DNA of 64,000 nucleotides from the NCBI RefSeq assembly GCF_007859075.1, contig NZ_VOAK01000011.1, forward strand, positions 620,001 through 684,000, in the 5' to 3' direction. Source of the DNA: Gemmobacter aquaticus. GTDB taxonomy: Bacteria > Pseudomonadota > Alphaproteobacteria > Rhodobacterales > Rhodobacteraceae. This document shows positions 1 through 64,000 of this stretch, piece after piece. The translations under genes were made by a program, and so were the position numbers. A model generated the notes under the pieces. The model made no database searches and was not told the origin of the DNA. It was given only the letters and a program-made list of their open reading frames with translations. How positions within the stretch are numbered: position 1 is the first letter of the stretch; each line of letters starts with the position of its first letter.

Positions 1-759
1 CTGGCGCACCCGGTGCGTGGCGAAATCGGCTTTGAAGGCGTGCGCTTCAACTATCCCGCGCGGCCCGAAGTATCGGCCCTGAACGGCGTTGATCTTGAGG
101 TCGCACCGGGCGAGACCGTCGCCTTGGTCGGGCCCTCCGGTGCAGGCAAGACCACCATCCTGCAACTGCTTTTGCGTTTTTACGATCCGCAGCAGGGGCG
201 TGTGACCCTCGACGGGATCGACCTGCGCGACATGGCGCGCGCCGACTTCCGCAAGGCGATTGCACTTGTGCCGCAGGACCCGGTGATCTTTGCAGCCTCA
301 GCCCGCGAGAACATCCGCTTTGGCCGTCCCGACGCCAGCGATGCCGAGGTTGAGGCCGCTGCCGAGGCTGCCGCTGCACATGACTTCATCGCCGCTTTGC
401 CGCAGGGCTACGGCACCTTCCTGGGTGAGCGTGGCGTCATGCTCTCGGGCGGGCAGAAGCAGCGCATCGCCATCGCGCGCGCGATCTTGCGCGACGCACC
501 GGTCTTGCTGCTGGATGAGGCAACCTCGGCGTTGGATGCCGAAAGCGAGCGGGCGGTTCAGGCGGCGGTCGAACGTCTGGCCGAGGGGCGCAGCGTGCTG
601 GTCGTGGCGCACCGCCTGGCGACCGTCAAGCGTGCCGACCGCATTGTGGTGTTCGACCACGGCCACATCGTTGCACAGGGCACGCATGACGAACTGGTGG
701 CCGAGGGTGGGCTTTACGCGCGCCTTGCCCGGCTACAGTTCACGGACGGTCAGGCCTGA
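1..759 (+). CDS. ABC exporter, C-terminal ATPase domain (5' truncated)
   Basis: The reading frame is open from the first base, so this is the 3' end of a longer gene. The visible 252 residues are one complete nucleotide-binding domain: an A-loop tyrosine in 'FNYPARP', Walker [11 protein letters not shown]-loop 'VPQDPVIF', signature LSGGQKQR, Walker B '[12 protein letters not shown]' and a switch histidine in 'VVAHRLATV'. This arrangement is that of the ATPase half of MsbA/LmrA-type exporters, in which a six-helix membrane domain precedes the ATPase in the same chain. The membrane part would lie upstream of the window, so the substrate cannot be judged. A separate ATPase subunit is possible but less likely, because the domain begins without a start codon in view. 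Confidence 0.9.
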
Positions 760-867
760 TCGCCCCTCGACGATTTGCCGCGCAATCTTCACTGGACCGC
801 CCCTTGTGGCCGGGTGCATGCTGGCCATGCATCACAGCCCGTGGTGCGGTTTTGACAGGAGATTTGC

Positions 868-1320
868 ATGGGACTTTGGTCATTCGTGAAGGATGCCGGA
901 TCGTCGTTGTTCGGCTCTAAAGCCGAGGCGGCCGAGGCGCCGGAGGCTGCCGCCGCAAAGGAAGAGGCGCTTAAGAAAGAGGTCGAAAAGCTGGGGCTTG
1001 ATGCAAAGGATGTGTCGATCAAGGTTGATGGCGACACGGTCAAGCTTTCGGGCACAGCCGCCACGCCGGAAGAGCAGGAGAAGGTCATCCTTGCAGTGGG
1101 CAACGTCGAGGGCGTGGCCAAGGTCGAGGCGGAAATGCCCGCCGCCGCACCCGAGCCGGTTTTCCATACGGTGAAAAAGGGCGACACGCTGTCAGCCATT
1201 GCAAAGGCGACGCTGGGCAACGCCAATCGCTACCCCGAGATTTTCGAGGCCAACAAGCCCATGCTGAAACACCCCGACAAGATCTATCCCGGTCAGGTCC
1301 TGCGTATTCCGCAGAAGTAG
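868..1320 (+). CDS. kbp: Kbp-like BON-LysM potassium-binding protein
   Basis: A 150-residue protein that matches Escherichia coli Kbp (YgaU) closely in length and ends: it begins 'MGLWSFVKDAG' and ends 'DKIYPGQVLRIP'. A BON domain spans about residues 30-85 and a LysM domain about 97-147, joined by an Ala/Pro linker. In E. coli Kbp is a cytoplasmic K+ sensor induced by osmotic and stationary-phase stress. No signal peptide is visible here either, so a cytoplasmic site is likely despite the LysM domain. A ribosome site (AGGAG) lies about 8 bases before the ATG. The acidic, alanine-rich stretch at residues 18-35 replaces the shorter linker of the E. coli protein. It stands alone, followed by a hairpin. 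Confidence 0.9.
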   Translation: MGLWSFVKDAGSSLFGSKAEAAEAPEAAAAKEEALKKEVEKLGLDAKDVSIKVDGDTVKLSGTAATPEEQEKVILAVGNVEGVAKVEAEMPAAAPEPVFHTVKKGDTLSAIAKATLGNANRYPEIFEANKPMLKHPDKIYPGQVLRIPQK

Positions 1321-1323
1321 TCC

Positions 1324-1366
1324 GGCAAGGGGGCCACAAGCCCCTTTGCCCATCCTTGGGTTTTTG
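1324..1366 (+). terminator. Probable terminator after kbp
   Basis: The arms GGCAAGGGGG (1324-1333) and CCCCTTTGCC (1341-1350) pair over ten bases with one G-U, around a seven-base loop. A run of five T follows at 1361-1365, about ten bases beyond the stem, which is further than in a classic intrinsic terminator. Confidence 0.55.
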
Positions 1367-1490
1367 ACGTAGCGTCGGGGCTGTCGGAACGTCACGGCAC
1401 AGGATCAGGCTTTTCTTGCGGCCCTGTCGACTTGCGGCCATTTTGGCAGCAGGGGAAGCCCGGACAGAACCGGGACAGGGAGGAATACGG

Positions 1491-3377
1491 ATGGGAAGTT
1501 TCTCGAATCTGGCCGATATCAAGGCCATCGAGGCCGAGATGCCATGGGCAGATCGCGGCGCAGCACGCAGCATGCATGAATTCCTTGGCCGGGCCGCCAA
1601 GGCACATGGCGGTCGCAGTGCGGTGTCTTTCCAGCTGACATCTGATCCCACCGACAAGGGAGAGACCCTGACCTGGGCGCAGCTCTTTGCCCGTGTGACG
1701 CAATCGGCCAATCTGTTCCGCAGCCTCGGCGTTGGTGAAAAGGACGTGGTGGCCTATGTCCTGCCCAACTCGTCCGAGACTGTGCATGTGCTTCTGGGCG
1801 GGATGGTTGCGGGCATCGTGAACCCGATCAACCCTCTGCTCGACCCCGAACAGATCGGCGCCATCCTGCGCGAGACCAAGGCCAAGGTCGTGGTGACCCT
1901 TCGCGCCTTTCCCAAGACTGATCTTTCAGCCCGCGTGGCCGAGGCGCTGACCCATGCGCCCAATGTAAAGACGGTGCTTGAGATTGATCTTCTGCGCTAT
2001 CTGCATCCGCCCAAGAAATGGATCGCCCATTTCCTGCGGCCCAAGGGTGCGATCACCCATTCGGCCCGCGTTCTGAACTTCCGTGCAGAGGTTGAAAAGC
2101 AGCCCGCTGACCGGCTGACCTTTGCGGATACGACGGATGACCGGGTTGCCGCCTATTTCCACACCGGTGGCACGACCGGCATGCCCAAGGTCGCGCAGCA
2201 CAAGGTCTCGGGCATGGTCTACAACGGTTGGCTGGGCCATCGGCTGCTGTTCCGCGAAACCGATGTGGTGATCTGCCCGCTGCCTTTGTTCCACGTATTT
2301 GCGGTGTATCCGATCCTGATGTCGATGATCGCATCCGGCGCGCATGTGGTGTTTCCGACGCCCGCTGGCTATCGTGGCGAAGGGGTGTTCGACAATTTCT
2401 GGAAGCTGGTCGAGCGCTGGCGGGTGACCTACATGGTCACGGTACCCACGGCACTTGCCGCGCTGATGCAGCGCCCGGTCAATGCCGATGTCAGCTCGTT
2501 GCGCGGCGCCTTCTCGGGCTCGGCCCCGTTGCCGATCGAGCTGTTCAACCGCTTTGAAAAGGCGACTGGCGTGCAGATCGTCGAAGGCTACGGCCTGACC
2601 GAATGTACCTGCCTTGTGTCGGTCAACCCGCCAGACGGGGCCAAGAAGATCGGCTCTGTCGGCATTCCGTTCCCCTATACCCATGTCCGCATCCTGCACA
2701 CAAACGGCAATGGCGGCTTCCGGGAGTGTGCGGTGGACGAGATCGGCGAGATTTGCGTGGCCAATCCCGGCGTGTTCGAGGGATCGACTTATACCGAGGT
2801 CGACAAGAACCATAAGCTCTTTGCCGAGGATCGCTACCTGCGGACCGGAGATCTGGGGCGTATCGACGCCGACGGTTATCTCTACATCACCGGGCGGGCC
2901 AAGGATCTGATCATCCGGGGCGGCCACAACATCGACCCGGCGATGATCGAAGAGGCGCTGATGGGCCATCCGGCGGTGGGTTTTGTGGGCGCCATTGGCC
3001 AGCCCGATGCCCATGCGGGAGAGTTGCCCTGCGCCTATGTCGAGCTGGTCAAGGGGGCGACCGTATCCGTCGCCGAACTGGTGGAGTATGCGCGCGAGCA
3101 TATCCCCGAGCGCGCGGCGGTTCCCAAGCATATCGAGATCTTGTCGGAACTGCCGAAGACGGCGGTGGGCAAAGTGTTCAAACCCGACCTGCGCCGCAGC
3201 GCAATCTCCCGCGTGCTGAACGCCGAACTGGCCGAGGCGGGCCTTTCCGCCCGCGTGGTCGAGGTGGCCGAAGACAAGAAGCGCGGCCTTGTCGCACGCC
3301 TGGCGCCCAAGCAGGACGAGGCCAGCGTGCAGGCGCTGATGGGCAAGTTCACCACACAGTGGGACTGGAAGGCCTGA
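1491..3377 (+). CDS. AMP-forming acyl-CoA synthetase
   Basis: A 628-residue adenylate-forming enzyme that would activate a carboxylic acid with ATP and transfer it to CoA. It shows the AMP-binding P-loop TGGTTGMPK near residue 225, the 'GYGLTE' motif near 366, 'YLRTGDLG' near 450 and 'GGHNIDP' near 477, followed by the C-terminal lid with 'GKVFKPDLR', whose lysine is the usual catalytic one. I place the start at the ATG at 1491 because GGGAGG lies eight bases before it. An in-frame ATG 25 codons upstream has no such site. The acyl substrate cannot be read from sequence. Medium or long-chain fatty acids are likely from the overall type. The extreme 3' end is part of a tandem repeat, described separately. 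Confidence 0.9.
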   Translation: MGSFSNLADIKAIEAEMPWADRGAARSMHEFLGRAAKAHGGRSAVSFQLTSDPTDKGETLTWAQLFARVTQSANLFRSLGVGEKDVVAYVLPNSSETVHVLLGGMVAGIVNPINPLLDPEQIGAILRETKAKVVVTLRAFPKTDLSARVAEALTHAPNVKTVLEIDLLRYLHPPKKWIAHFLRPKGAITHSARVLNFRAEVEKQPADRLTFADTTDDRVAAYFHTGGTTGMPKVAQHKVSGMVYNGWLGHRLLFRETDVVICPLPLFHVFAVYPILMSMIASGAHVVFPTPAGYRGEGVFDNFWKLVERWRVTYMVTVPTALAALMQRPVNADVSSLRGAFSGSAPLPIELFNRFEKATGVQIVEGYGLTECTCLVSVNPPDGAKKIGSVGIPFPYTHVRILHTNGNGGFRECAVDEIGEICVANPGVFEGSTYTEVDKNHKLFAEDRYLRTGDLGRIDADGYLYITGRAKDLIIRGGHNIDPAMIEEALMGHPAVGFVGAIGQPDAHAGELPCAYVELVKGATVSVAELVEYAREHIPERAAVPKHIEILSELPKTAVGKVFKPDLRRSAISRVLNAELAEAGLSARVVEVAEDKKRGLVARLAPKQDEASVQALMGKFTTQWDWKA

Positions 3378-3411
3378 GGGACTGGAAGGCCTGAGGGAGT
3401 GGAAGGCCTGA
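3361..3411 (+). repeat. Three tandem copies of a 17-bp unit ending an ORF
   Basis: The unit GGGACTGGAAGGCCTGA occurs at 3361-3377, 3378-3394 and 3395-3411. The third copy has one change (C to G at its fifth base). The first copy is the end of the acyl-CoA synthetase gene, coding for W-K-A-stop. The other two copies lie outside the gene, and the last one supplies the left arm of the terminator hairpin. Confidence 0.95.
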
Positions 3412-3421
3412 CGGGCCTTCC
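3401..3421. terminator. Hairpin between convergent acyl-CoA synthetase and dtd genes
   Basis: GGAAGGCC (3401-3408) pairs perfectly with GGCCTTCC (3414-3421) around a five-base loop. It lies between two converging genes and could serve both. No T run follows on either strand, so efficiency is uncertain. Confidence 0.5.
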
Positions 3422-3430
3422 CGACCCGCT

Positions 3431-3871
3431 TCAGCCGGCGGTGTCCATCCAGATGGTCACCGGCCCTTGGTTGACAAGTTCCACATCCATATCGGCGCCA
3501 AAGATGCCGTTCGCGGTCGCCAAGCCTTCGGCTGCGATCCGCGCGGTGAAGTATTCATAGAGCCGCTTGCCTTCATCCGGGGCGGCGGCAGTCGAAAAGC
3601 CGGGGCGGTTGCCGCGCAGGTCGGCGGCGAGGGTGAACTGGCTGACGATCAGGCAAGCACCACCGATATCCTTGACGGACCGGTTCATCTTGCCAGCCTC
3701 GTCCTTGAAGATACGCAACTTTGCGATCTTGGCGGCCAACTGATCGGCCTGAGCCTCGGTGTCGCCCTGCATGGCGCAGACGAGGATCATCAGACCCTCG
3801 CCAATCTCGCCGGTGATCTTCCCGTCAACCGTGACCTTTGCGCGTGAAACGCGCTGGACAACGGCCTTCAA
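3431..3871 (-). CDS. dtd: D-aminoacyl-tRNA deacylase
   Basis: A DTD-family proofreading enzyme that removes D-amino acids (and glycine from tRNA-Ala) mischarged onto tRNA. It carries both active-site motifs, 'SQFTL' in the middle and the Gly-cisPro motif 'NQGPVT' near the C-terminus. The best start is TTG at 3871: it gives the family's N-terminus 'MKAVVQRV', has GGAGG eight bases upstream, and overlaps the stop of the preceding kinase gene as TTGA. A GTG five codons earlier would contain this GGAGG inside the coding sequence and add five atypical residues. Length from TTG is 146 residues, normal for the family. Likely translated by coupling with the upstream kinase. Confidence 0.93.
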
Positions 3872-4791
3872 AGCTCGTGCCTCCACGGCGGGTTCGCGCC
3901 TGCGCGGCTGACGGTCACGGCGGCGGCCCGCGAGCCAAGCGACAGCGCGGTGTCCAGAACCGCATCGGGCAGCGCGGCAAGCGCGGCCTTGGTCAGCGCC
4001 CCGGCCTCGTGCAACGCGGCCAGAACGCCTGCGTTGAACGTATCGCCCGCGCCAACCGTATCGGCCACAGTCACCTTGGTTGCCGCGACAAACCGATCTT
4101 GCGTCGCCGTCACGGCGCGCGCACCAGCCGCGCCCTCGGTGATGAACACGACCTTCGGCCCCTTGGCCACAATGGACCGCGCCAGCGCCGAGATGTCGCC
4201 AGCCCCCATCAGCCAGTGCAGATCCTCATCCGACAGTTTCACGATATCGGCGGCGGCGATCATCCGTTCGATCCGCGTCCGGTATTCGGCCTCTTTGCCC
4301 GCGATAAAGCCGGGGCGGATGTTGGGGTCGATCATGGTGACGCGGGCAGGGGCCTCGCGCGCCTGCAACGCCTCATAGGTGCTGGCGGCGGGGTCGTTCA
4401 CAAGGCTGATGCCACCGAAGAACAGGGTATCCACATCGGCGGGAAGGTTGGGAAGTTGCTCGGTCGAAAGCATCCGGCCTGCGGTATTCTCGTCATAGAA
4501 GGCATAGGTGGCCTGACCGTTCACCAGCTTGACGAAGGCAACCGTGGTCGGCCTGTCCGAGCGCGCCAGATACTGCGTGTCGACCTTGGAGGCGGTCAGC
4601 GTATCGGCCAGAATCTCGCCCAGCATGTCGGTCGAGACGCCCGAGAAGAAGGCCGACGGCGCGCCGAGCCTGCCAAGGGCGATCGCGGTATTAAACACCG
4701 CGCCGCCGGCATAGGGCGCAAAGCAGGCCTCTCCGGCCGTGCTTTCGCGCGGCAACATGTCGATCAGGGCCTCGCCACAGCTGAGAATCAT
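3868..4791 (-). CDS. PfkB-family carbohydrate kinase (fructokinase-like)
   Basis: A 307-residue ribokinase/PfkB-type kinase. The N-terminal signature is at residues 29-43 ('[15 protein letters not shown]') and the C-terminal ATP/anion-hole signature '[10 protein letters not shown]' at about 244-253, with the catalytic aspartate in the second. Overall form ('[10 protein letters not shown]' start, '[13 protein letters not shown]') is that of bacterial fructokinases, which phosphorylate fructose to fructose 6-phosphate. The sugar remains an inference, since no sugar transporter or regulator lies nearby. Its stop codon overlaps the start of dtd. The gene is divergent from hsp20, and no clear operator is visible in the 190 bases between them. 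Confidence 0.88.
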
Positions 4792-4982
4792 CGCAGTCCT
4801 CCCGAAGTTTCCGTGCTTATACCGAGATTTCGCTTGTTAGCGCAAACATGCACTTCGAGGCGCAGAATCCCCGTTCATTGTCTGCCGGATGCACCTGCCG
4901 GCGCAATGACCTGTATCACGGCGGAGATCCGTCGAATCGCTATCTTTCCAGCCGTCGCAACTCAGGAAAGAGGAGGCTTCCG

Positions 4983-5399
4983 ATGGTTGAGAAAACTGCG
5001 CTGACGAACTTCTGGCCCTCGTTCTTTGATCCGCTGCGCCAGGCCGGATCGCGGCTTACGGACTGGCTCGCGCCGGCAGCGGAGGCATCACAGGATGATG
5101 GCTCGTATCGTATCGCGATGGAATTGCCCGGCGTCGCCGAGGAAGACATCCACCTTAGCGTCGATGATGGTGTGGTGACGGTACGGGGCGAAAAGAAAAC
5201 CAACCGCGAAGAGAAGGGCGAGACCTGGTATTTCAGTGAACGCCAGTTCGGCAGCTTCAGCCGCAGCTTCCGCCTGCCAGCCGATGCAGACGAGGCGGCG
5301 GTGAAGGCAGACATGAAAGACGGCGTGCTTACGGTCATCGTACCAAAGAAGGCGATGGCCGAGCCGAAAAGCACGCGCATCCCCATCAACAAGGCCTGA
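4983..5399 (+). CDS. Small heat-shock protein, Hsp20 family
   Basis: A 138-residue alpha-crystallin-domain chaperone. The domain covers about residues 35-125, with the typical 'MELPGVAEEDIHLSVDDGVV' opening, 'RSFRLP' in the middle and 'DGVLTVIVPK' at the end, then the short 'TRIPI' tail that carries the I-x-I type motif used for oligomer assembly. Such proteins hold unfolding proteins in a refoldable state without ATP. The start at 4983 is chosen because GAGGAGG lies directly upstream. The frame stays open further upstream, but those residues do not resemble the family. I looked for a sigma32-type promoter in the upstream region and could not identify one with confidence. Confidence 0.93.
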   Translation: MVEKTALTNFWPSFFDPLRQAGSRLTDWLAPAAEASQDDGSYRIAMELPGVAEEDIHLSVDDGVVTVRGEKKTNREEKGETWYFSERQFGSFSRSFRLPADADEAAVKADMKDGVLTVIVPKKAMAEPKSTRIPINKA

Positions 5400-5405
5400 C
5401 GGGTC

Positions 5406-5426
5406 GGGCGGGGGGTCTCCCCGCCC
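5406..5426. terminator. Bidirectional hairpin between hsp20 and purC
   Basis: GGGCGGGG (5406-5413) and CCCCGCCC (5419-5426) form a perfect eight-base stem with a five-base loop. It sits just after the hsp20 stop and just beyond the purC stop on the other strand. There is no T run. Confidence 0.6.
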
Positions 5427-5430
5427 ACCT

Positions 5431-6396
5431 TCAGGCGGTGAAGTAGGGGGCGAGGTTGGCGCGCACGCGATCGAGCGGGGTTGCCCCGGACAGATCCGGC
5501 GTGAAGTTTTGGCCGGTGATCGCCTCAAACGCCTGGATATAGACCTTCGAGGTGGCCTCGATCATTTCGGCCGGGATCTCGGGGATCGGGTCCTTGTAGG
5601 GATCACAGCGGGCGGCGACCCAAGCGCGGATCACATCCTTGTCGAAGGACGGCGGGCGGGTGCCGCCCTTCAGTGCTGTCTCATAGCCATCGGCCAGCCA
5701 GTAGCGGCTGCTGTCGGGGGTGTGAATCTCATCGGCGATCAGGATATTGCCCGAAAGATCGGTGCCGAACTCGTACTTGGTGTCCACAAGGATCAGCCCG
5801 CGCTCTGCCGCCATCTTCTGCCCGCGCGCAAAGAGGGCCAGCGCCTTGGCCGAGACTTCATCCCATTGCGCTTGGGTCAGCAGGCCTTGCTCGACAATCT
5901 CGGTCGCGGTCAGCGGCTCGTCATGGCCACCATCGAACGCCTTGGAGGTGGGCGTGATAATCGGCTGCGGCAGCGCCTGATTGTCGCGCAATCCGTCGGG
6001 GAGGGTGTGACCATACATTGTGCGGTGCCCCTGCTTGTAGAGCGGCAGGATCGATGTCCCCGTGGTACCCGCCAGATAGCCGCGCACCACCACCTCGACC
6101 GGCAGAATGGTCAGGCGCTTGCCGATGACCACGTTCGGGTCGGGATAGCTCAGCACATGGTTGGCGCAGATATCTGCGGTCTGGTCGAACCAGAAGCGCG
6201 CGGTCTGTGTCAGCACCTGCCCCTTGAACGGGATCGCCGCAAGGATGCGATCGAAGGCCGAAATCCGGTCAGACGAGATCAGGATGCGCCGGCCCTCGGG
6301 CACCTCCGCGGTGGGCGGCAGGTCGTAGCAATCGCGCACCTTGCCGAAATAGGGGTTCGGCAGTTCCGGGATATGGGCTTCGGACAGAACGCGCAT
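5431..6396 (-). CDS. purC: SAICAR synthase, long form
   Basis: Phosphoribosylaminoimidazole-succinocarboxamide synthase, the purine biosynthesis step that joins aspartate to CAIR. The N-terminus '[10 protein letters not shown]' and the motifs '[10 protein letters not shown]' and '[13 protein letters not shown]' are those of the family. At 321 residues it is the longer form, resembling yeast Ade1 in size, rather than the roughly 240-residue bacterial form. Start at ATG 6396 follows GAGAGG in transcription direction. An in-frame start 35 codons earlier would read through a terminator-like region and is unlikely. No other purine gene is in the window. A second, short purC elsewhere in the genome is possible. 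Confidence 0.92.
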
Positions 6397-6468
6397 GGGG
6401 CCTCTCGGTTCTAGGGATGCTGGCCTATCGCGCGCGACGGGCGCTGTGTCAATGTGGTTGGCCGGGTC

Positions 6469-6531
6469 GGGGGGCTGTCTGCCCCGCGTTGCCTGCGGCA
6501 ACGCCCCCCGAGGATATTTGGAAAAGGAAAG
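6469..6531 (-). terminator. Structured terminator-like element with GAGGATATTTGG motif
   Basis: Ten bases after the stop of the zinc-ribbon gene (minus strand) lies a motif that reads GAGGATATTTGG ... AAGGAAAG on the plus strand (6510-6531). It is followed in transcription order by a perfect 8-bp hairpin with a 3-base loop (6486-6504) enclosed by six G-C pairs (6469-6474 with 6504-6509). A very similar motif lies after rluB at 12252-12281. Position and structure suggest termination or 3'-end protection. Confidence 0.5.
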
Positions 6532-6540
6532 CGGCAGCGG

Positions 6541-7638
6541 TCAGCGCATCAGGCCCTTCTCGTTGGCATAGGCGAAGGCCGCAGCAAGGGCGAGCGCGCA
6601 GAGGATGGCGAAGGCGATCTTCCAGACGCTGTAGGGCCGCTCCCCCTGCACCCGACCGGTTTGTCCATTGACGACAAAGCGGTAGGTACGACCGTTGTAC
6701 TTGTAGGCGGCCATCCAGATCGGCAGCAGGACATGCTTGAACGTCTCGGCTGAATATTCGGTGTCGATCCGCTGGATGCGCTGCACATCGCCACCGATGG
6801 CGCGGCGCACATCATAGGCGATCACGCCCGACATCTCTTGCTGGGCGCGGGCCCAGCCCTCCTCAAGCCCGACAGTATAGCCCTCGGCCGTGAAGCCCGA
6901 GAGATAGTCGGCGCGATAGGGCTTCAGCGCCGCCAGATCCCAGGGGGCAAGGGCATCGGTGTACTGGCGTGGCAGCGACTGCGAGGCCAGCACCAGCACG
7001 TCGTCAAAGGCCCGCTTCACCCAACCGCGCGCGGCTGACCAGCGGGTTTTTTGCACCTGCTGCTGGCGCCGTTTGCCATCGATGACAACCGTTTCGGTGA
7101 CATAGTAGTGGTCGCCCCGCTCACCCACATAGGACGACCGGGTGGCCGCGTCGAAGGTCCAGTAGGGGACGTAGAGACCATTCATCGCGCGCCCCTTGCG
7201 GGCAAACTCCACCAGCCCGTTTGGCGCAAACCACAGGCTGCCCAGCCAGTTGGTCATCGCGCGCCGGGCCGTGCGCTCGTCCAGCGCAAAGGGCAACACC
7301 GCCTGCGGCTTGATCTGCCGGTTGGTGCCGGTGCCTGCGACGACCGGCGTTGCGCAAAAGGGACATTCGGTGGCGTGGGTCGCATCGGCGAACTCGACCA
7401 GTGCGCCGCAACTGGGGCAACGCGTGGTGCGCACCTCTTCCATCGCCCCGGGGGGGAGTGCGTCGCGCAGCGCGCGGTGCAGGTCCTGCTCGCCCAGAAC
7501 AAGGCTACGGGCCTCGGGCGCTGCGGGGATGTCTTGCTCGTGCCCGCAGTGGTCGCAGACCATGTGGGTCTGGCCCGGGGCGTAGCGAAGATCAGCCCCG
7601 CAAGACGCGCAGGGGAAGTGGCGTTCGGCAAGTGCCAA
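6541..7638 (-). CDS. Double zinc-ribbon protein with C-terminal membrane helix (YdjG-like)
   Basis: About 365 residues with two CxxC...CxxC zinc ribbons: Cys10/13/28/31 and Cys74/77/92/95. A long domain of unknown fold follows, with the conserved 'YVPYWTFDA' stretch. One transmembrane helix sits near the C-terminus ('AFAILCALALAAAFAY'). Proteins of this kind are often mislabelled 'primosomal protein N' or 'helicase', but no helicase motif is present. Bacillus YdjG, which works beside the SPFH protein YdjI and PspA at the membrane, is the nearest characterised parallel known to me. The start is taken as TTG 7638, seven bases after GGGGG. It directly follows the SPFH gene, whose stop is at 7641, so the pair is probably coupled. 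A CTG at 7644 is an alternative start. Confidence 0.8.
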   Translation of the reverse strand: MALAERHFPCASCGADLRYAPGQTHMVCDHCGHEQDIPAAPEARSLVLGEQDLHRALRDALPPGAMEEVRTTRCPSCGALVEFADATHATECPFCATPVVAGTGTNRQIKPQAVLPFALDERTARRAMTNWLGSLWFAPNGLVEFARKGRAMNGLYVPYWTFDAATRSSYVGERGDHYYVTETVVIDGKRRQQQVQKTRWSAARGWVKRAFDDVLVLASQSLPRQYTDALAPWDLAALKPYRADYLSGFTAEGYTVGLEEGWARAQQEMSGVIAYDVRRAIGGDVQRIQRIDTEYSAETFKHVLLPIWMAAYKYNGRTYRFVVNGQTGRVQGERPYSVWKIAFAILCALALAAAFAYANEKGLMR

Positions 7639-7640
7639 GA

Positions 7641-8732
7641 TCAGGCCCCCGGTGGCGGCGGCGGCACCTGGGCGAAAAGCCGAGCAAGCTCTGTCTCGGC
7701 GGCGGGCTTCCACCCTTCCATGCCGGCGGTCCAGACAAGGCTGCCACGCGTCAGGGCGCCGGATTGTGCCAATGCCTGCAGGTCAGACTCGGCATATGGC
7801 CCCTTGGTCGCGCCGCCCTCGGCCAGATGCCACTGGCGCGATGCGGGCGGAGGCGGTGGGGGGGTTGCTGGCGACGCCCCCCAGGGGCCAGAAGGCTGCA
7901 TCTGCTGGGCCATGCCCATACCGATCCCCGCGCCAAGCCCTGCGCCCACGGCGCCGCCCACGGCTGATCCGGGCACGGTCATACCTTCGGCTGCGTTGAA
8001 CTGCATGTATTTGTTCAGATCGCCCACGATGCCCATCGAGGTTCGCTTGTCGAGCACCTTCTCCACCTCTTCGGGAAGCGAGACGTTCTCGATATAGAAC
8101 TCGGGCAGCACCAGCCCGTATTCCGCGATCTTGGGTGCGATGGCCGTGGAGATCAACTTTGCCAGATCGGCGGTATTGGCTGCCATATCCAGCACCGGGA
8201 TGCCGGACGAGGCAAGAACGCGGCTCATTTCCTGCACGATCACGTTGCGGATCTGAAAGCTGACCTCATCGGCGGTGAATTCGCCATCCGTTCCGACGAT
8301 TTCGCGCAGGAAGACACCGGGATCGGAGACGCGCATCGAATAGGTGCCAAAGGCGCGCAGACGTACCGGACCGAATTCCGGGTCGCGGCACATGATCGGG
8401 TTCTTGGTGCCCCATTTCAGGTCGTTGAACCGCGTCGTGTTTACGAAATAGATCTCGGACTTGAATGGAGAATTGAAGCCGTGGTCCCAGTGCTGCAACG
8501 TTGTCAGTACCGGCATGTTGTTGGTTTCCAGCATGTAAAGGCCGGGGGCAAAGACGTCGGCCAGTTGTCCTTCGTGGACAAAAACTGCGGCCTGGCCTTC
8601 ACGCACCGTCAGCTTGGCGCCGTATTTGATCGCCTGGCCGCGACGTTCAAACCGCCAGACCATCGTGTCGCGCGTGTCATCAAGCCAACTGATGACATCA
8701 ATGAATTCGCCCTTGAGGAAATCGAAAACCAT
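7641..8732 (-). CDS. SPFH-domain protein with C-terminal GYF_2 domain (YdjI-like)
   Basis: A 363-residue protein of the group sometimes called 'virion core protein-like', which is an SPFH (stomatin/flotillin-type) family. The SPFH domain fills about residues 15-260. A glycine-rich linker follows, then an Ala/Pro-rich hinge with 'TPPPPPP'. The last 60 residues form a GYF_2 domain ('WHLAEGGATKGPYAESDLQAL', with 'GSLVWTAGMEGWKPA'). SPFH proteins oligomerise at membranes and scaffold partners, and GYF_2 domains bind proline-rich ligands. The start at ATG 8732 is preceded by AAAGG. A TTG five codons earlier is possible. The next gene downstream encodes its usual partner, a zinc-ribbon membrane protein. 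Confidence 0.85.
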   Translation of the reverse strand: MVFDFLKGEFIDVISWLDDTRDTMVWRFERRGQAIKYGAKLTVREGQAAVFVHEGQLADVFAPGLYMLETNNMPVLTTLQHWDHGFNSPFKSEIYFVNTTRFNDLKWGTKNPIMCRDPEFGPVRLRAFGTYSMRVSDPGVFLREIVGTDGEFTADEVSFQIRNVIVQEMSRVLASSGIPVLDMAANTADLAKLISTAIAPKIAEYGLVLPEFYIENVSLPEEVEKVLDKRTSMGIVGDLNKYMQFNAAEGMTVPGSAVGGAVGAGLGAGIGMGMAQQMQPSGPWGASPATPPPPPPASRQWHLAEGGATKGPYAESDLQALAQSGALTRGSLVWTAGMEGWKPAAETELARLFAQVPPPPPGA

Positions 8733-8753
8733 GGCAAGGCCTTTCAATCGCGA

Positions 8754-8770
8754 GGCGCCAGAGTGGCGCT
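8754..8770 (-). other. Hairpin in the SPFH leader
   Basis: GGCGCCA (8754-8760) pairs with TGGCGCT (8764-8770) around three bases, just upstream of the SPFH start. It may attenuate read-through from the lipoprotein gene or shield the messenger. No T run is present. Confidence 0.3.
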
Positions 8771-8862
8771 GGAAAAGGCGGAACCACCCGCCCGAATGAG
8801 GTTACCATACCCGAGGTGACACGGGTTTGAAGCGGGTTTTCTGCGCCCCGGTTCACGCATGA

Positions 8863-9807
8863 TCAGCTCTCGCCCCCGATCAGATCGGTGGCCAGCTGAT
8901 GTGCGACCGGGCGGGCCTCGGTCGCGGTCATTCCGGCCTTCAATGCGGGGTCATAGAGCATGCGGAGCATAAGTTCGTCCTGCCGGGTCAGCAGGGCAAA
9001 TTCCTCGTCGTCGTTAAAGATCGACGGGCGTGCAAGCGGGCTGTCATTTGCAAGACCAAGCCCTTGCGCAAGCTCTTCATGCAGGCAGGAGAGGCGCAGA
9101 AGATCAGGATGTTCGGCGCGGATCACCGCGATCGCGCGCGAGTAGCTGTAGGAGCCCGCGTTCGACAGTGCATAGACGACGCAATAGGTGGAGCGAGGCA
9201 GGTTGACGAGGCCCGCCACCTCGGCCGGTGACAGCGAAGGCATCCGGGCAGAGATGACCGGTCCCATGGCGCGGCGCTCGTCCTCGGATACGACCTCGAT
9301 CCAGAAGTTCGGGTCGCTGTCGACCACGCTGATCGGATGCCGTGTCGCGGCTGCAAGTCGCGCAAGGTAAGACTTGATCCGCGCCCGATCGGTCTCGCGC
9401 GTGTCCGGTGGAACCGACGGCCCAAAGGTGACCTGCACCCGAACAGGCTGTTCCCATCGCCGCAGATGGCTTTGGGTCTGTTGTGCGACCAGCCCTGTGG
9501 GGCTGCGCTTGTATTCATCGAAGAGTGCGACCCGGATGAAGTTCTCGGCCAGCATCGTGTCGGTGAAGGGCGCGTCGCGCCCGCCGCCATCCGTGCGGAG
9601 CAAGCCCTGGGACAGAAGGTCGGCCTGCACCTTTGCATAGTAGTCTGCAAGGGCCTGACTTTCCGCCGAACGCGGGGACGGCGCCGGCGGTTGGGCCGCA
9701 GGCTCTGGCAGATCGACCTTTGGAGGCGGTGGCGGCGTGGCAACGCAGCCGCCGACCAGAATGGCCAGCGCCAACGCCGAGAAACGGGCCATTCCGGTCA
9801 GGTGCAT
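8863..9807 (-). CDS. DUF2927 lipoprotein
   Basis: A 314-residue predicted lipoprotein. Residues 6-21 form a hydrophobic signal with lipobox 'LVGGC', followed by a proline-rich tether of about 25 residues. The globular part carries the DUF2927 pattern, including 'ELAQGLGLANDSP', 'SIFNDDEEFALLTRQDE' and a conserved acidic C-terminus. An HE pair within 'CLHEELAQGLGL' resembles a metallopeptidase helix (HExxx), but no further metal ligands are evident, so enzymatic activity is unproven. A second methionine at 9792 is an equally good start. The gene lies between telA and the SPFH gene in the same direction, so its product may be the outer-envelope component of that set. DUF2927 proteins also occur elsewhere without these neighbours. 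Confidence 0.85.
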   Translation of the reverse strand: MHLTGMARFSALALAILVGGCVATPPPPPKVDLPEPAAQPPAPSPRSAESQALADYYAKVQADLLSQGLLRTDGGGRDAPFTDTMLAENFIRVALFDEYKRSPTGLVAQQTQSHLRRWEQPVRVQVTFGPSVPPDTRETDRARIKSYLARLAAATRHPISVVDSDPNFWIEVVSEDERRAMGPVISARMPSLSPAEVAGLVNLPRSTYCVVYALSNAGSYSYSRAIAVIRAEHPDLLRLSCLHEELAQGLGLANDSPLARPSIFNDDEEFALLTRQDELMLRMLYDPALKAGMTATEARPVAHQLATDLIGGES

Positions 9808-9816
9808 TGCGTACCG

Positions 9817-11004
9817 TCAGCCTGCCGCCGTACCGGCCACGGTGCCCACGCCATCCTTGCGTGCCTTGGCCGAGGCCAGCGTGTCGCGCAGCTCATGCTC
9901 CATCTTCTCGAGATCCGCCTCGGCGGCGGCGCGCTTGGCCTTGCCCTCATCGGCAATGGCAAGGCTTTCGTTGATGGTGGCGATCAGCGTCGCGTTGGCC
10001 TGCTTCACCGCCTCGATGTCAAAAACGCCGCGCTCCATTTCGGTTCGGATCACGCGGTTCGTCTCTTGCAGATTCTTGGCGTTGGCGGTCAGAAGCTCGT
10101 TCGTCAGGTCGTTGGCTTCCTTGATCGAGGTCGCCGCCTCGCGCGAGCGCTGGATGGTGACAGCCTGTGCAAGCTGGGTTTCCCACAGCGGCACGGTGTT
10201 CACCAGCGTCGAGTTGATCTTGGTGACCAGGGACTTGTCGTTCTCCTGAACCAGCCGGATCGAGGGCAGCGACTGCATCGTGACCTGACGCGTCAGTTTC
10301 AGGTCATGCACCCGGCGTTCCAGATCGTCGCGTGCCGACCGCAGGTCGCGCAGGGCCTGCGCGCGCAGAACCTGATCGGCCTCGGGTGCTGCGGCAACCT
10401 CGGCTTCCAGCGCGGGGATGTCCTTGGCATCAAGCTCGGCCAGCTTGGCCTCGCCCGCGGCAATATAGACCGCAAGTTCATTGTAGAAATCGAGGGTCTT
10501 CAGATAGAGCTGGTCCAGCGCCTTGATGTCGATCAGCAGCTTGTGCTGGTGCTTGTCGAGATCCGCCGTCACCCGGTCAATCTGGCCCTGCACCTCTTCG
10601 TATTTGGCGACAAATGAGGCAAAGGGCGCGGCGCGGCCCAGAAGTCGCTCCCACCAGCTACGCTCGCGCCGCACGTCAAGCTCTGACACCGTGAAGCCAC
10701 GCAGGGTAGAGACGATGCCGCGCAGTGCATCGCCTGCGGGGCCTACATCCTTGTTTTTGACATCGGCGAGCATCTGCTGCGAGATGACCTGAAGCTCGGC
10801 CTGTGCGCTCGACCCGAAAGAGATGATTGACTGGGTATTGCCCATGTCGATCTCAGCCATACGCTTGCGGATCGCGTCCGCTTCGGGGGCAGGGGCGGCG
10901 GTCAGAGGGACCACCTCAGAGGCCGGGGGCGGCAGGATCACCGCGTTCAGCTGTTCCACCTCGGCGAGTGCGGCGGCGGCTTCCTTGCGGACGGCTTCGG
11001 ACAT
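9817..11004 (-). CDS. telA: TelA-like toxic anion resistance protein
   Basis: A 395-residue, largely helical soluble protein of the TelA/KlaA family. It shows the family's features: 'ISFGSSAQAELQVISQQML' near residue 55, a 'GFTVSELDVRRERSWWERLLGR' stretch, a long coiled-coil centre and the conserved 'LPSIRLVQENDKSLV' segment. Family members were named for tellurite resistance and also affect tolerance of colicins, antibiotics and phages. The biochemical role is unknown. The start is taken at ATG 11004 with GGAG nine bases upstream. A TTG six codons earlier also fits. The gene follows the XpaC-like gene with an 82-base gap. TelA and XpaC genes are commonly adjacent in bacteria, which supports a shared function. 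Confidence 0.9.
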   Translation of the reverse strand: MSEAVRKEAAAALAEVEQLNAVILPPPASEVVPLTAAPAPEADAIRKRMAEIDMGNTQSIISFGSSAQAELQVISQQMLADVKNKDVGPAGDALRGIVSTLRGFTVSELDVRRERSWWERLLGRAAPFASFVAKYEEVQGQIDRVTADLDKHQHKLLIDIKALDQLYLKTLDFYNELAVYIAAGEAKLAELDAKDIPALEAEVAAAPEADQVLRAQALRDLRSARDDLERRVHDLKLTRQVTMQSLPSIRLVQENDKSLVTKINSTLVNTVPLWETQLAQAVTIQRSREAATSIKEANDLTNELLTANAKNLQETNRVIRTEMERGVFDIEAVKQANATLIATINESLAIADEGKAKRAAAEADLEKMEHELRDTLASAKARKDGVGTVAGTAAG

Positions 11005-11044
11005 GGGCAACAACTCCGTCAAATGGCCTTGCGGCGGGATGGGC

Positions 11045-11059
11045 TCCGGTCAGACCGGA
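11045..11059 (-). other. Hairpin between the xpaC-like gene and telA
   Basis: TCCGGT (11045-11050) pairs with ACCGGA (11054-11059) around CAG in the 82-base gap. It could stabilise or attenuate the messenger. Nothing else is evident in this gap. Confidence 0.3.
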
Positions 11060-11086
11060 CGACAATGGCGACCCCGATGGGTCAGG

Positions 11087-11992
11087 TCAGATTTCCGGGG
11101 TTTCGTATTTGAGCCGCTCGCGCAGCACCTGAATTTCGATGTCGAGCGCGCCCGCGTCATTGCTGAGCAATTGCTGGCTGCGGGCGGCGAAGCGTGTCTG
11201 CAGATCGTCAAGCAGCGCCTCGTAATCGGCGCGTGCCTTGGGGTCGCGGTTCTGGGCGTAAAGGTCGGCAAAGCGGACCGTAGCGTCGCGTGCGCCCTCC
11301 AGATAGATGCCCAGATACTTGCGGGCGGCCGAAAGGTCGCCCGGATCTTCCTCGATCCGACGGAATAGCTGGCGGGCGGATACGGCGAACCGTTCAACCC
11401 GCGCCTCAAGCCCGCGGTCGCGGGCGCGCAGTATCGCGTCCTTCATGCCTGCAAGGTGCGCCTCGGCATCATCGACGGCGCGGGCGACCCGGTCGGCCTG
11501 AAAACCGTCGATCCCCGTTGCGCCCTTGTCGCGCAATGGATCGAGCCCAAAGGCCCCCATGTGCAGGAAGGCGCCCAGCAGGCCGAAAAGGACCGCATAC
11601 AACGGGGTGCCGGTCGACATCATGCCGGCCATGCCAAGCCCGCATCCTGCGGCGACCGAGCCAAAGATCTTGCGGGGGATCGCGGGGCGCTTGGAAACCT
11701 TGCGCAGGTCATAGGCCGCCTCGGCCTTCAGCCCTTCACGCGTCAGCAGGCCAGACCCCAGAAGAAGCGCCGCCCCACCCATGCCCCAGGCAAGGCCGAC
11801 CGGGTCGGACATGAAACCTGCCACCGCCGGGAAAACAGCGGCGAGGAACAGCATGTTCGACCGGGCCCCTGCCTTGGCCGGACGTTTGCCATCAAAGAGG
11901 TTCGGAGGCTGGCCGGCGGACGGTGGGGCGGGCGGATGGTCGCGGCCAACCTCACCCGTCGGGGAATACTTGCCGCCAAAGCGTTGCGCCAT
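11087..11992 (-). CDS. XpaC-like membrane protein (5-bromo-4-chloroindolyl phosphate hydrolysis family)
   Basis: About 301 residues. The N-terminal 45 residues are polar and proline-rich. Two hydrophobic segments follow at about 46-85 and two more at about 105-145, then a soluble helical C-terminal half with 'ARRAVDDAEAHL'-like amphipathic helices. This pattern matches the XpaC family, named from a Bacillus gene linked to X-phos hydrolysis but with no proven enzyme activity. XpaC and TelA are frequent genomic partners and appear in proposed tellurium and envelope-stress gene sets. The start at ATG 11992 lies two bases after the stop of a 27-codon ORF, so translation is probably coupled. The same frame remains open far upstream, but that region lacks coding character. 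Confidence 0.8.
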   Translation of the reverse strand: MAQRFGGKYSPTGEVGRDHPPAPPSAGQPPNLFDGKRPAKAGARSNMLFLAAVFPAVAGFMSDPVGLAWGMGGAALLLGSGLLTREGLKAEAAYDLRKVSKRPAIPRKIFGSVAAGCGLGMAGMMSTGTPLYAVLFGLLGAFLHMGAFGLDPLRDKGATGIDGFQADRVARAVDDAEAHLAGMKDAILRARDRGLEARVERFAVSARQLFRRIEEDPGDLSAARKYLGIYLEGARDATVRFADLYAQNRDPKARADYEALLDDLQTRFAARSQQLLSNDAGALDIEIQVLRERLKYETPEI

Positions 11993-11994
11993 GG

Positions 11995-12078
11995 TCAGAG
12001 CCCCCCGCCGAACGAGGCATAGATCACCAGCGCGAAAAAGGCCGCGAAGCTCAGGGATTGCAGGGCAGATGCGGGCAT
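11995..12078 (-). CDS. 27-residue membrane microprotein heading the xpaC-telA set
   Basis: ATG at 12078 follows GGAGG by four bases. The frame runs 27 codons to TGA at 11995 and ends two bases before the xpaC-like start. The product, beginning MPASALQSLSFAAFFALVIY, is one predicted transmembrane helix with a short glycine-rich tail. The ribosome site, hydrophobic product and tight junction with the next gene favour a real small protein or a coupling leader over chance. I know of no family for it. Ribosome profiling or conservation of the frame among relatives would decide. Confidence 0.6.
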   Translation of the reverse strand: MPASALQSLSFAAFFALVIYASFGGGL

Positions 12079-12212
12079 CGGTCCTCCGGTTGCTGCGGCC
12101 AACTGGCCTTGCGCGATGAACTATAGGTGAGGCGATCCCGCCCCGCCAGAGGGAGAAATGCTGAAAAATGCAGCGAAATCTGTTGCAAGCCAGTTTTCGG
12201 CACAAAGCGGGC

Positions 12213-12281
12213 AGGGGGCGCTCGCGCCCCCTCTGGGCCATGCGGCCCATTCACCCCCTGAGGATATTTGGGAAAGGAAAG
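12213..12281 (-). terminator. Structured terminator-like element after rluB, same motif as 6469-6531
   Basis: Fourteen bases after the rluB stop (minus strand) is the motif GAGGATATTTGG ... AAGGAAAG (12260-12281, plus-strand reading). In transcription order it is followed by a GGGCC/GGCCC hairpin (12235-12248) and a perfect nine-base stem AGGGGGCGC/GCGCCCCCT (12213-12232). Together with the copy at 6469-6531 it forms a repeated class of gene-end element. Confidence 0.55.
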
Positions 12282-12294
12282 AATCGTGGGCGGG

Positions 12295-13392
12295 TCAGCG
12301 TTTTGGGCGGGTGGGCTTGGGGCCGGAAGGACGCGGGCCAGCAGGCTTGGCGCCCGTGGGTTTAGGGCCTGTGGGCTTTGGGCCGGCCGACCGGCGCGGA
12401 GCGGTGGGGCCGCGATCCGCCTCTGTGCGCGTTTTGAAGGTCGACTTTTTCGGTCCATCCATGAACCGTTCGGCCGAGTCCAGCAGCCGGGCGCCAGCAG
12501 TTCCGGCGGCGGGCCGGGCCGGGCGCTTTGCGGTGGCCGCCGACTTGGGCGCAACGCCGGCCTTGGGCGCGGTTGCGGGTTTGCGCCCCGGCTTTGCGGC
12601 TGAGCTGCGTTTGGCGGGTTCCGGGGCCTCATCCCCGTTCGGGTCAAAGCCCAGCTGGTCTTTCAGCGTGCGGGGGCGCACTTCCTCGACCTGACCCGGT
12701 TGCAGGTCGTTCAGGCGGAAGGGGCCGTAAGACACGCGGATCAGCCGGTTCACCGTCAGCCCGATTTCCGTCATCGCGCGGCGGATTTCGCGGTTCTTGC
12801 CCTCGCGCAGGCCAACCGTCAGCCAGGCATTGGCACCCTGCACGCGGTCAAGCACCACCTGCATGGGCTGGAACCGCTCGCCATCGACCACGATGCCCTG
12901 ACGCAGCGGATCAAGGTCGGGATCGGTCGGGTTGCCGTGTACCCGCACGCGATACTTGCGCAGCCAACCGGTGGAGGGCAGCTCAAGCCGCCGCTTCAGC
13001 CCACCATCGTTGGTCAGTAGCAGCAGCCCTTCGGAGTTCAGGTCAAGCCGGCCGATCGACATGACGCGCGGCATCTCTTCGGGCAACGTGTCAAAGACCG
13101 TCTCGCGTCCCTTTTCATCGGAAGCCGAGGTCACCAGCCCTTCGGGCTTGTAGTAGAGCCAGAGCCGGACCGGCTCTTTCTCTGCCAAAGGCTCGCCGCG
13201 CACGGTGATGCGGTCTTTGGCGGTCACGTTCAGCGCGGGCGATGTGATGACACGGCCGTTCACCTTGACCTCGCCAAGCTCGATCATCCGCTCGGCCTCG
13301 CGGCGCGATGCGACCCCGGCACGGGACAGGACCTTTGCGATCCGTTCACCCTCGACCGGTTTCGGCGTCTTGGGCTTCTCTTGTTCTGGCAT
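12295..13392 (-). CDS. rluB: 23S rRNA pseudouridine synthase, RluB type
   Basis: A 365-residue RsuA/RluB/RluE-family enzyme. An S4 RNA-binding domain covers about residues 17-62 and the catalytic domain about 75-245, with the motif 'GRLDLNSEGLLLLTNDG' whose Asp117 is the expected nucleophile, and the family motif 'REGKNREIRR'. By size and form RluB (23S rRNA helix 89 region) is the best assignment. RsuA or RluE cannot be excluded. After residue 250 comes a long low-complexity tail rich in Ala, Lys, Pro and Arg that ends in repeated G-P-K-P-T-type units. Such basic tails are common on RNA-modifying enzymes in this group and probably bind RNA nonspecifically. The gene is divergent from tadA. 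Confidence 0.88.
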   Translation of the reverse strand: MPEQEKPKTPKPVEGERIAKVLSRAGVASRREAERMIELGEVKVNGRVITSPALNVTAKDRITVRGEPLAEKEPVRLWLYYKPEGLVTSASDEKGRETVFDTLPEEMPRVMSIGRLDLNSEGLLLLTNDGGLKRRLELPSTGWLRKYRVRVHGNPTDPDLDPLRQGIVVDGERFQPMQVVLDRVQGANAWLTVGLREGKNREIRRAMTEIGLTVNRLIRVSYGPFRLNDLQPGQVEEVRPRTLKDQLGFDPNGDEAPEPAKRSSAAKPGRKPATAPKAGVAPKSAATAKRPARPAAGTAGARLLDSAERFMDGPKKSTFKTRTEADRGPTAPRRSAGPKPTGPKPTGAKPAGPRPSGPKPTRPKR

Positions 13393-13494
13393 GGGTTTCC
13401 CGGCATGAAAGGGTGAATCGCCTGAAAGCGAAACCGGCGGCCAACTGCCCCCGGATCGCCAAGGATATTGGCGCCAGCCTGAAAGAGCAATCGT

Positions 13495-13947
13495 GTGAGC
13501 GGCTTTCGATCATTCATGGACGTGGCACTGGACGAGGCGCGCGCCGCCGCCGCGCGTGGCGAGGTCCCGGTCGGCGCGGTGGTCGTGGCGCCAGATGGCG
13601 AGATCGTTGCCCGTGCCGGCAACCGCACGCGCGAGCTTGCCGACCCGACCGCGCATGCCGAGATGCTGGCCATCCGCGCGGCCTGTGCCCGGCTGGGGCA
13701 GGAGCGTCTGGTGGGGCATGACCTGTACGTGACGCTGGAGCCTTGCCCGATGTGCGCGGCCGCGATCTCGGCGGCCCGGATCGCGCGACTTTACTATGGC
13801 GCGTCCGATCCCAAGTCGGGCGGCGTGGCCTTTGGCGCACGCGTCTTCAGTCACCCGCAATGCCACCATGTACCCGAGGTCTATGACGGGCTGTCCGAGG
13901 CCGAGGCCTCGGCCCTGCTCTTGGGATTTTTTGCCGCACGGCGCTGA
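13495..13947 (+). CDS. tadA: tRNA adenosine deaminase
   Basis: A 150-residue cytidine-deaminase-fold protein of the TadA type, which converts adenosine 34 of tRNA-Arg(ACG) to inosine. The zinc ligands and proton shuttle are present: His54-Ala-Glu56 and Pro-Cys84-x-x-Cys87 ('EPCPMC'). The sequence 'YYGASDPKSGGV' is typical for TadA. The assigned start is GTG 13495. ATG 13516 is an alternative that would shorten the N-terminus by seven residues. Upstream the gene faces rluB with about 100 bases between the two starts. Confidence 0.9.
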   Translation: MSGFRSFMDVALDEARAAAARGEVPVGAVVVAPDGEIVARAGNRTRELADPTAHAEMLAIRAACARLGQERLVGHDLYVTLEPCPMCAAAISAARIARLYYGASDPKSGGVAFGARVFSHPQCHHVPEVYDGLSEAEASALLLGFFAARR

Positions 13948-14014
13948 GACTTGACGCAACTCTGCAAAAGGCGCTTGGCTGGTGTCAGGTGTAATCGGCT
14001 GGTGGGAGGGATCC

Positions 14015-14407
14015 ATGCGTATTCGTCTTTCGCGTATTCTGGTGCTGCTGGCCGTCGCCGGCTGCGGAACACCCGAGTTCCGGGCAGAGAGGTCGCTCTG
14101 CGAGGCCGAGTGGTTGCAGAAGATCCCGCCGGTCTATGAGCAGCGGGTCGTCGAACATGAGCGGTGGGTCCGCGTGCCAACCGGAGTCACGGATTGTGAA
14201 ACGACGAACCGGGGTCGGCGCTGCACCGTAGAGACCGAGTTGGTGGAGCAATCCTACGCGACGGTCGAGCGCGTCGATATCCACAAGCCCGAGCGCGACG
14301 CCCGCATCCGTGTCTGCGCCCAGACGGCCTGCGTCAAGAAATTCGGCAACCCCGAATGCAAAGCGCCGACTGCGTCCGCCGCCACATCATCGGCACCCAC
14401 GCCCTAG
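14015..14407 (+). CDS. Small lipoprotein of unknown function
   Basis: A 130-residue protein with a short signal ending in lipobox 'AVAGC' (Cys17), so it is probably anchored to the outer membrane. The mature part has six further cysteines, spaced as if for disulphides, and a basic/acidic centre ('YEQRVVEHERWVRVP'). The C-terminus is a Thr/Ser/Ala/Pro tail. The start at 14015 is preceded by GGGAGGG. I do not recognise a family. The cysteine content argues for a periplasmic, oxidised fold. It converges on the UPF0173 gene. Confidence 0.75.
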   Translation: MRIRLSRILVLLAVAGCGTPEFRAERSLCEAEWLQKIPPVYEQRVVEHERWVRVPTGVTDCETTNRGRRCTVETELVEQSYATVERVDIHKPERDARIRVCAQTACVKKFGNPECKAPTASAATSSAPTP

Positions 14408-14422
14408 GGCCGGTGCCCGGCC
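14408..14422. terminator. Hairpin between convergent lipoprotein and hydrolase genes
   Basis: GGCCGG (14408-14413) and CCGGCC (14417-14422) pair around three bases directly after the lipoprotein stop. It is short, GC-only and without a T run. Confidence 0.4.
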
Positions 14423-14428
14423 ATCGCC

Positions 14429-15124
14429 TCAGATCTCGATGGGCTCCAGCACCTCGGGTTCGATCACACGCACGTTTGGCGGCAGACCTGCGCGCAGCTC
14501 TGTGGCATCCTGCGCGAGGATCGGGAAGGTCCGGTAGTGGCAGGGGATGACTGTGCTGAAGTTGAAGTACTTGCGGGCAGCAAAGGCCGCGCGGGCCATG
14601 TCCATCGTATAGTGCCCGCCCGCCGAAAGGATGCCGATATCAGGTTGGTGGTATTCGGCCATCCAGCCCATGTCGGCCATGATGTCGGTATCGCCTGAAA
14701 GGTAGATGGTGTGACCCTCGCCCGCGATCATGAAACCGGCCTCGCCGCCGGCGTAGATCGGGCCTTGCGCGCCCTGAATGGACGATGAATGGGTCGCGTT
14801 CACCATCGTGACCTTTGCCCCGCCCAGATGGACGGTGCCGCCCTTGTTGAAGCCGATCCCGGTGATGCCTGCATCGGCCTCCCAGAACGAGATCATGTCG
14901 AAGCTGCCGACGAGAGGGATGTTCTTCTGGCGGGAAATCGCCAGCGCGCTGCCCGAATGGTCGCCATGACCATGCGTCAGCAGCACATGGGTTGCGCCAT
15001 CAAGGGCTTCGGCGCGGCGGTCTGCGGGGAACATCGGGTTGCCATCGAGCCATGGGTCGACCAGCAGGACGGCCTCTTCGATCTCGATCCGGAAACCGGA
15101 GTGCCCAAGCCAGATGATCTTCAT
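14429..15124 (-). CDS. UPF0173 metallo-beta-lactamase-fold hydrolase
   Basis: A 231-residue metal-dependent hydrolase. It carries the HxHxDH signature at His51/His53/Asp55/His56 in 'THGHGDHSG', a second ligand region 'NATHSSSI' near residue 110 and 'LSGDTDI' near 145. The family (YtkL in Bacillus) is widespread, and its physiological substrate is not established. The start 'MKIIWLGHSGF' is the family's own. It lies 34 bases after the acuI-like gene in the same direction, but nothing in sequence shows a shared pathway. Confidence 0.88.
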   Translation of the reverse strand: MKIIWLGHSGFRIEIEEAVLLVDPWLDGNPMFPADRRAEALDGATHVLLTHGHGDHSGSALAISRQKNIPLVGSFDMISFWEADAGITGIGFNKGGTVHLGGAKVTMVNATHSSSIQGAQGPIYAGGEAGFMIAGEGHTIYLSGDTDIMADMGWMAEYHQPDIGILSAGGHYTMDMARAAFAARKYFNFSTVIPCHYRTFPILAQDATELRAGLPPNVRVIEPEVLEPIEI

Positions 15125-15158
15125 TTTTTGTCCTTTCGTTCGCGCTTGCGCCTTTGGG

Positions 15159-16151
15159 TCAGGCCAATTCAGGGCGAACCGGCACGACGATGCGGCCGCG
15201 CACCTTGCCCTGCAGAAACTCGGGCGCCGTGGCGATCACCTGTCCCAGGGGAATTTCGGTGGTGATTGCGTCAAGCTTGTGAAGGTCCAGCTCATCCGCA
15301 AGGGCCTGCCATGCCGCGACGCGTTCGGAAAGCGGACACATCACGCTGTCGATCCCCGCCAGAGTGACCCCGCGCAGGATGAAAGGGGCGACGCTTGTGG
15401 GCAGGTCCATCCCCGCCGCCAAGCCACAGGCCGCGACCACGCCACGATACCTCATGGCCGAGATGACATTGGCAAGGACGGTGCTGCCCGCCACATCCAC
15501 CGCGCCCGCCCAGCGTTCTCGTCCAAGCGGGCGCGGTGTTCCGGTGAGTTCGGCCCGGTCGACGATGGAGGCGGCGCCCAATGATCGGAGGTAGGCCTCT
15601 TCGCTTGGGCGGCCCGTGACGGCTGCAACGGTGTAACCCCGCGCGGCAAGCAAGGTCAGTGCGATGCTGCCGACGCCGCCTGCCGCGCCAGTCACCACGA
15701 TCTCACCCGAGGTAGGGGTGATGCCATGCCGCTGCAGCGCCAGAACGCAGAGCATGGCCGTGTAGCCTGCGGTTCCAATGGCCATGGATTGCGTCAGGCT
15801 GATTCCATCGGGCAGTTTTACCAGCCAGTCGCCCCGGACCCGGGCCTGCCCGGCAAGCCCGCCCCAATGTGTCTCTCCGACTCCCCAGCCGTTCAGGACC
15901 ACCGGGTCACCGGGGCGCAGGTCAGGATGGCTGCTTTCTGCGACGATGCCCGCAAAGTCGATCCCCGGCACCATCGGAAAGCGGCGAACCACCGGCGCGG
16001 CGCCGGTGAGAGCGAGCGCGTCCTTGTAGTTAAGCGTTGAAAAGGCCACGTCGACCAGCACGTCGCCCTCGGGCAGGGCAGAGGTCTCAAGCGAGGTCAG
16101 CACGACGCGCTGGCCCTCTTCGGTCTTGTCGATCAGGATGGCATCAAACAT
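15159..16151 (-). CDS. acuI: Acryloyl-CoA reductase, AcuI/YhdH type
   Basis: A 330-residue zinc-independent medium-chain dehydrogenase/reductase. The N-terminal half has '[10 protein letters not shown]'-like and 'PGIDFAG' motifs ('[14 protein letters not shown]' here). The NADPH site '[11 protein letters not shown]' follows near residue 155, and the C-terminal '[23 protein letters not shown]' is characteristic of the AcuI/YhdH group. These enzymes reduce acryloyl-CoA to propionyl-CoA, which in Rhodobacterales protects against acrylate from DMSP breakdown and serves 3-hydroxypropionate use. No dddL or acuR is beside it, so general acryloyl-CoA detoxification is the safer reading. The start is chosen at ATG 16151 with GGAG seven bases upstream. 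Confidence 0.87.
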
Positions 16152-16232
16152 GACTGGCTCCGTTCCGGTCTGGGACGGATCCATTGTTCGTGCAGGATGC
16201 GCCGCTTTCCAAGCGCCTTCGTGTCGCGGCGC

Positions 16233-16982
16233 CTAAAGGTCCTTGTCCGACGCGTCAGCCTCGCCCGCCACCCAATAGCCTGCCGCCTTCATCCAGGCCG
16301 GGGCATGACCGCGCGCAAGCGCGGCATCCCTGACTGCGCGGGCAACGCCGGCCTCGGCCGCGATCCAGACAAAGCTGCTTTCGGTCAATGCGATGCGGTC
16401 AAGCTGGGCCAGCAGGCCCGTTGCATCAGTGGGATCGTCGCGATGTACCCAAAGCGCCCGATGTGCGGCGGCGGTTGCGATCTGCTGTTCATCGGTCGCA
16501 CCGGGCACGGCGACAAGGCTGATGACCGGCATGCCGGCCGGCAACTCTTCGATCCGTCGCGCGATCGAGGGCAGGGCGGTCTCATCCCCGATCAGCACCC
16601 ATTGCTGGATCGGGCCGCTGATCACCTGCGAACCGCGTGGGCCACCGATCTGCGCCACATCGCCAACCTTGGCCTGCATGGCCCAAAGCGTTGCGGGGCC
16701 TGCGTCATGAAGTGCAAAGTCGATGTCGAGCGTGCCATTGGCCGCGTCATACCGCCGGGGGGTATAGTCGCGCATCGCCGTGCCGCCCGCGCCGTCGGGG
16801 ACGAAGATCTTGATGTGATCGCCCGGCGACATCGAGACAAAGCCGTCAAGCTCGGGCCCCGCAAGCGTCAGGCGCAGCATGTTTGGGGTGATCCGGCTAA
16901 TCGCGCTGATGGTCAGGCTGCGGCGGCGCAGTTCGTGCCGGTGGCGTTCAATCGTGGGGGCGATAAGAAGTGTGTCTGCCAT
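16233..16982 (-). CDS. Siderophore-interacting flavoprotein (ViuB-like)
   Basis: A 249-residue member of the siderophore-interacting protein family, which reduces ferric siderophores in the cytoplasm using FAD and NAD(P)H. The FAD-binding motif 'RDYTPRRYD' is near residue 71, the second domain has 'WVLIGDETALPSIARRIEELP', and the C-terminal 'AAEAGVARAVRDAAL' and 'GYWVAGEAD' complete the pattern. It stands alone without siderophore genes. The 110-base upstream gap holds a small inverted repeat CCAA-N5-TTGG within an A/T-rich stretch (about 17041-17060). It could belong to an iron-responsive operator, but no classic Fur or Irr box is seen. Confidence 0.85.
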   Translation of the reverse strand: MADTLLIAPTIERHRHELRRRSLTISAISRITPNMLRLTLAGPELDGFVSMSPGDHIKIFVPDGAGGTAMRDYTPRRYDAANGTLDIDFALHDAGPATLWAMQAKVGDVAQIGGPRGSQVISGPIQQWVLIGDETALPSIARRIEELPAGMPVISLVAVPGATDEQQIATAAAHRALWVHRDDPTDATGLLAQLDRIALTESSFVWIAAEAGVARAVRDAALARGHAPAWMKAAGYWVAGEADASDKDL

Positions 16983-17092
16983 GTCAGCCCTGTTCGCTCC
17001 GCAGGCCAGACGTGCTGCGCCGCGGGGAAGTTGAAATTACCCGACCAAATTAGTTGGAATTTATGGCGATGCAAGTGCAAAACAGGCGTGCT

Positions 17093-17647
17093 TCAGGCGA
17101 GTGCCGCGCGCATCGACTGGCGCAGGGCCTCTACATCAGGGACGTCGCGGAACAGGGCGCGCATGCTGGCGTCAGCAAAACCCTCGGCAATGACATGGTC
17201 GACAAGATGAATGAGGGGCGTCCAGTAACCATCTGTATTCAGAGTGAAAATCGGCTTCTTGTGCAGGCCGATCTGCGCCCATGTCAGAACCTCGAAGAAC
17301 TCATCCAGCGTTCCGGCGCCCCCCGGCAGGACGACGATCGCGTCCGAATTCATGAACATCACTTTCTTGCGTTCATGCATGTTCTCGGTGATCACGAAAT
17401 GGGTAAGGTCGCGCTTGCCCACCTCTTTACCCAGAAGATGCGTCGGGATAATGCCCATCGCCTCGCCCCCTGCGGCCATGGCGGCGCGGGCCACCTCTCC
17501 CATCAGGCCGATGTCCCCGGCGCCATAGACCAGCCGCCAGCCCTCTTGGGCGAGCATCGTGCCGGTTGCGCGCGCGGCCTCGACATAGGACGGGCGGGCG
17601 CCGTTGCGTGAGCCGCAGAAGACACAGACGGAATGGCGCATCGACAT
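17093..17647 (-). CDS. LOG-family nucleotide phosphoribohydrolase
   Basis: A 184-residue Rossmann-like protein of the LOG (Lonely Guy) family. The start 'SVCVFCGSRNG' and the central motif 'LPGGAGTLDEFFE' (PGGxGTxxE) are diagnostic. Plant and actinobacterial members cleave cytokinin riboside 5'-monophosphates to free bases. Other bacterial ones hydrolyse AMP or related nucleotides. Active-site Arg ('HERKKVM') and Glu are present. The precise substrate here is unknown. The gene is divergent from the LysM gene at 17741. Confidence 0.87.
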   Translation of the reverse strand: MSMRHSVCVFCGSRNGARPSYVEAARATGTMLAQEGWRLVYGAGDIGLMGEVARAAMAAGGEAMGIIPTHLLGKEVGKRDLTHFVITENMHERKKVMFMNSDAIVVLPGGAGTLDEFFEVLTWAQIGLHKKPIFTLNTDGYWTPLIHLVDHVIAEGFADASMRALFRDVPDVEALRQSMRAALA

Positions 17648-17740
17648 GGGACCCTCGGAAAGCTGTTGCGTTCAAAGCTGTAACCGGGTTCCTGTGTCAA
17701 GGAAAGCGGTGCCATAAAAGAGCACCGGAAGGGGGAAGAC

Positions 17741-18880
17741 ATGGCAGATGCAAAGCCATTCGGGGGCGCGACTGGCGCCGCAATTCTGGGCGCCGGAGCG
17801 GTCGCCGTGGCCGGTCTGGTCTGGTACATGCAGCAGGCGCCCGCGCCCGTTGAGCCCGCCACGGACTCGCAGGCCGCAGACACCAGCCCTGCCGTTCAGC
17901 CGACGGCGCCTGCTGCGGCCAAGGCACCATCAGCCCAGCCTCCGGCCGCAGCGGAAACCTCGGCACCGACGTTTGATACGGTACGCGTGTCGCCGGATGG
18001 TGATGCGGTCGTGGCCGGGCGTGCAGATCCGGGGGCCGAGGTCTCTTTGCGGGTCGACGGCAAGGAAATCGCGCGCGCCACGGCCGATGCGGCGGGCAAT
18101 TTCGTATCGATGTTCGATCTGCCCACATCGGATGCCGCGCGGGCGCTTGATCTGATGACACTCGGGCCAGAGCCCGTGGCATCGAATGACACGGTTGTGC
18201 TTTCCCCCACCGTCGCGCCGGAACCCGTCGCACCTGAGGGGGGCGAGACGGCGACGGCCAGCGTGGCGGATGCGCCCGCGCCAGCGCCGCCGACCGCGAT
18301 CCTGTTGTCAGATCAGGGCGCGACCGTCCTGCAGGGGGCGGCGCAGGCCGCGCCCGGTGCTGTCACGATTGCCGCCATAGCCTATACGCCCGACGGGGCC
18401 GTGCAGCTTTCGGGTGTGGGCGCACCTACCGCGACAGTGCGGCTTTACCTGAACAATACCGGCGTGGCCGACGCCCTTGTGGCGGGCAATGGCACTTGGG
18501 TCAGCGTGCTGCGCGACGTGGCGCCGGGAGTCTATCAGCTGCGCGCCGACCAGATCGATGCTGAGGGTAAAGTTACCTCGCGGTTTGAAACCCCGTTCCA
18601 GCGCGAAACGCCCGAGGCGCTTGCCGCCGCGATGAAGCCTGCGGCCGCAGCAGGTGTGCCGGTGCCGCGCAGCCCAACCGAGCCGGCGGCAGCGCCCGCT
18701 CCGGCCCCTGTAGCGCCGGTTAGCGTCACCGTGCAGCCGGGCTTCACCCTGTGGCAGATCGCGCGTGAAAAGCTTGGGGATGGCGTGATGTATGTGAAAG
18801 TGTTCGAGGCGAACAAGGAACAGATCGGCGACCCCGACCTGATCTATCCGGGGCAGGTCTTCACGATTCCGGATCAGTGA
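17741..18880 (+). CDS. LysM protein with two Ig-like modules
   Basis: A 379-residue protein with an N-terminal membrane anchor (about residues 12-30) and a long Ala/Pro linker. Two Ig-like modules of about 85 residues follow (about 82-170 and 205-285), each with a 'V-x-x-x-G-x-A-x-P-x-A-x-V' strand pattern. A proline-rich spacer comes next, then a LysM domain over about the last 50 residues ending 'PDLIYPGQVFTIP'. The LysM domain should bind peptidoglycan, so the protein probably spans from inner membrane to wall. The ribosome site GGAAGGGGG is strong. Its last 20 bases overlap the end of the ArsR gene on the other strand, which leaves no room for a separate terminator. Confidence 0.82.
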   Translation: MADAKPFGGATGAAILGAGAVAVAGLVWYMQQAPAPVEPATDSQAADTSPAVQPTAPAAAKAPSAQPPAAAETSAPTFDTVRVSPDGDAVVAGRADPGAEVSLRVDGKEIARATADAAGNFVSMFDLPTSDAARALDLMTLGPEPVASNDTVVLSPTVAPEPVAPEGGETATASVADAPAPAPPTAILLSDQGATVLQGAAQAAPGAVTIAAIAYTPDGAVQLSGVGAPTATVRLYLNNTGVADALVAGNGTWVSVLRDVAPGVYQLRADQIDAEGKVTSRFETPFQRETPEALAAAMKPAAAAGVPVPRSPTEPAAAPAPAPVAPVSVTVQPGFTLWQIAREKLGDGVMYVKVFEANKEQIGDPDLIYPGQVFTIPDQ

Positions 18881-19244
18881 TCCGCGGCACTTCTTCGCCC
18901 TCGGCCACAAGGTGCAGCGCACGGTGGGCCGAGGCGCCACAGCAGGCCAGCACCTCGGGGTGGTCCATGCAGCAATCGGCAAGCAGGTAGGATATCGCGC
19001 CACCGATGCCGGCCAGATCGACCGAATAGATCACGTTGCGCGACACCTTGCGAGACCGGATAAGTCCGGCCTGCTCAAGTGCCGCCAGATGGAACGACAG
19101 GCGGGAGGCCGACAGGCCCAGTGCGCGGGCAATTTCGCCCGCGGGCAATCCTTCCTTGCCCCGGGGCACCAGCAGGCGCACCAGATCAAGCCGGGATTCA
19201 TGGGCCAGCGCCGACAGCGCCGAGAGGACTTTACTTCGCTCCAT
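18861..19244 (-). CDS. ArsR-family metal-type regulator with C-terminal Cys pairs
   Basis: A 127-residue winged-helix regulator. The HTH covers about residues 34-66 with recognition helix 'SASRLSFHLAALEQAGL', and the wing is 'SRKVSRNVIYSV'. The C-terminal part has Cys91, Cys92, His95, Cys101 and Cys102, a plausible soft-metal or metalloid site. The ELCVC-type site of classical ArsR/SmtB proteins in the DNA-binding helix is absent. It is divergent from the Atm1-type exporter and its start abuts a nested palindrome, so it probably represses itself and the exporter. The inducer is unknown. Arsenite or another thiol-binding metal is a reasonable guess. Its 3' end overlaps the LysM gene by 20 bases. 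Confidence 0.85.
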   Translation of the reverse strand: MERSKVLSALSALAHESRLDLVRLLVPRGKEGLPAGEIARALGLSASRLSFHLAALEQAGLIRSRKVSRNVIYSVDLAGIGGAISYLLADCCMDHPEVLACCGASAHRALHLVAEGEEVPRITDPES

Positions 19245-19270
19245 GTTTCAACTACTCGTGAAACGTTGAA
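19245..19270. promoter_or_regulatory. Nested palindrome, probable ArsR operator
   Basis: GTTTCA (19245-19250) is mirrored by TGAAAC (19259-19264), and TTCAAC (19247-19252) is mirrored by GTTGAA (19265-19270). The two inverted repeats interlock. They lie immediately upstream of the ArsR start codon and about 60 bases before the divergent exporter. TTCAA/TTGAA half-sites are common in ArsR/SmtB operators. Confidence 0.6.
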
Positions 19271-19329
19271 TTAACCCCTGATACCCCAGCCTTGACCCCG
19301 GATCAACAGGGCAAGGCAAGGATGCCGAA

Positions 19330-21159
19330 ATGAGCCGCCCCTCCGATTCTGCCAGTTCTGACGTGCCCTCGACCACCGGCCGCGAGACCATCCGCCGTGT
19401 GCTGCCCTATCTCTGGCCCAAAGGTGAGGGCTGGGTGAAGCGCCGCGTCGTCGCGGCTTTGGCCATGCTGACGCTGGCCAAGATCGTCTCGGTCTCGACG
19501 CCGTTCTTCTACAAGGCGGCCGTCGACAAGCTGGCGGGCGATGCGCCATCGGATGCGATGCTGATGGGGTTGACCGCCGTGGCGCTGACCGTGGCCTATG
19601 GGATGGCCCGGCTTGGCGCGGTGATCTTTGGCGAGTTGCGCGATGCGATTTTCGTGCGCGTGGGCCAGCGCGCCCTGCGCAAACTGGCGCTTGAGACGTT
19701 CACGCATATCCATCGCCTGTCGCTGCGCTATCACATCACGCGCAAAACCGGGGGATTGAGCCGGATCATCGAGCGCGGGGTGAAGGGCGTCGACTTCCTT
19801 CTACGCTTCATGCTCTTCTCGATCGGGCCGCTGTTTCTTGAACTGGCCATGGTGTCGGTGATCTTCGCGGTGCTTTTCGGCTGGCAATACATGGCCGTGG
19901 TGGTGCTGACGATTGCTGTCTATGTGACCTTTACATTCAAGGTCACCGAATGGCGCGTGGCGATCCGGCGCAAGATGAATGATCAGGACAATGATGCCAA
20001 CCAGAAGGCGATCGATTCGCTTCTGAACTTTGAAACCGTGCGCTATTTTGGCGCCGCGAAACGGGAAGCGGCCCGCTATGACCGCGCGATGGAGGGGTAT
20101 GAGGCCGCAGCCGTGAAGACGGGGCTTTCGCTCTCGTTCCTGAACGCGGGGCAGTCCTTCATCATCACCTCGGGTCTGGTGGCGGTCATGGTCATGGCGG
20201 CGCTTGGCGTGCAGGCAAAACTGCTGACGGTTGGCGATTTCGTCATGGTCAACGCCTACATGATCCAGATCACCATGCCGCTGAACTTCCTGGGCACTGT
20301 CTATCGTGAAATCCGTCAGGCGCTGGTCGACATGGGCCAGATGTTCGGCCTGCTCGCCCAACCGGCCGAGATCGTGGACAAGCCTGGTGCATCTGCACTG
20401 CGCGTGACCGGCGGTCATGTCCGCTTAGAGGACGTGCGCTTTTCCTATGATGCTGAACGCCCGATCCTGAAGGGGATCACGCTCGACGTGCCCTCGGGGC
20501 AGACGGTTGCGCTGGTCGGCCATTCGGGGTCGGGCAAGTCCACCATCGGGCGGTTGCTGTTCCGCTTTTATGACGTGACCGGTGGTCGGGTCACGATCGA
20601 TGGGCAGGATATCCGTGATATCACGCAAGACAGTCTGCATGGTGCCATCGGTGTGGTGCCGCAGGATACCGTGCTTTTCAACGATACGATCTATTACAAC
20701 ATCGCCTATGGCCGCCCCGAGGCGAGCCGCGAAGAGGTTGAGGGCGCCGCGCGCGCCGCGAAGATCCATGACTTCATCCTGTCACTGCCCGACGGCTATC
20801 AGACGACCGTGGGCGAGCGTGGCCTGAAGCTTTCGGGCGGAGAAAAGCAGCGTGTCGGCATCGCGCGGACGCTTTTGAAAAACCCGCCGATCCTGCTTCT
20901 GGACGAGGCGACCTCGGCGCTCGATACCCAGACGGAAAGCGACATCCAGCAGGCGCTGCGCGAGATGGGGCAGGGGCGAACCGTCATTACCATCGCGCAC
21001 CGCCTGTCGACGATCGCAGACAGCGACCGCATCGTGGTTCTGGATGCAGGCCGCGTGATCGAAGAGGGCACGCATGACGACCTGCTGGCCCGTGGCGGAC
21101 GGTACGCAGCAATGTGGGCGCTGCAGGTCGCGGAAGAGGACGAAGCCGAAGCGGCCTGA
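19330..21159 (+). CDS. atm1: Atm1-type ABC exporter
   Basis: A 609-residue half-transporter with a six-helix membrane domain (about residues 40-330) and an ATPase domain (about 360-600). The ATPase domain shows Walker A GHSGSGKST, signature LSGGEKQR and Walker B '[12 protein letters not shown]'. The coupling region 'RYFGAAKREAARYD' and the 'SLLNFETVRYFGA' motif identify the Atm1/HMT1 subfamily, which moves glutathione-linked iron-sulphur precursors in mitochondria and glutathione-metal complexes in Novosphingobium. With an ArsR regulator divergent to it, a role in metal export is attractive, but a constitutive Fe-S role is not excluded. The start at 19330 has AAGGA upstream. Confidence 0.9.
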   Translation: MSRPSDSASSDVPSTTGRETIRRVLPYLWPKGEGWVKRRVVAALAMLTLAKIVSVSTPFFYKAAVDKLAGDAPSDAMLMGLTAVALTVAYGMARLGAVIFGELRDAIFVRVGQRALRKLALETFTHIHRLSLRYHITRKTGGLSRIIERGVKGVDFLLRFMLFSIGPLFLELAMVSVIFAVLFGWQYMAVVVLTIAVYVTFTFKVTEWRVAIRRKMNDQDNDANQKAIDSLLNFETVRYFGAAKREAARYDRAMEGYEAAAVKTGLSLSFLNAGQSFIITSGLVAVMVMAALGVQAKLLTVGDFVMVNAYMIQITMPLNFLGTVYREIRQALVDMGQMFGLLAQPAEIVDKPGASALRVTGGHVRLEDVRFSYDAERPILKGITLDVPSGQTVALVGHSGSGKSTIGRLLFRFYDVTGGRVTIDGQDIRDITQDSLHGAIGVVPQDTVLFNDTIYYNIAYGRPEASREEVEGAARAAKIHDFILSLPDGYQTTVGERGLKLSGGEKQRVGIARTLLKNPPILLLDEATSALDTQTESDIQQALREMGQGRTVITIAHRLSTIADSDRIVVLDAGRVIEEGTHDDLLARGGRYAAMWALQVAEEDEAEAA

Positions 21160-21247
21160 CCCCTTCTGGTCAGCCGCGCCTCAGGCTCGGGGCTTGGCAA
21201 GGGCTTTGCCTTGCGTGTAAGACGGGGCAAACGATGGGAGAGAGCCC

Positions 21248-21895
21248 TTGAGCAACCCCGAAAGCTTCATTGACGAGGTCACTGAAGAGGTGCGCCGCGA
21301 CAAGCTGTATGCGGCATTCCGCAAATACGGCTGGATCGGCGTGTTGATCGTGCTGGGCGTCGTGGGCGGTACGGCCTGGACCGAATGGCGCAAATCCAGC
21401 GCCGAAACGGCTGCGAAGGCCTTTGGCGATGCCGTCATGGCTGCGACCGAGCTGCAGACCCCGGCCGAGCGTCGGGCCGCGCTGGACCAGATTCAGGCAA
21501 CCGGCGACCACGCCATGATTCTTGACATGATGAAGGCGACCGACCCGGCCGAGGACCGCGAGGCGACGCTTGCGGCGCTGGCGCGCGTTGAGGCCGATGC
21601 CAAGGCGCCGCAGGCATGGCGTGATCTGGCGACCTTGCGCCGGGTCCTGGTGCAGGGCAAGGACCTCGCCCTTGCCGACCGTCGGGCCGCCTTGGAATCG
21701 CTCGCCCGCCCGGGCGGCACGTTCCGTACCCTGGCCGCCGAACAGCTTGCCTATCTTCTGGTCGAAGAGGGCAAGACCGCCGATGCCATCAAGGGTCTTG
21801 AGGCGCTGTTGCAGGATCAGGAGGCGACGCAGTCGCTTCGTGCCCGCGCCCGCCAGATGATTATTGCCCTCGGCGGCGAGATTGCTGCCGGTTGA
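21248..21895 (+). CDS. yfgM: YfgM-like tetratricopeptide membrane protein
   Basis: A 215-residue protein with a cytoplasmic N-terminus ('SFIDEVTEEVRRDKLY'), one transmembrane helix at about 27-44 and a periplasmic domain of TPR-like helices. This matches the YfgM/TPR_21 family; in E. coli YfgM is an ancillary subunit of the SecYEG translocon that links to periplasmic chaperones. The start is TTG 21248, with GGGAGAGAG just upstream. The following genes are bamB and der, the same order as in E. coli, which supports the assignment. The three genes are closely spaced and probably cotranscribed. Confidence 0.82.
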   Translation: MSNPESFIDEVTEEVRRDKLYAAFRKYGWIGVLIVLGVVGGTAWTEWRKSSAETAAKAFGDAVMAATELQTPAERRAALDQIQATGDHAMILDMMKATDPAEDREATLAALARVEADAKAPQAWRDLATLRRVLVQGKDLALADRRAALESLARPGGTFRTLAAEQLAYLLVEEGKTADAIKGLEALLQDQEATQSLRARARQMIIALGGEIAAG

Positions 21896-21937
21896 TGCCG
21901 GCAGACTGCTGATCGGCCCTGGATGGAGTTGTTGAAC

Positions 21938-23281
21938 GTGCTTTCCTCGAAATCCGCGATCTCGCTTCTGGCGCTGGTGGCGCTGCTTGCCGCCTGCGAA
22001 AAAGAAGAAATCCTGCCGGGCGAGCGCTTCAGCACGCGTGCGCCGCTGGACGACAGCATTCCGACGGCTGCAAATCCGAATCCGTCAGATCCCCTGGCGG
22101 TGCGGGTCAATCAGTCGGTTCCGATCACGTTGCCGGCCGCAGGGGCCAATGCCGACTGGCCGCAGCGTGGCGGCAATGCCCGTCACCTGCCGCCGCATGG
22201 CAGTCTGAGCGCCGCGCCGCAGCGCGTGTGGAGCGCCGACATCGGCTCTGCTTCGTCACGCCGCAACCGCATCACGGCGGCACCGGTCGTCGCGGGCGGG
22301 CGGGTATTCACGCTTGATGCAAACATGGGGCTGCATGCCACCTCGACTTCGGGTGCGCCCCTCTGGGCGTCCGACCTGACCCCGGTGGGCGACCGTGCGT
22401 CCGAGGTTTCGGGCGGCGGCATCGCCTATGGCGCGGGCCGCGTTTTCGTGGCGACGGGCTATGGCGAGCTGATTGCGGTTGACCCGGCCTCGGGCGGGGT
22501 GCTGTGGCGGCAGCAGCTTGGTGCTTCGGTCGCCGGTGCACCAGCCGTCGACGGGGATCTCGTCTATGTGGTCGGGCGCGACAGTGCCGGATGGGCCGTC
22601 GATGCGCGGGATGGCAAGGTGCGCTGGCAGTTGTCCGGCACGACCGGCGGAACGGGTATGGTGGGATCTTCCGCACCTGCCGTCACGGATCGCCTTGTGC
22701 TGTTGCCGAACGTCTCGGGTGAGTTGCGTGCCGTGCTCAAGACCGGCGGCATCGAAAGCTGGAAGGCGCAGATCGTCGGCAACCGTCTGGGCCGGGCCTA
22801 TGCGGTGATCACCGATGTAACGGCAGATCCTGTCGTTGCAGGCGATGTGATCTACGCGGGCAACGCTGCCGGCAAGACCTATGCGCTGTCGCAATCGGGT
22901 GAAACGCTCTGGACCGCAGACGAGGGTGCGCTGGCGCCGGTGCTGCCGGTTGGCGGATCGCTTTTCCTTGTGAACGATCAGGCAGAGCTTGTGCGGCTTG
23001 ACGCCTCGACCGGGGCCGTGATTTGGCGCGCCGACCTGCCGTATTTCGAGAAGGAAAAGCCCAAGAAGCGCCTGGCGATCACGGCGCATTATGGACCGCT
23101 TCTTGCAGGCGGGCGGATCGTCGTCGCCTCTGGCGACGGGCTCGTGCGGTTCTTCTCGCCCCAAAGCGGGGCGCTGGTCGGAACGGCGGAAATTCCGGGC
23201 GGCGCGGCTGCACAGCCGGCGCTGGCGGGTGGCCTCTTGTTCATCGTGGGCGGCAACGGTCAACTTCACGCTTTCCGTTGA
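21938..23281 (+). CDS. bamB: Outer membrane assembly lipoprotein BamB
   Basis: About 447 residues. A lipoprotein signal ends in 'LLAAC' (Cys20), followed by a PQQ-like beta-propeller with repeated blades ('GAPLWASDL', 'GGVLWRQQL', 'GKVRWQLSG', 'GETLWTADE', 'GAVIWRADL'). It is the BamB subunit of the BAM complex, which inserts beta-barrel proteins in the outer membrane. I favour GTG 21938 because GGAG lies nine bases before it and the resulting signal peptide is compact. ATG 21923 in the same frame is an alternative start. It precedes der, as in E. coli. Confidence 0.88.
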   Translation: MLSSKSAISLLALVALLAACEKEEILPGERFSTRAPLDDSIPTAANPNPSDPLAVRVNQSVPITLPAAGANADWPQRGGNARHLPPHGSLSAAPQRVWSADIGSASSRRNRITAAPVVAGGRVFTLDANMGLHATSTSGAPLWASDLTPVGDRASEVSGGGIAYGAGRVFVATGYGELIAVDPASGGVLWRQQLGASVAGAPAVDGDLVYVVGRDSAGWAVDARDGKVRWQLSGTTGGTGMVGSSAPAVTDRLVLLPNVSGELRAVLKTGGIESWKAQIVGNRLGRAYAVITDVTADPVVAGDVIYAGNAAGKTYALSQSGETLWTADEGALAPVLPVGGSLFLVNDQAELVRLDASTGAVIWRADLPYFEKEKPKKRLAITAHYGPLLAGGRIVVASGDGLVRFFSPQSGALVGTAEIPGGAAAQPALAGGLLFIVGGNGQLHAFR

Positions 23282-23338
23282 CGCCATTCCGGTGTATCCG
23301 CACCGGCTTGACCCGTTGATGCGCCCCCGGAGGGCAGG

Positions 23339-24808
23339 ATGACCTTTACACTCGCCATTGTCGGCCGCCCGAACGTCGGCAAATCGACCCTGTTCAACCG
23401 TCTGGTCGGCAAGAAGCTGGCGCTGGTCGATGACCAGCCCGGCGTTACGCGCGACCTGCGCGAGGGCGATGCAAAGCTCTTCGACATGCGTTTCACCGTG
23501 ATCGACACCGCCGGCCTTGAAGAGGTGACCGACGATAGTCTGCAGGGCCGGATGCGACGACTGACGGAGCGCGCGGTGGAAATGGCAGATATCTGCCTGT
23601 TTCTGATCGATGGCCGGGTTGGCGTCACCCCGTCGGACGAGGTGTTCGCCGATATTCTGCGCCGCAAGAACGCCCATGTGATCCTTGGCGTGAACAAGGC
23701 CGAGGGCAAGGCAGGCGACGCCGGTGCCATCGAGGCTTGGAGCCTTGGACTTGGTGAGCCTGTCCGCCTTTCTGCCGAACATGGCGAGGGGATGGATGAC
23801 CTGTACCACATCCTCAAGCCCATCGGTGAAGGGTTCGAGGAGCGTGCGGCCCAGGACGCCCCCATCGTCGATGTGGACGTGTCCGAGGAAGAGGCAGAGC
23901 TTGAAGCGGATGAAAACGCCCACAAGCCCACCGAGCGGCACCCGCTGCAAATCGCGGTCATCGGGCGCCCGAACGCCGGAAAATCGACGCTGATCAACAA
24001 GATCATCGGTGAGGACCGGCTGCTGACCGGCCCCGAGGCGGGCATCACCCGTGACGCGATCTCGGTTCGCAGCACGTGGTTCGGCACACCTACACGGATT
24101 TTCGACACCGCCGGGATGCGCAAGAAGGCGCGGATCAGCGACAAGCTTGAAAAGCTGTCGGTCGCCGACGGTCTGCGCGCCGTGCGCTTTGCCGAGGTTG
24201 TTGTCGTGCTGCTGGACGTGGAGATCCCGTTCGAACAGCAGGACCTGCGCATTGCCGACTTCGCCGAGACCGAGGGCCGCGCTGTCGTCGTTGCGGTGAA
24301 CAAATGGGATCTGGAAGGCGACAAGCAGGAAAAGCTTGCGGAACTCAAAGAGATGTTCGAGCGCCTTCTGCCGCAGCTTCGCGGGGCGCCTCTGGTGACC
24401 GTTTCGGCCAAGACCGGTCGCGGGCTGGATCGTCTGCATGCCGCAATCCTCAAGGCACATGACGTCTGGAACCGCCGCATCACTACGGCGCGCCTGAACA
24501 GCTGGCTTGGCGCCATGACCGAAGCGCACCCGCCGCCCGCACCCGGTGGCAAGCGGATCAAGCTGCGCTACATGACGCAGGTCAAGACGCGCCCGCCGGG
24601 GTTTGTGGTGATGTGCAGCCATCCCGATCTGATGCCCGAAAGCTATCGGCGCTATCTGGTCAATGGCCTGCGCGATCATTTCGACATGCCGGGCACCCCA
24701 ATTCGGATCACTTTCCGTGGGCAAGGGGAGAAAAACCCCTTCAAGAACGCGAACAAGTTCCGTACCCCCTCGCGCCTGCGCAAGCATATCGAGGGGCGCA
24801 AGGACTGA
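23339..24808 (+). CDS. der: Ribosome assembly GTPase Der (EngA)
   Basis: A 489-residue protein with two tandem GTPase domains and a C-terminal KH-like domain, the unmistakable Der layout. G1 motifs are 'GRPNVGKST' at residues 8-16 and 'GRPNAGKST' near 210. The NKxD motifs are 'VNKAEG' and 'VNKWDL'; the first lacks the usual aspartate, as it carries Glu at that place. Der is essential for 50S subunit maturation. GGAGG is close before the ATG. A short hairpin follows the stop at 24821. Confidence 0.95.
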
Positions 24809-24820
24809 ACGTCACAGATT

Positions 24821-24838
24821 TGGCGCGATCACGCGCCA
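24821..24838 (+). terminator. Hairpin after der
   Basis: TGGCGCG (24821-24827) pairs perfectly with CGCGCCA (24832-24838) around ATCA, 13 bases after the der stop. Only three T follow, so it may be a weak terminator or an attenuator before the next gene. Confidence 0.45.
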
Positions 24839-24848
24839 GATTTGGGCC

Positions 24849-25367
24849 ATGACGACCACGCCCGCGATTCGGCCAGCCACGATTCCGCCCTACGAGCGCA
24901 GCGCACGCACCGACCTGCGGCACTGGATGATGTTTGCCGTAGGGGTGGCCTTTCTTTCAGCCGGGCTGACGGTCGATCCCGCGGCCAACTGCTCGTCCGA
25001 TGGCGAATGTGCGCCTTGGCTGGTGCCGGTCGCAAAATGGGTGGGGTTCTTTGTCACGCTGATGGGGGCGGGGCAGATTCTGACGAACACGCGCCGGGGC
25101 AGCCGGATTGATCCCGAGACCGGCGAGCTGACGTGGTGGCAGAACCGCACGGCCCGGTCCTCACGGCAGGAAGGGCGCATCCATCCGACCCGGATCAGCC
25201 GGATCCGCATCAAGCGGAACGGCGACGGCGATGACCATATCAGCCTGTTCGACCTTGAGGGCAACCGGCAGTTCTGGTTCGACGCCGAGGTGATCCCATG
25301 GCCGCAGGACCGCTGGATTGCGCAATTTGCGGCCGCGTGGCCCCATATCGTGGTCGAGGAAGCCTGA
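24849..25367 (+). CDS. Two-helix membrane protein, unknown
   Basis: A 172-residue protein with a polar N-terminus, two transmembrane helices (about 27-45 and 60-76) separated by a loop with two cysteines ('ANCSSDGECAPW') and a cytoplasmic domain of about 90 residues. That domain looks like a small beta-rich PH-like fold ('HISLFDLEGNRQFWFDAEVIPWP'). I do not recognise a named family. The start at 24849 is chosen because the family-like reading begins there, although its ribosome site is poor. The frame is open further upstream into der. It may be read from the der messenger. Confidence 0.7.
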   Translation: MTTTPAIRPATIPPYERSARTDLRHWMMFAVGVAFLSAGLTVDPAANCSSDGECAPWLVPVAKWVGFFVTLMGAGQILTNTRRGSRIDPETGELTWWQNRTARSSRQEGRIHPTRISRIRIKRNGDGDDHISLFDLEGNRQFWFDAEVIPWPQDRWIAQFAAAWPHIVVEEA

Positions 25368-26186
25368 TTACTTCGTCCGTCGGAACGCCGTTGGCGACTT
25401 TCCCACCTGATGCTGGAAGGCGCGGGTGAAGTAGGCGGGCGAGGTGAAGCCGAGGCTGTCGGCGATGATGTTCACCGGCAGGTCGGTTTCCGAAAGCAGT
25501 CGGCGCGCCTCAAAAATCAGGCGATCATGAAGCAGGGCCGACGCCGGGCGTCCGCAGGCCTGATTGCAGCAGCGCGTCAGATGGGTGGGCGTCACGCCAA
25601 GGCGGGCTGCGAACTCGGCCACGCCCATTCCCGAACGGAACTCTTTCTCCAGAAGCGCAGTATAACGTGCGACCAGCCGCTTTGAGGCATCCGGGCGCTG
25701 CGCGTCCGGTCCTGCCTTGGCGATCTGCCGCTCCAGCCACACACCCAGAAGCCCGAGATGGGCCTGAGCGGCGCGATCATTGGCGGGGCTTTCCGACACC
25801 AGCTCGCGGCCAATGGCATCAAGTGTCACGTTCAGCTCTTGCGCAACAAAGGTTTCGCGGATGCGCAGATGGTGCGGCTCTTTCGGCAGGGTCACCGCGC
25901 AGTCACGACCAAAGAAAACCGCAGTACCGAAGACCTGCGGCCCGACCTCGAACCCGTGCATGACGCCCGCGGGAATGAAGATCGCGTTATGGGCCGTATA
26001 GCCGCGCGTCAGCCCGGCCACGGTGATGCGGCCCTGACCCTTGGTGAACCACAGCAGGCATGCCTCGGAATAAGCGCGCATCGCCTCAACCCGCCAGCGA
26101 CCGCCAGCCGCCAGACGCGGGATCGCCACAAGACGCATTTGCGAGGTTTGGCTCTGGTCGTCCATCGATTGATTCCGGCGGTCCAT
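25368..26186 (-). CDS. AraC-family transcriptional regulator
   Basis: A 272-residue regulator. The N-terminal half is a cupin-like sensor ('YTAHNAIFIPAGVMHGFEVG'), and the C-terminal 100 residues hold two helix-turn-helix motifs with the AraC signature near the end ('ADSLGFTSPAYFTRAFQHQVGKSPTAFR'). The sensed molecule is unknown. Its stop is one base from the end of the membrane protein gene on the other strand, so the two converge without any spacer. ATG at 26165 is an alternative start. The 174 bases upstream, to the end of miaA, hold nothing I recognise beyond a probable promoter region. Confidence 0.88.
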   Translation of the reverse strand: MDRRNQSMDDQSQTSQMRLVAIPRLAAGGRWRVEAMRAYSEACLLWFTKGQGRITVAGLTRGYTAHNAIFIPAGVMHGFEVGPQVFGTAVFFGRDCAVTLPKEPHHLRIRETFVAQELNVTLDAIGRELVSESPANDRAAQAHLGLLGVWLERQIAKAGPDAQRPDASKRLVARYTALLEKEFRSGMGVAEFAARLGVTPTHLTRCCNQACGRPASALLHDRLIFEARRLLSETDLPVNIIADSLGFTSPAYFTRAFQHQVGKSPTAFRRTK

Positions 26187-26360
26187 CCTGAAAGCCCCCG
26201 GTTGATCCGAGGGTGCCTCGACACAGATAAACCCGAGACGCGGGTTGACCCAAGCGAAAACTTGGGAACATGGCGCGAATGTGGTTGCAAGAGAGTGCGG
26301 CCGAATGATTTCTCAACTGCGGCGTGCAAGTCACGGTTTTGCAAACGCTTCCCGGGATTG

Positions 26361-27239
26361 TCACGCGCCGGGGTCAACGGCTGTCCAATCGCCCATCCGG
26401 GCACGGAACCATGTGCGTTGCCGCTTGGCATATTGCCGAGAGGCAAGCTTCGCGGCCTCGACCGCACGATCCAGAGGGATGTCACCCCGAAGATGGGCGA
26501 TCAACTCTGGCGCGCCAATTGCACGGGATGAGGGCAGCGTCGGGTCCCAGTCGGGCAGGGCTGCACGGGCCTCCTCGAGCGCGCCCGCGGCCATCATCAG
26601 ATCAAACCGCCGGTCGATACGGGCGCTCAGCCAGTCGACCGCCGGGCGAAAGACAAAGGCCGCGCATGCCATGCGCGGCAGAAGCGGGGCGGGCGTTTCG
26701 CGCTGCCAATCGGCAAGGCCCCGGCCGGTTGCCTGCAGCACCTCCCATGCCCGCTGGACCCGCGCGAGGTTCTTCAGGTCGGTGCGCGCCGCCGTTTCCG
26801 GATCAAGCGCGGCTACCAGTGCCGAAGGGTCTGATGTGCGCAGTGTATCGCCCATGGCGCGCACCTGCGCAGGAATGGGCGGGATCTCGGCCAGCCCTTC
26901 GGTCAGGGCCATGAAGTAGAGCCCGGTCCCCCCCACGATTACCGGCCGCTGGCCTTGTTTCAGAACGCCGGTCACGTCGCGCAGCCAGTGGCCTACCGAA
27001 TAGGTCTGATGCGCGCCGACGTGGCCGTAGAGCCTGTGGGGAAGTGCTGCCTCTTCTTCGGCCGAAGGACGGGCGGTCAACACGCGCCAGCAGTCATAGA
27101 CCTGCAGCGCGTCGGCATTCACGATCACACCGCCCTGATGGGCCACGATTTCGGACGCCAGCGCCGACTTGCCCGAGGCCGTCGGCCCAGCAATCAGCAC
27201 CGGCGACTCGGCCGAAAGCCCTTTGAGCAGCTCTTTCAC
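26361..27239 (-). CDS. miaA: tRNA dimethylallyltransferase
   Basis: A 292-residue enzyme that adds a dimethylallyl group to adenosine 37 of tRNAs reading UNN codons. The P-loop '[10 protein letters not shown]' is near the N-terminus, followed by '[11 protein letters not shown]' (family 'NADSMQVY') and 'VGGTGLYF'. The C-terminal '[11 protein letters not shown]' is conserved. Start GTG 27239 follows GAGG by seven bases. It lies 17 bases after creA and the two are probably cotranscribed. Confidence 0.92.
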
Positions 27240-27255
27240 GCAGTCCTCTTCCGCC

Positions 27256-27711
27256 TCAGGGGGCCGCGCCACCAAGGGACACGACCGACAGCGACATCTT
27301 GCCCGACCCTTGGGTCAATTCGCTGGCATGCCCCAGATAGACGAGGGCATTGTTCTTCGCATCAAGGATCCGCGTGACCTTGAGCGATTTCAGGATCAGC
27401 GACCGGCCTTCGCTGAAAACCTCTTCGCCGCTGTCGCCTGTGTCGATATCGCCAAGGGTGATCGGGCCGGTCTGGCTGCAGTCCACGGCCGAATAGCTCG
27501 GATCCTCGAACCAGTTGCCCTGGCTTAGCCGGTCAACGACAGAGCGGTCGAAATAGGCCAGATGGCAGGTCACGCCCTTGACCTTGGGGTCCTCGAAGGC
27601 CTCGATGATGATATCGTTGCCGACCCAGTCGACGCCGACCTCACCAACCTGTTCAGCAGCGGCGGCATGCGACAGCGCTGCCAATGCCACCGCGAGCCAG
27701 ATGATGCGCAT
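27256..27711 (-). CDS. creA: CreA family periplasmic protein
   Basis: A 151-residue protein with a clear signal peptide (cleavage near residue 19, after AHAAAA-like 'SHAAAA') and the CreA pattern: '[14 protein letters not shown]', 'SQTGPI' and '[18 protein letters not shown]'. CreA is widespread in proteobacteria but of unknown function. The start at ATG 27711 follows GGAGGGA. The longer in-frame alternative upstream would destroy the signal peptide and run through the ivd operator. Confidence 0.88.
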
Positions 27712-27772
27712 TCTCGTCCCTCCTGCTTTGACGATTTCAAGCTGGGGGATCGGGCGGGTGCCTGCAAGGGGC

Positions 27773-27801
27773 TTGACGCGACTCAGCTGATGACGCTTAA
27801 A
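27773..27801 (+). promoter_or_regulatory. Sigma70-like promoter of ivd
   Basis: TTGACG (27773-27778), a 17-base spacer and CTTAAA (27796-27801). The spacing is ideal and the -35 strong. The predicted start falls within the palindrome that follows. Confidence 0.5.
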
Positions 27802-27815
27802 TGAACAAGTGTTCA
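27802..27815 (+). promoter_or_regulatory. Palindromic operator TGAACA-AG-TGTTCA before ivd
   Basis: The arms TGAACA and TGTTCA are perfect inverted repeats separated by two bases. The site directly abuts the -10 element and ends 18 bases before the ivd start, ideal for repression. TetR-type regulators of acyl-CoA metabolism bind sites of this form, but no regulator gene is nearby. Confidence 0.6.
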
Positions 27816-27833
27816 AATCCTTGGGGAGGGGCC

Positions 27834-28994
27834 ATGTTCACATCACCCATGCGGTTCGATCTGGGCGAGGATATCGCGGCCATGCGCGACATGGTTCACG
27901 CCTGGGCGCAGGACCGGCTGAAGCCGATCGCGGCCGAGGTGGACCGGACCAACCAGTTTCCCGCTGCCCTCTGGGCAGAGATGGGCGAACTTGGGCTATT
28001 GGGCGTGACCGTCCCCGAAGAATACGGTGGCGCCGGAATGGGCTATCTGGCGCATGTCGTCGCCATTGAGGAGATCGCGCGCGCCTCGGCCTCGGTCGCG
28101 CTGTCCTACGGCGCGCATTCCAACCTGTGCGTGAACCAGCTGAAGCTGAACGGCAACGCGGCCCAGAAGGCGCGCTATCTGCCCGGCCTTGTGGCGGGCA
28201 CGCATGTCGGCGCCCTTGCCATGAGCGAGCCGGGCGCGGGCTCGGATGTAGTGGGCATGAAGCTGCGGGCAGAGCGGCGCAATGACCACTACCTGCTGAA
28301 TGGCAGCAAGTACTGGATCACCAATGGCCCTGATGCCGATACGCTGATCGTATATGCCAAGACCGATCCCGAGGCCGGCGCACGCGGCATCACCGCCTTT
28401 ATCATCGAATGGGGGTTCAAGGGGTTCTCGACCAGCCCGCATTTCGACAAGCTGGGCATGCGCGGGTCGAACACGGGCGAGCTGATCTTCGACGACTGCG
28501 AGGTCCCCTTCGAAAACGTCCTGGGGGAAGAGGGGCGTGGCGTGAAGGTGCTGATGTCTGGCCTTGATTTTGAGCGGGTCGTGCTGTCGGGCATCGGCAC
28601 CGGCATCATTGCGGCCTGCCTTGATGAGGTGCTGCCCTATGCACGCGAGCGCCAGCAGTTTGGCCAGCCGATCGGGAACTTCCAGCTGATGCAGGCCAAG
28701 ATCGCCGATATGTATGTCGCGCTGAACTCGGCCCGCGCCTATGTCTATGAGGCCGCGCGCGCCTGCGACCGCGGCGAGGTCACGCGCGCTGATGCGGCGG
28801 GCTGTGTGCTCTATGCCAGCGAACAGGCGATGGTGCAGGCGCATCAGGCCGTGCAGGCGCTTGGCGGGGCGGGGTTCCTGAACGATTCGACCGTAAGCCG
28901 CCTGTTCCGCGATGCAAAGCTGATGGAGATCGGCGCCGGCACCAGCGAGATCCGCCGAATGCTGATCGGGCGCGAGCTGGTGGGGATGGGCTAG
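27834..28994 (+). CDS. ivd: Isovaleryl-CoA dehydrogenase
   Basis: A 386-residue acyl-CoA dehydrogenase, the third step of leucine catabolism (isovaleryl-CoA to 3-methylcrotonyl-CoA, electrons to ETF). It shows 'YGAHSNLCVNQL', 'AMSEPGAGSDVVGMK', 'LNGSKYWITNGPDAD' and the C-terminal 'QALGGAGFLND' typical of IVD, and a tail 'TSEIRRMLIGRELVG'. Context agrees: methylcrotonyl-CoA carboxylase and HMG-CoA lyase genes lie downstream. The start at 27834 follows GGGGAGGGG. It is controlled by the palindrome immediately upstream. Confidence 0.93.
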   Translation: MFTSPMRFDLGEDIAAMRDMVHAWAQDRLKPIAAEVDRTNQFPAALWAEMGELGLLGVTVPEEYGGAGMGYLAHVVAIEEIARASASVALSYGAHSNLCVNQLKLNGNAAQKARYLPGLVAGTHVGALAMSEPGAGSDVVGMKLRAERRNDHYLLNGSKYWITNGPDADTLIVYAKTDPEAGARGITAFIIEWGFKGFSTSPHFDKLGMRGSNTGELIFDDCEVPFENVLGEEGRGVKVLMSGLDFERVVLSGIGTGIIAACLDEVLPYARERQQFGQPIGNFQLMQAKIADMYVALNSARAYVYEAARACDRGEVTRADAAGCVLYASEQAMVQAHQAVQALGGAGFLNDSTVSRLFRDAKLMEIGAGTSEIRRMLIGRELVGMG

Positions 28995-29023
28995 GCCATG
29001 CCGGGCAATCTGGCGCGCACCAT

Positions 29024-29056
29024 GAAAAAGGGGGGCAGGCATGGCCCACCCCCCTT
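29024..29056 (-). terminator. Intrinsic terminator of ompW
   Basis: On the minus strand a stem AAGGGGGG/CCCCCCTT (29049-29056 with 29028-29035), with a 13-base loop, runs directly into a T run (29029-29025). It lies about 40 bases after the ompW stop and just after the converging ivd gene. Confidence 0.7.
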
Positions 29057-29096
29057 CGCACCCTTCTGCCCGTCCGGGGAAAACGCGATGGACGGA

Positions 29097-29690
29097 TCAG
29101 AACTTCCAGACGTAAGAGATGCTGGCGACCAGCGGATCAACCTCGACCTCGCCAACCTTGACGCCGTCGAGTTTGACGTCGCTGTCAATGTCGATGTAGC
29201 GCAGGTCAAAGCGCACGGCGCCTTTCTCGCTGACGGCGTAGTCAAGGCCCAGGGTCGCTGCAAGCCCGAAGCTGTCGTCAATTTCCAGATCGCCAAGGGG
29301 CGAGCGGTCCTCGAAGAAGGTCGTGTAGTTCAGGCCAACGCCGACAAACGGGGTCAGCGGGCCACCGGTCGGGATGTGCCAGTTGATCGACACGGTCGGG
29401 GGCAGGTGCTTGGTAGTGCCGATCTTGGTTCCGCCAAGGTTGATGTCATGTTTGAACGGCAAGGCGCCCAGAACCTCGACACCGACATTGTCGCGGAAGA
29501 AGTATTCAAAGGTGATGATCGGACGGGCGTTGCTGTCGATATCGACCTCGGCGCCAGCGACCGTGCCGTTGCCATCCTTCGGGGACACGTAACCGACGCC
29601 GAACCCCAGGGTCATATCCCCGGCGGATTGAGCGAGCGAGGGCGCGGCCAAGGAGGCGGTTGCGAGACAGGCAAGAAGAAGCGTTCTCAT
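29097..29690 (-). CDS. ompW: OmpW-family outer membrane protein
   Basis: About 197 residues with a signal peptide ending near 'SLAQSA' and an eight-stranded barrel pattern of alternating residues, starting 'GFGVGYVSPKDG' and ending 'ASISYVWKF' with a terminal Phe. Barrels of this kind form narrow hydrophobic channels. In E. coli ompW is regulated by FNR. A perfect FNR-type site lies 58 bases before the start, so oxygen control is plausible here too. ATG 29702, four codons earlier, is an alternative start. It breaks the plus-strand leucine cluster and ends at its own terminator. Confidence 0.9.
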   Translation of the reverse strand: MRTLLLACLATASLAAPSLAQSAGDMTLGFGVGYVSPKDGNGTVAGAEVDIDSNARPIITFEYFFRDNVGVEVLGALPFKHDINLGGTKIGTTKHLPPTVSINWHIPTGGPLTPFVGVGLNYTTFFEDRSPLGDLEIDDSFGLAATLGLDYAVSEKGAVRFDLRYIDIDSDVKLDGVKVGEVEVDPLVASISYVWKF

Positions 29691-29747
29691 GAGTATTCTC
29701 ATTGTTTTGACCGCTGCGAACCTGCGTCCGAGGCGGACGTCAAAACC

Positions 29748-29761
29748 TTGATCTGCATCAA
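29748..29761. promoter_or_regulatory. FNR/FnrL-type box between ompW and a secreted protein gene
   Basis: TTGAT-CTGC-ATCAA is a perfect match to the FNR/FixK/FnrL consensus TTGATN4ATCAA. It lies 58 bases upstream of the ompW start on one side and 63 bases upstream of the plus-strand gene at 29824. A weak -10 (CATTCT, 29785-29790) would place the plus-strand start about 41 bases from the box centre, the classic activation distance. Confidence 0.7.
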
Positions 29762-29823
29762 TTCCAGCGTGAATGCAGGTGCGGCATTCTGGCGCGCAAG
29801 TCTATGAAAGGAATAGATGTTTC

Positions 29824-30333
29824 ATGAATGGATCTTTGCGTCTGGCGTTGGTTTCGGTCGTGATCGGACTTTTGTGGCCTGCGTCGATCATGAATGCTGA
29901 AAATGTGGCGCCGGGACTTGCCGTGGACTGTCTCGCCACCGCTGATGCGCGCCATGAGGTTGGCGTGGCTCAGGGTGACGGGGTCGCGATCACTGGCCTT
30001 TCTGCCGAACAGGATCGCTGTCTGGGCCTTCCTCCGGCGCTCTGCCGCGAAACCGAGTCACCGGAAACCTGCCTGCGCGAGGCCTCTGCCGCGGTCATGG
30101 CGAAAGCGCATGAGCTGCGCGCCGCGCTGCCTGAAACGATCGGCGGCGAACCTGCGGCCAAGGCGACCTACGGGCGCGAACTGGCGGGATTTGATGCGGC
30201 GGGGGCCTTGGATACGGGGTGCCCACCGGACGGCCTCGACGCGGCGGACTGCCAGTATTTCAACGCCGCGATGCACCTGTCGACGCTGCGCGCCATGGCG
30301 CAACTTGCCCGCCAGAATCCGAAGGGAGACTAG
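29824..30333 (+). CDS. Secreted cysteine-containing protein, unknown
   Basis: A 169-residue protein with a signal peptide of about 24 residues and a mature part holding six cysteines in a 'C[17 protein letters not shown]' type pattern and, near the end, '[14 protein letters not shown]'. The final helix resembles those of LprI/DUF1311 lysozyme-inhibitor-like proteins, but the match is loose and I assign no function. The start at 29824 has AAAGGA upstream. It ends one base before the mccB start, so it may be cotranscribed with the carboxylase genes and bring them under the FNR-type site upstream. Confidence 0.7.
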
Positions 30334-30334
30334 C

Positions 30335-31939
30335 ATGAAACTCGCCTCTGGGGTCCTGACCGGATCGGACAGCTTCCGCGCCAACAGGGCGGCGCATCTT
30401 GCGATGCTGGCGACGGTGGAGCAAGCCGCCACACATGCCGCGGCGGGGGGCGGGCCGCAGGCCATGGCGCGGCATGTCTCGCGCGGCAAGATGGCCCCAC
30501 GCGACCGGGTGGCGAACCTGCTCGATCCCGGATCACCCTTCCTCGAGATCGGGGCCATGGCGGCGCATGGGATGTATCACGGCGCGGCGCCGGGGGCGGG
30601 ACTGATCGCCGGTATCGGCCGGGTGCATGGGCAAGAGGTGATGGTGCTGGCCAATGATGCCACGGTGAAGGGTGGCACCTACTATCCGATGACAGTGAAA
30701 AAGCACCTGCGGGCACAGGAAATCGCGCAGGAATGTCATCTGCCTTGTGTTTATCTGGTCGACAGCGGCGGTGCCAACCTGCCCAATCAGGACGAGGTCT
30801 TTCCCGACCGAGACCATTTTGGCCGCATCTTCTATAATCAGGCGCGCATGTCGGCGGCGGGTATCCCGCAGATTGCGGTGGTGATGGGGTCCTGCACTGC
30901 AGGCGGGGCCTATGTTCCCGCGATGTCGGATGTGACGATCATCGTGAAAGAGCAGGGGACGATCTTTCTGGCGGGTCCGCCCCTGGTTCGCGCCGCGACG
31001 GGCGAGGTGGTCAGCGCCGAGGATCTGGGCGGCGGTGATGTGCACACCCGACTTTCCGGCGTCGCGGACTATCTGGCCGAGGATGATGCCCATGCGCTTG
31101 CCCTTGCGCGACGCGCGGTAAGCCACCTGAACCGGGCGCGGCCCGCGTCGGTGCAGTGGCAGGCGGCCGAAGACCCGGCCTATGACCCCGACGAAATCCT
31201 GGGCCTTGTCCCCGCCGATCTGCGCACCCCCTATGACATCCGCGAGGTCATCGCCCGCGTCGTCGACGCCAGCCGCTTTGACGAGTTCAAGCCGCGCTTT
31301 GGCGAAACTCTGGTCACGGGCTTTGCGCATGTAGTGGGATGCCCGGTCGGCATCGTTGCCAACAATGGCGTGCTGTTTTCTGAGGCTGCCATCAAGGGCG
31401 CGCATTTCATCGAACTGTGCAGTCAGCGTAATATCCCCTTGGCTTTCCTGCAGAACATCACAGGCTTCATGGTTGGCCGGAAGTATGAAAACGAAGGCAT
31501 CGCGCGCCATGGGGCCAAGATGGTGACGGCGGTCGCCTCGACCAATGTGCCCAAGATCACCATGCTTGTGGGGGGCAGCTTCGGCGCGGGGAACTATGGC
31601 ATGGCGGGGCGGGCCTATCAGCCGCGGTTCCTCTGGACCTGGCCCAACAGCCGCATCAGCGTCATGGGGGGCGAACAGGCAGCGGGCGTTCTTGCCACGG
31701 TCAAGCGCGAGGGGATCGAGCGCAGCGGCGGCACATGGAGCGCCGAGGACGAGGCCGAATTCAAGCGCCCCACGATCGAGATGTTCGAGCGGCAGAGCCA
31801 CCCACTTTATGCAACCGCGCGGCTTTGGGATGACGGCATCATCGATCCGCGCAAGACACGGGCTGTTCTCGCGCTCAGCCTCTCGGCCGCGTTGAATGCA
31901 CCGATTGAACCGACGCGCTTTGGCGTGTTCCGCATGTGA
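30335..31939 (+). CDS. mccB: Methylcrotonyl-CoA carboxylase, carboxyltransferase subunit
   Basis: A 534-residue carboxyltransferase (LiuB). The crotonase-like double domain is complete: '[16 protein letters not shown]' in the first half and '[23 protein letters not shown]' and '[20 protein letters not shown]' in the second, with '[13 protein letters not shown]' at the biotin-facing region. It transfers CO2 from biotin to 3-methylcrotonyl-CoA, the fourth step of leucine degradation. GGGAG precedes the ATG at 30335. The stop overlaps the start of the nuclease gene. Confidence 0.94.
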
Positions 31940-32388
31940 TGGGGCGCCGGATGTCAGCCGATCTGTTCACATATCTCGTGCTGCTGGTCATGGCGCTTTG
32001 GGCCGTGGCGCAGACTTTTGCACCCTACGAGGGGTTGTCTGATGCGGGCTGTCGTCTGGGGCATGTCTACGATGGCGACACGGTCGAGTTGATCTGCGGA
32101 GGTCGGCGGGAACGCGCGCGGATCGTGGGCCTCGACACCCCGGAAACCCGCGATGCGGTCTGTGCTGAGGAGGCGGCGCTTGGGGCGCGGGCGACCGATC
32201 GGTTGCGCAAGCTTGTTCAGGGCGCGCAACCCGGCATCACCGATCTTGGACATGACAAGTACCAACGGCGCCTGATCCGCCTGCGGCTGAACGGCACGGA
32301 TGTGGCCGAGACGTTGATCGCCGAGGGGCTGGCCGTGGCCTATGACGGCGGTCGCAGGATCGACTGGTGCGAAAGGTTGCGGACATGA
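31939..32388 (+). CDS. Thermonuclease-family (SNase-fold) protein
   Basis: About 149 residues. An N-terminal hydrophobic segment (about 8-24, likely signal or anchor) precedes an SNase-like domain with 'VYDGDTVELICGG', 'ARIVGLDTPET' and 'DKYQRRLIRL', the characteristic calcium/active-site elements of staphylococcal nuclease (Asp, Arg, Glu). It should cut nucleic acids outside the cytoplasm. ATG 31939 overlaps the mccB stop as TGATG; ATG 31951 also fits. Its place between the two carboxylase subunits is odd for a metabolic operon. Confidence 0.82.
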   Translation: MGRRMSADLFTYLVLLVMALWAVAQTFAPYEGLSDAGCRLGHVYDGDTVELICGGRRERARIVGLDTPETRDAVCAEEAALGARATDRLRKLVQGAQPGITDLGHDKYQRRLIRLRLNGTDVAETLIAEGLAVAYDGGRRIDWCERLRT

Positions 32389-32432
32389 GCATGCGCGCCG
32401 AACCCCGAACCCCGCTGACAGAGGTGACCTGA
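32385..32432 (+). CDS. 15-codon linker ORF between nuclease and mccA
   Basis: ATG at 32385 overlaps the nuclease stop as ATGA. The frame codes for MSMRAEPRTPLTEVT and its TGA overlaps the mccA start as TGATG. The product has no visible property. The double overlap suggests a translational bridge that carries ribosomes to mccA, but chance is not excluded. Confidence 0.35.
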   Translation: MSMRAEPRTPLTEVT

Positions 32433-34330
32433 TGTTCCGCAAGATCCTGATCGCCAACCGGGGCGAGATTGCCTGCCGCATCATCGCCACGGCCCGCCGG
32501 ATGGGCGTGGCAACCGTCGCGGTTTATTCCGAGGCCGATGCGCGGGCTGCGCATGTCGCCGCTGCCGATGAGGCTCTGGCCATCGGTGGCCCTGCACCGC
32601 GCGACAGCTATCTGCGCGGTGATGCGATCATCGCAGCCGCGCTGGCAAGCGGGGCCGAGGCGATCCATCCCGGCTACGGCTTTCTGTCCGAGAACCCCGA
32701 CTTTGTCGACGCGGTCGAGGCTGCGGGGCTTCGGTTCATCGGCCCATCGGCATCGGCCATCCGCGCCATGGGGCTGAAAGACGCCGCGAAACGGCTGATG
32801 GCCGATGCAGGCGTGCCGGTCGTGCCGGGCTATCATGGCGACAATCAGGACCCCGATCATCTGGCCGGTGCTGCGGATGCGATCGGCTATCCTGTGCTGA
32901 TCAAGGCGGTGGCAGGCGGCGGCGGCAAGGGGATGCGCAAGGTCATGCACCCCTCTGACTTTGCGTCCGCGCTGGAAAGTGCGCGTGGTGAGGCCGCGAC
33001 TGCATTCGGCAATGACGCCGTGCTGATCGAGAAGTTCGTGGAAAAACCGCGCCACATCGAGGTTCAGGTCTTTGGTGACGGGACCGACGCCGTTCATCTG
33101 TACGAGCGGGACTGCTCGCTGCAACGCCGCCACCAGAAGGTCATTGAAGAGGCCCCCGCACCGGGCATGCCGCCCGCCATGCGCGCCGCGATGGGCGAGG
33201 CTGCTGTGCGCGCGGCCCGCGCCATCGGATATAGCGGTGCGGGCACCATCGAGTTCATTGTCGATGCATCGGACGGGCTGCGTGCCGATCGTTTCTGGTT
33301 CATGGAGATGAACACTCGCCTTCAGGTCGAGCATCCTGTGACCGAGGCGATCACCGGGGTCGATCTGGTTGAATGGCAGTTGCGTGTCGCGGCGGGCGAG
33401 CCGCTGCCGCTGCGACAGGATCAGCTTGCGATCAACGGCCATGCCTTTGAAGCACGGCTCTATGCTGAAGACGTGCCTGCGGGCTTCTTGCCGGCAACCG
33501 GGCGCATTGCCCATCTGGCCTTTCCGCCGGGGGCCCGCGCCGATAGTGGCGTCAGGGCGGGGGATGTGATCAGCCCATGGTATGACCCGATGATCGCCAA
33601 GATCATCGTGCACGGGCCCACCCGCGCGGTGGCGCTGCAGCAGCTTTCACGTGCCCTCGCTGGTACGCAAGTGGCGGGCACCACCACGAACCTTGCCTTT
33701 CTGGGCGCCTTGGCCCGGCATCCACGTTTTGCCGCCGGTGATGTCGACACCGGGCTGATCGAGGCGGACCTGCCTGCACTTGCGCAGGTCCCGGCCGCAT
33801 CGGCGGGGGTTCAGGCGACAGCGCTCCTCGCCGCGGCCGATCTTTCCGGGGCGCCACTGCAGGGCTTTGCCTTGTGGTCGCCGCTGCGGCGCGAGATCAG
33901 GCTGGACCGGGGCGAAGAAACGCTGGTTGGCACATTGCTGCTGACCCCAAGTGGCCCCCGGATCGAGATCGACGGACACGAATGCACCCCGCCCGACCTG
34001 CCGGTGGTCAAGGCAGGCGGCCAGATCCACGTCTTTGATGCGGGCCAGTGCTTCAGCTTTGCACCGCATGATCCGCTTGCGCGCGGCGCGGTGACAGGGG
34101 CTGCCGGGAACGCCACAGTTTCGCCGATGCCGGGCCTTGTGAAGGCGGTCTTCGTCGGGCCGGGGCAGGCCGTGCAGGCCGGTGACCGGCTGGCCGTGCT
34201 GGAGGCGATGAAGATGGAGCACACGCTGACCGCCGCCCGTGACGGCGTTGTGGCCGAGGTGCTGGTGGATGCCGGCGCGCAGGTCGAGGCGGGCGCTGTG
34301 CTGATCCTGCTGGCCGAGGATGCGCCATGA
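32432..34330 (+). CDS. mccA: Methylcrotonyl-CoA carboxylase, biotin carboxylase/carrier subunit
   Basis: A 632-residue subunit (LiuD). A biotin carboxylase domain fills residues 1-445 ('ILIANRGEIACRI', 'GGGGKGMRKV' ATP loop, 'FMEMNTRLQVEHPVTE'). A linker BT domain follows, and a biotin carrier domain ends the protein with 'EAMKMEH' near residue 597, whose lysine takes biotin. It fixes bicarbonate on biotin for MccB. Propionyl-CoA carboxylase subunits are similar, but the neighbours point to leucine breakdown. The gene overlaps hmgL as ATGA. Confidence 0.94.
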   Translation: MFRKILIANRGEIACRIIATARRMGVATVAVYSEADARAAHVAAADEALAIGGPAPRDSYLRGDAIIAAALASGAEAIHPGYGFLSENPDFVDAVEAAGLRFIGPSASAIRAMGLKDAAKRLMADAGVPVVPGYHGDNQDPDHLAGAADAIGYPVLIKAVAGGGGKGMRKVMHPSDFASALESARGEAATAFGNDAVLIEKFVEKPRHIEVQVFGDGTDAVHLYERDCSLQRRHQKVIEEAPAPGMPPAMRAAMGEAAVRAARAIGYSGAGTIEFIVDASDGLRADRFWFMEMNTRLQVEHPVTEAITGVDLVEWQLRVAAGEPLPLRQDQLAINGHAFEARLYAEDVPAGFLPATGRIAHLAFPPGARADSGVRAGDVISPWYDPMIAKIIVHGPTRAVALQQLSRALAGTQVAGTTTNLAFLGALARHPRFAAGDVDTGLIEADLPALAQVPAASAGVQATALLAAADLSGAPLQGFALWSPLRREIRLDRGEETLVGTLLLTPSGPRIEIDGHECTPPDLPVVKAGGQIHVFDAGQCFSFAPHDPLARGAVTGAAGNATVSPMPGLVKAVFVGPGQAVQAGDRLAVLEAMKMEHTLTAARDGVVAEVLVDAGAQVEAGAVLILLAEDAP

Positions 34331-35205
34331 CCGCTTCTGGCGACCGGGTCGAGATTGTCGAGGTCGGCCCCCGTGACGGGCTGCAGAACGAGGCGCGGCT
34401 GATCCCGACTGCGGACAAGATCGCGCTTGTCGATCTTCTTAGCCGTGCGGGCTTCCAGCGGATCGAGGTCACGAGCTTTGTCTCGGCGAAATGGGTGCCG
34501 CAAATGGCCGATGCGGCCGAGGTGATGGCCGGTATCACCCGCACGCCCGGTGTCCACTACGCGGCGCTGACGCCCAACCTGAAGGGCTATCAGGCGGCGC
34601 GCGCCGCGCGGGCAGATGAGGTGTCGATCTTTGCCGCAGCATCAGAAGGCTTCAGCCGGGCGAACCTGAACTGCTCGATCGCAGAAAGCCTTGATCGCTT
34701 CGCGCCGCTGGCCGAGGCTGCGCGTGCCGATGGCATCCCTCTGCGCGGCTATGTCTCGGTCGTCACGGATTGCCCCTTTGACGGGCCGACGCCGCCCGCA
34801 CAGGTGGCTCGGGTCGTGGCGCAAATGCGCGATCTGGGCTGCCATGAGATCAGCCTTGGCGAGACCATCGGCCATGGCACGCCAGACGCGATCCGCGCCA
34901 TGCTGGAGGCAGTGTTGGCAGAGTTGCCGGCGGATCGCCTCGCTGGTCATTATCACGACACGCGGGGCAGGGCGCTTGAGAATATCGAGGCCTCGCTGGA
35001 TCTTGGCCTGCGCACCTTTGATGCGGCGGTCGGCGGTCTTGGTGGTTGTCCCTATGCTCCCGGTGCTGCGGGAAATGTGGCGACCGAGTCGGTAGCGCTA
35101 CGCCTTGCCGAATTGGGTTTCGAGAGCGGACTTGATGCATCTATCCTGACCGAAGCCGCCGCCTTTGCCCGCAGACTGCGAACCCCGCGAGGACAAGATG
35201 TTTGA
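34327..35205 (+). CDS. hmgL: Hydroxymethylglutaryl-CoA lyase
   Basis: A 292-residue TIM-barrel lyase that splits HMG-CoA into acetyl-CoA and acetoacetate, the last step of leucine degradation. It carries 'EVGPRDGLQNE' near residue 11-21, 'EVTSFVSAKWVPQM', 'GHYHDTRG' and the glycine-rich catalytic-cysteine loop 'GLGGCPYAPGAAGN'. Start overlaps the mccA stop by four bases, and its end overlaps the hydratase start by eight, so translation is coupled through the set. Confidence 0.94.
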   Translation: MTASGDRVEIVEVGPRDGLQNEARLIPTADKIALVDLLSRAGFQRIEVTSFVSAKWVPQMADAAEVMAGITRTPGVHYAALTPNLKGYQAARAARADEVSIFAAASEGFSRANLNCSIAESLDRFAPLAEAARADGIPLRGYVSVVTDCPFDGPTPPAQVARVVAQMRDLGCHEISLGETIGHGTPDAIRAMLEAVLAELPADRLAGHYHDTRGRALENIEASLDLGLRTFDAAVGGLGGCPYAPGAAGNVATESVALRLAELGFESGLDASILTEAAAFARRLRTPRGQDV

Positions 35206-35980
35206 GACCCTGACCCTTTCCCAGGATGCCCGCGGCATCGCCCGACTGACCCTGAACCGCCCCGCGCGGCACAATGCCATGTCAGCGCAGATGATCGCTG
35301 AGTTGACCGAGGCGGCTGCCCTACTGGCCGCTGCGCGCGAGGTCCGTGTCGTGGTTCTTGCCGCCGAGGGCGAAAGTTTCTGCGCGGGCGGCGACCTTGC
35401 ATGGATGAAGGATCAGATCGAGGGTGGCCCGGACGCCCGCCGAACTGGCGCCAAGGCGCTGGCAGGGATGCTGAACGCGCTGAATACCCTGCCAAAGCCG
35501 CTGATCGGAAGGGTGCAGGGGCCGGCCTATGGCGGGGGGCTGGGCCTCATGTCCGTCTGCGACGCCTGTATCGGTGCCGATCATGCGCGCTTTGGCCTGA
35601 CTGAGACCAAGCTTGGACTGATCCCCGCAACCATCTCGCCTTACGTCATCGCCCGGATTGGTGGCGCCGCGGCGCGGCGGCACTTCCTGTCCGCCCGGCT
35701 GTTTGATGCCAACGAGGCCGCCCGCATTGGTCTTTTGGCCGAGTCCGTACCACAGGATGATCTCGATGCGACGCTTGAGGCCCATGTGAGGCCTTTTCTT
35801 GCCTGTGCCCCTGGCGCGGTCGCGGCGTCGAAGTCGCTGGTTGCGCGCCTGTCTCCGGCCATTGATGCGGCCATGCTGGAGGAAACCGTCGCCCTTCTGA
35901 TTGCCCGCTGGGAGGACCCCGAAGCGGCCGAGGGCATCGCCGCGTTTCTTGAAAAGCGCAGTCCGGGCTGGGCTGTCTGA
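35198..35980 (+). CDS. liuC: Methylglutaconyl-CoA hydratase
   Basis: A 260-residue crotonase-fold enzyme. The oxyanion-hole motif 'ESFCAGGDLAWM' near residue 61 and 'GPAYGGGLGLMSVCD' near 108 are present. The glutamates expected for hydration lie in 'GLTETKLGL' near 137. The position after hmgL fits hydration of 3-methylglutaconyl-CoA to HMG-CoA. A general enoyl-CoA hydratase would look similar, so the name rests on context. The start at 35198 follows CGAGGA. The gene ends the leucine set; 253 bases separate it from nuoA. Confidence 0.87.
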   Translation: MFETLTLSQDARGIARLTLNRPARHNAMSAQMIAELTEAAALLAAAREVRVVVLAAEGESFCAGGDLAWMKDQIEGGPDARRTGAKALAGMLNALNTLPKPLIGRVQGPAYGGGLGLMSVCDACIGADHARFGLTETKLGLIPATISPYVIARIGGAAARRHFLSARLFDANEAARIGLLAESVPQDDLDATLEAHVRPFLACAPGAVAASKSLVARLSPAIDAAMLEETVALLIARWEDPEAAEGIAAFLEKRSPGWAV

Positions 35981-36142
35981 GGCGGCGTTGCAAACATTGC
36001 CACGGCGAGCAATTCCGACAGAATCCATTGGGAGTTCTGCGCTGCGGCATTCCGGGCGGTGCAACTGCGACAAATTCTGCATACCATAGCATACAGTGGC
36101 GGAAATCCCGGCAACGACGAGGGTTTTTCCAGCGGCCTTCGG

Positions 36143-36171
36143 TTGACCCGGCCAAAGGGCGGGAGTAAACG
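36143..36171 (+). promoter_or_regulatory. Possible promoter of the nuo operon
   Basis: In the 253-base gap before nuoA, TTGACC (36143-36148) and TAAACG (36166-36171) are spaced by 17 bases, giving a predicted 5' leader of about 55 bases. The -10 is poor. No FNR-type box is seen in this gap. Confidence 0.3.
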
Positions 36172-36233
36172 GAACCCAGCAACGATCCGCCGAGCGTGGC
36201 AAACCTGCCCGCCGTCAGCCGAAGGAGCCACTC

Positions 36234-36599
36234 GTGGACGAACTTCTCCGAGAGTATCTTCCCATCCTTATCTTTCTCGCGCTTGCCGTCGGCCTGGGAC
36301 TCGTGCTGATCCTTGCCGCCGTCGTACTGGCGGTGCGCAACCCGGATCCCGAAAAAGTTTCGGCCTACGAATGTGGCTTCAACGCCTTTGACGACGCCCG
36401 GATGAAGTTCGACGTGCGCTTCTACCTTGTGTCGATCCTGTTCATCATCTTCGACCTTGAAGTGGCCTTCCTGTTCCCTTGGGCGGTGGCCTTTGGCGAG
36501 ATCTCGATGGTGGCCTTCTGGTCGATGATCGTGTTCCTCGGCGTGCTGACCGTGGGCTTTGCCTATGAATGGAAGAAAGGGGCGCTGGAATGGGCGTGA
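36234..36599 (+). CDS. nuoA: NADH dehydrogenase subunit A
   Basis: A 121-residue membrane subunit with three helices and the conserved loop '[22 protein letters not shown]', followed by '[12 protein letters not shown]' which sits at the quinone-site junction of complex I. GTG start with GGAG seven bases upstream. First gene of the operon. Its last ten bases overlap nuoB. Confidence 0.95.
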
Positions 36600-37123
36600 G
36601 CACTGCTGCCAACCATGCGGCCAATGATCTTGATGCCGGCATGGCCGCGATGAATCGCGACCTGCAGGACAAGGGCTTTCTGCTGACCTCGACCGAAGAC
36701 ATCATCAACTGGGCCCGCACGGGCAGCCTGCACTGGATGACCTTTGGTCTGGCCTGCTGCGCGGTCGAGATGATGCACACCGCTATGCCGCGCTACGATG
36801 TTGAGCGTTATGGCTTTGCTCCGCGCGCCAGCCCGCGCCAGTCCGACGTGATGATCGTCGCGGGCACGCTGACCAACAAGATGGCCCCTGCGCTGCGCAA
36901 GGTCTATGACCAGATGCCAGAGCCGCGGTATGTTATCTCGATGGGCAGCTGCGCCAATGGCGGCGGCTACTATCACTACAGCTATTCGGTGGTGCGCGGA
37001 TGCGACCGCGTGGTTCCGGTGGATATCTACGTCCCCGGCTGCCCGCCCACGGCCGAGGCGCTGATGTACGGCATCCTGGCCCTGCAGCGGAAGATCCGCC
37101 GTACCGGCACTCTGGTCCGCTGA
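36590..37123 (+). CDS. nuoB: NADH dehydrogenase subunit B (cluster N2)
   Basis: A 177-residue peripheral subunit carrying the terminal 4Fe-4S cluster N2. The ligands are visible in '[11 protein letters not shown]', 'GSCANGG' and '[10 protein letters not shown]'. ATG 36590 is inside the end of nuoA, with AAAGGGG upstream. Seven extra codons would be gained from an earlier in-frame ATG, but that one has no ribosome site. Confidence 0.95.
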
Positions 37124-37134
37124 GGGAGGGGAAG

Positions 37135-37740
37135 ATGTCCGAAGCCCTGCAACAACTGGCAGATCACGTCCAGCTGAAGCTGCCGCAGGCCGTGCTCGCG
37201 ACCCAGATCGCCTTTGGCGAGCTGACGGTCGAGGTGCAGCCCGCGCAGATCGTCGCCGTGATTGACCTGCTGCGCACCGATGCCGCCTGCAAGTTCTCGA
37301 CGCTCGTTGATATCACGGCCGTCGATCTGCCTGAGCGGGCAGAGCGGTTCGACGTGGTCTACCACCTGCTGTCGATGTACACCAACCAGCGCATCCGCCT
37401 GAAAATCGCCGTGCGCGAGGATGAGATGGTGCCCTCGATCACCTCGGTTCATCCCAGTGCCAACTGGTTTGAGCGTGAGGTGTTCGACATGTTCGGCATT
37501 CTCTTCTCGGGCCATCCCGACCTGCGCCGGATCCTCACCGACTATGGCTTCCGCGGCTATCCGCTGCGCAAGGATTTCCCGACGACCGGCTACACCGAGG
37601 TCCGCTATGACGAGGCGCTGAAGCGCGTCGTCTATGAGCCGGTGAAACTGGTCCAGGAATACCGCCAGTTCGACTTCCTCTCTCCGTGGGAAGGCGCGCA
37701 ATACGTGCTGCCCGGCGACGAGAAGGGGCCGGCCAAGTGA
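37135..37740 (+). CDS. nuoC: NADH dehydrogenase subunit C
   Basis: A 201-residue subunit of the connecting module, separate from NuoD rather than fused as in E. coli. It carries the NuoC signature '[22 protein letters not shown]' and '[14 protein letters not shown]'. AGGGAGGGG precedes the ATG. The stop overlaps the start of the thioesterase gene as GTGA. Confidence 0.95.
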
Positions 37741-38168
37741 AAGACGGGCTGAAGATCGGGGCGCGGGCAGAGCACCGCTTCACGGTGGCAGAGCGGCACA
37801 CGGTGCGCGCCCTGTTCTCCGAGGAAGCGGCGTTTCCGGCCATGCCCGCGGTCTTCGCCACCGCCTATATGACCGGGCTGATGGAATGGGGCTGTGTCGA
37901 GGTGATCCGTCCCTACTACGAGGACGGCGAGGACAGCCTCGGTATCCACGTCGATTTCAGCCATGTGGCGCCCACCCTGCCGGGGCAGGTGGTCACGGTG
38001 ACGGCGGAACTGACCGAGATTGACGGGCGCCGCTTCGGCTTTCGTGTCTCGGCGCATGACGGGATTGATCTGATCGGCGAGGGGCGCCACCAGCGCGCGC
38101 TGATCGACACGGAAAAATTTGCAAACCGGCTGGCGGCCAAACGCGCCGCCGCGGGGCTGGAGGGCTGA
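37737..38168 (+). CDS. Hotdog-fold thioesterase inside nuo operon (FlK-like)
   Basis: A 143-residue hotdog protein resembling the FlK (fluoroacetyl-CoA thioesterase) branch. The helix '[18 protein letters not shown]' has the conserved Thr/Glu region, and '[20 protein letters not shown]' provides the usual catalytic histidine. The family hydrolyses acyl-CoA esters. The substrate here is unknown. GTG 37737 overlaps the nuoC stop, and nuoD starts one base after its TGA, so it is made together with complex I subunits C and D. Such extra frames are known in Rhodobacter and Paracoccus nuo/nqo operons, but their roles are unproven. Confidence 0.85.
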
Positions 38169-38169
38169 G

Positions 38170-39411
38170 ATGGACGGCGACATCCGCGTGAACACCTATG
38201 ATGACGGCAGCCGCGACGCGGCGACCGGCGAACAGCAGATCCGCAATTTCAACATCAACTTCGGCCCGCAGCACCCCGCAGCGCACGGCGTGTTGCGCCT
38301 TGTGCTGGAGCTTGACGGCGAGATCGTCGAACGCTGCGACCCGCATATCGGCCTGCTGCATCGCGGGACCGAGAAGCTGATGGAGAGCCGGACGTACCTG
38401 CAGAACCTGCCTTATCTTGACCGGTTGGACTATGTGGCGCCAATGAACCAGGAACATGCCTGGTGTCTGGCGATCGAAAAGCTGACCGGCACCGTCGTTC
38501 CGCGTCGCGCGAGCCTGATCCGCGTCCTTTATTCGGAAATCGGTCGCATTCTGAACCACCTGCTGAACGTCACGACGCAGGCGATGGACGTGGGCGCGCT
38601 GACCCCGCCGCTGTGGGGTTTTGAAGAGCGCGAAAAGCTGATGGTCTTCTATGAGCGGGCCTGCGGCGCGCGGCTTCACGCGGCCTATTTCCGTCCGGGC
38701 GGTGTCCATCAGGACCTGCCGCCAGCGCTGATCGATGATATCGAGGAATGGGCGCATGCCTTCCCCAAGGTGCTTGACGATATCGATGGTCTGCTGACCG
38801 AAAACCGTATCTTCAAGCAGCGCAACGCCGATATTGGCGTCGTGACCGAGGATGACATCCAGAAATGGGGCTATTCGGGCGTGATGGTGCGCGGATCGGG
38901 TCTGGCCTGGGACCTGCGGCGCGCACAACCCTATGAATGCTATGATGAATTCGACTTCCTGATCCCTGTCGGAAAGAATGGCGACTGCTATGATCGCTAC
39001 CTGTGCCGCATGCAGGAAATGCGCGAAAGCGTGAAGATCATCCACCAGGCGATCGCCAAGCTGCGCGCGCCCGAGGGCAAGGGCGACGTTCTGGCCCGTG
39101 GCAAGCTGACCCCGCCCAAGCGCGCCGACATGAAGACCTCGATGGAAGCGCTGATCCATCACTTCAAGCTTTATACCGAAGGCTTCCACGTTCCGGCCGG
39201 CGAAGTTTACGCCGCTGTCGAGGCGCCCAAGGGGGAGTTCGGCGTCTACATGGTCGCCGATGGCACCAACAAGCCCTACCGCGCCAAGCTGCGCGCGCCG
39301 GGGTTCCTGCACCTGCAATCCATGGACTACATCGCCAAGGGCCACCAGCTGGCCGATGTGGCCGCCATCATCGGCACGATGGACGTCGTGTTCGGGGAGA
39401 TCGACCGCTAA
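38170..39411 (+). CDS. nuoD: NADH dehydrogenase subunit D
   Basis: A 413-residue subunit related to the large subunit of NiFe hydrogenases, without the metal-binding cysteines. It contains '[13 protein letters not shown]' with the quinone-site histidine, '[14 protein letters not shown]' and the C-terminal '[19 protein letters not shown]'. The stop overlaps the nuoE start as TAATG. Confidence 0.96.
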
Positions 39412-40505
39412 TGCTGCGCCGCCTTCACAAGGAACAACCCGCCTCTTTCGCCTTCACGCCTGCGAACCTCGCCTGGGCCGAAGGGCAGATCTCCAAATAT
39501 CCCGAAGGTCGTCAGGCCAGCGCGATCATCCCGCTTCTGTTTCGCGCACAAGAACAGGAAGGCTGGCTGACCCGCCCCGCCATCGAGCATGTGGCCGATA
39601 TGCTGGGCATGGCGCATATCCGCGCGCTGGAGGTGGCGACCTTCTACTTCATGTTCCAGCTGCAACCGGTTGGTACTGTTGCGCATATCCAGATCTGCGG
39701 CACCACGAGCTGCATGATCTGCGGCGCCGAGGATCTGATCGCCGTCTGCAAGGAGTTGATCGCGCCCGCGCCGCATACCCTGTCGGCCGATGGCAAGTTC
39801 AGCTGGGAGGAAGTCGAATGCCTTGGGGCCTGCGCCAACGCGCCGATGGCCCAGATCGGCAAGGATTACTACGAGGACCTGAGCCCCGAGCGTCTGCGCG
39901 AGATGATCGCAAAGTTTTCGGCAGGTGAGGTGCCGGTTCCGGGCTCGCAGATCGGGCGCTATTCGTCCGAGCCGCTGAATGGGTTGACCTCGCTCAAGGA
40001 CTTTGAATCGGGCCGGACGCAATACAATGCCTCGGTGCAGCGCGCGGTGGATATCCGCGACACCGTCAAGCGCATCGATGGAACCGAGGTTCCGCTGATC
40101 ACGCCCTGGCGCGGCAATACCGCAGGGGCAAAGCTTGCCGACAGCGTGCCCGAGGCAAAGGCTGCCGCGCCCAAAAAGGCCGAGCCCAAGCCAGCCGCCG
40201 TTGCCGATCTGCCGGCCGAGGGCAAGAAGCCCGCAGCCCTTGGTGCTGCCCGCGACGGCAAGGCGGATGACCTGAAGAAGATCGAAGGCATCGGCCCCGC
40301 ACTGGAAAAACTGTGCCATGAGCTTGGCATCTTCCATTACGACCAGATCGCTGGCTGGGGCGCTGACGAGATCGCCTGGATGGATGGCAACCTCAAGGGC
40401 TTCAAGGGCCGCGTGACCCGTGACAAATGGGTCGCTCAGGCGAAAATCATCGTCGAACAGGGCCTCGAGATCTTCCTCGAACGCGCCAAGACCAACGATT
40501 ACTGA
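39411..40505 (+). CDS. nuoE: NADH dehydrogenase subunit E with C-terminal HhH extension
   Basis: A 364-residue protein. The first 190 or so residues are a complete NuoE with 2Fe-2S ligands in '[10 protein letters not shown]' and 'CLGACANAP', which passes electrons in the NADH module. After an Ala/Lys/Pro linker at about 240-285 comes a helix-hairpin-helix unit ('[14 protein letters not shown]', '[11 protein letters not shown]') of the type found in proteins that touch DNA. NuoE elsewhere is 160-250 residues. The fused part is unlikely to be a sequencing error because the frame is intact over 120 codons. A fused partner of this kind is also annotated in related Rhodobacterales as far as I recall. 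Confidence 0.93.
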
Positions 40506-40514
40506 GGGCAGGGC

Positions 40515-40751
40515 ATGACCGCTTCCAACCCCGATGTGGAACGCAACAGGCGCGATGCGCGCCTGATCGCGTTCATCATCGCGGGAACCATGCTGGCATG
40601 GATGGGGGCGCAATGGCTGGGCGGAAGGCTTGGGTGGGAACCCCGCTATGCCTTTTTGCTGGACCTCGCCGCACTGGCCGCGTTCTTCTGGGCGCTGGTC
40701 GTCACATATCAGATCTGGCGGCGGCACAAGGCCGCGCACCGGGGGAATTGA
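40515..40751 (+). CDS. DUF5337 membrane protein
   Basis: A 78-residue protein with two transmembrane helices (about 18-37 and 46-66) and charged ends. It corresponds to the DUF5337 family described from Rhodobacterales, in which the gene sits between nuoE and nuoF. Function unknown; a complex I assembly or accessory role is suggested only by position. It has a start nine bases after nuoE and ends nine bases before nuoF. Confidence 0.8.
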   Translation: MTASNPDVERNRRDARLIAFIIAGTMLAWMGAQWLGGRLGWEPRYAFLLDLAALAAFFWALVVTYQIWRRHKAAHRGN

Positions 40752-40760
40752 GGGCAGAAG

Positions 40761-42056
40761 ATGCTGCAGGATCAGGACCGGATCTTTACCAACCTCTACG
40801 GGATGCATGACCGTTCGCTCAAGGGCGCGATGAAGCGCGGCCACTGGGACAAGACGGCCGATCTTCTGGCGCTTGGCCGCGACGGGATCATCCAGATCAT
40901 GAAGGACTCCGGGCTGCGGGGCCGCGGCGGCGCGGGCTTCCCGACCGGCATGAAATGGTCGTTCATGCCCAAGCAGTCGGATGGTCGCCCCTCGTATCTG
41001 GTGGTGAACGCCGACGAATCCGAACCTGCCACCTGCAAGGACCGCGAGATCATGCGGCACGACCCGCATACCCTGATCGAGGGGTGTCTGGTTGCCGGTT
41101 TCGCGATGAATGCGGTTGCGGCCTATATCTACATCCGTGGCGAATATGTCCGCGAGAAAGAAGCCCTGCAGGCCGCCATTGATGAGGCCTATGATGCAGG
41201 CCTGATCGGCAAGAACGCCTGCAAGTCGGGCTATGACTTCGACGTCTACCTGCACCACGGGGCCGGCGCCTATATCTGCGGCGAGGAAACCGCGCTGCTG
41301 GAAAGCCTTGAAGGCAAGAAGGGCATGCCCCGGATGAAGCCGCCGTTCCCGGCGGGCTCGGGCCTCTACGGCTGCCCCACCACGGTGAACAACGTGGAAT
41401 CTATCGCTGTGGCCCCCACCATCCTGCGCCGTGGCGCCGCGTGGTTTGCTGGCTTCGGCCGCCCGAACAACGCGGGCGTCAAGCTGTTTGCCATGTCGGG
41501 CCATGTGAACACGCCCTGCGTGATCGAAGAGTCGATGTCGATCCCGATGAAAGAGCTGATCGAGAAGCACGGCGGTGGTGTGCGTGGCGGCTGGAAGAAC
41601 CTCAAGGCCGTCATCCCCGGCGGGGCAAGCTGCCCAGTAATCCCGGCGGACAAGTGCGAAGACGCGATCATGGACTATGACGGGATGCGCGCGCTGCAAT
41701 CCTCGTTCGGGACCGCCTGCATGATCGTGATGGATCAGAACACCGATATCATCAAGGCGATCTGGCGGCTGTCGAAGTTCTTCAAGCATGAAAGCTGCGG
41801 CCAGTGCACGCCCTGCCGCGAGGGCACCGGCTGGATGATGCGTGTGATGGACCGTCTGGTGCGGGGCGAGGCCGAGGTCGAAGAGATCGACCTGCTGCTG
41901 AGCGTGACCAAACAGGTCGAAGGCCACACGATCTGCGCCCTTGGCGACGCGGCTGCATGGCCGATCCAGGGCCTGATCCGGCACTATCGTGAAGAGATCG
42001 AGGACCGCATCAAGGCCAAGCGCACCGGGCGCATGGGCGCGATGGCGGCTGAATAA
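40761..42056 (+). CDS. nuoF: NADH dehydrogenase subunit F (NADH/FMN site)
   Basis: A 431-residue subunit holding FMN, the NADH site and cluster N3. It shows '[13 protein letters not shown]' (dinucleotide site), '[16 protein letters not shown]' (FMN), '[17 protein letters not shown]' and the 4Fe-4S ligands '[15 protein letters not shown]'. GAGGGCAGAAG precedes the ATG at 40761. The lipoprotein gene follows one base after the stop. Confidence 0.96.
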
Positions 42057-42057
42057 G

Positions 42058-42414
42058 ATGAAGCTGGACGCGCTCTTCCTTGCGGGTGTAGCGACGGGCC
42101 TTTCGGCCTGTGCCGCAGCGCCTGCGCGTGCGCCGGAAGTGGCGGCAGAGACCGCGGCCTTTCCGGTCACGGTGGAGGGCGTGAGCTATCAGGCGATCGT
42201 TACCCCCGGCGCTTTCGGTCAGGCTTTGACAGGGGCCGGTGCGCAAACGGTGGCAGGACGCACCATCCGGGTTGCGCCCCTGGCCTATGATCAGGGCAAG
42301 CGCGCCAAGGATGTGGCGCAACGTGCCTGCGATCAGGCGCGCGGCCGGTTCCAGCCGCAGGCCCTGGGCCGGTTTGCCGGGAATGAGTGGATTTTCGAGG
42401 GGGGCTGTGCATGA
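42058..42414 (+). CDS. Small lipoprotein between nuoF and nuoG
   Basis: A 118-residue predicted lipoprotein with lipobox 'LSAC' (Cys18). The mature part has a beta-rich pattern and two further cysteines, one the penultimate residue ('EGGCA'). No family is recognised. It is expressed from the nuo messenger, since it starts one base after nuoF and its stop overlaps a short ORF leading to nuoG. Its role in complex I is unknown and it may be merely a hitch-hiker. Confidence 0.75.
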   Translation: MKLDALFLAGVATGLSACAAAPARAPEVAAETAAFPVTVEGVSYQAIVTPGAFGQALTGAGAQTVAGRTIRVAPLAYDQGKRAKDVAQRACDQARGRFQPQALGRFAGNEWIFEGGCA

Positions 42415-42467
42415 CCCCTTTCCAACAGATGACGGCGCGGGATCTCACCCGCAGTTCGGCGGAGTAA
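42411..42467 (+). CDS. 18-codon linker ORF before nuoG
   Basis: ATG at 42411 overlaps the lipoprotein stop as ATGA and has GAGGGGGG upstream. The frame (beginning [18 protein letters not shown]) ends four bases before the nuoG ATG. It may serve to couple translation into nuoG, or it may be a small protein. The evidence is positional only. Confidence 0.4.
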
Positions 42468-42471
42468 GCTG

Positions 42472-44481
42472 ATGAGCAACCTCAAGAAAATCATCATCGA
42501 CGGCATCGAGGTCGAAGTCGACGGCGCGATGACGATCATCCAGGCAGCCGAAGTCGCCGGGATCGAGATCCCGCGGTTCTGCTATCATGAGCGTCTGTCG
42601 ATCGCGGGCAACTGCCGGATGTGTCTTGTCGAGGTTGTGGGCGGCCCGCCCAAGCCCGCCGCAAGCTGCGCCATGCAGGTGCGCGACCTGCGCCCCGGCC
42701 CGGAGGGACAACCGCCGGTCGTCAAGACCAACTCGCCGATGGTCAAGAAGGCGCGTGAGGGGGTGATGGAGTTCCTGCTCATCAACCACCCGCTCGACTG
42801 CCCGATCTGTGACCAGGGCGGCGAATGTGACCTGCAGGATCAGGCGATGGCCTATGGCGTGGATTTCAGCCGCTACCGCGAGCCGAAGCGCGCCTCCGAG
42901 AACCTGAACCTCGGCCCGCTGGTCAAGACCGAGATGACCCGCTGCATCAGCTGCACCCGCTGCGTGCGTTTCACGACCGAGGTCGCGGGCATCACCCAGA
43001 TGGGCCAGACCGGGCGCGGTGAGGATAGCGAGATCACCTCGTATCTGAACATGACGCTGGACTCGAACCTTCAGGGCAACATCATCGACCTGTGCCCGGT
43101 TGGGGCGCTGACGTCCAAACCTTATGCCTTTACCGCCCGTCCGTGGGAGCTGACCAAGACCGAAAGCATCGACGTGATGGACGCGCTCGGCTCGAACATC
43201 CGTGTCGACACCAAGGGGCGCGAGGTCATGCGGATCGTGCCGCGCAACCATGATGGCGTGAACGAGGAATGGCTGAGCGACAAGTCGCGCTTCATCTGGG
43301 ACGGCCTGCGCCGCCAGCGCCTTGACACGCCCTATATCCGCGAGAATGGCCGGCTGCGCAAAGCCAGCTGGGCCGAGGCGCTGTCGGCGGCTGCCGCCGC
43401 GATGAAGGGCAAGAAGGTAACTGGTCTTGTCGGCGATCTGGTGCCGGTCGAGGCGGCCTACAGCCTCAAGACGCTGGTTGAGTCGCTGGGCGGCACTGTC
43501 GAGTGCCGTGTGGATGGCGCGAAGCTGCCTGCGGGCAACCGTGCGGCCTATGTCGGAACGGCCACCATCGAGGACATCGACACCGCCAAGACCATCCTGC
43601 TGATCGGCACCAACCCGCGCACCGAGGCGCCGGTGCTGAATGCCCGTCTGCGCAAGGCATGGAGCCGCGGCGCGACCATCGGCCTGATCGGCGAACAGGT
43701 CGATCTGACCTATGACTATAAACACATGGGCAGCGACCGTGCCGCGCTGGTCAATCTGGTCGACCGCGTCACTGAGAAGCCCGACACTCTGGTCATCGTG
43801 GGGCAGGGTGCCCTGCTCGGTGCCGATGGTGAGGCGGTGCTGTCGCAGGCAATGGCCTATGCAACGGGCGCTGGCGCCAAGCTGCTGGTTCTGCACACCG
43901 CTGCGGGCCGTGTGGGGGCGATGGACGTCGGCTGCACCACGCAAGGTGGCCTCAAGGCCGCGACCGAAGGGGCAGAGGTCATCTATAACCTCGGTGCCGA
44001 CGAGGTCGACATCGATGCAGGTGCCTTCGTGATCTACCAGGGCAGCCATGGCGACCGTGGGGCGCATCGCGCCGACATCATTCTGCCGGGTGCTGCCTAC
44101 ACCGAGGAGAACGGCCTGTTCGTGAACACCGAGGGCCGTCCGCAGCTTGCACTGCGCGCGGGCTTTGCACCGGGCGAGGCGAAAGAGAACTGGGCTGTCC
44201 TGCGCGCGCTGTCGGCTGAACTGGGCTCCACACTGGCCTGGGATAGCCTGGCCGAACTGCGCCGCTCGATCATCACCGTGCATCCGCACCTGGGGCGCAT
44301 CGATCAGGTGGCCGCGAATGAGGGTGCGGCGCTGCCGCGCGCCAACCTCGGCAACGCGCCTTTCGGCCTTGCGATCAAGGACTTCTACCTGACCAACCCG
44401 ATTGCACGGGCCTCGGCCCTGATGGGCGAGTTGCAGGCCATGGCGGTCGCGCGCGCGTCGACCCCGATGGCGGCGGAGTAA
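42472..44481 (+). CDS. nuoG: NADH dehydrogenase subunit G
   Basis: A 669-residue subunit with three iron-sulphur clusters. N-terminal 2Fe-2S and 4Fe-4S ligands are seen in '[18 protein letters not shown]', '[15 protein letters not shown]' and '[11 protein letters not shown]', followed by a molybdopterin-oxidoreductase-like domain without cofactor. The C-terminal half is shorter than the 900-residue E. coli form, as usual for alphaproteobacteria. GGCGGAG lies about 11 bases before the ATG. Confidence 0.95.
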
Positions 44482-44484
44482 ACC

Positions 44485-44916
44485 ATGACGTCAGCCACCC
44501 TCCTTGCAGCGCTCTCCATCACCGCTTCGGCGGTGCTGGTGGGCTTTGCAGGCGGTGTGGCGGCCCAGACAACTGAGGCGACGGCAGAGCCGGAAGAGAC
44601 CGTGCCGGTGGTCAAAAGCTATGACGGGATCCAGACCATTCTTCTGGACGACGATCTGGTCAGCTTTCGCCTTGGAATTACCGGTGGCCGTGTCGAGGAT
44701 CTGGAGGCCTATGCGCGCTGCGCCGTGGCCCAGTATGCGCAGATCCGCGGCTATGGCTACGCACGACACATCCGCACCAATGTGGTGCGCAACATGAACA
44801 GGTGGAACGGCGACGCGGTCTTCATGATCTCGGCCGATCTGCCCCGCGGAATCAAGGTCATCACAGCCGGGGAAACCCTGGCAGAGTGCCGAAAACTTGA
44901 AATTCCGACGGTATGA
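44485..44916 (+). CDS. Secreted protein between nuoG and nuoH, unknown
   Basis: A 143-residue protein with a signal peptide (residues 1-27, cleavage near 'GVAAQ-TT') and a compact mature domain with two cysteines. It starts three bases after nuoG and ends 35 before nuoH. No family recognised. Position suggests coexpression with complex I only. Confidence 0.7.
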   Translation: MTSATLLAALSITASAVLVGFAGGVAAQTTEATAEPEETVPVVKSYDGIQTILLDDDLVSFRLGITGGRVEDLEAYARCAVAQYAQIRGYGYARHIRTNVVRNMNRWNGDAVFMISADLPRGIKVITAGETLAECRKLEIPTV

Positions 44917-44951
44917 ACGAACGAGACTTGGGCTGAGGGACCAGAGGCAAA

Positions 44952-45989
44952 ATGGCTGAATTTCTTCAAACGGGACTGGGGACGGCGCTGCTGATCGCGG
45001 CGCAGAGTCTTCTGGTCATCGCCTTCGTGATGATCTCGCTTCTGTTCCTCGTCTACGGCGACCGCAAGATCTGGGCGGCCGTGCAGATGCGGCGCGGGCC
45101 GAACGTGGTGGGGGCCTTTGGCCTGCTGCAATCGGTGGCGGACGCCCTGAAATATGTGGTGAAGGAAGTCGTGGTCCCGGCGGGTGCCGACCGGGCCGTG
45201 TTCTTCCTGGCGCCGATGCTGTCCTTCGTGCTGGCGATGATCGCCTGGGCGGTGATCCCGTTCAACGAGGGCTGGGTTCTGGCCGATATCAACGTGGCCA
45301 TCCTCTATGTCTTCGCGATCTCCTCGCTTGAGGTCTATGGCGTGATCATGGGGGGGTGGGCGTCGAACTCCAAATACCCGTTCCTCGGCTCGCTGCGCTC
45401 GGCCGCGCAGATGATCTCGTACGAGGTGTCGCTGGGCCTGATCATCATCGGGATCATCATCTCTACCGGCTCGATGAACTTCTCCAACATCGTCGCGGCG
45501 CAGGATACCGGCTGGGGCCTCTTTGGCTGGTACTGGCTGCCGCACCTGCCGATGGTGGCGCTGTTCTTCATCTCGGCGCTGGCTGAGACCAACCGCCCGC
45601 CCTTTGACCTGCCTGAGGCGGAATCGGAACTGGTGGCCGGCTATCAGGTGGAATACTCGGCAACGCCGTTCCTGTTGTTCATGGCCGGCGAATACATCGC
45701 GATCTTCCTGATGTGCGCGCTGATCTCGCTGCTGTTCTTTGGCGGCTGGCTCTCGCCCATTCCGGGACTGCCGGACGGTCCGCTGTGGATGGTGGGCAAG
45801 ATGGCGTTCTTCTTCTTCATGTTCGCCATGGTGAAGGCGATCGTGCCGCGCTATCGCTACGACCAGCTGATGCGGATCGGCTGGAAAGTCTTCCTGCCGC
45901 TGTCGCTCGCCTGGGTGGTGATCGTGGCGTTCCTTGCAAAATTCGAAGTTCTCGGCGGCTTCTGGGCTCGCTGGGCGATCGGGGGCTGA
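44952..45989 (+). CDS. nuoH: NADH dehydrogenase subunit H
   Basis: A 345-residue membrane subunit with eight helices that links the quinone site to the proton pumps. It contains '[20 protein letters not shown]' and the strongly conserved loop '[20 protein letters not shown]'. The stop is one base from the nuoI start. Confidence 0.96.
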
Positions 45990-45990
45990 A

Positions 45991-46494
45991 ATGGGCCAAC
46001 AACGCGCAATCGACTTCAACCGGGCGGCCAAGTACTTTCTGCTGGTCGACTTCATCAAGGGTTTCGGTCTGGGGCTGAAGTACTTCTTCGCCCCCAAGGC
46101 GACGCTGAACTATCCGCATGAAAAGGGGCCGCTCTCGCCCCGCTTCCGCGGTGAACATGCGCTGCGCCGCTATCCGAACGGTGAGGAACGCTGCATCGCC
46201 TGCAAGCTCTGCGAGGCGATCTGTCCGGCGCAGGCCATCACCATCGATGCCGAACCGCGGGAGGACGGCAGCCGCCGCACCACGCGCTACGACATTGACA
46301 TGACCAAATGCATCTACTGCGGCTTCTGCCAGGAGGCGTGCCCGGTCGATGCCATCGTCGAGGGTCCGAACTTCGAGTTCTCGACCGAGACGCGCGAGGA
46401 ACTCTACTACACCAAGGAAAAGCTGCTCGATAACGGTGCCCGCTGGGAAGCCGAGATCGCGCGGAACCTTGAACTTGATGCCCCTTATCGGTAA
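45991..46494 (+). CDS. nuoI: NADH dehydrogenase subunit I
   Basis: A 167-residue ferredoxin-like subunit with two 4Fe-4S clusters (N6a/N6b): '[12 protein letters not shown]' and '[16 protein letters not shown]', with an amphipathic N-terminus that contacts the membrane arm. Confidence 0.96.
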
Positions 46495-46512
46495 TCGGCG
46501 CGGGATACGGTC

Positions 46513-46923
46513 ATGAACGAGGATTTCGCCAAGCTTTTCAAGACGATGATGGAGCAGAGCCAGGAAATGGTTCGCGCCTTCAACCCTGCGCTGGAAAGCC
46601 TGACGGTGAAAGGCCTCGAGAATTACTTCCCCACCATGACGAAAGACATGATGGAGATGTGGTTCGGCCGGACCTTCAACCGCGAGGGACTGGATGCCAA
46701 GACCCGGCTTCTGGTCACCATCGCGGCGCTGACCGTTCTTGGCGCGCATGCCGAACCGCAGCTGAAGCTTGCGATCCGTCATGCGCTTGAGGCGGGGGCC
46801 ACCAAACGCGAGATCGCCGAGGTGATCTGGCAGATGAGCATGTTCGGCGGCGTGCCCGCCATGCAAAAGGCGCTTGAGCTTGCCCAGGCCGTCTTTGCGG
46901 AAACCGAGGAGAAAGCGCCATGA
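46513..46923 (+). CDS. Carboxymuconolactone-decarboxylase-fold protein without cysteines
   Basis: A 136-residue all-helical protein of the CMD/AhpD-like family ('[43 protein letters not shown]' region, residues about 60-105). Peroxidase-type members use a CxxC pair; this one has no cysteine, so AhpD-like activity is excluded and a decarboxylase- or structure-like role is open. It lies between nuoI and nuoJ and overlaps nuoJ as ATGA. Confidence 0.82.
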
Positions 46924-47534
46924 GCGTTGCGGATATCGCCTTCTTTTGCTTTGCCGTGGTGACGGTGACGGCGGGCCTTTTTGTCACCGTGTCGCGCAAC
47001 CCCGTGCATTCGGTGCTGTGGCTGATCCTGGCCTTCCTCAGCTCGGCGGGCCTCTTCGTCCTTCTGGGGGCCGAGTTCGTGGCGATGCTGCTGATCATCG
47101 TCTACGTGGGCGCGGTCGCGGTTCTCTTCCTCTTCGTCGTCATGATGCTGGACGTCGACTTTGCCGAGTTGAAGGGCGAGATGGCACGCACCATGCCGCT
47201 GGCGCTGCTGATCGGGGTGATCATCATCCTGCAGTTTGGCATGGCCTATGCTGCATGGGTTCAGGCGGATGGCGCGCTTGGCCTGCGCCAGTCGGTGACG
47301 CCCGATGTGGCCGAGGTAGAGAATGCCAAGGCGCTCGGCCTGCTGATCTATGACAAGTACATCTACCTGTTCCAGGCTGCGGGGCTGGTGCTGCTGGTTG
47401 CCATGATCGGCGCCATCGTGTTGACGCTGCGCCACCGCAAGGACGTAAAGCGCCAGAACGTGCTGCACCAGATGTGGCGCGACCCGGCCAAGGCGATGGA
47501 GCTGAAAGACGTGAAGCCGGGGCAGGGGCTGTAA
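46920..47534 (+). CDS. nuoJ: NADH dehydrogenase subunit J
   Basis: A 204-residue membrane subunit with five helices, including the conserved '[19 protein letters not shown]' and '[28 protein letters not shown]', whose pi-bulge takes part in coupling. Start overlaps the CMD gene by four bases. A 27-base gap precedes the next gene. Confidence 0.95.
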
Positions 47535-47561
47535 GGGCTAAGGGTTGAAAGGGTGACAACA

Positions 47562-48212
47562 ATGTTGCGTTCGCTGCGAATGCTGGCCGTGATGACCGCG
47601 CTTTGCGTGGCATCCCTGCTTGCGTCAAGTCCGGCGAGCGCGAGCTTCGTGTGTGAAGTGGAGGTCGCTGACTATCCTTCTGACTTCGTGACTGAACACT
47701 TTGCTCATAACCCTGATGGGTCCTTTCACATCTTTGCTTACGATATCCGAAGGGACAACGGACGGCGCATCAAGTTGGAGAATGGCAAATACCTGGTTGT
47801 CAGCTATGTCGGTCAAGCGGTCGTGGATGTCGGGGGGGGACGAGTGGGTCAGGTGGTTTCTGGCCTCCCGGACGCTTCTTGTCCCAATGATGAGAGGTTG
47901 CTGTTCATCGATTGCACCACATCGGAAGCTATCTTGCTTGATGGTCGGTCCAAGAAAATCCCGGAAAGTTTGGAACGACTGTTGATGGGCGCGGGACGGC
48001 GTACTGTGCGCCAGATTCAGCCCCCCTATGGCCCGATTGGGTTAACTAAGGACATCACCGTGGGAGAAGTGGCCGCGATTGCGACCAAGCATGAAATCAG
48101 CTTTACCCGTGATCTCGAGGTGCTGAACGCGAACATTATCAAACGCATGCGCGTTAACCCCTATCAGGGCTGCAAGATTTTCTACCCGGACAGTCCGGGC
48201 GCAAAGCGCTGA
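47562..48212 (+). CDS. Secreted protein of atypical composition between nuoJ and nuoK
   Basis: A 216-residue protein with a good signal peptide (to about 'PASASF'). The mature domain has four cysteines and no recognised family. Its base and codon use differ from the flanking nuo genes: it uses many A/T-ending codons such as act, ttt, cct and gat, and looks visibly less GC-rich. That suggests recent acquisition or relaxed selection, in the middle of a conserved operon. ATG 47562 follows AAAGGG; a GTG three codons earlier is possible. Confidence 0.75.
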   Translation: MLRSLRMLAVMTALCVASLLASSPASASFVCEVEVADYPSDFVTEHFAHNPDGSFHIFAYDIRRDNGRRIKLENGKYLVVSYVGQAVVDVGGGRVGQVVSGLPDASCPNDERLLFIDCTTSEAILLDGRSKKIPESLERLLMGAGRRTVRQIQPPYGPIGLTKDITVGEVAAIATKHEISFTRDLEVLNANIIKRMRVNPYQGCKIFYPDSPGAKR

Positions 48213-48286
48213 ACAGGCGCGAAACAGATACGGGGCCCTATGCCCCCGCATGAAAGACAAACGGGCAAACACCCGGAGGGACGAGA

Positions 48287-48592
48287 ATGGTGGGACTTGA
48301 ACATTACCTGATGGTGGCGGCGGCACTCTTCGTCATCGGCATCTTCGGCATCTTCCTCAACAGGAAGAACGTGATCGTCATCCTCATGTCGATCGAGCTC
48401 ATGCTTCTGTCGGTGAACATCAACCTCGTCGCCTTTTCCAGCTTCCTGGGCGATCTGACGGGGCAGGTCTTCACCATGTTCGTGCTGACCGTCGCCGCCG
48501 CCGAGGCCGCGATCGGCCTTGCGATCCTGGTGAGCTTCTTCCGCACCCGCGGCACCATCGACGTCGAAGACGCCAACGTGATGAAAGGCTGA
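48287..48592 (+). CDS. nuoK: NADH dehydrogenase subunit K
   Basis: A 101-residue subunit with three helices, with the proton-channel glutamates in '[17 protein letters not shown]' and '[13 protein letters not shown]'. CGGAGGGA precedes the GTG/ATG region; the start is read as 'VGLEHYL' translated from 48287 ATG. It ends four bases before nuoL. Confidence 0.95.
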
Positions 48593-48596
48593 ACGA

Positions 48597-50807
48597 ATGG
48601 CCACGATCATTCTCCTCGCGCCCCTTGTCGGGGCCCTGATCTGCGGCTTCGGCTGGCGCTTCATCGGGGAAAAGGCCGCGCAGGTCTTTACCACCTCGAT
48701 GATCTTCCTGGCGGCGTTCCTGTCCTGGATCATCTTCCTGGGTTTCGATGGCGAGACGCAGCACATCGTTCTTCTGCGCTGGATCGAAAGCGGCGCGCTT
48801 TCGACCGACTGGGGCATCCGGCTTGACCGGCTGACCGCCATCATGCTGGTCGTGGTGAACTCGGTCTCGGCGCTCGTGCACCTCTATAGCTTTGGCTACA
48901 TGGCGCATGACGAAAACTGGCATGAAGGCGAGCACTACAAGGCGCGGTTCTTCGCCTACCTTTCGTTCTTCACCTTTGCCATGCTGACGCTTGTCACCTC
49001 GGACAACCTTGTCCAGATGTTCTTCGGCTGGGAAGGCGTGGGTGTCGCGTCCTACCTGCTGATTAGCTTCTACTACCGCAAGCCTTCGGCCAATGCCGCG
49101 GCGATGAAGGCCTTTGTTGTCAACCGCGTGGGTGACTTCGGCTTTGCGCTTGGTATCTTTGCGCTGTTCTATCTGACGGACTCGATCCGGCTGGATGACG
49201 TCTTCGCCGCCGCGCCGACGCTGGCGGAAACCAACCTCAGCTTCCTGTGGACCGAATGGAATGCCGCGAACCTGATCGGGGTTCTGCTCTTCATCGGGGC
49301 GATGGGCAAATCGGCGCAGCTTGGCCTGCACACCTGGCTTCCCGACGCGATGGAAGGCCCGACCCCGGTGTCGGCGCTGATCCACGCGGCGACCATGGTG
49401 ACCGCGGGTGTGTTCCTCGTCTGCCGCATGTCGCCGCTTTACGAATATGCGCCGGATGCCAAGACGATGATCGTCGTCCTTGGGGCAACCACTGCCTTCT
49501 TCGCGGCAACCGTGGGGCTGGTGCAGAATGACATCAAGCGTGTGATCGCCTATTCGACCTGTTCTCAGCTTGGCTACATGTTTGTGGCGGCGGGTGTCGG
49601 CGTCTATTCGGTGGCCATGTTCCACCTGTTCACGCATGCCTTCTTCAAGGCCATGCTGTTCCTTGGCGCGGGTTCCGTGATCCACGCGACCCACCACGAG
49701 CAGGACATGCGGAACTACGGTGGCCTGCGCAAGAAGATCCCGGTGACGTTCTGGGCGATGATGATCGGCACGCTGGCCATCACGGGCGTGGGCATCCCGC
49801 TGACCCATTTCGGCTTTGCGGGCTTCCTGTCGAAGGACGCTGTGATCGAAAGTGCCTGGGTTGGCTCGCAATATGCCTTCTGGCTGCTCGTCGTCGCGGC
49901 CTGCTTCACCAGCTTCTATTCATGGCGCCTGATGTTCCTGACCTTCTACGGCGAAAGCCGCGCGAATGGTCATGCGCATGGCCACGATGCCCACGGGCAT
50001 GACGATCATGGGCACGGCGATCACGGGCATGGGCATCATGAGCCGCATGAAAGCCCGATGGTCATGTTGATCCCGCTGGGCGTGCTGGCCCTTGGCGCGA
50101 TCTTCTCGGGTATGCTGTGGTACAACGTCTTCTTCGGGGACGAGGCGAAGATGCGCAGCTGGTTCGGGATGGAGGCGGCTGTCGAGCATGCCGCCGCTGA
50201 GGGTGAACACGCGGCCCCTGCGGAAGGTGAGGGCCACGCCGCTCCTGCCGCGACCGAGGATCACGCGGCCACCACGCCGACCGAGGATAACGCCGCACCT
50301 GCCGCGACTGACGCCCATGCCGCACCGGCAGAGGCGCATGCCGCCGCCGCCGCGCCGAAGGGGGCGATCTATCTGGGGGCAGACAATCACATGATCCATG
50401 CCGCGCATGAAGCGCCGACCTGGGTCAAGGTCTCGCCGTTCATCGCGATGCTGATCGGTTTCTTCACGGCTTGGGTCTTCTATATCAAGAACCCGCAGCT
50501 GCCGAAGCGACTGGCTGCGGCACAGCGTCCGCTCTACGAATTCCTGCTGAACAAGTGGTACTTCGACGAGCTTTACAACGCGGTCTTTGTCGGACCCGCC
50601 CGCTGGCTGGGCAACTTCCTGTGGAAGAAGGGTGACGGCAAGGTCATCGACGGTTCGCTGAACGGCGTCGCTATGGGGCTGATCCCGGCTGTGACCCGCG
50701 CCATCAACCGGATGCAATCCGGCTATATCTTCCACTACGCTTTCGCCATGGTTCTGGGCATCGCCGCCCTGATCACCTGGATGTCGCTCTCGGGGGGCGC
50801 TCACTAA
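48597..50807 (+). CDS. nuoL: NADH dehydrogenase subunit L with His-rich insertion
   Basis: A 736-residue antiporter-like proton pump subunit with about 16 helices ('[21 protein letters not shown]' and '[27 protein letters not shown]' are diagnostic). It is some 120 residues longer than E. coli NuoL. The excess is a histidine-rich segment of about 30 residues starting near 457 ('[16 protein letters not shown]' type) and an Ala/His/Glu/Pro-rich stretch at about 525-590. Both lie between late transmembrane helices, in loops facing the solvent. The stop overlaps nuoM as TAATG. Confidence 0.95.
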
Positions 50808-52348
50808 TGGAAAACCTCCTTTCCATCATCACCTTCATCCCGGCGGTCGCCGCGGCGATCCTCGCGCTGTTCCTGCGCGGGAACGATGCGGCGGCGCAGC
50901 GCAACGCCAAATGGGTTGCGCTCTTTGCCACGGTCTTCACGTTCCTCGTGTCGCTTTTTGTTCTGGCGGGTTTTGATCCGGCGAACACCGGCATGCAGTT
51001 TGTCGAGGACCGTGAATGGATCATGGGCCTACACTACAAGATGGGCGTTGACGGCATCTCGGTTCTGTTCGTGATGCTGACGACGTTCCTGATGCCGGTC
51101 ACGATTGCTGCCTGCTGGGGTGTCGAGCACCGCACCAAGGAATACATGATCGCCTTCCTGATGCTGGAAACGCTCATGCTGGGCGTGTTCATGGCGCTGG
51201 ATCTGGTGCTGTTCTACCTGTTCTTCGAAGCGGGCCTGATCCCGATGTTCCTGATCATCGGGATCTGGGGGGGCAAGGATCGCATCTATGCCTCGTTCAA
51301 GTTCTTCCTCTACACCTTCCTCGGCTCGGTGCTGATGCTGGTCGCGATGGTGGCGATGTATGTTGACGCTGGAACCACCGATATCGTCGCGCTGATGGAT
51401 CACACCTTCGCGTCCGAGACGCTCTCGGTCGCCGGTATCCAGGTGATCGGAGGTCTGCAGACGCTGCTGTTCCTTGCCTTCTTCGCAAGCTTCGCCGTGA
51501 AGATGCCGATGTGGCCGGTTCACACCTGGCTGCCGGACGCCCACGTGCAAGCACCGACCGCGGGCTCGGTCGTGCTGGCCGCGATCCTGTTGAAGATGGG
51601 GGGCTATGGCTTCCTGCGATTCAGCCTGCCGATGTTCCCGGTTGGCGCCGACGTGATGACGCCGCTTGTTCTGTGGATGTCGGCGATTGCGATCGTCTAC
51701 ACCTCGCTCGTCGCGCTGGCGCAGCAGGACATGAAGAAGCTGATCGCCTACTCCTCGGTCGCGCACATGGGCTATGTGACCATGGGGATATTCGCGGCGA
51801 ACCAGCAGGGTGTTGACGGTGCGATCTTTCAGATGCTCTCGCACGGCTTCATCTCGGGTGCGCTCTTCCTTTGCGTCGGCGTGATCTACGACCGGATGCA
51901 TACGCGTGACATTGACGCTTATGGTGGCCTTGTCATCCGCATGCCCGCCTATGCGCTGATCTTCATGTTCTTCACCATGGCGAACGTGGGTCTGCCCGGC
52001 ACCAGCGGGTTCATCGGCGAATTCCTGACGCTGATGGGCATCTTCCAGGTGAACACCTGGGTTGCCGCGGTCGCCACCTCGGGCGTGATCTTCTCGGCGG
52101 CATATGCGCTCTACCTCTATCGTCGCGTCGTGTTTGGCGATCTGGTCAAGGAAGCGCTGAAGTCGATCACCGATATGGACATCCGTGAACGGGTCATCTT
52201 TGCACCGCTGGTTGTGATGACGCTGCTTCTGGGTGTCTACCCGTCCCTGGTGACCGACATCATCGGCCCCTCGGTCGAGGCGCTGGTTACTGAATATCAT
52301 GCTGCGATCCCCGCGTCTGTCGACGTGGCGGAAGCAGCTTCGCACTGA
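50807..52348 (+). CDS. nuoM: NADH dehydrogenase subunit M
   Basis: A 513-residue antiporter-like pump subunit with 14 helices. It carries '[18 protein letters not shown]', '[30 protein letters not shown]' and the channel lysine/glutamate residues of the family. Start overlaps the nuoL stop. Confidence 0.96.
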
Positions 52349-52357
52349 GGGCCCGCC

Positions 52358-53797
52358 ATGATCGGCACCGATATCCAAATCATCCTGCCCGAGCTGCTGC
52401 TTGCGGTCTTTGCCATGGCGGCGCTGCTCTTCGGCGTCTACACCTCGCAGGACAAGGCGGCGCGGGTGATCACCTGGGCCACCGGCATTGTCTTTCTGGT
52501 CCTGGCCTTCTGGATCGGCGTGAACGGCGCGGGTGAGCGGACAGCCTTTGGCGGCATGTTCATCGACGACCCCTTCGCGCGCTTCGCGAAGGTCACCATC
52601 CTGTTGTCGGCCGCAGCCGTACTACTGATGAGCTTCGAGACGATGAACCGCCGCGGCATCGCGCGGTTCGAGTATCCGATCCTTGTCGCACTCGCGACCG
52701 TCGGCATGATGATGATGGTCTCGGCGGGCGACCTCATGGCGCTCTACGTCGGGCTGGAGCTGCAGTCGCTGGCGCTTTACGTCATCGCCTCGTTCCGCCG
52801 CGACAGCGCGAAGTCAACCGAGGCGGGTCTGAAGTACTTCGTGTTGGGTTCGATGTCCTCGGGCCTTCTGCTCTACGGTGCGTCGCTGACCTATGGCTAT
52901 GCGGGCACGACGCTCTTCTCGGGGATCCTGTCCACGCTGGGCGAGGATATGCCGCTCGGTCTGCTGTTCGGTCTGGTCTTCATGCTCTCGGGCCTTGCCT
53001 TCAAGGTCTCGGCCGCTCCCTTCCACATGTGGACGCCCGACGTCTACGAAGGCTCGCCCACGCCTGTGACCGCCTTCTTCGCCACCGCGCCGAAAATGGC
53101 CGCCATGGCGCTGCTTGCACGGCTTGCGCATGACAGCTTTGGCGGTGCCGTGCATGACTGGCAACAGGTGGTCGTGGCGATGGCGCTGCTGTCGATGTTC
53201 GTGGGCGCCATTGCCGCCATCGGACAGCGCGACATCAAGCGTCTGATGGCCTATTCCTCGATCGCGCATATGGGTTATGCCCTGTTGGGTCTGGCCGCGG
53301 GCACTGCCTATGGCGTGCAGTCGATGCTGGTTTACATGGCGATCTATGTCACCATGAACATCGGGACCTTCGCCTTTATCCTGTCGATGGAGCGCGACGG
53401 CAAGCCGGTGTCGGACATCGCCTCGCTGAACATGCTGTCGAAGCGTGAGCCGATGAAAGCTTATGCGCTGCTCGTCCTGATGTTCAGCCTTGCAGGTGTG
53501 CCGCCGTTCATCGGCTTCTTCGCCAAGTTCGCCGTTCTGACGGCGGCGGTCGAGGCGGGTCTGACCTGGGCCGCCGTTGCCGGCGTGATCGCCTCGGTGA
53601 TCGGTGCGTTCTACTATCTGCGCATCGTCTACTTCACCTTCTTCGGCGCGGATACCGACGGTGCCGACAGCCGGATGGATGCGGTGCAGTGGCTGGTCTT
53701 CGTCGCTGCCGTTCTGGTGGTGGCGGGCGGCGCGGCTGTGTCGCTGTTCGGGATCGATGGCTCGGCCGCAATCGCGGCAGAAGCCCTTGTCCGCTGA
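52358..53797 (+). CDS. nuoN: NADH dehydrogenase subunit N
   Basis: A 479-residue antiporter-like pump subunit, last of the complex I set. Diagnostic stretches are '[16 protein letters not shown]', '[25 protein letters not shown]' and '[20 protein letters not shown]'. Its end overlaps the likely birA start by 11 bases, so the operon continues past complex I. Confidence 0.96.
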
Positions 53798-54557
53798 TCC
53801 TGCAGGTGCCGCTCCATGGCCCCTTGGGGTCGGGCGGCACCTACTCGACGTTGTTGACAGCACAAATGCCCATGCGGCCTCTCTCGCGCCGGATCTGACA
53901 GGTCCGGCGTGGGTTTTGGCGGCGGAGCAGACGGCAGGCCGGGGCAGGCGGGGCCGTCCATGGCAAAGCCCACGCGGCAACTTCTACGGCAGCTTGGTGA
54001 TGAAGCCGGAAGGCGCGGCCGATCAGGCCTCGCTGCGCAGCTTCATCGCCGCACTTGCGCTCTATGACGCCTGCGCCGAGTTGACCGGAGTTCCGCAGGC
54101 GTTCTCGCTGAAGTGGCCGAACGATGTTCTGCTGAATGGCGGCAAGCTTGCCGGGATCCTGTTGGAGAGCACCGGGGCGGCGGGACGGGTCAGCCATCTG
54201 GTGATCGGGATCGGGGTCAACCTGATCGCGGCGCCGCCGGTCGAGACGGTCGAGCCCGGTGCGGTCACCCCGGTCAGCCTGCTTGCGGAAACCGGGGTCC
54301 GCATCACGCCCGAGAACTTCCTGACCCATCTCGCCGCGTCCTTCGCGCAGTGGGAGGAGACGTTTCAGCGCCAGGGCTTTGCCCCGATCCGCGAGGTCTG
54401 GCTTGATCGCGCTGCCCGGTTGGGGGAACCTGTGCGGGCCCGGACCGGCACGCGTGAGCGCAGAGGCATCTTTGAAACCATCGACGCAACGGGCGCGCTG
54501 GTTCTGAACATCGACGGCCAGCGCGAGGCAATCCCCGCGGCCGAGGTCTTTTTCTGA
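53787..54557 (+). CDS. birA: Biotin-protein ligase (no HTH domain)
   Basis: A 256-residue biotin-[acetyl-CoA carboxylase] ligase. The ATP/biotin loop '[15 protein letters not shown]' and '[19 protein letters not shown]' are complete. It lacks the N-terminal winged helix of E. coli BirA, so it should modify carboxylases but not act as a repressor. Targets in this window include MccA. The start is taken as TTG 53787; no ATG is available in a sensible place. Translation is likely coupled to nuoN. Confidence 0.9.
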
Positions 54558-54569
54558 AAGAGGTCGCCC

Positions 54570-55349
54570 ATGCTGTTGGCAATCGACTGCGGCAATACCA
54601 ACACCGTCTTTTCTATCTGGGATGGAGAGCAGTTTCTGGCGACATGGCGCATCGCATCGGATCACAAACGGACGGCGGACGAATACTACGTCTGGCTGCA
54701 GACGTTGATGACGCTAAAAAAACTGGATGTGGTGATATCCGAGGCGATCATCTCATCGACCGTGCCGCGGGTCGTCTTCAACCTTCGCGTGCTCTGCAAC
54801 CGCTATTTCGACTGCCGCCCGCTGGTGGTGGGCAAGCCGGAATGTGCGCTTCCTGTTGCGCCGCGCGTGGACCAAGGGACGACCGTCGGGCCTGACCGGC
54901 TGGTGAACACCGTGGCAGGCTTCGACCGCCATGCCGGTGACCTGATCGTCGTGGATTTTGGTACCGCGACGACCTTTGACGTGGTCGATATCGACGGTGC
55001 CTATATCGGCGGCGTGATCGCCCCCGGCGTGAACCTGAGCCTTGAGGCGCTGCATATGGCGGCGGCAGCCTTGCCGCATGTGGATGTCACGAAACCTGCA
55101 TCTGCCATTGGCACGAATACGGTGGCCTGCATGCAGGCGGGCGTGTATTGGGGATACATCGGCCTCGTCGAGGGTATCGTGCGGCAGATCCGGGCCGAGC
55201 GCGAGCGCCCGATGAAGGTTATTGCGACCGGGGGTCTTGCCCCCCTGTTCCAGCAGGGAACCGAACTATTTGACTCGGTGGAGGACGATCTGACCATGCA
55301 TGGCCTCGTTCTCATCCACCGCTACAACAAGGAACTGGAAACCGCATGA
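54570..55349 (+). CDS. coaX: Type III pantothenate kinase
   Basis: A 259-residue kinase for the first step of CoA synthesis. It has the ASKHA motifs 'AIDCGNTNTVFSIWDG' near the N-terminus, 'GPDRLVNTVAGF' near 105 and 'DFGTATTFDVV' near 128, which define CoaX rather than CoaA. It follows birA by 12 bases and overlaps rnj as ATGA. Confidence 0.95.
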   Translation: MLLAIDCGNTNTVFSIWDGEQFLATWRIASDHKRTADEYYVWLQTLMTLKKLDVVISEAIISSTVPRVVFNLRVLCNRYFDCRPLVVGKPECALPVAPRVDQGTTVGPDRLVNTVAGFDRHAGDLIVVDFGTATTFDVVDIDGAYIGGVIAPGVNLSLEALHMAAAALPHVDVTKPASAIGTNTVACMQAGVYWGYIGLVEGIVRQIRAERERPMKVIATGGLAPLFQQGTELFDSVEDDLTMHGLVLIHRYNKELETA

Positions 55350-57025
55350 GCGTGAGCAACCGCCTGATCTATCTGCCTCTTGGCGGCGCCGGCGAGATCG
55401 GGATGAACACCTATGTCTATGGGTATGGCCCCGAGGACCGTGAGCGGCTGATCGTCGTCGATCTGGGGGTGACCTTTGCCGATATGGGCACGACGCCGGG
55501 CATCGACCTGATCATGGCTGATGTGTCCTGGCTGGAAGAGCGTGCCGACCGGATCGAGGCGATCTTCATCACCCATGCGCATGAAGACCATATCGGCGCG
55601 CTTGGGCATCTGTGGCCCCGGCTGAAGAAGCGCGTCTACGCCCGCCGCTTTACCGCCGCGATTGGGCGGCTCAAGTTCGACGAGCTTGGCCTGCCGACCG
55701 ACGTGATCCAGACGGTCGCATCGCGCCCCGAAACCATCGAGGCAGGCCCGTTCCGTGTGCAGTTCGTGCCGGTCGCCCATTCCATCCCCGAAAGTGCTGC
55801 TCTGATCATCGACACACCCGCCGGGCGGATCGTCCATTCGGGCGACTTCAAGCTCGACCCCACCCCCATCGTGGGTGAGGGGTGGAGCGAGGTGCTGTTC
55901 CGCGAAATCGCGGCAGAGACGCCGGTGAAGGCGCTGATGTGCGATTCCACCAACGTCTTTTCGCCGCACGCCGGCCGGTCAGAGGCAAGCCTTGCCGACC
56001 CGATCCATGGGCTGATCGCGGGCGCGGGTGGGCTTGTGGTGGCGACGACCTTTGCCTCGAACGTCGCGCGGCTAAAGACACTTGCCGAGGCGGGCCGGGC
56101 GGCGGGCCGTTCGGTCTGTCTTCTGGGCCGGGCCATGCAGCGCATGGTGAAGGTGGCCGAAGAAACCGGCGTCCTGACCGACTTCCCCTCCACCATTCCG
56201 GTTGAGCAGGCGGTTGAGGTGTCGCGCCAGAACCTGATGCTGATCGTGACCGGCAGTCAGGGCGAACGCCGCGCGGCAACCGCGCAGCTTTCCCGGGGCA
56301 AGTACCTGGGGATGGAGCTGAAAGAGGGCGACCTCTTCCTCTTTTCCTCCAAGACCATTCCGGGGAACGAACGTGATGTGCTGCGCATCATGAACGCCTT
56401 CTCGGAAATGGGCGTCGATGTGATGGACGATGCAGGCGGGCGCTATCATGTGTCGGGCCACGCGAACCGGCCGGATCTGGAGTTGATGCACGAGATCATC
56501 AAGCCCCAGATGCTGATCCCGATGCACGGCGAGCACCGCCACCTGCGCGAGCATGTGAAGCTGGGTGCCACACGTGGCATCGTGGGCGAGATTGCGACCA
56601 ATGGCATGATGATCGACCTGACGGGCGACCGTCCCGAGGTGGCCGAATACGTTGATGTCGGCCGCGTCTATCTGGATGGCTCGGTGCTGATTGGTGCGAT
56701 GGATGGGGTGGTGCGTGACCGTATCCGCCTTGCGCTGAACGGCCATGCGATGGTCAGCGTGATCCTTGACGAGAACGATGATCCATTGGGCGATGCCTGG
56801 GTCGAACTGATGGGCCTGCCCGAGATTGGCCGCAGTGAAAAGCCGCTTGCAGACCTGATGGAGACGGAACTGACCGAAGTTCTGGGCTCTGCCCCCGCCA
56901 AGGTCATGCGCGACGATGACAAGCTGGAAGAGACGGTGCGCCGGATCATCCGTCAGGTCGCCGTCGAAGAGATCGGCAAGAAACCCGAGGTTACAGTGGT
57001 CGTCAGCCGGCTTGCCGAGGAGTGA
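55346..57025 (+). CDS. rnj: Ribonuclease J
   Basis: A 559-residue beta-CASP metallo-beta-lactamase nuclease. It carries 'FITHAHEDHIGALGH' (HxHxDH), 'PVAHSIPESAALIIDTPAG', 'HSGDFKLDPTP' and, in the beta-CASP part, 'VTGSQGERRAATAQLSRG' and 'SGHANRPDLELMHE', 'MHGEHRHLREH'. RNase J has 5'-3' exonuclease and endonuclease activity and matures rRNA in alphaproteobacteria. It is the last gene before a strong terminator. Confidence 0.95.
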   Translation: MSVSNRLIYLPLGGAGEIGMNTYVYGYGPEDRERLIVVDLGVTFADMGTTPGIDLIMADVSWLEERADRIEAIFITHAHEDHIGALGHLWPRLKKRVYARRFTAAIGRLKFDELGLPTDVIQTVASRPETIEAGPFRVQFVPVAHSIPESAALIIDTPAGRIVHSGDFKLDPTPIVGEGWSEVLFREIAAETPVKALMCDSTNVFSPHAGRSEASLADPIHGLIAGAGGLVVATTFASNVARLKTLAEAGRAAGRSVCLLGRAMQRMVKVAEETGVLTDFPSTIPVEQAVEVSRQNLMLIVTGSQGERRAATAQLSRGKYLGMELKEGDLFLFSSKTIPGNERDVLRIMNAFSEMGVDVMDDAGGRYHVSGHANRPDLELMHEIIKPQMLIPMHGEHRHLREHVKLGATRGIVGEIATNGMMIDLTGDRPEVAEYVDVGRVYLDGSVLIGAMDGVVRDRIRLALNGHAMVSVILDENDDPLGDAWVELMGLPEIGRSEKPLADLMETELTEVLGSAPAKVMRDDDKLEETVRRIIRQVAVEEIGKKPEVTVVVSRLAEE

Positions 57026-57052
57026 CCGGCAAAAGACCGAACCGTAAATGAC

Positions 57053-57077
57053 AAGGGGCGCCGAAGCGCCCCTTTTT
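57053..57077. terminator. Bidirectional intrinsic terminator after rnj and the helicase
   Basis: AAGGGGCGC (57053-57061) and GCGCCCCTT (57066-57074) form a perfect nine-base stem with a CGAA loop. T bases follow at once on the plus strand (57073-57077). It ends the nuo-birA-coaX-rnj unit and lies at the stop of the converging helicase gene. Confidence 0.9.
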
Positions 57078-58633
57078 CATTCTGCGTTTGCGTCTTCTGG
57101 CGTCGGCGCCTCAAGTTCGGGCTCGTCTGCCACATGGCGCTCGACCAGCTTGAAGCTGCGCAGGATAAAGTCGGGGACGTGGTCGCCCATACCCACCACA
57201 CGGTCATCGCGATCGTGCCGATTGCGGTCACGACGATCATCGCGGCGATCATCCCGCCGCTCCTCGCGCCGTTCTTCGCGGTGGTGCGGATGCGGGCTGG
57301 TGCCATGGTGATGCACATGCGGCGCGGGTGCTGCGGCCGCCGGACGGGGCGCGCGCTCTTCCCGGCGCTCTTCGCGGCGGTCGTCACGTTTTTCCTCGCG
57401 CGGGGCCTCGGCGGGCTTGCTCTTGCCCCGGCGATCATCGCGGCGCTCACGCTCGGCACGTTCACGCGGTTCGGGCAGGGCGAATCCTTCGGGCAGGGTG
57501 CCGCGCGGGATCTGTTGCTTGACCAGATTCTCGATGCTGGTCAGATATTTGTCGTCAAAGGGCGTCGCGATGGAAAACGCTTTGCCCTTGCGTCCTGCGC
57601 GCCCGGTGCGGCCAATCCGGTGGACGTAATCTTCGGGGTGGCTGGGCAAGTCAAAGTTGAACACATGGCTGACGGACGGAATGTCGAGCCCACGCGCCGC
57701 CACGTCCGAGGCCACCAGCAACTGCAATGATCCATCGCGGAAACCATCCAGCGTCTTGGTGCGCTGCGACTGGTCCAGATCACCATGGATCGGGGCAGCG
57801 TTGAATCCATGCGCCTTCAGCGACTTGGCGACCACGTCCACATCCATCTTGCGGTTGCAGAAGATGATCGCGTTGGTGCAGCTTTCGCCCTCGGCCTTGA
57901 TCAGCGCGCGCAGAACGGCGCGCTTCTCGGCAAAGCTGCGGTCCTTGCGCGAGGGCGTGAACTGGATCAGCGCCTGCTCGATCGTCTCGGATGTGGTCGA
58001 CTGGCGTGCGACCTCGATCTTGACGGGGTTGGACAGGAAGGTCTTGGTGATCCGCTCGATCTCGGGCGCCATGGTCGCCGAGAAGAAGAAGGTCTGCCGG
58101 GTAAAGGGCGTCAGGTTGAAGATGCGTTCGATGTCGGGGATGAACCCCATGTCGAGCATCCGGTCGGCCTCGTCCACCACCATGATCTGAACGCCGGTCA
58201 GCAACAGCTTGCCGCGTTCGAAGTGGTCAAGCAGCCGACCCGGAGTTGCGATCAGCACATCGACGCCGCGGTCAATGAGCTTGTCCTGCTCGCCAAAAGC
58301 CACGCCACCAATCAGCAGCGCCTTGGTCAGCTTGGTGTGCTTGGCGTAGGTGTCGAAGTTCTCGGCCACCTGTGCAGCCAGTTCGCGCGTGGGACACAGC
58401 ACGAGGCTGCGCGGCATGCGCGCCCGCGCACGACCTTGTCCCAGCAGGGTGATCATCGGCAGCGAGAAGCTGGCGGTCTTGCCCGTTCCCGTCTGGGCGA
58501 TGCCCAATACGTCGCGACCTTCCAAAGCGGGCGGAATCGCCTGCGCCTGAATGGGGGTGGGGGTTTCGTAGCCGGTATCTGCCACGGCTTGCAGCACGCG
58601 CGGATCCAGCGCGAGGTCGGAAAACTTGGTCAT
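57077..58633 (-). CDS. rhlE: DEAD-box RNA helicase, RhlE type
   Basis: A 518-residue ATP-dependent RNA helicase. All motifs are present: Q motif 'PTPIQAQAIP', 'AQTGTGKT', 'VVDEADRMLD', 'FFSATM', 'VASDVAARGLDIPSV' and 'HRIGRTGRAGRKG'. After residue 390 the tail is dominated by Arg, Asp, Glu and His repeats ('EERREER', 'DDRRDDRRD', 'HVHHHG'), a disordered RNA-binding type tail. RhlE-like helicases remodel structured RNA at low temperature and in ribosome assembly. The start at 58633 (MTKFSDLALDP) follows AGGA. Upstream codons in the same frame are not typical. Confidence 0.92.
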   Translation of the reverse strand: MTKFSDLALDPRVLQAVADTGYETPTPIQAQAIPPALEGRDVLGIAQTGTGKTASFSLPMITLLGQGRARARMPRSLVLCPTRELAAQVAENFDTYAKHTKLTKALLIGGVAFGEQDKLIDRGVDVLIATPGRLLDHFERGKLLLTGVQIMVVDEADRMLDMGFIPDIERIFNLTPFTRQTFFFSATMAPEIERITKTFLSNPVKIEVARQSTTSETIEQALIQFTPSRKDRSFAEKRAVLRALIKAEGESCTNAIIFCNRKMDVDVVAKSLKAHGFNAAPIHGDLDQSQRTKTLDGFRDGSLQLLVASDVAARGLDIPSVSHVFNFDLPSHPEDYVHRIGRTGRAGRKGKAFSIATPFDDKYLTSIENLVKQQIPRGTLPEGFALPEPRERAERERRDDRRGKSKPAEAPREEKRDDRREERREERAPRPAAAAPAPHVHHHGTSPHPHHREERREERRDDRRDDRRDRNRHDRDDRVVGMGDHVPDFILRSFKLVERHVADEPELEAPTPEDANAE

Positions 58634-58847
58634 CAGCGTCCTGTCACGGCGGGATCGGCCCGCAGAGGAATTCAAGGGACGCGGCATCCGGGCGTCCCGG
58701 CGTCTTCGCGGTGGGAAAATCCGTAAGGAAATCCACCCATGCTCTGCGCGGTTAGCTGAAATGGGCCCCCGCGTCAAGGCTTTGGCGGAAATACCCCTGT
58801 GAATGCGCCCGAAACGATGGGGCATTGTTGCCAAAGCAGAGACGGCG

Positions 58848-58876
58848 TTGGCTGAAAGGCCGTGTCGTGGTATCAT
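58848..58876 (+). promoter_or_regulatory. Sigma70-like promoter
   Basis: TTGGCT (58848-58853), a 17-base spacer and TATCAT (58871-58876) in an unusually A/T-rich stretch, about 32 bases before the ATG of the secreted protein gene. Both boxes and the spacing are close to consensus. Confidence 0.6.
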
Positions 58877-58908
58877 ATTGTATTCAATTTTTATGTGAGT
58901 CCTTTGCC

Positions 58909-59304
58909 ATGTATTATTCTGTATCTGTGGCCGTTCTGGCCGCTCTTCTCGCTTTGCCGGTCGAAACATCGCTCGCCTCACCTGTGGGGAACCACGAGGC
59001 GACAGCGGTATACTTGCGGTCATCGAGCGAAAACCGGCGCTATGCCCTTTGGCTGGAGCCTGCTACCCCCGGTTGCGCGGTGACCGCACACGCCATCACC
59101 CAGAACGGGAAAGTCCGGGCGCGGGCTGTGCCGGGCCTCGGTGTGCTTTTGCGCATCGGTGCGGGGTTTGCGCCGGGCCTGCATCGTCTCGACCTGCGCA
59201 GTCCGGGCTGCGATCGCCCGCCACGCGTGCTCCGACAGGTTGTCCTGGGCAGGCAAGGACCGGATCCTGGCTGGCGGGGCAATGCTCTGATGCCTGCGCG
59301 CTGA
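58909..59304 (+). CDS. Small secreted protein, unknown
   Basis: A 131-residue protein with a signal peptide (residues 1-23, cleavage near 'TSLAS') and a basic mature part with two cysteines ('GCAVT', 'SPGCDRP'). No family recognised. The start is preceded by a good promoter but only a weak ribosome site. Its stop lies four bases before the converging Ada-motif gene. Confidence 0.65.
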   Translation: MYYSVSVAVLAALLALPVETSLASPVGNHEATAVYLRSSSENRRYALWLEPATPGCAVTAHAITQNGKVRARAVPGLGVLLRIGAGFAPGLHRLDLRSPGCDRPPRVLRQVVLGRQGPDPGWRGNALMPAR

Positions 59305-59307
59305 GGC

Positions 59308-59931
59308 CTAGTTTCCGCTCAGGCTGGTATGGGGCTGCGCCGCGTATCCGGCTGCCAGAACGCCCAGTGTCGGGCGTGGCGTCAGAACCTGCACGAGCGT
59401 ATCGGGGCTGGGCACTGCGGGGGCGTAGCCTTGCGCGCCCCAGCGATGCAGCGCGCCGTGCCACACCAAGGCGGGAGCATTGCTATCGGGGTGCAGGATC
59501 ATCGCGCCATCGGGCAAGGTTCTGGCCCGTGCCAGATGGCGAACTTGCGTTCGTGACCGCGACTGCACGCGCGCCTTATGCAGGACAGCGTCCATCTCGG
59601 GCGCCGAGGCGATCGCTCCATGCGCGCGCGACCAGGCGCCGCGGAAGGCGAGGTAATCGTCCCGGCGACACTCGGCGCAGGGGCGATGGCCTGCCGCAAG
59701 CGCCGTCGGCTCGTCGAGGAAGAAGAGCTCGGTATAGGCGCCAGGCGACATGGGCACACGCTGGCGCCCCTTGAAGCGCAGGACACAGCAAATCCAGGCC
59801 TTGTGCCGCCAGCGCGCCACTCCGAGCTGGCGGTTTTCATCATGCAGGATTCCGCGGTTTCCCATCCACTCGCCCCGATACGGCAGCGCCGTGATCTCGC
59901 CAGTGGGAAGGACGCGGTTCTGCAGGGTCAA
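59308..59931 (-). CDS. Protein with Ada-like cysteine motif, coupled to prfC
   Basis: A 207-residue uncharacterised protein. Residues 69-89 ('LFFLDEPTALAAGHRPCAECR') match the second half of the zinc-binding N-domain of Ada ('FF...EA.AAGFRPCKRC'). An earlier Cys48-Cys49 pair could supply the other metal ligands. In Ada this domain repairs methylphosphotriesters in DNA. Here the C-terminal 110 residues do not resemble Ada's methyltransferase or AraC parts. Its start overlaps the prfC stop as ATGA, so it is made with the release factor. Confidence 0.7.
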   Translation of the reverse strand: MTLQNRVLPTGEITALPYRGEWMGNRGILHDENRQLGVARWRHKAWICCVLRFKGRQRVPMSPGAYTELFFLDEPTALAAGHRPCAECRRDDYLAFRGAWSRAHGAIASAPEMDAVLHKARVQSRSRTQVRHLARARTLPDGAMILHPDSNAPALVWHGALHRWGAQGYAPAVPSPDTLVQVLTPRPTLGVLAAGYAAQPHTSLSGN

Positions 59932-61526
59932 ACCATCATCTCTTTCGTGGCGCCCAGCTTCAGTTCCGGGTGGTCGCGCTCGACGCGGTCAATGTCCCAT
60001 TTCAGGCGCGTCAGGTAGACCACATCGCCGTCATGGTCATAGGCGATGTGGCCCTTGTTCACGTTGATGAACTTCTCCACATCCGCCTTCGCGCCCGAAA
60101 CCCAGCGGGCCGAGGTGAATTGCGAAGGCTCAAAGCGCACGGGCAGCGAATATTCCTGCTCGATCCGGCTGGCCAGCACCTCGAATTGCAGGGCGCCCAC
60201 GACGCCAACGATGAAGCCCGAGCCGATCATGGGCTTGAAAACCTTGGCCGCGCCTTCCTCGGCGAACTGCATCAGCGCCTTTTCCAGATGCTTGGCCTTC
60301 ATCGGGTCGCCCGCGCGCACACCTTGCAGCAGTTCGGGTGCGAATGAGGGGATGCCGGTAAAATGCAACGTCTCGCCCTCGGTCAGGGCATCGCCGATGC
60401 GCAATTGGCCGTGGTTCGGAATGCCGATGATGTCGCCCGCCCAGGCCTCTTCGGCGAGCTCGCGGTCGGCCGCGAGGAACAGCACCGGGTTCGACACGGC
60501 GAGCGGCTTTTTCGTGCGCACATGGGTCAGCTTCATGCCGCGCTCGAAATGGCCCGATGCCAGACGGACAAAGGCCACGCGGTCGCGGTGTTTGGGGTCC
60601 ATATTGGCCTGCACCTTGAAGACAAAGCCAGTGACGGCCTCTTCTTCGGCGCTGATCTGGCGTTCGGCGGCCTTCTGGGGTTGCGGTTCGGGGCCGAATT
60701 CGCCCATGCCGTCCATCAACTCTTTCACTCCGAACGAGTTGATGGCCGAGCCGAACCAGATCGGCGTCATATGGCCTTCAAGGAAGGACTGGCGGTTGAA
60801 GGCAGGCAAAAGTTCGCGCGCCATTTCAATTTCTTCGCGGAACTTCTGAAGCAGATCGGCCGGAACGTGATCGGCAAGCTTCGGATCATCGAGACCGTTG
60901 ATCGCAATGGATTCGGCCACCTTGTTACGGTCGGCGCGATCCATGATCTCCAACCGGTCATGCAAGAGGTCATAGGCACCGATGAACTCGCGCCCCATGC
61001 CGATGGGCCAGCTGGCCGGGCAGACGTCGATGGCGAGGTTTTCCTGGATCTCGTCGATGATCTCGAACGTGTCCCGGCTTTCGCGGTCCATCTTGTTGCA
61101 GAAGGTCAGGATCGGCAGATCGCGCAGGCGGCAGACCTCAAACAACTTGCGGGTCTGGCTTTCCACGCCCTTGGCCCCGTCGATCACCATGATGGCGGCA
61201 TCAACCGCCGTCAGTGTGCGATAGGTGTCTTCGGAAAAGTCGCTGTGGCCGGGCGTGTCGACCAGATTGAAGCGGTAATGCCGAAAGTCGAACGACATGG
61301 CCGAGGCGCTGACGGAAATGCCACGCTCCTGCTCCATCTTCATGAAATCCGACCGCGTGCGGCGGGCTTCGCCCTTGGCGCGGACCTGACCGGCCATCTG
61401 GATTGCGCCCCCGAACAGCAGGAACTTTTCGGTCAGAGTCGTCTTGCCAGCGTCGGGGTGCGAGATGATCGCAAAGGTCCGGCGGCGGGCGATTTCAGGC
61501 GGGAGGGTCGGGCGATTGTCCAGCAT
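59928..61526 (-). CDS. prfC: Peptide chain release factor 3
   Basis: A 532-residue translational GTPase that recycles RF1/RF2. G-domain motifs are 'SHPDAGKTTLTEK', 'RGISVSASAMSF', 'DTPGHSDFSEDT' and 'FCNKMDR', followed by domains II and III with 'GVVGALQFEVLASRIEQEY' typical of RF3. Start at ATG 61526. It is followed by the Ada-motif gene with a four-base overlap. Confidence 0.94.
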   Translation of the reverse strand: MLDNRPTLPPEIARRRTFAIISHPDAGKTTLTEKFLLFGGAIQMAGQVRAKGEARRTRSDFMKMEQERGISVSASAMSFDFRHYRFNLVDTPGHSDFSEDTYRTLTAVDAAIMVIDGAKGVESQTRKLFEVCRLRDLPILTFCNKMDRESRDTFEIIDEIQENLAIDVCPASWPIGMGREFIGAYDLLHDRLEIMDRADRNKVAESIAINGLDDPKLADHVPADLLQKFREEIEMARELLPAFNRQSFLEGHMTPIWFGSAINSFGVKELMDGMGEFGPEPQPQKAAERQISAEEEAVTGFVFKVQANMDPKHRDRVAFVRLASGHFERGMKLTHVRTKKPLAVSNPVLFLAADRELAEEAWAGDIIGIPNHGQLRIGDALTEGETLHFTGIPSFAPELLQGVRAGDPMKAKHLEKALMQFAEEGAAKVFKPMIGSGFIVGVVGALQFEVLASRIEQEYSLPVRFEPSQFTSARWVSGAKADVEKFINVNKGHIAYDHDGDVVYLTRLKWDIDRVERDHPELKLGATKEMMV

Positions 61527-61615
61527 GGGCAGGCCATAGCCCGGACGGCGGTTTTTCGCAATGGCCGGGCAGGGGCTTTGCGGACGGTGCGTTGCAGAAC
61601 CCTGATCGGTGTCGT

Positions 61616-62629
61616 TCAGGCCCGCGCGCCGCTGCCCTTGCCCAAACGGGCTGGCAGGCCGGGATTAAGCGGGCGTTGAGGCTCGGTGCCCAGATGCTGC
61701 GTCTGCCGCAAGCCGGGGAAGTGCGCCCGCACGCCTGTTGCAATTTCGCCCGGAAGGCGCTCCAGCACCGCATCTGTGACCAACAGGCTTTCGACGGGAA
61801 CCCCCTCGGCATAGATGATCTCGTGGCCGTCGAACACCAGAGAGAAGTAGTCGACGAAGCCACCCTCGCGCCGGAAGATCATATCCTCGTCGATCAGGTC
61901 GCGGGCCTGTATCAGAACCTCTGCCGTCGTGACGCCGGGCAGGCGGTCGCGTTGATAGAGAAACAGCCGGTGATGCTGGCTCAGCACCAGATCGCCCGCG
62001 TTGCCAAGTGTGCCCGCCGAGATGACCACGGGGGCCAGCGCCCCGATCGCCCGCAACGTGGCCCGCCCGATCCAGCGGACGGCTTGCGGTCCGTGGTCGC
62101 GGGTCAGAACCAGATCGCCGGTCCGCAGGTGTTCGATGGCGCGCAATGTGCCGTCCGCCATGGTAATGCGAGTGCCATGACCGAAGCTGACGCAGATCGG
62201 GTCGATGTTCGGCGCGGCAGAGAGGGCGTCGGCCGCCTCGACCTGCAAGAGTTGATAGTCAACACCAGCCGCAATCGGCGAGAGCGGTAGCAGGAACAGC
62301 CGAGGCTCCGGCCAATCCGCTGTGATCATCGAAAGCTCGATGCGCGTGCCATCGTCGGCCATCAGCGTGTAGCGGGCAATGGCGCCCAGAAGCTCACCCA
62401 CGCGCCCGATATCAGACCCCTCCGCTGCAATGGCCTGACCGTCCACCCATGCCAGGCAGAGGCGCAACCCCGCCGCAGACCGGTCAAGCTGGTAGATATC
62501 GCCCACGCAGACATCGTCGGGGCCAGCCAGAGCATCGCCTTGATTCACCCCGTGGCGCACGCGCATGGAATGGGCGGGATAGGCCCGGCCATTGCGTCCT
62601 TGCGCTGCGCCCTTGTTGCGTTGCCCCAT
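61616..62629 (-). CDS. Hint-domain protein
   Basis: A 337-residue protein. The N-terminal 140 residues have no recognised domain. From about 148 a Hint_2 domain begins ('CVSFGHGTRITMADGTLRAIEHLRTGDLVLTRDHGPQAVRWIG'), ending near 290. Hint domains are the self-processing fold of inteins and hedgehog proteins; in Rhodobacterales many stand-alone or RTX-linked copies exist. The first residue is Cys in 'ICVSFGHGT', consistent with a cleavage-competent site. There is no signal peptide. The start ribosome site is weak. Confidence 0.8.
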   Translation of the reverse strand: MGQRNKGAAQGRNGRAYPAHSMRVRHGVNQGDALAGPDDVCVGDIYQLDRSAAGLRLCLAWVDGQAIAAEGSDIGRVGELLGAIARYTLMADDGTRIELSMITADWPEPRLFLLPLSPIAAGVDYQLLQVEAADALSAAPNIDPICVSFGHGTRITMADGTLRAIEHLRTGDLVLTRDHGPQAVRWIGRATLRAIGALAPVVISAGTLGNAGDLVLSQHHRLFLYQRDRLPGVTTAEVLIQARDLIDEDMIFRREGGFVDYFSLVFDGHEIIYAEGVPVESLLVTDAVLERLPGEIATGVRAHFPGLRQTQHLGTEPQRPLNPGLPARLGKGSGARA

Positions 62630-62839
62630 CAGTCAATCCGCAGGAGAGTAATTTGATCACGTTCCATTACGATATCTAGACCCCGTACATGTTTAAGAAC
62701 AGTGCATCTTGTGCCTGATATGCAGAATATTTGGCATTTCGCCCCCTGTGCACGCGCCCGAGGGCCAAAGACGGGTCCTTTCGCAGCTTCCGCCCATCCG
62801 CTAGGCTTTGGCCCGAGTCAGGACATAAGGGGCGAAGCG

Positions 62840-63619
62840 ATGGATCTGGGCATTCGTGGGAAGCGCGCGTTGGTTTGTGCAGCGTCAAAGGGGCTGGGCC
62901 GGGGGTGCGCCGAGGCGCTGGCCGAGGCGGGCGTGGCGCTAGTTCTGAACGCACGCGGCGCCGAAGCGCTTGAGGCGACCGCCGACGCGATCCGCCAGAA
63001 GTTTGGCGTGCCGGTGACCACCGTCGCCGCCGATATCACGACAGAGGCGGGGCGGGCCGAAGTGCTGGCAGCAGCGGGGGACGTCGACATTCTGGTGACA
63101 AACGCAGGCGGGCCCCCGCCGGGGATGTGGAGCGATTGGGATCGCGACGATTTCATCCGCGCCCTTGACGCCAACATGCTGACTCCCATCGCGCTGATGA
63201 AGGCCCTGCTGCCCGGCATGATCGCGCGCGGATGGGGGCGGGTGGTTAATATCACCTCCGCTTCTGTCCGCTCGCCTGTACCGATCCTCGGCCTGTCCAA
63301 CTCGGCGAGGGCGGGGCTTACGGGCTATGTCGCCGGGACCTCGCGTCAGGTGGCCCCGTTCGGCGTGATCATCAACAACCTGCTGCCCGGCATCCACGAC
63401 ACCGACCGCGCGGAATCACTCGACCGTGGAGTGATGGCGGCCGAGGGCGTCAGCATGGAGGAGGCGCGCAAGGCGCGGATGCAGACCATTCCGGCCCGCC
63501 GCTATGGTCAGCCCTCGGAGTTCGGCGCGGCTTGTGCCTTCCTCGCCTCGCAGCACGCGGCCTTCATGGTGGGGCAGAACATCCTGCTCGATGGCGGCGC
63601 CTTCAACGCAACCATGTAG
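62840..63619 (+). CDS. SDR-family oxidoreductase lacking the catalytic tyrosine
   Basis: A 259-residue classical short-chain dehydrogenase/reductase. The cofactor loop 'AASKGLGRGCAEALAEAG' and 'NAGGPPPGMW' are present, as is the catalytic serine region 'NITSASVRSP'. At the position of the YxxxK pair the sequence is 'SNSARAG', so Tyr and Lys appear replaced by Ser and Arg. A whole group of 'FabG-like' SDR proteins with 'GLSNSxRAGLTG' exists, so this is a family trait rather than a mutation. Substrate unknown. The start at 62840 has AAGGGGCGAAG upstream. Confidence 0.87.
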   Translation: MDLGIRGKRALVCAASKGLGRGCAEALAEAGVALVLNARGAEALEATADAIRQKFGVPVTTVAADITTEAGRAEVLAAAGDVDILVTNAGGPPPGMWSDWDRDDFIRALDANMLTPIALMKALLPGMIARGWGRVVNITSASVRSPVPILGLSNSARAGLTGYVAGTSRQVAPFGVIINNLLPGIHDTDRAESLDRGVMAAEGVSMEEARKARMQTIPARRYGQPSEFGAACAFLASQHAAFMVGQNILLDGGAFNATM

Positions 63620-63710
63620 TTGGCGGCGATCAGGCCCCATGCCTTGTCCCCCGAGTCTTGCTCCCGGCAGGGTCGGCTGTTAGGCAGGGGCCGTTGAAAA
63701 TCTCTGGTGG

Positions 63711-64000
63711 ATGAACGTGGCGCAGCCCCGGCTTCAGGTGCAGTCCTTGACGCGCAGCTTCGGCGGCAGGGCAGTTGTGAACGCCGTCTCGCTTGAGATC
63801 GCGGCGGGGCAGGTCACCTGCCTGCTAGGCCCGTCAGGCTGCGGCAAGTCGACGACCTTGCGCATGATCGCGGGCGTCGAGATGCCCGATTCCGGGCGCA
63901 TCGTCATTGATGGGCAAGAGGTTTGCGGGCCTGCGCGAATCCTGCCACCCGAGGCGCGCGGCGTGGGGCTGATGTTTCAGGACTTCGCGCTGTTCCCGCA
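63711..64000 (+). CDS. ABC transporter ATPase, 3' truncated by window
   Basis: The first 96 residues of an ABC ATPase, beginning 'MNVAQPRLQVQSLTRSFGG' and showing Walker A GPSGCGKST, 'LRMIAGVEMPDSGRIVIDG' and a Q-loop 'LMFQDFALFP'. The Q-loop and the 'RILPPEARGVGLMFQD' stretch are typical of ferric iron (FbpC) and spermidine/putrescine/thiamine importers. The rest lies beyond the window. It starts about 90 bases after the SDR gene and has no good hairpin before it. Confidence 0.9.
   Translation, partial: MNVAQPRLQVQSLTRSFGGRAVVNAVSLEIAAGQVTCLLGPSGCGKSTTLRMIAGVEMPDSGRIVIDGQEVCGPARILPPEARGVGLMFQDFALFP

Follow-up and report, generated by a model that had tools for sequence, protein, structure and literature searches.

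Six genes follow one another on the minus strand at positions 6541..12078 of the window, the whole 64,000-nucleotide stretch of Gemmobacter aquaticus DNA that was analysed, with intergenic gaps of 2, 82, 9, 130 and 2 bases from the first gene, a microORF, to the last, a zinc-ribbon gene:

12078-11995, minus strand: microORF of 27 aa, single-helix microprotein, coupled to XpaC
11992-11087, minus strand: XpaC-like membrane protein gene (Pfam PF10112, 5e-23)
11004-9817, minus strand: TelA gene (Pfam PF05816, 4e-106), predicted long helical hairpin
9807-8863, minus strand: DUF2927 gene, putative lipoprotein (Pfam PF11150, 3e-64), predicted pseudo-metzincin
8732-7641, minus strand: SPFH (Band_7_1) gene (PF13421, 7e-103, with C-terminal GYF_2, PF14237, 3e-16), PPP tail
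7638-6541, minus strand: double zinc-ribbon (ZnR) gene, TTG start, C-terminal hydrophobic helix

All of the open reading frames described in an earlier, sequence-only reading of this DNA are present with no gap over 130 bases, and the families that it named (XpaC, TelA, DUF2927, SPFH and GYF_2) were each matched by Pfam, from 3e-16 for GYF_2 to 4e-106 for TelA; the SPFH model also matches in B. subtilis, used as a control. The sixth protein fell below every Pfam cut-off in the same scan, but its description as a double zinc-ribbon membrane protein holds family-wide, and two sets of ZnR proteins have four CxxC motifs in 84/90 and 56/58 members and a C-terminal hydrophobic helix in 89/90 and 54/58.

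Two copies of a genome-wide repeat, TTTCC.AAATATCCTC.GGGGG, bound the operon, and a candidate regulatory element lies upstream:

12254..12275, minus strand: exact copy of the repeat, at the 3′ end of the pseudouridine synthase gene that precedes the operon; upstream boundary
6504..6525, minus strand: second copy of the repeat, 1 mismatch, just past the zinc-ribbon gene; downstream boundary
12123..12162, minus strand: candidate promoter/operator element, a weak local copy of CTTCCCCCTAGCA-N12-AT-N2-CCTA, found in 35/92 family upstream regions, window included

The repeat occurs at 62 places in the genome at up to 2 mismatches, compared to 0 for a reversed-pattern control. A copy of it stands where a structured terminator had been proposed; a scan found no intrinsic terminator after the zinc-ribbon gene, and the 3′ stretch is no more stably folded than shuffled sequence (z -0.43). 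Rfam searches for structured RNA gave no match in the window at gathering scores. Exact copies of the upstream element were found only at the XpaC-TelA-DUF2927-SPFH-ZnR operon in the 7 genomes having one, among 14 searched genome-wide that were chosen mostly since their loci showed the element. A shuffle control of 0.7 per 92 is flattering, as the matrix was trained on the same sequences, and the genome-wide search is the fairer measure.

Full-length TelA was found in 99 of 101 family genomes, and all five larger genes occur in one order on one strand at 76 of 98 relatives’ loci (window excluded; L135, whose sole TelA match is degenerate, and L161, a weak second hit, were dropped). We therefore consider the gene set confirmed as real and beyond chance, and the joining of an XpaC-TelA pair to an SPFH-zinc-ribbon pair, first read from this one sequence, proved mostly constant. 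The operon belongs to the core genome and is not a patchy island. Its neighbours are housekeeping genes (SAICAR synthetase, pseudouridine synthase and a deaminase); clustering for conserved flanking genes returned mostly shadow ORFs. Exceptions among the relatives include loci with no ZnR match despite room (7), an inverted ZnR gene (L141), absence of XpaC (3) and more strongly reduced loci (3). XpaC and TelA lie within 200 bases of each other in 92/93 relatives, DUF2927 and SPFH in 73/93, and SPFH and ZnR in 42/82, with more than 200 bases in the remaining 40/82; these wide gaps, together with extra ORFs between operon genes in some relatives, mean that a single transcript is not assured.

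The XpaC-TelA-SPFH-ZnR core without DUF2927 also occurs in Gammaproteobacteria and Campylobacterota, and in a survey of named loci it spans three classes and two phyla. This survey took the best 80 of 585 confirmed candidates, as ordered by similarity to a single alphaproteobacterial SPFH protein, and its fractions are not population frequencies: TelA precedes SPFH, with both on one strand, in 42/80 loci, SPFH-ZnR occurs without TelA in 24/80, and SPFH stands alone in 14/80, some of them ended by contig ends. The sequence-only reading had named restriction to close relatives as the point to check, and the outcome differs between its parts: the four core genes are not so restricted, whereas the five-gene set including DUF2927 was found in Alphaproteobacteria only (9 of the best 80 of 585).

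Directly upstream of XpaC, a coupled ORF encoding a single helix of 24-31 aa is present at 92/94 family loci, compared to 3/104, 0/101, 0/96 and 2/87 in control searches at the other four genes. Its product has F or Y at one position in 93/93 peptides and L at another in 90/93. In a shuffled-DNA control 50/490 pass, which puts the expected chance rate at roughly one locus in ten. The median dN/dS among less saturated pairs, 0.73, lends weak support, and the case for the microORF consequently rests on positional conservation and the controls. Six peptides scanned gave no Pfam or NCBIfam match, a search in which hmmscan has little power on short peptides, and profile scores between alphaproteobacterial microproteins and those of other classes were barely above shuffled, with 6/19 and 5/92 exceeding the shuffled 95th percentile (19 hand-picked peptides). 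From its sequence conservation, the microprotein appears to be a new part of the conserved core that annotation has overlooked.

DUF2927 is predicted to adopt, overall, the fold of a matrix-metalloprotease (matrixin) catalytic domain, with identities of 10-16% among the rows listed; by sequence it has no convincing solved relative (E 0.2). The zinc motif of matrixins and other metzincins is HExxHxxGxxH, and in DUF2927 these ligands are replaced, giving EExxQxxGxxN at the same site. The form EE..Q..G..ND occurs in 94/96 family copies, and one distant relative (L198) carries HEMMHAMGLIGHH there. The structure model and the replaced ligands predict a pseudoprotease of pseudo-metzincin type, and the putative lipoprotein is an alphaproteobacterial addition to the operon core.

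A PPP motif is present in the C-terminal tail of the SPFH protein in 93/97 family members and is less common in the other two proteins (5/97 XpaC and 35/96 DUF2927). These counts do not support the proposal that proline-rich parts of the XpaC-like and DUF2927 proteins are GYF_2 ligands, and the lipoprotein would moreover be separated from the GYF_2 domain by the membrane. The GYF part of the SPFH protein matches one solved chain, Adventurous gliding motility protein X (E 0.0017); a regular expression for GYF was too strict (5/97, though the window's domain is recovered by Pfam) and is excluded as a count.

TelA and XpaC have carried the label “tellurite resistance” since the 1990s; they are widespread and, to our knowledge, their mechanism is not established. 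TelA is 37.7% identical to its Bacillus counterpart. Its structure model, a long helical hairpin, is middling (pLDDT 72, pTM 0.55), and sequence searches for solved relatives returned none for XpaC and none convincing for TelA (E 0.28). Foldseek, used to look for a PspA/ESCRT-III fold, matched the TelA model only to generic helical bundles, none of them significantly (best E 0.02), and its best 50 rows name neither PspA nor Vipp1. A replacement of PspA by TelA is therefore without structural support.

PspA itself (PF04012) has no match in the G. aquaticus genome and is missing from 63/101 family genomes, this one and 62 of the 100 others, which sets aside cooperation with PspA as a requirement. 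The 38/101 genomes with PspA all carry TelA as well, and in none does PspA lie beside the operon (nearest about 21 kb). In Bacillus, both pairs are placed within the sigma-W regulon (PMC3498285), and membrane foci of YdjI and PspA are described as dependent on YdjG and YdjH (PMC8581546). Of the two functions proposed from sequence, membrane stress or defence, analogy with these Bacillus pairs favours the former. With even confidence, slightly lowered by the gap counts given above, we read the operon as encoding an inner-membrane (envelope) stress scaffold that is chromosomal, independent of PspA and has TelA/XpaC as effector, and we infer its mechanism as follows. The zinc-ribbon protein would anchor the soluble SPFH protein at the membrane, the part played for YdjI by YdjG/YdjH in Bacillus, and SPFH protomers would form a scaffold, possibly through binding of GYF_2 domains to the conserved PPP tail of the adjacent protomer. 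TelA, as a long-hairpin cytoplasmic effector docked via XpaC, may join this scaffold at the place held by PspA in Bacillus, while the microprotein could serve XpaC as a small subunit or regulator, co-produced with it through translational coupling. Outside the inner membrane, the DUF2927 pseudoprotease may sense or bind peptides or damaged proteins, and cells with the operon would as a result tolerate membrane-active compounds and tellurite. More tentatively, TelA, XpaC and the microprotein may replace PspA as the membrane-bound effector of the SPFH-ZnR scaffold in Alphaproteobacteria, Gammaproteobacteria and Campylobacterota, which would constitute a second, PspA-free phage-shock-like system, wired outward by a pseudoprotease sensor in Rhodobacterales and near kin.

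Two independent stress pairs held together by an old adjacency, with no physical complex, would account for the SPFH-ZnR loci lacking TelA, for several loci in the class survey with TelA and no SPFH nearby, for the wide SPFH-ZnR gaps and for the separate operons that PMC3498285 describes in Bacillus. This is made rather unlikely by the co-linearity across two phyla and by the few changes seen on a quick SPFH tree (36/88 inner branches starred, 27 open), where TelA linkage takes 3 changes over 83 scored rows, and TelA rows as one of three groups take 5 versus a shuffled mean of 30.1. TelA and a strong Band_7_1 match also co-occur where unlinked (3/4 vs 11/229 genomes, Fisher p 7e-4, hand-read counts).

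A toxic-anion resistance operon, in which TelA/XpaC directly limit tellurite damage and SPFH-ZnR are helpers, would fit the listing of R. sphaeroides telA among tellurite determinants in PMC6955997 and the 596 plasmid records with TelA relatives, one of the 30 listed being annotated as KlaB, tellurium resistance. We regard it as unlikely, however: presence in nearly every family genome suits a general need over a rare anion, the sigma-W regulation of both Bacillus pairs implicates the envelope, and a TelA insertion in Listeria, as cited in PMC12791056, is reported to raise sensitivity to nisin 4-fold and to tellurite 2-fold. Quite unlikely, in our view, is a cell-wall or elongasome accessory that would direct where the envelope is synthesised and not act as a stress sensor, although loss of YdjG or YdjH is described as mislocalising wall synthesis under alkali (PMC8581546). 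The operon of one relative (L162) directly follows a RodA/FtsW-like gene recognised by eye, but such a neighbour was noticed at this locus alone, and the window and five named family-group loci have a pseudouridine synthase gene in that place. A defence module against phages or colicins is very improbable and was dropped, since PADLOC matched none of the five proteins at E 0.001 (the top hit, of a TniQ model to the zinc ribbon, reached 0.0081) and the operon belongs to the core genome, keeps its gene order and sits among housekeeping genes, even though 80 phage records with TelA relatives indicate that phages have use for TelA, which is related to the RK2 kil/tel genes.

The envelope-stress scaffold that we favour resembles Bacillus subtilis pspA-ydjGHI, described as an envelope-stress system, in setting a Band-7 (SPFH) protein beside a two-zinc-ribbon membrane protein; ZnR is likened to YdjG by architecture. 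It differs in that pspA-ydjGHI has PspA and the TPM protein YdjH, whereas the G. aquaticus operon has TelA and XpaC instead (no TPM-domain match was found among its five larger proteins), and in that the SPFH protein here ends in GYF_2 and a PPP tail. With Bacillus xpaC-yaaN and Listeria lmo1966-lmo1967 it shares an XpaC-like gene directly before TelA, of the same families. In the Bacillus record unrelated genes come after the pair, whereas in G. aquaticus it is continued by SPFH and ZnR, with DUF2927 in between, and preceded by a microprotein ORF; no such ORF was seen ahead of the Bacillus xpaC. The telA locus of Rhodobacter sphaeroides represents the same gene in the same bacterial group, and is presumably the same operon. 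The passages of PMC6955997 that cite that locus for tellurite give no operon-wide or microprotein description, and the literature searched yielded none of the joined XpaC-TelA-SPFH-ZnR operon. The link of TelA/XpaC to an SPFH-zinc-ribbon scaffold makes a PspA-free membrane-stress complex a concrete hypothesis, with a microprotein missed by annotation and a putative pseudoprotease left as a DUF. The XpaC-TelA and SPFH-zinc-ribbon pairs were already known; the microprotein, the pseudo-metzincin prediction for DUF2927, the upstream element and the frequent absence of PspA are new.

Six minus-strand genes, spaced 2 to 130 bases apart, make up the operon in the window:

12078-11995, minus strand: microORF of 27 aa (ORF)
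11992-11087, minus strand: XpaC-like gene (Pfam PF10112)
11004-9817, minus strand: telA (Pfam PF05816)
9807-8863, minus strand: DUF2927 gene (Pfam PF11150)
8732-7641, minus strand: SPFH/GYF_2 gene (Pfam PF13421 and PF14237)
7638-6541, minus strand: zinc-ribbon gene (ZnR), TTG start (below every Pfam cut-off)

None of the encoded proteins scored above an NCBIfam cut-off, and PADLOC returned nothing at E 0.001 (top score 0.0081, a TniQ model on the zinc-ribbon protein). Housekeeping genes flank the operon: a SAICAR synthetase on the downstream side, and genes for a deaminase and a pseudouridine synthase on the upstream side.

TelA was matched in 100 of 101 genomes from the order, all listed under one family (Rhodobacteraceae); the match in G085 is degenerate, and a single genome lacks any. 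XpaC, TelA, DUF2927, SPFH and ZnR follow one another in that order on one strand at 76 of 98 full-TelA loci. The remainder comprise loci with the first four genes only (12, of which 5 end at a contig end), without DUF2927 alone (3), without XpaC alone (3) or with more strongly reduced sets (3), and one (L141) in which ZnR is inverted and placed ahead. XpaC-TelA and TelA-DUF2927 lie within 200 bases of each other in 92/93 and 95/95 family loci, whereas DUF2927-SPFH does so in 73/93 and SPFH-ZnR in only 42/82, so the back half of the operon is looser than the front. Some family genomes carry additional ORFs inside this back half. In 20 loci of the family, similar ORFs separate SPFH from ZnR (one is L073 9246-10013, with TelA placed on the plus strand), and the longest example is cytochrome-b-like by eye. 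Two tandem XpaC-like genes precede telA at family loci L083, L099, L103, L104, L112 and L141, and at L275 and L279.

An ORF of 24-31 aa with a single hydrophobic helix, ending -8 to +9 bases from the XpaC start, was found at 92 of 94 family loci including the window (L072 and L078 did not pass), and at 45 of the 92 its stop codon shares one base with the XpaC start codon. The identical filter passed 3/104 regions upstream of TelA, 0/101 of SPFH, 0/96 of DUF2927 and 2/87 of ZnR, and 50/490 shuffled sequences. One microprotein column is F or Y in 93/93. Outside the family, L162 passes and L163-L165 do not. When the filter was loosened, 34 of the 38 named loci that have both XpaC and TelA passed, with at least five automatic picks (L206, L207, L225, L263, L278) unconvincing by eye, against 1/42 ahead of TelA, 5/80 ahead of SPFH and 3/61 ahead of ZnR. 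Pfam and NCBIfam gave no match to the scanned microproteins, a length at which hmmscan has low power.

Upstream, a two-block element, CTTCCCCCTAGCA and then CCTA 16 bases on, lies 64-106 bases ahead of the microORF in 35 of 92 family regions, scored with a matrix trained on the same sequences; the window's copy is weak. Across 14 whole genomes, mostly picked because their loci have the element, exact copies occur in 7, one apiece and every one at the operon. Allowing one mismatch adds the operon copy in 5 more genomes, with 8 hits elsewhere, about as many as the reversed pattern's 10. This distribution suggests that the element is a promoter or operator particular to this operon and not the mark of a large regulon.

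A different, genome-wide repeat stands at both ends of the operon:

12254-12275: repeat copy upstream of the operon (pattern match)
6504-6525: repeat copy downstream of the operon (pattern match)

The repeat, TTTCC.AAATATCCTC.GGGGG, occurs at 62 places in the source genome with up to 2 mismatches, versus 0 for the reversed pattern, and about ten inverted pairs have members 49-58 bases apart, as if marking gene ends. The downstream copy occupies the site where a structured terminator had been read after ZnR; no intrinsic terminator lies there, and folding is no better than in shuffles.

In a class-wide sample of 241 genomes, 22 had TelA above cut-off, 12 had strong Band_7_1 (>200 bits), 15 had PF10112 and 35 had DUF2927. 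Four of its non-family genomes (L162-L165) carry XpaC-TelA-SPFH-ZnR with no DUF2927 match in between. A scan of named genomes confirmed at least 585 SPFH relatives; in the best 80, TelA lies upstream of SPFH on the same strand at 42 loci (39 with XpaC too), SPFH and ZnR stand without TelA at 24, and SPFH is alone at 14, some ending at contig ends. Record titles and tree labels assign these 42, mostly metagenome bins, to Alphaproteobacteria (13), Gammaproteobacteria (17, including Thiothrix, Granulosicoccus and Leucothrix) and Campylobacterota (9, including Sulfurovum and Sulfurimonas), with 3 not resolved. DUF2927 accompanies 9 of them, every one alphaproteobacterial. In a quick tree of 92 SPFH rows, 3 changes over the 83 scored rows account for TelA linkage; with TelA rows as one of three groups, 5 changes are needed versus a shuffled mean of 30.1. 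So few changes argue that the TelA-SPFH join is old or arose in few events, the tree giving no choice between gain and loss. TelA and SPFH also co-occur where unlinked (3/4 genomes versus 11/229; Fisher p 7e-4, counts by hand).

Several variants were seen alongside. At L204, L212, L224, L226, L240, L241 and L242 (mostly desulfobacterial), the gene after SPFH/GYF_2 encodes another kind of zinc-ribbon protein, not ZnR, and two of the nine named DUF2927 loci, L205 and L219, have two DUF2927 copies in tandem. A distant DUF2927 relative at L198 (G260:C52) keeps a zinc-type motif, HEMMHAMGLIGHH, where operon members have EExxQxxGxxND. Class members L178 and L179 each have an SPFH protein that lies apart from TelA and ends in a SHOCT-like tail, not GYF_2. 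At L162, a non-family alphaproteobacterium, a RodA/FtsW-like gene (by eye; 3300-3850) ends right ahead of the operon. TelA relatives occur in 80 phage records, PV764938.1 (358117-359175) among these, and a 469-kb Sinorhizobium phage carries one with 41% identity.

GYF domains bind proline-rich peptides. PPP falls within the last 25 residues of the SPFH protein in 93/97 family members and 75/80 of the best named loci; anywhere in the family proteins, it occurs in 5/97 XpaC, 5/100 TelA and 16/84 ZnR. From these counts, a GYF_2-tail contact between SPFH protomers is a better guess than the XpaC-like and DUF2927 ligands proposed earlier.

The operon may encode a membrane-stress scaffold with TelA and XpaC as putative effector. 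PspA is present in 38/101 family genomes and absent from the source genome, where SPFH and ZnR must therefore be independent of it. TelA is modelled, with middling confidence, as a long helical hairpin, and a structure search gave no significant match; the proposal that TelA takes the place of PspA therefore draws on genomic context. No paper describing the joined operon was found among the titles and abstract openings listed, nor any on DUF2927 or on toxic anion resistance and SPFH together, subscription papers being mostly outside the scope. Part of the joined operon could be described in a review of Ter/Tel gene neighbourhoods from 2012.

In published work, a Listeria TelA mutant reportedly shows increased sensitivity to both nisin and tellurite (PMC12791056), and responses to bacteriocin and daptomycin have been tied to XpaC-like genes (PMC7864038). 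Two Psp surveys place YdjG, a zinc-ribbon membrane protein, next to a band-7 protein, and neither text mentions TelA (PMC11237479; PMC9239133). In Bacillus, YdjG and YdjH are reported to be required for YdjI and PspA foci, and wall synthesis is mislocalised under alkali without them (PMC8581546); the sigma-W regulon includes both pairs, XpaC-TelA and SPFH-zinc-ribbon (PMC3498285). Whereas no comparable hydrophobic ORF was seen ahead of xpaC in the Bacillus record examined, here the microORF stands directly ahead of XpaC.
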